A stretch of 15,611 nucleotides of DNA from Brachionus koreanus (Eukaryota; Rotifera; Eurotatoria; Ploima; Brachionidae): NCBI GenBank assembly GCA_016987375.1, contig PJRA01000555.1, positions 658,312 to 673,922 of the forward strand, in the 5' to 3' direction. How positions within the stretch are numbered: position 1 is the stretch's first letter; every line of letters starts with the position of its first letter. The translations under genes were made by a program, and so were the position numbers. Under the pieces are notes generated by a model, which did no database searches, was not told where the DNA came from, and was given only the letters and a program-made list of their open reading frames with translations. Positions 1 to 15,611 of this stretch are shown one piece after another.

Positions 1-38
1 CACCATTTATTTCGTCGCTATTTTAGCAAGTCTACCAC

Positions 39-460
39 TTACTTTTTTCTCTTGAAAGTTTTATCTTTTTCTATAATATCTAGCCAACGATAAACAGAAA
101 ATTTTCCGTTATTTAAGACCAGTGAATCGCCAAACAACTAATAATAGTTTTGTCTATTTTCGCTTCACCATAACCTTTTGCATTACTGCTTGAAAAAGTT
201 GCCAGTTGACATCGTCGATGTTTTTTTTAACATTGAACGCTTGTATTAAGTCACCATCGAGCTTCATTCGCTCAAGATTGGTCTGAAAATCAGAAACAGT
301 ACGAGTAGCTTTCGTTGAACATCCTATATAGAATTATTTTATCTTTATCTAAATACGGACATTATACTGGAAAAGCATACTCTAAATGAGGCCTTACATG
401 ACTTGTATAGAGTAATTTAATGATAATCTGTATTCCAAATTTAATACCATGAAGATCTAG
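39..460 (-). mobile_element. Broken LINE: C-terminal end of reverse transcriptase ORF
   Basis: On the minus strand the stretch from about 460 down to 340 reads LLYTSHVRPHLEYAFPV followed by a stop and CPYLDKDK, the thumb/C-terminal signature of CR1/Jockey-type non-LTR retrotransposon ORF2 (LYxSLVRPHLEYxxxVWxPY). A shift of frame near 320 leads into 333-154, open for 59 codons, with ATRTVSDFQTNLERMKLDGD followed by LIQAFNVKKNIDDVNWQLFQ, which matches the usual RATK...L...RLRGDLIQxxK continuation. A third piece, in another frame at about 132-39, reads FSVYRWLDIIEKDKTFKRKK and may be the last part of the same ORF. At least one stop and two frameshifts show it is dead. It lies upstream of the syntrophin exons, perhaps in a syntrophin intron, in antisense orientation. 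The clade is not settled. Confidence 0.75.
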
Positions 461-544
461 GCCTTTTTTTCTATTTTCATTTGTTTATCTTTTAATACGT
501 AACTTTAATCTAATTTAACATTTTGTTTCTATTTTTCAAAATAT

Positions 545-632
545 TCTTCATGTGATTGAAAGGAAGGACTAAGTTTCCATTCCAATCGGCCAAGGCTTTG
601 CCGAACTATATTTTAAATAAATAAATAAATTT
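545..632 (+). mobile_element. Probable LINE 3' terminus: hairpin plus (TAAA)n tail
   Basis: A short moderate-GC segment contains the inverted repeat TCGGC (586-590) / GCCGA (600-604) around a 9-nt loop. It is followed within 10 bases by a TAAA microsatellite (about 614-631). A stem-loop just before a short-unit 3' tail is typical of CR1/L2-like retrotransposon 3' ends. No coding part of such an element adjoins it on the + strand, so it would be a severely 5'-truncated copy. It could also be an unrelated AT-rich repeat. Confidence 0.4.
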
Positions 633-944
633 GTTTATCTGATCGGACATTAGCTCTGTCAGAAAAAAAAGAAAAATAAAAAAAATTCTAAAATATATCT
701 AGAATATTTAAAGTTTTGAATAAGATTTGTTTATTTGATACATAAAAAATGTGGATATGATCTTTAGAGTCAGATAAAATTTTGTATTATTAAATAGCAT
801 ATACATAGCCGAAACAAGCCTTTAAGTCAATGGAAGTGAATGATCTAGAGAATCTCAAAAATTAATCTTTTAATTTATTATTTTTTTTTTGCTTTAAAAT
901 AAAATTAAGCCGAAAAATTTAAATAAAATTTTTTCCAATCTAAG

Positions 945-1301
945 GATGCTCATGGCATGGCCGTGACTGCAAGCTGTTTATTCACTTTGAAGACGGTCTC
1001 AAGCTTTACGAAAACAAACAGAATAATTTGCTTTGGCAACACTGTTTTGACAAACTAAAACGTTCAGCAGACAACAATCATAGTCTTTTGTGGCTGAATT
1101 TTGAAAACGATGAAGGAGAAATAGTAATTTAGATAAAATGAAAAAAAAAAATTTATAATTTATTTTTAAAAGGAGCTCGAAATGGGATCCTCACTCAAGC
1201 CATTTGTATTTACTTTGCACTCGTTTTTAGCATCCAAATTGAACCGCATTTCACTTAACTCAATATTAGCAAATAGCACATTGAACAACACTTCGTTATA
1301 A
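945..1301 (+). CDS. Syntrophin, C-terminal end (last two exons; partial)
   Basis: Two exons: 945-1123 and 1173-1301 (TAA at 1299-1301), split by a 49-bp GT...AG intron (1124-1172). The first exon reads WHGRDCKLFIHFEDGLKLYE, then LLWQHCFDKLKRSAD, SLLWLNFENDEGEI; the second continues ELEMGSSLKPFVFTLHSFLA and SKLNRIS. This matches the end of animal syntrophins: the distal part of the second PH domain and the syntrophin-unique (SU) region, where the known pattern is W..P.EKLRMSADDG...L.LDFGG..GEI.LDLHS.PKP.VF.LHSFLSAK. Syntrophins are membrane-associated adaptors that bind dystrophin/dystrobrevin through the SU region and ligands through a PDZ domain. The join GEI|ELEM restores the family sequence exactly. 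An AG acceptor sits at 943-944, and one base of the first codon comes from an upstream exon. I found no earlier exons in the window; the remaining N-terminal part (PH1/PDZ) must lie to the left. A tail of about 16 residues after the SU region is not conserved. Confidence 0.85.
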
Positions 1302-1592
1302 ATAAGCAACTTAATTAACTTATTCTAGTGTATATATATTTTTTAAGCAACTAACAATTTGTTAATTATTTATTTAATTGAAACATTTTTTCTTAGAATA
1401 AATAATTTTTCTAATTGTTTTTTTTTTTTCTAAATTCAAGCCAAAAAATAAATAAAAAAAAAAATTTTTTTTTTTTTCTCAAAATTTATTTCAAATTTCA
1501 TCTTGTACAATTACACAAGCATAAAATCCAAGAACTAAAAACAAAAAAAAAATTAAAAAAAAAATTATTAAAAGCATTAATTTTCAAATTTT
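1302..1592. terminator. Shared 3' UTR / polyadenylation zone between syntrophin and PNP
   Basis: The two genes converge here. AATAAA at 1397-1402 on the + strand is about 95 bases past the syntrophin stop. AATAAA on the - strand (1490-1485) is about 100 bases past the PNP stop. The rest is A/T runs, so other A-rich hexamers are possible. No coding signal was seen. Confidence 0.5.
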
Positions 1593-2617
1593 TTAAATTA
1601 AATTATTATTTAAGTCAAATGAGTCCAACTCGACCATAGAGACAAATTGACACACCAAATTTTCTAGGTCTTTGGCTCTTTGATTTGCTGTTTCGATCAC
1701 TTCCTCATGGTTGGGAAAATTCTCACTGTCGTATTCAATAATGGCTTTGTTGGTGATTAGAGCAATGGCGAGCACTTTGAGACCACAGTAGCTGGCAACC
1801 AGAGCCTCGTGAGCAGTGGACATGCCAACAGCGTCAGCTCCGAGCTGCAATAAGCCTCTCAATTCGCTCACAGTCTCATAGCAAGGTCCTCCCAGCGAAG
1901 AATAAACCCCCTCGGACAAGTCCAGGCCTTTTTCTTCAGCTATCTTTCGGCACAAGTCCCTAAAATTCTTTGTGTAAATTCTATTGACTGCAGGAAACCT
2001 TGGTCCGAATCTGTCATCGTTGTGGCCCACTAAAGGATTCTGCAAGGTCCATAGCAATGGGGCTATGTGGTCCTTGATGAGCATAATGTCGCCTACTTTA
2101 AACGTTTGGTTTATGCCTCCAGCTGCACATGTCAAGACCACAGCTTCCACGCCCAAAAGCTTGAACACTTTCATCGGCATGGTGCACAGCGCGTTCGAAT
2201 AGCCCTCGTATGCGTGAAATCTTCCCTGCATGCAAACAACTGGCTTGCCTTCCAAAAAACCGAATATTAAATTTCCCTTGTGACCAACAACTGTGAGACA
2301 AAAATTGAAAAAAAAATTTTTTTCTTTTCTTTTAGTTTTAATACCTGTGCTCTTGGGAAAATTAGGTACATCCGAGTAGGGAAATGTTTTTGTGTCGGTA
2401 AGACGGTCGCCAAGTCCGCCAAGACCGCTGCCGCACACAATTCCGACTTTTGGTCTTATGTCAACTCTTTCAAGTAGCCACTCGGCTATTTCTTTTACTT
2501 TTTCAAAGCAAAATTCGCTTTTCAATAGAAAAAAAAATATTCAGAGATTACCTATTATTAGATAAAGTACCTATTGGTGATAGCGTTAACATTCAAATGG
2601 TTTTCATTGCGCTGCAT
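1593..2617 (-). CDS. PNP: Purine nucleoside phosphorylase (trimeric type), three exons
   Basis: Exons: 2617-2571, 2517-2345 and 2290-1593, joined over introns of 53 bp (2518-2570) and 54 bp (2291-2344); predicted 305 residues against about 289 in human. It cleaves inosine and guanosine with phosphate to give base plus ribose-1-phosphate in cytosolic purine salvage. The family's active-site landmarks are present: phosphate loop CGSGLGG, VGHKG, QGRFHAYEG (human R84, H86, Y88), CAAGG, GGPCYETVSE (E201; F200 is Tyr), GADAVGMST (M219), LITNK (N243) and NHEEV (H257). The E/N pair points to 6-oxopurine PNP rather than MTAP. Splicing at ST|VVGHK removes 18 extra codons and restores the human STVPGHAG register. 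The start is inferred: exon 2 is open only back to a non-ATG codon, and ATG at 2617 followed by 14 codons joins in phase over a GT...AG intron to give NS|EFCFEKVKEIAEWLL. The enzyme call is firm; the first exon is less so. Confidence 0.93.
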
Positions 2618-3449
2618 ATTTAAATAAAAAGGCGTGTTTTTTTCTTAAATCTAAAATTATGTAATAAATAATATTGATTTCTTTTCTAGTGTAAGAATTT
2701 CCAAGTGTTTAAAATTAACATTTGAGTGAAACAGAAACTGAAAAAAAAAACAGAGAGAAAGAGAAAAAGAGAGAGAGAAAATTTCATTCTAAAATATTAA
2801 TTGTGATGATGTAAGCTTTTAAATATTTAAAAGCGTTGTATGGCAACTAAATTAACCTGGTGATTATCCGATAAAAAGAGCTTAATAGAAGGCAACATGT
2901 TGTCTAGTCAATTTGATTTTGAATTAACTGGTTCAACAAAAATTAGTGATATTTGGATTTTTTAATTTTCAAATAAACTAATAAACAATTTTTTATTCTT
3001 TTTTTTCTAATTTTATGATGTTTCTAGTTGAGAGAGCATGTTAATGTGAATTTATTTATTGGGAATTATTTATGCTTATGTAATCAGCATCTTTTTAGCT
3101 CATTTTTTACACAGATATGTTGATAAAATCAGCTAACACATTTAGTGATTATAATTTTCGAAATTATCAAGCTTTCTTCTAGTTCTCTAAAAAAAAAATT
3201 ACTTCCTTTACAATTTAAAAATAATTTAAATACGCTAATTTAAAAAAAAAATAAATTTTTTTTTCTATCTAAAAAATTATGTATTTTATTTTGTTAAAAT
3301 TAAAGTAGATTTTCTTGGAAAATAGAAAAATATTTTTGCCAAAAATTTAAAAATTTCGCAGTCAACTTATTTGGAAATGCTATATGAAATGATTGTATAA
3401 TTGCGCAAATTAATTGCAAAATATTTAATTTACATGAGAGTAGAAAATT
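2618..3449. other. Intergenic / PNP upstream region, no gene seen
   Basis: AT-rich with many homopolymer runs. Apart from the polypurine tract at 2738-2781 I see no exon-like segment, no retroelement signature and no RNA gene. Confidence 0.6.
2738..2781 (-). promoter_or_regulatory. Long pyrimidine tract plus CAG: candidate 3' splice acceptor upstream of PNP
   Basis: On the + strand this is a GA/A-rich microsatellite. Read on the PNP strand it is about 40 uninterrupted or nearly uninterrupted pyrimidines ending in TTTTTTTTTTCAG at 2738. This is the strongest-looking 3' splice site in the window and lies about 120 bases before the proposed PNP ATG (2617). It could be the acceptor of a 5' UTR intron or a spliced-leader addition site. 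It may equally be only a simple (GA)n repeat. Confidence 0.45.
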
Positions 3450-3525
3450 ATTTAAATGTTTGATGGCTCAGGAAAAAAATAAAAAATTGTAAGGTATCAA
3501 TTACTCAATTTATTAATAAATAAAT
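3450..3525 (+). mobile_element. 3' tail of a LINE, related to the copy ending near 8650
   Basis: The stretch TTTAAATGTTTGATGGCTCA followed by GGAAAAAAATAAAAAATTG and TAAGGTATCAATTACTCAAT closely matches 8596-8651 (TTTAAATGTCTAATGGCTCA, GGAAAAAAGG..., TAAGGTAGCAATTAC). It ends in an AATAAATAAAT run (3515-3525). At 8596-8651 the same sequence follows a broken reverse transcriptase ORF on the same strand, so this is best read as a 3' end, strongly truncated at the 5' side, of the same retrotransposon family. Confidence 0.6.
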
Positions 3526-3569
3526 CCACAAAAAAATACACTAAAACGAGCAAACTGCTTTCAACCCAA

Positions 3570-3690
3570 AAATGATGCGCTACAAAACACCAATGGAGCT
3601 ATTTCAAGAAATTAAACAATAGGAAATATTCAATTCTTTGAAGGCTATTCGGACAAACCCAGGGGCATTTCGCCACAATTATTTATTAAA
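3570..3690 (+). other. Coding-like remnant, unidentified
   Basis: Somewhat GC-richer than its surroundings. One + frame reads MRYKTPMELFQEIKQ, a stop, then EIFNSLKAIRTNPGAFRHNY, ending in an A run at 3688. It directly follows the LINE tail at 3450-3525. The composition looks protein-derived (few A/T homopolymers, mixed residues), but I recognise no family. It could be a decayed transposon fragment. Confidence 0.25.
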
Positions 3691-4570
3691 AAAAAAAAAA
3701 AAATTTTCTCTCATTTTTCATCTTTCTCATGTCTCATGTCCTAACTTTTTAAATTAGGGGCTTTTTAGAGTGCAATGCAAAATGCTTGTTTTGTTGATTT
3801 TCAAAAATTGTTTTTTATTTTATTTTTTGAATTGTGATGGTTCATAATACTTTGTGTGACGATGTGAGACAAATAAGCTATTGAACTGTATCTGTAGCAA
3901 AATTAACCAAAATTAATTATTTTTTTAGTAAACTTGAAACAGCAAATTGCATTTTTTTTCTCTTTTTGTTTTCTATCCCCAGTCAACTAAATTTCAAAGT
4001 ATCTTTAAAGAAATTTGTAGAGATTTTTAAGAGGTTATCGGACAATTTTCTTTAAAATATCCGCAAAAATTTCTTCAACAGCTGTCTAAAATATCTTTAA
4101 AATTTTCATTAATTTTTCTTTAAGTCTCTAAATTTATTTATTTTCAATAAGAGTGAATAAACCATAGTTGCTTTTAACGCCGCATTTAGTGCTCATGATC
4201 ATAGTTCTGAGTGCTTCTAAATAATGTAAGTTTCATAGATGGTTAAAATGAAACCATTATCGTAAAATATATAAGAATCTTTAAGAAGAAGTTTCAAATT
4301 TTTTGTTAATCAAGAGATAATGCATATTTGACAATTGAAATATAAAATAGAAAGCGTGATATTTATAACCAATTTAATTTAGTTCTGAACAACAACGTGT
4401 TGATTCAAAGTTTTTATGAATGTTACCATTAGGATAAAATAAAACAGGATGATAAGTAGAGTATAAAACCTTTAGACAAATCTGGTAAGTATTAATAACT
4501 AATTAATAAAAATAACCATTTTTGAGAAGACAAAAGTTATGAAAAATTTTCATTTATTTTTTTAGTTATT
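3691..4570. other. Intergenic AT-rich stretch, nothing supported
   Basis: No open frame with protein-like composition, no retroelement motif and no RNA-like inverted repeat was found. Runs of A and T dominate. Confidence 0.6.
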
Positions 4571-5293
4571 CTAAAATCGATAGCAAAAGATGTCAAATGT
4601 GGTCTATTTGCAGACGACTTATGTATTTGGTTCACAAAAAATTCACTAATAGAGCTAAGCAAGGTACTACAAAACGCTGTCTAAACGCGGTTGATCACAT
4701 TAATAAAGATAAAACAAATTATGCTGTTTTTATCAGGGGTGGTCAACGAAACAACTATCTTACTAAATACAATCTAAGGCTATAAATAGATGAGAAAGAA
4801 ATTCGGCTAGTAGCAAACCCGACTTTTCTACGAATTAAAATGGATCCTAAACTTAACTACAAGAAACACTTAGACATGATCAAAAAAAAAGACGGCAATA
4901 AAGAAAAATACTATAAACAAAATTAAAAAAAAACCAGATGGAAAAACACAACAACACTGAGCCTCTTAATCTACAAAAACTATGATAAGATCAATTTACG
5001 ATTATTGCTTCATCATTGCACAAGGTGGATGCCAGAAAATGAACCAACAACTCCAATTACAACAGAACAAAAACTTACGAGCAATTAAACACTTTAAATT
5101 TAAAACTAGAATAGAAAAAATGCACACAGACCTAAACATCGAGCAACTTAAACCTCGTTTTGAAAAAATGCTTAAAAAATTTGCAATCAAAAAGAATGAA
5201 GACTCACTAATCAATGCAGAAATTAGAGAATACAAATCAAATTCAGACAGCATCATAAAGATTAGACAATCAATCCATACCGAAATAAACTAA
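4571..5293 (+). pseudogene. Broken LINE reverse transcriptase, 3' half (Jockey-like)
   Basis: The + strand opens with KSIAKDVKCGLFADDLCIW, which includes the RT palm catalytic box FADD (4607-4618). It continues to ...LSKVLQNAV and a TAA at 4682. A frameshift leads to DHINKDKTNYAVF. A later frame gives NPTFLRIKMDPKLNYKKHLD, the LG(I/V)xLDxxLN-type RT motif. After several more shifts, 4982-5293 is open and reads MIRSIYDYCFIIAQ...LQLQQNKNLRAIKHFKFK, the thumb/C-terminal region, ending in TAA. The endonuclease domain and the first half of the RT are missing, so the copy is 5'-truncated. Multiple stops and shifts make it non-functional. The C-terminal part is homologous to the minus-strand fragment at 5507-5903. 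Jockey-like placement rests on motif style only. Confidence 0.85.
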
Positions 5294-5506
5294 ATTTTTT
5301 TAAAATGTAAATTAAAAATGTGTATGTTTTTATGTGACAAAAGCGTAAATTGTATAATTAGTAAAATTTAATTTTTAATCTTAAATTTTCAAACACTTCT
5401 AAATTACTCTAACTTAAATTTTGTTTATATACTAAATAACAAACATTAGCAAGGGGCTGAAAAGGAGGCTTTTGGTGTTCGGGTAAGTCCCGGAAAATTC
5501 ACAAAT
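5294..5506. other. Junction between two facing LINE 3' ends
   Basis: This gap separates the 3' ends of the + element (ORF ends 5293) and the - element (ORF ends 5507). The part at 5440-5500 is GC-richer and, on the minus strand, directly follows the ORF stop, so it is probably that element's 3' UTR. It contains a small inverted repeat CGGG-TAAGT-CCCG (about 5480-5492). Confidence 0.35.
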
Positions 5507-5903
5507 TTATTTTTCTAATAAAAAAATAAATGTTCTGAATTTTAGTTGTGATTCTTTGGGTCTTTCAGAGAGGTAATTGTGCATTTCTTTTGCGATTAGC
5601 TCATGTTGAGCTCTCGTTTTCATAAATTTAATGAATAATAGGTTTGATCTGTCTTCTATTTTATCAATTTTAAGCACTCTATGTATAGTATCAATGCTTT
5701 TTTTTGAGAGGAAAAAAATTTACAATTCTCAGAATCCTGTTTTGCATTTTTTGTAGTTTTAGCATTATTTTTTCTGTCCTCAAATTTAAAATAATGAAAC
5801 AATGGTCAAATAGCGAGCGGATTAGAGTTTTATAGAGGGTTAAATTGATTCTTAGAGAAGAACTCCATTTAAAACTTTTAATTTTACGAATTAGAATTAA
5901 ATA
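5507..5903 (-). pseudogene. Broken LINE reverse transcriptase, C-terminal end (Jockey-like)
   Basis: The minus strand is open from 5903 to a TGA at 5691-5693: IRKIKSFKWSSSLRINLTLY then KTLIRSLFDHCFIILN and LKLQKMQNRILRIVNFFPLK. A one-base shift near 5698 brings the second piece, 5698-5507: SIDTIHRVLKIDKIEDRSNL, FIKFMKTRAQHELIAKEMHN, YLSERPKES and a TAA. This is the tail of a non-LTR retrotransposon ORF2: the (L/I)YKxLIRSxFDYxF segment, the QNRxLRIIxxxP segment and the helical end. Only one clear frameshift in about 130 codons suggests a fairly recent insertion. It lies between the 3' ends of PNP and CERT, in the same direction as both. Confidence 0.85.
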
Positions 5904-6703
5904 CTAAGAAAAAAACTGACAATAGTTATTAATTATCTAAAATAAGAATGTCTCTATTTTCAAAATTTGTCAAATTAAAGAAATTTTATAAAGAATTTTA
6001 AAAATCGCTGAATTTTTTTTGCTTAAAATTATATTAGTTTTGAAATTTTTTTTTGTCCGGTTAAAAGTTCTGAGTACTGAATACGGAAAAATTAATTTTT
6101 GACACCAGTTTATTAAATGAAATCCGAACCGAAATTAGACAAACAATTATTTATTCATTTATTTTTTTGTTTATCTGTACTCTCCTTCAGAATTAAAATA
6201 TATATAAAAAAAAATTAAAATAAAGTTAAATAAGTTTAGAGAAAAAAAAAAGAAAAAAAAATCAATTAAAAAATATTAAAAAAGGACGAATAAGTCTAAG
6301 TAATAATGTCAAGATGAGCCGACTGTCAACAGTGATAAACACAAAGATTTTAAGTTAATTTAATTTTTTTTTTTTTCTTGCTAATTTTTTTCCAATAAAA
6401 ATTTTCATAAAAAATTTTTTTTTCAGAATTTTTTCTCAGAAATTTCTAAAATTCTGAAATATCTTCGGCTAGGTCATAAAATCTCTAAAATTTTTTGGAC
6501 AGTGTCTAGTTTAAATTTTTTGTAAGAAAAAAAAAATTTTAAATTAAAATAAAGATTACAAGTTTTATTATATTTAACCGAATAAAAAAAGAAGAAAAAA
6601 AAAAGAAATTAAGTTTATAATAAATCGGAATGATTACAATAAATGAATTGAAAACTTGTATAAAATGTAAAATTTTAATTATTCAGAGTTTGGTGAGATA
6701 CTC
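5904..6703. other. AT-rich stretch including the CERT 3' UTR
   Basis: No coding signal. On the minus strand the region next to 6703 is the CERT 3' UTR; AATAAA at 6569-6564 lies about 135 bases past the stop and could be its polyadenylation signal. The rest is A/T runs. Confidence 0.5.
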
Positions 6704-9700
6704 TCAAAACAAAACGGGTAGCTTGGCTGTCTTATTGATAACATAGTTGGTGAATTGCTTCAAAAATTTTGGATACTCTCGTTTGTAAACTGTTCTCAGT
6801 ACATTTGCAGGTGCCCATCCACCAGGATTTACTTTAAAACACAAAAAAAGATAAAATTAATTTCAGTTTTTTCACTCGGCTCCAAGCTAGATCAGCTCGG
6901 AAACTAGTTTAATCGAAAAGCAGCTAGCCAGTGATTGAAAAGGCGCATAAAATGTTAATGGTCTTACTAAGAGCGACATAGGTTATTTTGCAAGTAATGT
7001 CACTTCGTTTGGCTACAGACTTCGACTCACAGTCAATACTTGTTTCACAAATCAACGCTACGTTCAAAGTAGCCCTGACTTTGTCGCTCTAAAAGGTCAA
7101 TTAATCAAAAGTAAAGCTAATGTTTGTGCCAGTCTGAAGCTTTTTAGAGAACACTAAGTGAATAAGGAAAAAAATTGTTTTACCCTGAGCCACATAGGTT
7201 ATCTTGCATATAATATTTTTTCGTGGGATGCTTGACTCGTCACTAAACTTGTCCTTGTCAATCACAACAGTTGAGCATATCATGGCCACATTTGCCCATG
7301 CCCTTATCATCGGCTCTTTAACCTAAAAATTTTTTGTTTAGTTCTTTAGTCTTTTAAACTTACGCTTTAGACTGACAAAATAAAAAAAAAAAAAAAGAAG
7401 ATTTATTTCAGGTCTGATGGTAAAAGACTTACTGGTGCAAGTTCATGTGTTGTCGAATAGTTGACCACAATCCAGTCGTTCAAATCATCTTTGGGCACTG
7501 ATCTTATGTGCGACCAAAAGCAGGTGTCGCGCTGCGCCGCCGGCCACACTCTCTTATGCACTTGGTTGAATATGAGTGTGTCGTCGGATAAAGCCTCGAT
7601 CATCCTCGAGCTGTCCAATGTTCCCTCCCATTCCATGCGCACCGATGGGTCCCAAAAGTATTTACACACCTCGTGCCCTGTTACTCCCTACAAGCACAAA
7701 AAATTTCAATTAATTTTTTTTCTCATCTAACGGTCATGTTATTCAATGGCCAATTAGAAAACAAAGACGTTTTATCTTCGTTCAGCTGAGATTAAATAAA
7801 AATCATTGTTTCCTAAATGTATGTATCAAAAATCAAAATTTTTTGGTCCTATCAAATTAGCCTAATTATCGACTGTTAAAAATTGATATAAATGAAATTT
7901 AATGTATGCAGATAATCTACTCATAATGACTGACTCAATCAAAAAAATGGAAGAAGTCCTAATGAAGTGTGAAAATTTTGGACTTCGATCAGAAATCAAG
8001 TTTAATCCAACAAAAACACAAATAATGAGAATCAATGGATCAAATAAAGAAAACAAACATCTAGTCTTATCTGGCGAAAAAATTGAATGGGTAGACAAGA
8101 TTAAATATCTAGGAGTATGGGTAGATGGTAAAAGCTAGAGTAAAGAACACCTAAGAGAACGAAGACTTAACACATGGAGAGCATTCTTCTTACTTAAAAA
8201 AAATCTTGATATCAATAGCAAACACCTAAACCCCCAATTAAAAGCTTACCTACTCAAAACCTTTATAAGGCCAATAATGTTTTATGGTTTGGAAAACTGC
8301 AATATTAGCAAAACCGAAAGAAAAAATATTCAAACAATCGAAGGCTTAATGGTTAAACAGATACTCCAGTTAGGAAAAAGATCGAGGACGACAAACCTTT
8401 TATATGCGCTTAACTTAGAACCGACTGAATCAAAAATAAGGAAAACCAAACTGGGCTTTACAAAAAGACTACTTGAAAATTAATTCACGACCAAAATCCT
8501 TAAAAATAATGAGGAAAAGCTTAATCGACCCAATAGATTCATTAAAGAACTGTGAAATATAAATAGATAAATTAAATAGAGATACAGGATACATATGTTT
8601 AAATGTCTAATGGCTCAGGAAAAAAGGAGGAAATAGTAAGGTAGCAATTACACAGTGGAGAAGGATATTCGATTTACCGTGATTCCGTTTATTCGAAACC
8701 TTCCTTATATTCTTATAAAAATAGGTATATACTATTTACTATTTAATTAATTGGCAAAAGCTTATTGATTTTGTAGGCCAATTAGACATTTAGTTCAACT
8801 CACAACCGCAAGCCTTAAAGCAATCCAGTGATTGGATTATGAGCGGTGCACATTTGATTAAGCAAGTCAGCCCATACCATCACAAAACTATATAATCAGT
8901 CAGTCAAGGCTCAGTAATCAGTCCTCTTTTATTTAGTATATATGTTAATGATATCCCCAAAAGAAACAAAATAAATAATGAATACTCTCTGCTTTTGGCA
9001 GATGATCTAGTTACATTCTTCATTTATAACAAAAAGGGGAACCTTGAAAATAAGATAAATGAATACACCAACGAACTAGAACAATGGCTTATTAAATGGA
9101 AAATGAAGATATCAGTTGAATAGTCGTGTTCTTTTATCTTTTCTAGGCACAAAAAAGAGAGTGGAAATCTAAACATAAAAATTTATGGAAACAGAATAGT
9201 GAGTCAAAAAGAAATCAAGTTTCTTGGCATTAAATTTGATTCAAAGTTAAACTTTAACAAACTGGTAGACGAAATTAAAGAACGCTTTTTTTTGCATTTT
9301 TTTTTAGCTGATATACTTTATTTTATCTTATTCTATTAACTCTATTTTTATATTTTTTCTTTTTTAACTTAACTCTTAAGGAGCTCTAGCTCGGTACAGA
9401 AAACAAATAAATAAGTATATTAATGTATGGATGACAGAGTCGATAAAAAATGGAAAAGGTACTAAAAATATGTGTCATTTGGAATGCGAACTGGAATAAA
9501 AGAATTGCAATAAAAAATTGCCAGGCTTGAACTCTGTGGAGAGCAAGTAGAATGTGTAAAAAAATCATTGGTGATAGAGTGTGGAATCCGATTATGAAAA
9601 AGAATATAAATGCGTTAAATAAGGTCAAAGAGAGTCAAAGAGATTAGAATAAATGAACATGATCAGAAATCTAGTGAAAAATCAGAAAAGATGGATCCTG

Positions 9701-12417
9701 TAGCGGCTTTAAGAGGGAATAGAATCAGAGTTCAAAAAGAAAGCCTCCTTGCTCAAATTTATTTGGCTGCTGCGATTAGTGCCAGACATGCCTTTTTCTC
9801 AATCAGGGTAGTACCGCATTGGTTGTCAATGAAAAAGACTGACAGAGCTCCAGACGGCCAAATAGTATCAGAAATGATGGCCTCAGAAACTTTACATGTT
9901 AGGCATCGTCCCAAGAACTATAATAATTACTAGTGCTAGTGTTTAAATTAAATTTAATAATGGTTTAATTTATATAAATAGGCAAAAAAAAAGAATAATT
10001 TGTTAAAATGAAAAGTAAAAAAAAATGATCTCAATTTCATCGTATTTCTAAAAATTTAATAAATAAATAATTAATGAAACTTTAGGAACTCTCAAAAATT
10101 TTTTTTATACTCCCTCCTATTTACTGATGATCTAGTTACTTTTTTCATTTATGCAAAAATGATAATCTAAAAAGTAAGATGAATAGATACTAAGGTGAAT
10201 TAAGTATATAAGTAGCTTTGCATGCGGAAAATGAAGATATTAGCCTTGCTGAATAAATTTTTCAAGGAAAAATAAAGAAAAAACAGAAAAAGAAAAATCA
10301 CTGGACTAGTTAACTAACTAAACCCTGAGCGTTTAAGATAGAATGGAGCATAAATAGCTGCTCCTAAACGTCTAACGAAGAGATCGGATAGACGGGCCCA
10401 AGGATACTAATGTAAACATTACAGATGTAATTCAAATTCAGTTGTCCGTTATATTCAAATTATTTCATTAGCCTTTATACCCATTGATCCTTAGACTAGT
10501 GGAAGAATATAAAGCAGAAAGAATTTAGATAAGTGATAATGTCTTCTGGTCTCAAATGAAGCAAGGGTCTTTAATTCAATTATTTCACTAATAGAAAACA
10601 AATAGTTAACTCAAATTTGATGTACCACAAGGTTCAGTTAGCTTCTTTTTTGTTAGCTAGTCAGCTAGTAAGCTAGGTTTGCCTCATCTTTCAAGAAAAT
10701 TTAAATGTTTGCCGATGACACAACAATTAGTCATTCATTCAGATAAAGATTTTGAACGTGTTTAAATAAATTTTTTGAATTTCATTAAAAATCTCATTAA
10801 TTGATGTTCTTATATGACAAGATTTAATTTGCATAATTTGGAAATGAAGCTGAAAAAAAAAATAAAAATAAAATTTAATTTAAATATTTCAATTTTGACC
10901 ATTTTAAAATAAGAATAAAAAAAATTTTTTTTTTTTTGGAGAGATATACAAGCAAACCAAAACTTCTAATAGTATTATCATTTTAATTTTATCTATTTCT
11001 TTTTTGTTTTTATCTAAAGTAGCCTTAGCTATATACAGATAAACGAATTTAAAAAAAAACATACCTTAACAGAGTGAACAGCTTTTAATGGGTCAAGGAC
11101 AATTCCATTTTCCTCTAGTTCACGTCTGTAGACCCTCATTTCGCCATCAGACGCAAGCAATTCCCACACATTCGAGTTCAAATCATCGACTAGATCAAAT
11201 TTCAAATGCTCTTGAACAATTTTCTCTATTTCGTCGCTGAGACGGTGACTGGGCACCGGCTTTAGCTCGGGCAATTTGGTCAAGCTCTCGAACGCTTTAA
11301 CGCGTCTTTCCTCTTCTTTTTCAAGCGTGTCCAATGTGCTGTCAATTGCATCGAAAAATTCATCTTCTTTCATGTTACTGTGCGGTCCTTCCTCAAAGTC
11401 CGGACCAGCAATTATAATCTGTTGTCGTTTACCGCCTTTTGACATCTCTTTAACTTGCTCTTCCAATTTTTTGCGTTTTTCAATTTCCTTGAAAAAAATT
11501 AAAAAATTTTTTTTTTTTTTTAAATTTTTTAAATAAAAATTTTTGCCAACCCTGTCTAATTTTTTTTTCAAAAATTCCTCTCTCTGCTGCATTAGCTCAA
11601 TGCAATGGGACAAATTGTGCAAAATGCCGGCAGTGGTTGCTTTGAACGTGTATGCCTCTCCCTTGAAGTCGACGGCCATAGCAGCATGGTCCTGTATGCG
11701 AGCTCGGCTGAGCTCTTTGACGGGCGGGGGACCGTGGACACCGTGGCCAACGTCCTCTTCGTCGTCGCTCTCGGCCAGCTTTTTCTCGAGCTCGTTGTGA
11801 TAGGGCTCGAAGCCATTGGTGGTCGAATTGGCACATGCGTCAAAATATGTCTGCAATGTTTCGACTTGACGGCACAGTATTTCCTTGAAAGTGTCCATTT
11901 CGTCTAGTTTTTCCTTGAGGCCGAGAGCGCGCTTGTGCGATCCGTTCGATTGAACGCTCAGACTCGAGTTTAGACTGAGCAACGAGCCGTGCCGGCGCAG
12001 ACTGGTCTGGCTGCCGTAGCCGGACTCGGCCCGATGCTCCTCGAGTATTTCCAGCCAGCGCTGACGCTCCTCGGTCGAGCTAGCCCTCAAGTACCAGCAG
12101 CAGTCGTTGACGCGTATGTCAAATCGGCAGTCGTCCAGCTCGTGCGGCACTATGACCGACTGTTTTAGCGCGATGGCTCCGCGACACCCGTACTGTGTCT
12201 CTGTCTGGCTCTTGTAGTAGCTGAGCACCCCGTCTTTCAGCACTATGTAACGCTCTTGCCATCCGTGGATGTAGTTGGTCCATTTGTGTAAGTTGCTGGC
12301 CAGGTCGCTGCAACGCTGCTGCTGGTGTTGGTTCGGCTGCTGATGCTCGTCTTCGTTGTTGCTTGAATGGGCTTCATCCTCGTCCGATATATTCACAACC
12401 GGCGCCTCATTAGTCAT
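6704..12417 (-). CDS. CERT1: Ceramide transfer protein (CERT / StAR-related lipid transfer 11)
   Basis: Exons: 12417-11551, 11487-11065, 7687-7433, 7322-7184 (4a) and 6831-6704; 603 residues, or 597 with alternative exon 4b (6968-7088); human is 598. It carries ceramide from ER to trans-Golgi for sphingomyelin synthesis. Order: acidic, Gln/His-rich N-terminus (1-40); PH domain about 42-130 for Golgi PI4P ([35 protein letters not shown]); serine-repeat motif about 139-157 ([16 protein letters not shown]), the phosphorylation switch; conserved middle ([23 protein letters not shown]) and coiled coil; FFAT motif EFFDAID at 332-338 for VAP binding; START domain from about 380 to the end. Residues equivalent to human R442, E446, Q467, N504, Y553, W473 and W562 are present. 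The C-terminus is KTAKLPVLF. All joins match the human register (DR|EIEK, HSVK|GVTGHE, AP|VKEP, AQ|VNPGGW). The ATG at 12417 is chosen because the frame further upstream has no other ATG. Confidence 0.96.
6832..6967 (-). other. Intron between CERT exons 4b and 5, with a GC-richer block
   Basis: Most introns here are nearly pure A/T. This one carries a mixed-composition block (about 6875-6945) with several AGCT/CTAG-containing short repeats, such as AAGCTAGATCAGCTCGG and AGCAGCTAGCC. It could form local RNA structure or hold splice-regulatory elements for the choice between 4a and 4b. It is not an exon: no frame gives CERT-like residues. Confidence 0.35.
6968..7088 (-). CDS. CERT1: CERT alternative START-domain exon 4b (tandem homologue of exon 4a)
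   Basis: This 121-base segment lies inside what would be the 6832-7183 intron. On the minus strand it is flanked by a good acceptor (ACCTTTTAG, AG at 7090-7089) and donor (GTAAGA from 6967). It reads [19 protein letters not shown], then [14 protein letters not shown]. Exon 4a (7184-7322, 139 bases) reads [20 protein letters not shown] and [13 protein letters not shown] in the matching positions. Both start in phase 0 and end one base into a codon, so either fits between exon 3 (...HELAP) and exon 5 (TA AAT CCT...), giving QVNPGGW or LINPGGW. Using both or neither breaks the frame. The segment corresponds to the central part of the human START domain, ending at the pocket Tyr553, which both versions keep. 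4b is two residues shorter before VRA and four shorter in the loop; its loop is closer in length to the human one. Confidence 0.88.
7861..8651 (+). pseudogene. Broken LINE reverse transcriptase, RT palm to C-terminus with 3' tail
   Basis: From 7902 the + strand is one frame for about 200 codons with a single internal TAG (8136-8138), then a TAA at 8481-8483. It starts at the RT catalytic box, here YADN instead of YADD (7905-7916), so the second catalytic Asp is lost. It continues with [48 protein letters not shown] and [20 protein letters not shown]. Before the box, a frame offset by one base reads [13 protein letters not shown], indicating a 1-base deletion just before LMYAD. After the stop the frame goes on with [19 protein letters not shown]. 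The 3' part (8596-8651) matches the tail at 3450-3525. The fragment is 5'-truncated and sits antisense in the large CERT intron. It looks RTE/L2-like, but the clade is not certain. Confidence 0.88.
8896..9288 (+). pseudogene. LINE reverse transcriptase fragment with a single nonsense codon (Jockey-like)
   Basis: The frame 8896-9288 reads [20 protein letters not shown] (the PQGSxxSPxLFxxYxND box of non-LTR RTs), then [15 protein letters not shown] with the catalytic LADD at 8995-9006, then [19 protein letters not shown] at 9121-9123 interrupts it, after which the same frame continues [11 protein letters not shown] and [20 protein letters not shown]. It stops making sense at about 9288 in a T-rich run. 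Both ends are missing (no endonuclease domain, no C-terminal region). With one stop in about 130 codons and no shift, it is among the better preserved RT pieces here. A diverged second copy of its palm segment lies at 10108-10270. Confidence 0.87.
9450..9640 (+). pseudogene. Possible LINE reverse transcriptase thumb fragment
   Basis: One + frame reads [16 protein letters not shown], a stop, [36 protein letters not shown] and a stop. It resembles the LNW..HI....KA...LW..RR..GK.WGL.P....W.Y segment of I/Jockey-type reverse transcriptases, but the match is loose and I could not extend it. The opposite strand (9628-9386) is open only because of this composition. Confidence 0.4.
9619..9933 (+). 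CDS. Unidentified open reading frame in the large CERT intron
   Basis: The frame is open from 9619 to a TAG at 9931-9933 (104 codons); the first ATG is at 9691, giving 80 residues. From there it reads [60 protein letters not shown] and a basic end ([12 protein letters not shown]). Codon composition and GC are clearly higher than in the surroundings, as in real or recently real coding sequence. I do not recognise the family. There is no signal peptide, no obvious membrane segment and no zinc-binding pattern. It follows a possible LINE fragment on the same strand, so it may be part of a mobile element; a nested gene or a captured exon are alternatives. No splice signals that would join it to CERT are possible, since it lies on the other strand. 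Confidence 0.4.
   Translation: MRSKRVKEIRINEHDQKSSEKSEKMDPVAALRGNRIRVQKESLLAQIYLAAAISARHAFFSIRVVPHWLSMKKTDRAPDGQIVSEMMASETLHVRHRPKNYNNY
10108..10270 (+). pseudogene. LINE reverse transcriptase fragment, diverged copy of 8981-9150
   Basis: [17 protein letters not shown] at 10108 parallels [17 protein letters not shown] in the copy at 8981. The catalytic box is changed to FTDD (10120-10131). Downstream DNA stays alignable: AGTAAGATGAATAGATAC against AATAAGATAAATGAATAC, and GGAAAATGAAGATATTAGC against GGAAAATGAAGATATCAGT. It carries several frameshifts and stops, and is clearly older or more decayed than its relative. Confidence 0.7.
10271..10569 (+). other. Intron stretch between LINE remnants, content unclear
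   Basis: Mixed composition with short open stretches (for example [18 protein letters not shown] in one + frame around 10420-10470). It may be LINE-derived, but I can assign no motif. Confidence 0.25.
10570..10850 (+). pseudogene. Broken LINE reverse transcriptase with VPQGSV and FADD boxes
   Basis: In shifting + frames the region reads [12 protein letters not shown] (10575-10615), then KFDVPQGSV (10616-10639), then [12 protein letters not shown] (10705-10740) and NKFFEFH. The order S/NYxxNRKQxV - GVPQGSV - LFADDTTIS is the palm core of CR1/Jockey-type non-LTR reverse transcriptases. The stretch between PQGS and FADD is shorter than normal and full of stops, so it is an old, internally deleted copy. 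The variant FADDTTIS differs from the other RT boxes in the window, so this is a separate family. Confidence 0.72.
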
Positions 12418-14246
12418 ATTATTTCTATTCAAATTAAAAACAAATTTAATTAAAAAAAAATAAATTTTTTTTTTCTTTCGTGACTTAATGTAGGTTCGTG
12501 TGAGTGCTTTCTATTATGAAGTTTAAAAAAAAATAAATAAAATTTTATTTTAATTTTTTATTATAATTTTATTTAAGCTAAAAAAAAAATAAATAATTTT
12601 TTAAATCAAAAAAAAAAAGATAAAGAGATAGATAGACCTGATATTGAGACAAAATTTATGTCGTGTCCGTATGTCCACGTGACATTGCAATCAAGCCGAC
12701 CTGGGCTCTTTTTTTTTATATTTCATTCAGAAAAAGAGCGAATCGCTTTAAAATAAAAAATTGAAATTGGAAAAATTAAACATAAAAAAATGACTCAATT
12801 GAAACATAAAATGACAATGACGCATTCTAGTTTTTATTTGTACATTGATTGAAAATAATTATTTTTTCTAATAATTGAATTTCCTTTAAATTCCTTGCTA
12901 TTTCATAATTATTTTGAAAAACGAAAAAAAAATTATTGAATTTTAAAACATAAATATTTGCTTGCTGGCAAATTTTTTCTCAATTTTTCAGTCTAATACA
13001 GAAAAATAGACAGATTAAGGTTATTTAAATTAAGTAAGAAAAAACAACTAAAAAATAAATTTTATTATTATAAAGCTAAAATTTTTGAATTCTTATAATC
13101 GATGACTTAATAAGAATTTTTAACCGGAGAGTCACAAATTTTGTCTTTAATTGAAACTTTTTTTTTTAAAGTATGTTTATTTTTAATAATCCATTCATGA
13201 TAAAATAAAACCTAACTTGAACAGGTTTCAAAAAATGCCTCATTTTTTTCGAACTGTCACTTTAAAAAGTAATTATAATAATTTATTTCAAATGTTATCC
13301 AACTAAATTATTCTATCAATAACTAATTATAATAATTTATTTTTTTATTATTTCATTAAAGCAAAAAAAAAAACATATGTTTAAAAAAATACCTTTTTTT
13401 TCATTAATTTTTTTTTAAATTTACAATCAATCTAAAAGCATTTGTAATTTTTGTTAAATAAAATAAAAATCACTCAAGAAATTTTGCTTGACTTAGTTGT
13501 ATTTTAAATAAAAGAACCCGCACAATCAAACATACTAGTCCAGTGTACTTGACACAGAATATAAGACACAGATGTTGTTTATAATATTTTTACTTTGGCA
13601 CAAATTAAACACAACTAAATTTTATCAAGCAAGGTCTTTCTAATCTTAAATAAAAACAATTATTGTATGATCGTATGATTTTGGTAACTAAGCAAAAATA
13701 AATTATTCAACAATAAAATATACAAGTCTAATTGATTAGAGTGTTGAATCACAATTATAATCAAACCCTTGTTTACAAGATGCACAAATTCTAATTCAAC
13801 CAAACCTATTTTAAAAGGCCTTTTTGGTGTCTTTCTCTCAAAATCTCGCACTCATAAAAATAAAATAATTACATTTTTTCAAGTAACGAATATTTACTTT
13901 AGCTTTGAATATATTGACAAATGTTACTTATTTTTATTATTTTTTTTTTAAATTTATTTATTGTAACAGTTAAAATAAAATGAATATTGAAATTTAAGAA
14001 ATAAAAAAAAATCCCTTAATTGTCTCTAAAATCTAGTGGGAGACGTTATTTAGTTTGAACATACATTTGAATCAAAATATTTTTTGTTCATTTCATTACA
14101 AAACAAAAAAAAAAAAACATAATGCTCATATGGCAATTTTTGAATGCGATTGAAATTTAGCAAAAAATTCATCTAGTCATGATTCTCATGTGAAAATAAG
14201 AAATTATTTATTCATTTTCTAAATGCTTGAATGATTCAGTAAATAC
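12418..14246. other. CERT upstream region, AT-rich, no gene supported
   Basis: A possible acceptor (AATTTGAATAG, AG at 12426-12425) lies 7 bases before the CERT ATG, so a 5' UTR intron or trans-splice site is possible. About 12640-12760 is GC-richer and could hold a noncoding first exon or promoter. From 12760 to 14246 A/T runs dominate. An open stretch at 13851-13660 (-) has no recognisable motif. Confidence 0.4.
12674..12683 (-). promoter_or_regulatory. Candidate CLEAR-like E-box (CACGTG) upstream of CERT
   Basis: A perfect palindromic CACGTG (12676-12681) reads TGTCACGTGGAC on the CERT strand, 8 of 10 positions of the GTCACGTGAC element bound by MITF/TFE-type bHLH factors. It lies about 260 bases upstream of the CERT ATG, in a GC-richer patch. 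A single E-box is weak evidence of regulation. Confidence 0.25.
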
Positions 14247-14303
14247 CTGGAGAACGAAGTTCTATTAATCTAAGCTCATTTTTCTTCATCTGATCTCGTA
14301 AGC
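14247..14303 (-). CDS. Isolated exon-like 57-mer, gene unknown
   Basis: On the minus strand this 57-base segment sits between AATCTTTAG (acceptor) and GTATTTAC (donor). Two of its three frames have stops. The third reads LRDQMKKNELRLIELRSP, a highly charged, coiled-coil-like peptide, with one codon split at each end (2 bases at the start, 1 at the end). Its length is a multiple of three, so it could be included or skipped without changing frame. GC is far above the surroundings. I do not recognise the protein and see no neighbouring exons; they may be to the right of the window or too short to see. Confidence 0.4.
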
Positions 14304-14560
14304 CTAAAGATTAAAGTGAGACATGATTTTGTGCATAAACACTTTCCTTTCTTTTTGTTTAAGTCATACTTGAATAAATTTCAAATGAATCAAAATTGAA
14401 TTTTTTTTTCTAACGCGTGGTTAAAAATCAAAACCTAAATGAATTTAAAATTTTATTTGAAACAATAAAAAATCAATTAATTTGTATTCCATTCTCATTT
14501 TTATTTGAAAAAAAACATAATAATAAATATAAATTATTGCTAAGCTTACACTTGAAATAA

Positions 14561-14795
14561 AATTTAGTAGCATTGATCAAAAGAATGCTTCAGCTGACAA
14601 AAAATCAACAACATATAGATTAATGGCGACCTTAAATATCGAAACAACAGACAAAATGCTCCTAAAAATTAAACAAAAACAATTTTACAAGAACATTAAT
14701 CAATGAATTAATCGAAGAGTCAGAGAAAGATGGAATGTTTTATATATTTCAACTAAATCAAAAAGACCAAAGGTCAAACCCAATAGGAAGATGAT
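14561..14795 (+). pseudogene. Broken LINE fragment, C-terminal region, relative of 7861-8651
   Basis: Three successive + frames give NLVALIKRMLQLTKNQ, then KSTTYRLMATLNIETTDKML and LKIKQKQFYK, then LINELIEESEKDGMFYIFQL. They align in order with the C-terminal part of the element at 7861-8651 ([46 protein letters not shown]). Two frameshifts are needed, so the copy is dead. Both ends are missing. Confidence 0.65.
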
Positions 14796-14894
14796 TGAGC
14801 TCATTTATTTGTACGAAATAAAATATTCAATTAAAATAATTAAAATATTAAGCTCTTGAAATTTATATCAAAGCTACAAAAATATTACAAAATT

Positions 14895-15344
14895 TTATAA
14901 AAAAATTAAATTAATATTATTGCTAATTCTATGTTTAAAAAATGAAAGATTAAACTGAAGATCATCAATTAGGAATTGGTTAATAAAATTAGATAAAAAA
15001 TAGTCAAATGTTTTTGCAATATAACCGTTAAATTTTCCTTTCGAAGGAATCAGGTAATCATTAATATTTCTTAGAGCATGATAAGATTTAGTTGAACAGT
15101 TGCTGATTAGACTATCTTTTAGACAAATTGGTGAGTTCTTTACATTTAAAATTTTATGAACAAATTGAGCTAGACGTTTGATAATTCTGTGTTCAAAACA
15201 ATCAATATTAAATTCGCTTAATATGTTATTTAGAATGTTAAAATCACTATTGCACAAAATACTCGGTCGAATATTAAATACTTTTTGAATACAATTGTAA
15301 TATGAATTAGCTAATTTTTGAATTGATATTTTCGTGCTAATTTC
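14895..15344 (-). pseudogene. LINE C-terminal fragment, 149 open codons
   Basis: Open from 15344 (after a TAG at 15347-15345) to a TAA at 14895. It reads EISTKISIQKLANSYYNCIQ, KVFNIRPSILCNSDF, FEHRIIKRLAQFVHKILN, YHALRNINDYLIP, GYIAKTFDYFLSNFINQFLI. The pattern (RI.KRL..F.HKI.N...SP..L...L......YxLRN..D...P...K..YG..TF.YF...FIN) is what I associate with the end of ORF2 in some invertebrate non-LTR retrotransposons. There is no ATG near the start, and the catalytic RT part is absent, so this is a 5'-truncated or broken copy, though its frame is unusually well kept. It is a different family from the other fragments. Retroelement assignment is from pattern memory; a search would settle it. Confidence 0.6.
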
Positions 15345-15611
15345 CTATATAATGATGCAGACTTATTAGATGAACTGTCCTTCATATGCAATTTTTATTG
15401 AGATATTTTCATGAGGTGTTTTCTGAAATAAATCTTATTATTATTAAGTAAATAGAGAGCTTGAATTTAGTGAATTTAAACATTGATCTCTTGATCACAA
15501 AGCTATTAATTAATCTTGAGTAAAAAAATCTAACCGTTTTTTTTTTCCATCATTAGATTTTCGCTATTCCTTAGTAAAGTGTCTTAAAAGAAAGTGATAA
15601 CATTCTGTCTA
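15345..15611. other. Right end of the window, nothing firm
   Basis: AT-rich. A short minus-strand open piece (KTPHENISIKIAYEGQFI, around 15420-15373) could belong to the LINE at 14895-15344 in another frame, but this is not supported further. Confidence 0.3.

Follow-up and report, generated by a model that had tools for sequence, protein, structure and literature searches.

A probable pair of mutually exclusive homologous exons in the START domain of a rotifer ceramide transfer protein

Mutually exclusive homologous exons are a well-known class. In the tally given in PMC5740500, the frame-shift kind accounts for 20 of the 28 orthologous genes with validated mutually exclusive pairs. CERT moves ceramide from the ER to the Golgi, and the human splice forms described in the same source are CERT, CERTL (which has 26 more residues before the START domain), and a predicted form of 752 residues (PMC8875512). 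Here we consider a rotifer CERT gene with two versions of exon 4, 4a and 4b, within the START domain. The original prediction held that no CERT with such a switch had been described. The literature agrees, in that we found none in open-licence PMC papers; nor did we find, among those papers, one on a Brachionus ceramide transfer protein. For START domains together with mutually exclusive exons, the one paper found there was a plant review. We know of no comparable exchange in another START protein. As argued below, 4a and 4b are most probably (roughly 90%) an expressed, conserved, either-or exon pair; any effect on lipids lies outside this figure.

The window (the whole 15,611-nt stretch of DNA that we analysed) carries on its minus strand one intact CERT gene that encodes both forms of exon 4 (Table 1). 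The protein has 603 residues with 4a and 597 with 4b, and both isoforms pass the Pfam cut-offs for PF00169 (PH) and PF01852 (START). When the START part was compared to solved structures, all four distinct PDB sequences with E ≤ 0.001 were CERT, and the human CERT START domain (PDB 2e3m, 5zyg, 5jjd) matched the 4a isoform at E = 2.7e-60 and the 4b isoform at E = 1.6e-57. The host is a Brachionus-like rotifer, and the closest named protein among the matches listed is P0002, the ceramide transfer protein of Brachionus calyciflorus, which is 82.5% identical to the 4a isoform over 607 columns. A 19-letter string in the translation of exon 1 is what we take to be the serine-rich repeat of CERT, and 11 letters of exon 2 are, presumably, an FFAT-like motif, given their likeness to human CERT.

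Table 1. Positions of the CERT exons and related features in the window, in the order of transcription.
Feature	Position	Strand	Content
CERT exon 1	11551..12417	-	start codon, PH domain (PF00169 at residues 43-126), presumed serine-rich repeat
CERT exon 2	11065..11487	-	presumed FFAT-like motif; START begins at residue 392
CERT exon 3	7433..7687	-	START; residues aligned to human R442, E446, Q467, N504; phase 0 end
Possible pairing partner in intron 3	7364..7380	-	could pair with 7140-7124 of the 4a-4b intron, looping out 4a (weak candidate)
CERT exon 4a	7184..7322	-	139 nt = 46 codons + 1 base
Intron 4a-4b	7089..7183	-	95 nt
CERT exon 4b	6968..7088	-	121 nt = 40 codons + 1 base
CERT exon 5	6705..6831	-	NPGGW loop, last helix, stop; begins in phase 1

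Other features of the window are as follows. Intron 1 (11488-11550, minus strand, 63 nt) is in frame and lacks a stop codon, so its retention would add 21 residues. Intron 2 (3.4 kb) carries two reverse-transcriptase fragments (PF00078) at 7896-8138 and 8896-9123, on the plus strand and thus opposite to CERT. The neighbouring gene, at 1593-2540 on the minus strand, belongs to the phosphorylase superfamily (PF01048, E = 1e-46) and is presumably a purine nucleoside phosphorylase. An open frame of 107 residues at 4970-5293 (plus strand) resembles DUF603 at 19.7 bits, which is below the cut-off of 22.6; it is likely to be a chance likeness or derived from a repeat.

The coordinates and lengths of the two exons, their phases (0 in and 1 out), and their splice dinucleotides were all as originally predicted, and the two are homologous, as the prediction also held. 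The alignment score of 4a with 4b is 67, as compared to a mean of -4.4 (standard deviation 8.3) for shuffled versions of 4b, and none of 2,000 shuffles reached 67. In searches within the window, 4a as the query found 4b at E = 3e-6 and 4b found 4a at E = 2e-6; the next best matches were at just E = 0.38 and 0.72, so we see no third copy of exon 4 in the window. Overall, the two exons have similar sequence, similar length, and the same reading frame, as expected for mutually exclusive homologous exons.

The prediction that using both exons or neither would break the frame also held, and both combinations contain stop codons. If 4a and 4b are both skipped, a stop codon falls right where exon 3 meets exon 5, and the product would have a truncated START domain. 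If 4a is joined to 4b, there is a stop within 4b, 77 nt upstream of the junction of 4b with exon 5. By the usual rule for nonsense-mediated decay (50 nt), that transcript should be open to decay. Thus, wrong combinations of exons may be discarded through frame shifts. An open frame of 40 codons is weak evidence by itself: among overlapping stretches of that length from both strands of intron 2, 451 of 6,514 (7%) were open.

A second copy of the locus bears on whether 4b is in use. We searched the genome (83 Mb in 92 contigs) and found this copy at C26:90000-102000. It is about 96% identical, with three long blocks at 95-97% and a block of 84 bases at 90%, and the neighbouring phosphorylase gene is matched too. 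It retains exons 1, 2, 3, and 5 as well as both forms of exon 4, with 4a and 4b in tandem. Matches to intron 2 are confined to small parts of it, and intron 1 of the second copy is likewise open (18 residues). Another stretch 35 kb further along, C26:130204-135080, matches C19 again, in order, at 91 and 95%. When we searched the genome with a piece at C26:20,001, it matched only itself and repeats. For another START gene, we found a single full copy along with weaker partial likenesses. The copy on C26 may stem from a segmental duplication or may be an unmerged haplotype, in which an allele has stayed in the assembly.

Between the two copies, 4b has a single difference, which is synonymous, and its frame and splice sites are intact in both. 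Exon 4a differs at 5 of 139 positions (four synonymous changes and one nonsynonymous). Across exons 2 to 5, we counted 26 synonymous and three nonsynonymous differences; exon 1, which has a 3-base gap between the copies, was excluded from this count. The intron between 4a and 4b has no substitutions in 95 positions (there is one indel in a run of T); the other two short introns in the comparison have 15 in 246 (P = 0.0025). Together, 4b and this intron have one substitution in 216 positions versus 30 in 765 for the remaining aligned region (P = 0.0017, for a stretch that was picked after the alignment had been seen). For 4b alone, the comparison with other coding bases was not significant (1 of 121 versus 15 of 519, P = 0.13). 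Gene conversion could also cause these low counts.

These data can be set against the view that 4b is a decaying, unused duplicate (a pseudo-exon). It is true that 4a aligns better with human CERT than 4b does (scores of 92 and 76, respectively) and that P0002, the one named Brachionus protein, has a segment of the 4a type. But neither the frame nor the splice sites of 4b are disrupted in either copy in this genome, the neighbouring intron is without substitutions, and three other rotifer-like records carry 4b-type segments in frames without interruption. Because the 4b-type segments of the four records group together (see below) and the 4b of the second copy is intact, we consider a dead exon to be extremely unlikely.

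The relatives come from protein searches that gave 241 different proteins (the best 120 of 1,727 matches, 8 of 8, and the best 120 of 287). Among these 241 proteins from the matches listed, three are clearly of the 4b type, which we recognised by a lead-in that is shorter by two residues, the triplet CET, and YVAL or YVAF: P0001 (a 615-residue frame on a contig of 2,105 nt), P0213 (104 residues, on a contig of 926 nt), and P0227. All three are metagenome proteins from records without a transcript label. The segment of P0227, with 61 residues, exceeds the other 4b-type segments (40, 41, and 44 residues), and its hairpin loop is longer. P0011 was considered as a further member; it shares the short lead-in and CET, yet it falls outside the 4b group in the tree, and we did not count it. 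A search restricted to the 4b segment gave eight matches, all of CERT length (590-631 residues), from five molluscs, a wasp relative (Orussus), and two from Adineta. The 4b-type relatives were not among these eight, probably because that search needs shared exact words.

Two of the 4b-type proteins have a close counterpart of the 4a type. P0213 and P0010 (620 residues) are identical at all 59 of the flanking residues that we compared (18 of 18 on the N-terminal side and 41 of 41 on the C-terminal side), and inside exon 4 they are identical at 16 of 41 aligned residues (39%). Similarly, the flanks of P0227 and P0005 are identical at 29 of 31 residues on the N-terminal side and at 41 of 41 on the C-terminal side. 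In the window, 4b ends with A and 4a with G, so the codon that spans the last junction would specify I after 4b and V after 4a. P0227 (I) and P0005 (V) follow this pattern; P0213 and P0010 both have V. The occurrence of either segment between identical flanks, in uninterrupted frames, supports the mutually exclusive use that was originally predicted.

The frames of P0001, P0213, and P0227 pass through the exon junctions uninterrupted. If genomic DNA were read through the GT donor of exon 3, then the final AP of the exon should be followed by V (a GTN codon). This is what we saw in 13 of 13 shorter frames, which were picked by pattern (from P0122-P0241 only, without "NPG" and with a given spelling from W to AP); the pattern missed P0231, a partial bdelloid protein that continues into exon 4. 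Because the three 4b-type frames cross the junctions, unlike the frames that read through the donor, they are probably spliced transcripts.

Alternatively, the two types in the relatives might be encoded by separate paralogous genes, and the tandem pair in the window would then be independent or ancestral. The metagenome proteins are not assignable to a locus, the window's genome does have the locus twice, and two very young paralogues could give flanks that are identical at the protein level. On the other hand, both genomic copies here hold both exons in tandem, and two old paralogues are hardly to be expected given that P0010 and P0213 are identical at every flanking residue compared. We therefore view separate paralogues as very unlikely.

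We built trees of exon 4 and of its flanks from 35 rows (33 of the 241 proteins and the two isoforms from the window), with 200 bootstraps. The rows are rotifer-like proteins, chosen by eye, and a few others. We omitted P0014 and P0122, whose START segments are the same as those of P0013 and P0003; P0135, P0144, P0147, and P0160, which resemble P0016 or P0020; the majority of the bdelloid rows; and almost all other animals. In the exon-4 tree (46 columns), 4b from the window groups with P0001, P0213, and P0227 on one side of a branch supported at 96/86, which was recovered in 97% of the bootstraps; the 4a and 4b labels were assigned by eye from the same segments that this tree uses. In the flank tree (132 columns), the same four rows require four changes, and a single change sufficed in none of the 200 bootstraps. 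There, P0213 lies beside P0010 and P0227 beside P0005, P0001 has no partner, and 4b from the window lies beside its own 4a by construction. Since the 4b segments group while their flanks scatter them, we conclude that both exon types probably predate the split of these rotifers and have both been retained. A single tandem duplication of the exon, no later than the common ancestor of the sampled Brachionus-like rotifers, would account for this. The duplication might also be older than all rotifers: P0011, from another branch, has two of the 4b traits, but it is outside the group.

We next considered how the choice between the exons might be made. We found no support in this gene for the devices of the OGDH type, namely an intron that is too short or a distant branch point with a long AG-free zone. 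A too-short intron is unsupported because, at 95 nt, the 4a-4b intron exceeds intron 1 of this gene (63 nt). The 4a-4b intron has AGs at 67, 53, 47, and 30 nt from its end, and the AG at 30 nt makes a distant branch point unlikely and leaves the OGDH device unsupported. We also asked about RNA pairing across 4a, in the style of a docking site and selector, which would add to the either-or reading rather than compete with it. Between introns 3 and 4a-4b, 15 of 17 positions can pair (7380-7364 with 7124-7140), including one G-U, and both stretches are unchanged in the near-identical second copy. The energy of this duplex was matched by 23 of 1,000 shuffles, but its ungapped helix was matched by 17 of 200. 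Intron 3 paired with the intron after 4b no better than chance (838 of 1,000 and 108 of 200 shuffles), and when the latter intron was set against the 4a-4b intron instead, 51 of 1,000 and 143 of 200 shuffles did as well. Pairing as the enforcing mechanism is therefore doubtful. For the either-or pair, the best-supported part of the exclusion is the removal of wrong products by frame shift, as judged from the sequence.

As for the protein, exon 4 is one beta-hairpin of the START domain in AlphaFold models of relatives. We used P0010 for the 4a type and P0001 for the 4b type; these are relatives and not the isoforms of the window, and the models have modest mean pLDDTs of 70 and 69, respectively. 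Exon 4 (residues 533-578 of P0010 and 533-573 of P0001) spans two strands and their loop, with strands modelled at 540-552 and 569-580 in P0010 and at 539-550 and 564-575 in P0001. Across residues 531 to 580, mean confidence by blocks of ten residues ranges from 72 to 90 in P0010 and from 66 to 91 in P0001. The START domains of both models align to that of human CERT with a TM score of about 0.9 by target length, and in a fold search with these two proteins, ranks 1-19 were all CERT entries.

The original prediction that the ligand-contacting tyrosine is kept was borne out: the residue aligned to human Y553, which we take to be that tyrosine, lies in exon 4 and is present in both 4a and 4b. 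The residue aligned to Q467, presumably also a ceramide contact, lies in exon 3 and is kept. Human R442 and E446 are named as ceramide contacts in PMC3127847 and N504 in PMC8875512; in the alignment to human CERT, all three are conserved in the rotifer protein, within exon 3. Each splice form may be a working CERT that recognises the head group in the same way and differs in the hairpin beside the cavity.

Within the hairpin, the position aligned to human I523 may face the cavity. It is alanine in 17 of 18 4a-type rows (for P0035, the residue was read by eye) and valine in the other, P0003. Each of the four 4b-type rows has a different residue here (L, M, V, and I), and the residues of the six non-rotifer-like rows are M, M, F, M, L, and I. 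Alanine is also found in three bdelloid rows and in two of four other rotifer-like rows. At the position aligned to human Q530, all four 4b-type rows have E, as do all three bdelloid rows, and none of the 18 4a-type rows does. Exchanging the hairpin may alter acyl-chain fit or gating, and it might tune them by stage or tissue; possible effects on lipid specificity, loop opening, or tissue use were suggested in the original prediction. More speculatively, the splicing switch could re-wall the ceramide cavity, with mostly alanine at the 523-aligned position in 4a and a bulkier residue in 4b, as the non-rotifer rows also have. The two forms would then favour different chain lengths or related lipids and would serve differing life stages (for example, asexual growth, the sexual phase, or the production of resting eggs). 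We consider this possible but not probable; it is weakened by the alanine that the bdelloids share and by the valine that is found in one 4a row and in one 4b row.

A natural and conserved exchange of one START hairpin, with the rest of the protein identical, would show that splicing can tune lipid traffic. The two forms would also be well suited to finding out what section of the cavity wall sets the choice of lipid. Brachionus rotifers can be maintained in laboratory culture and switch clearly between life stages, which makes testing practical.

Compared to described systems, the pair resembles the human homologous exon pairs of PMC5740500 and exons 4a and 4b of OGDH, as presented in PMC7969005, in being in tandem, of similar length, and identical in phase. 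As in the pairs described there, the exons lie within a folded domain and their joint use shifts the frame. Besides being another gene, OGDH differs in its branch points, which are distant according to PMC7969005, and in its long AG-free zone; the 4a-4b intron here has an AG at 30 nt from its end. The START domain of human CERT (2e3m, 5zyg, 5jjd) aligns with either isoform; the lead-in of 4b is two residues shorter than that of 4a, and the hairpin loop has diverged. Finally, PMC8875512 describes human CERT variants that belong to the same family and also arise by alternative splicing, but those variants add residues outside the START domain, while here a hairpin of the START domain itself appears to be swapped.
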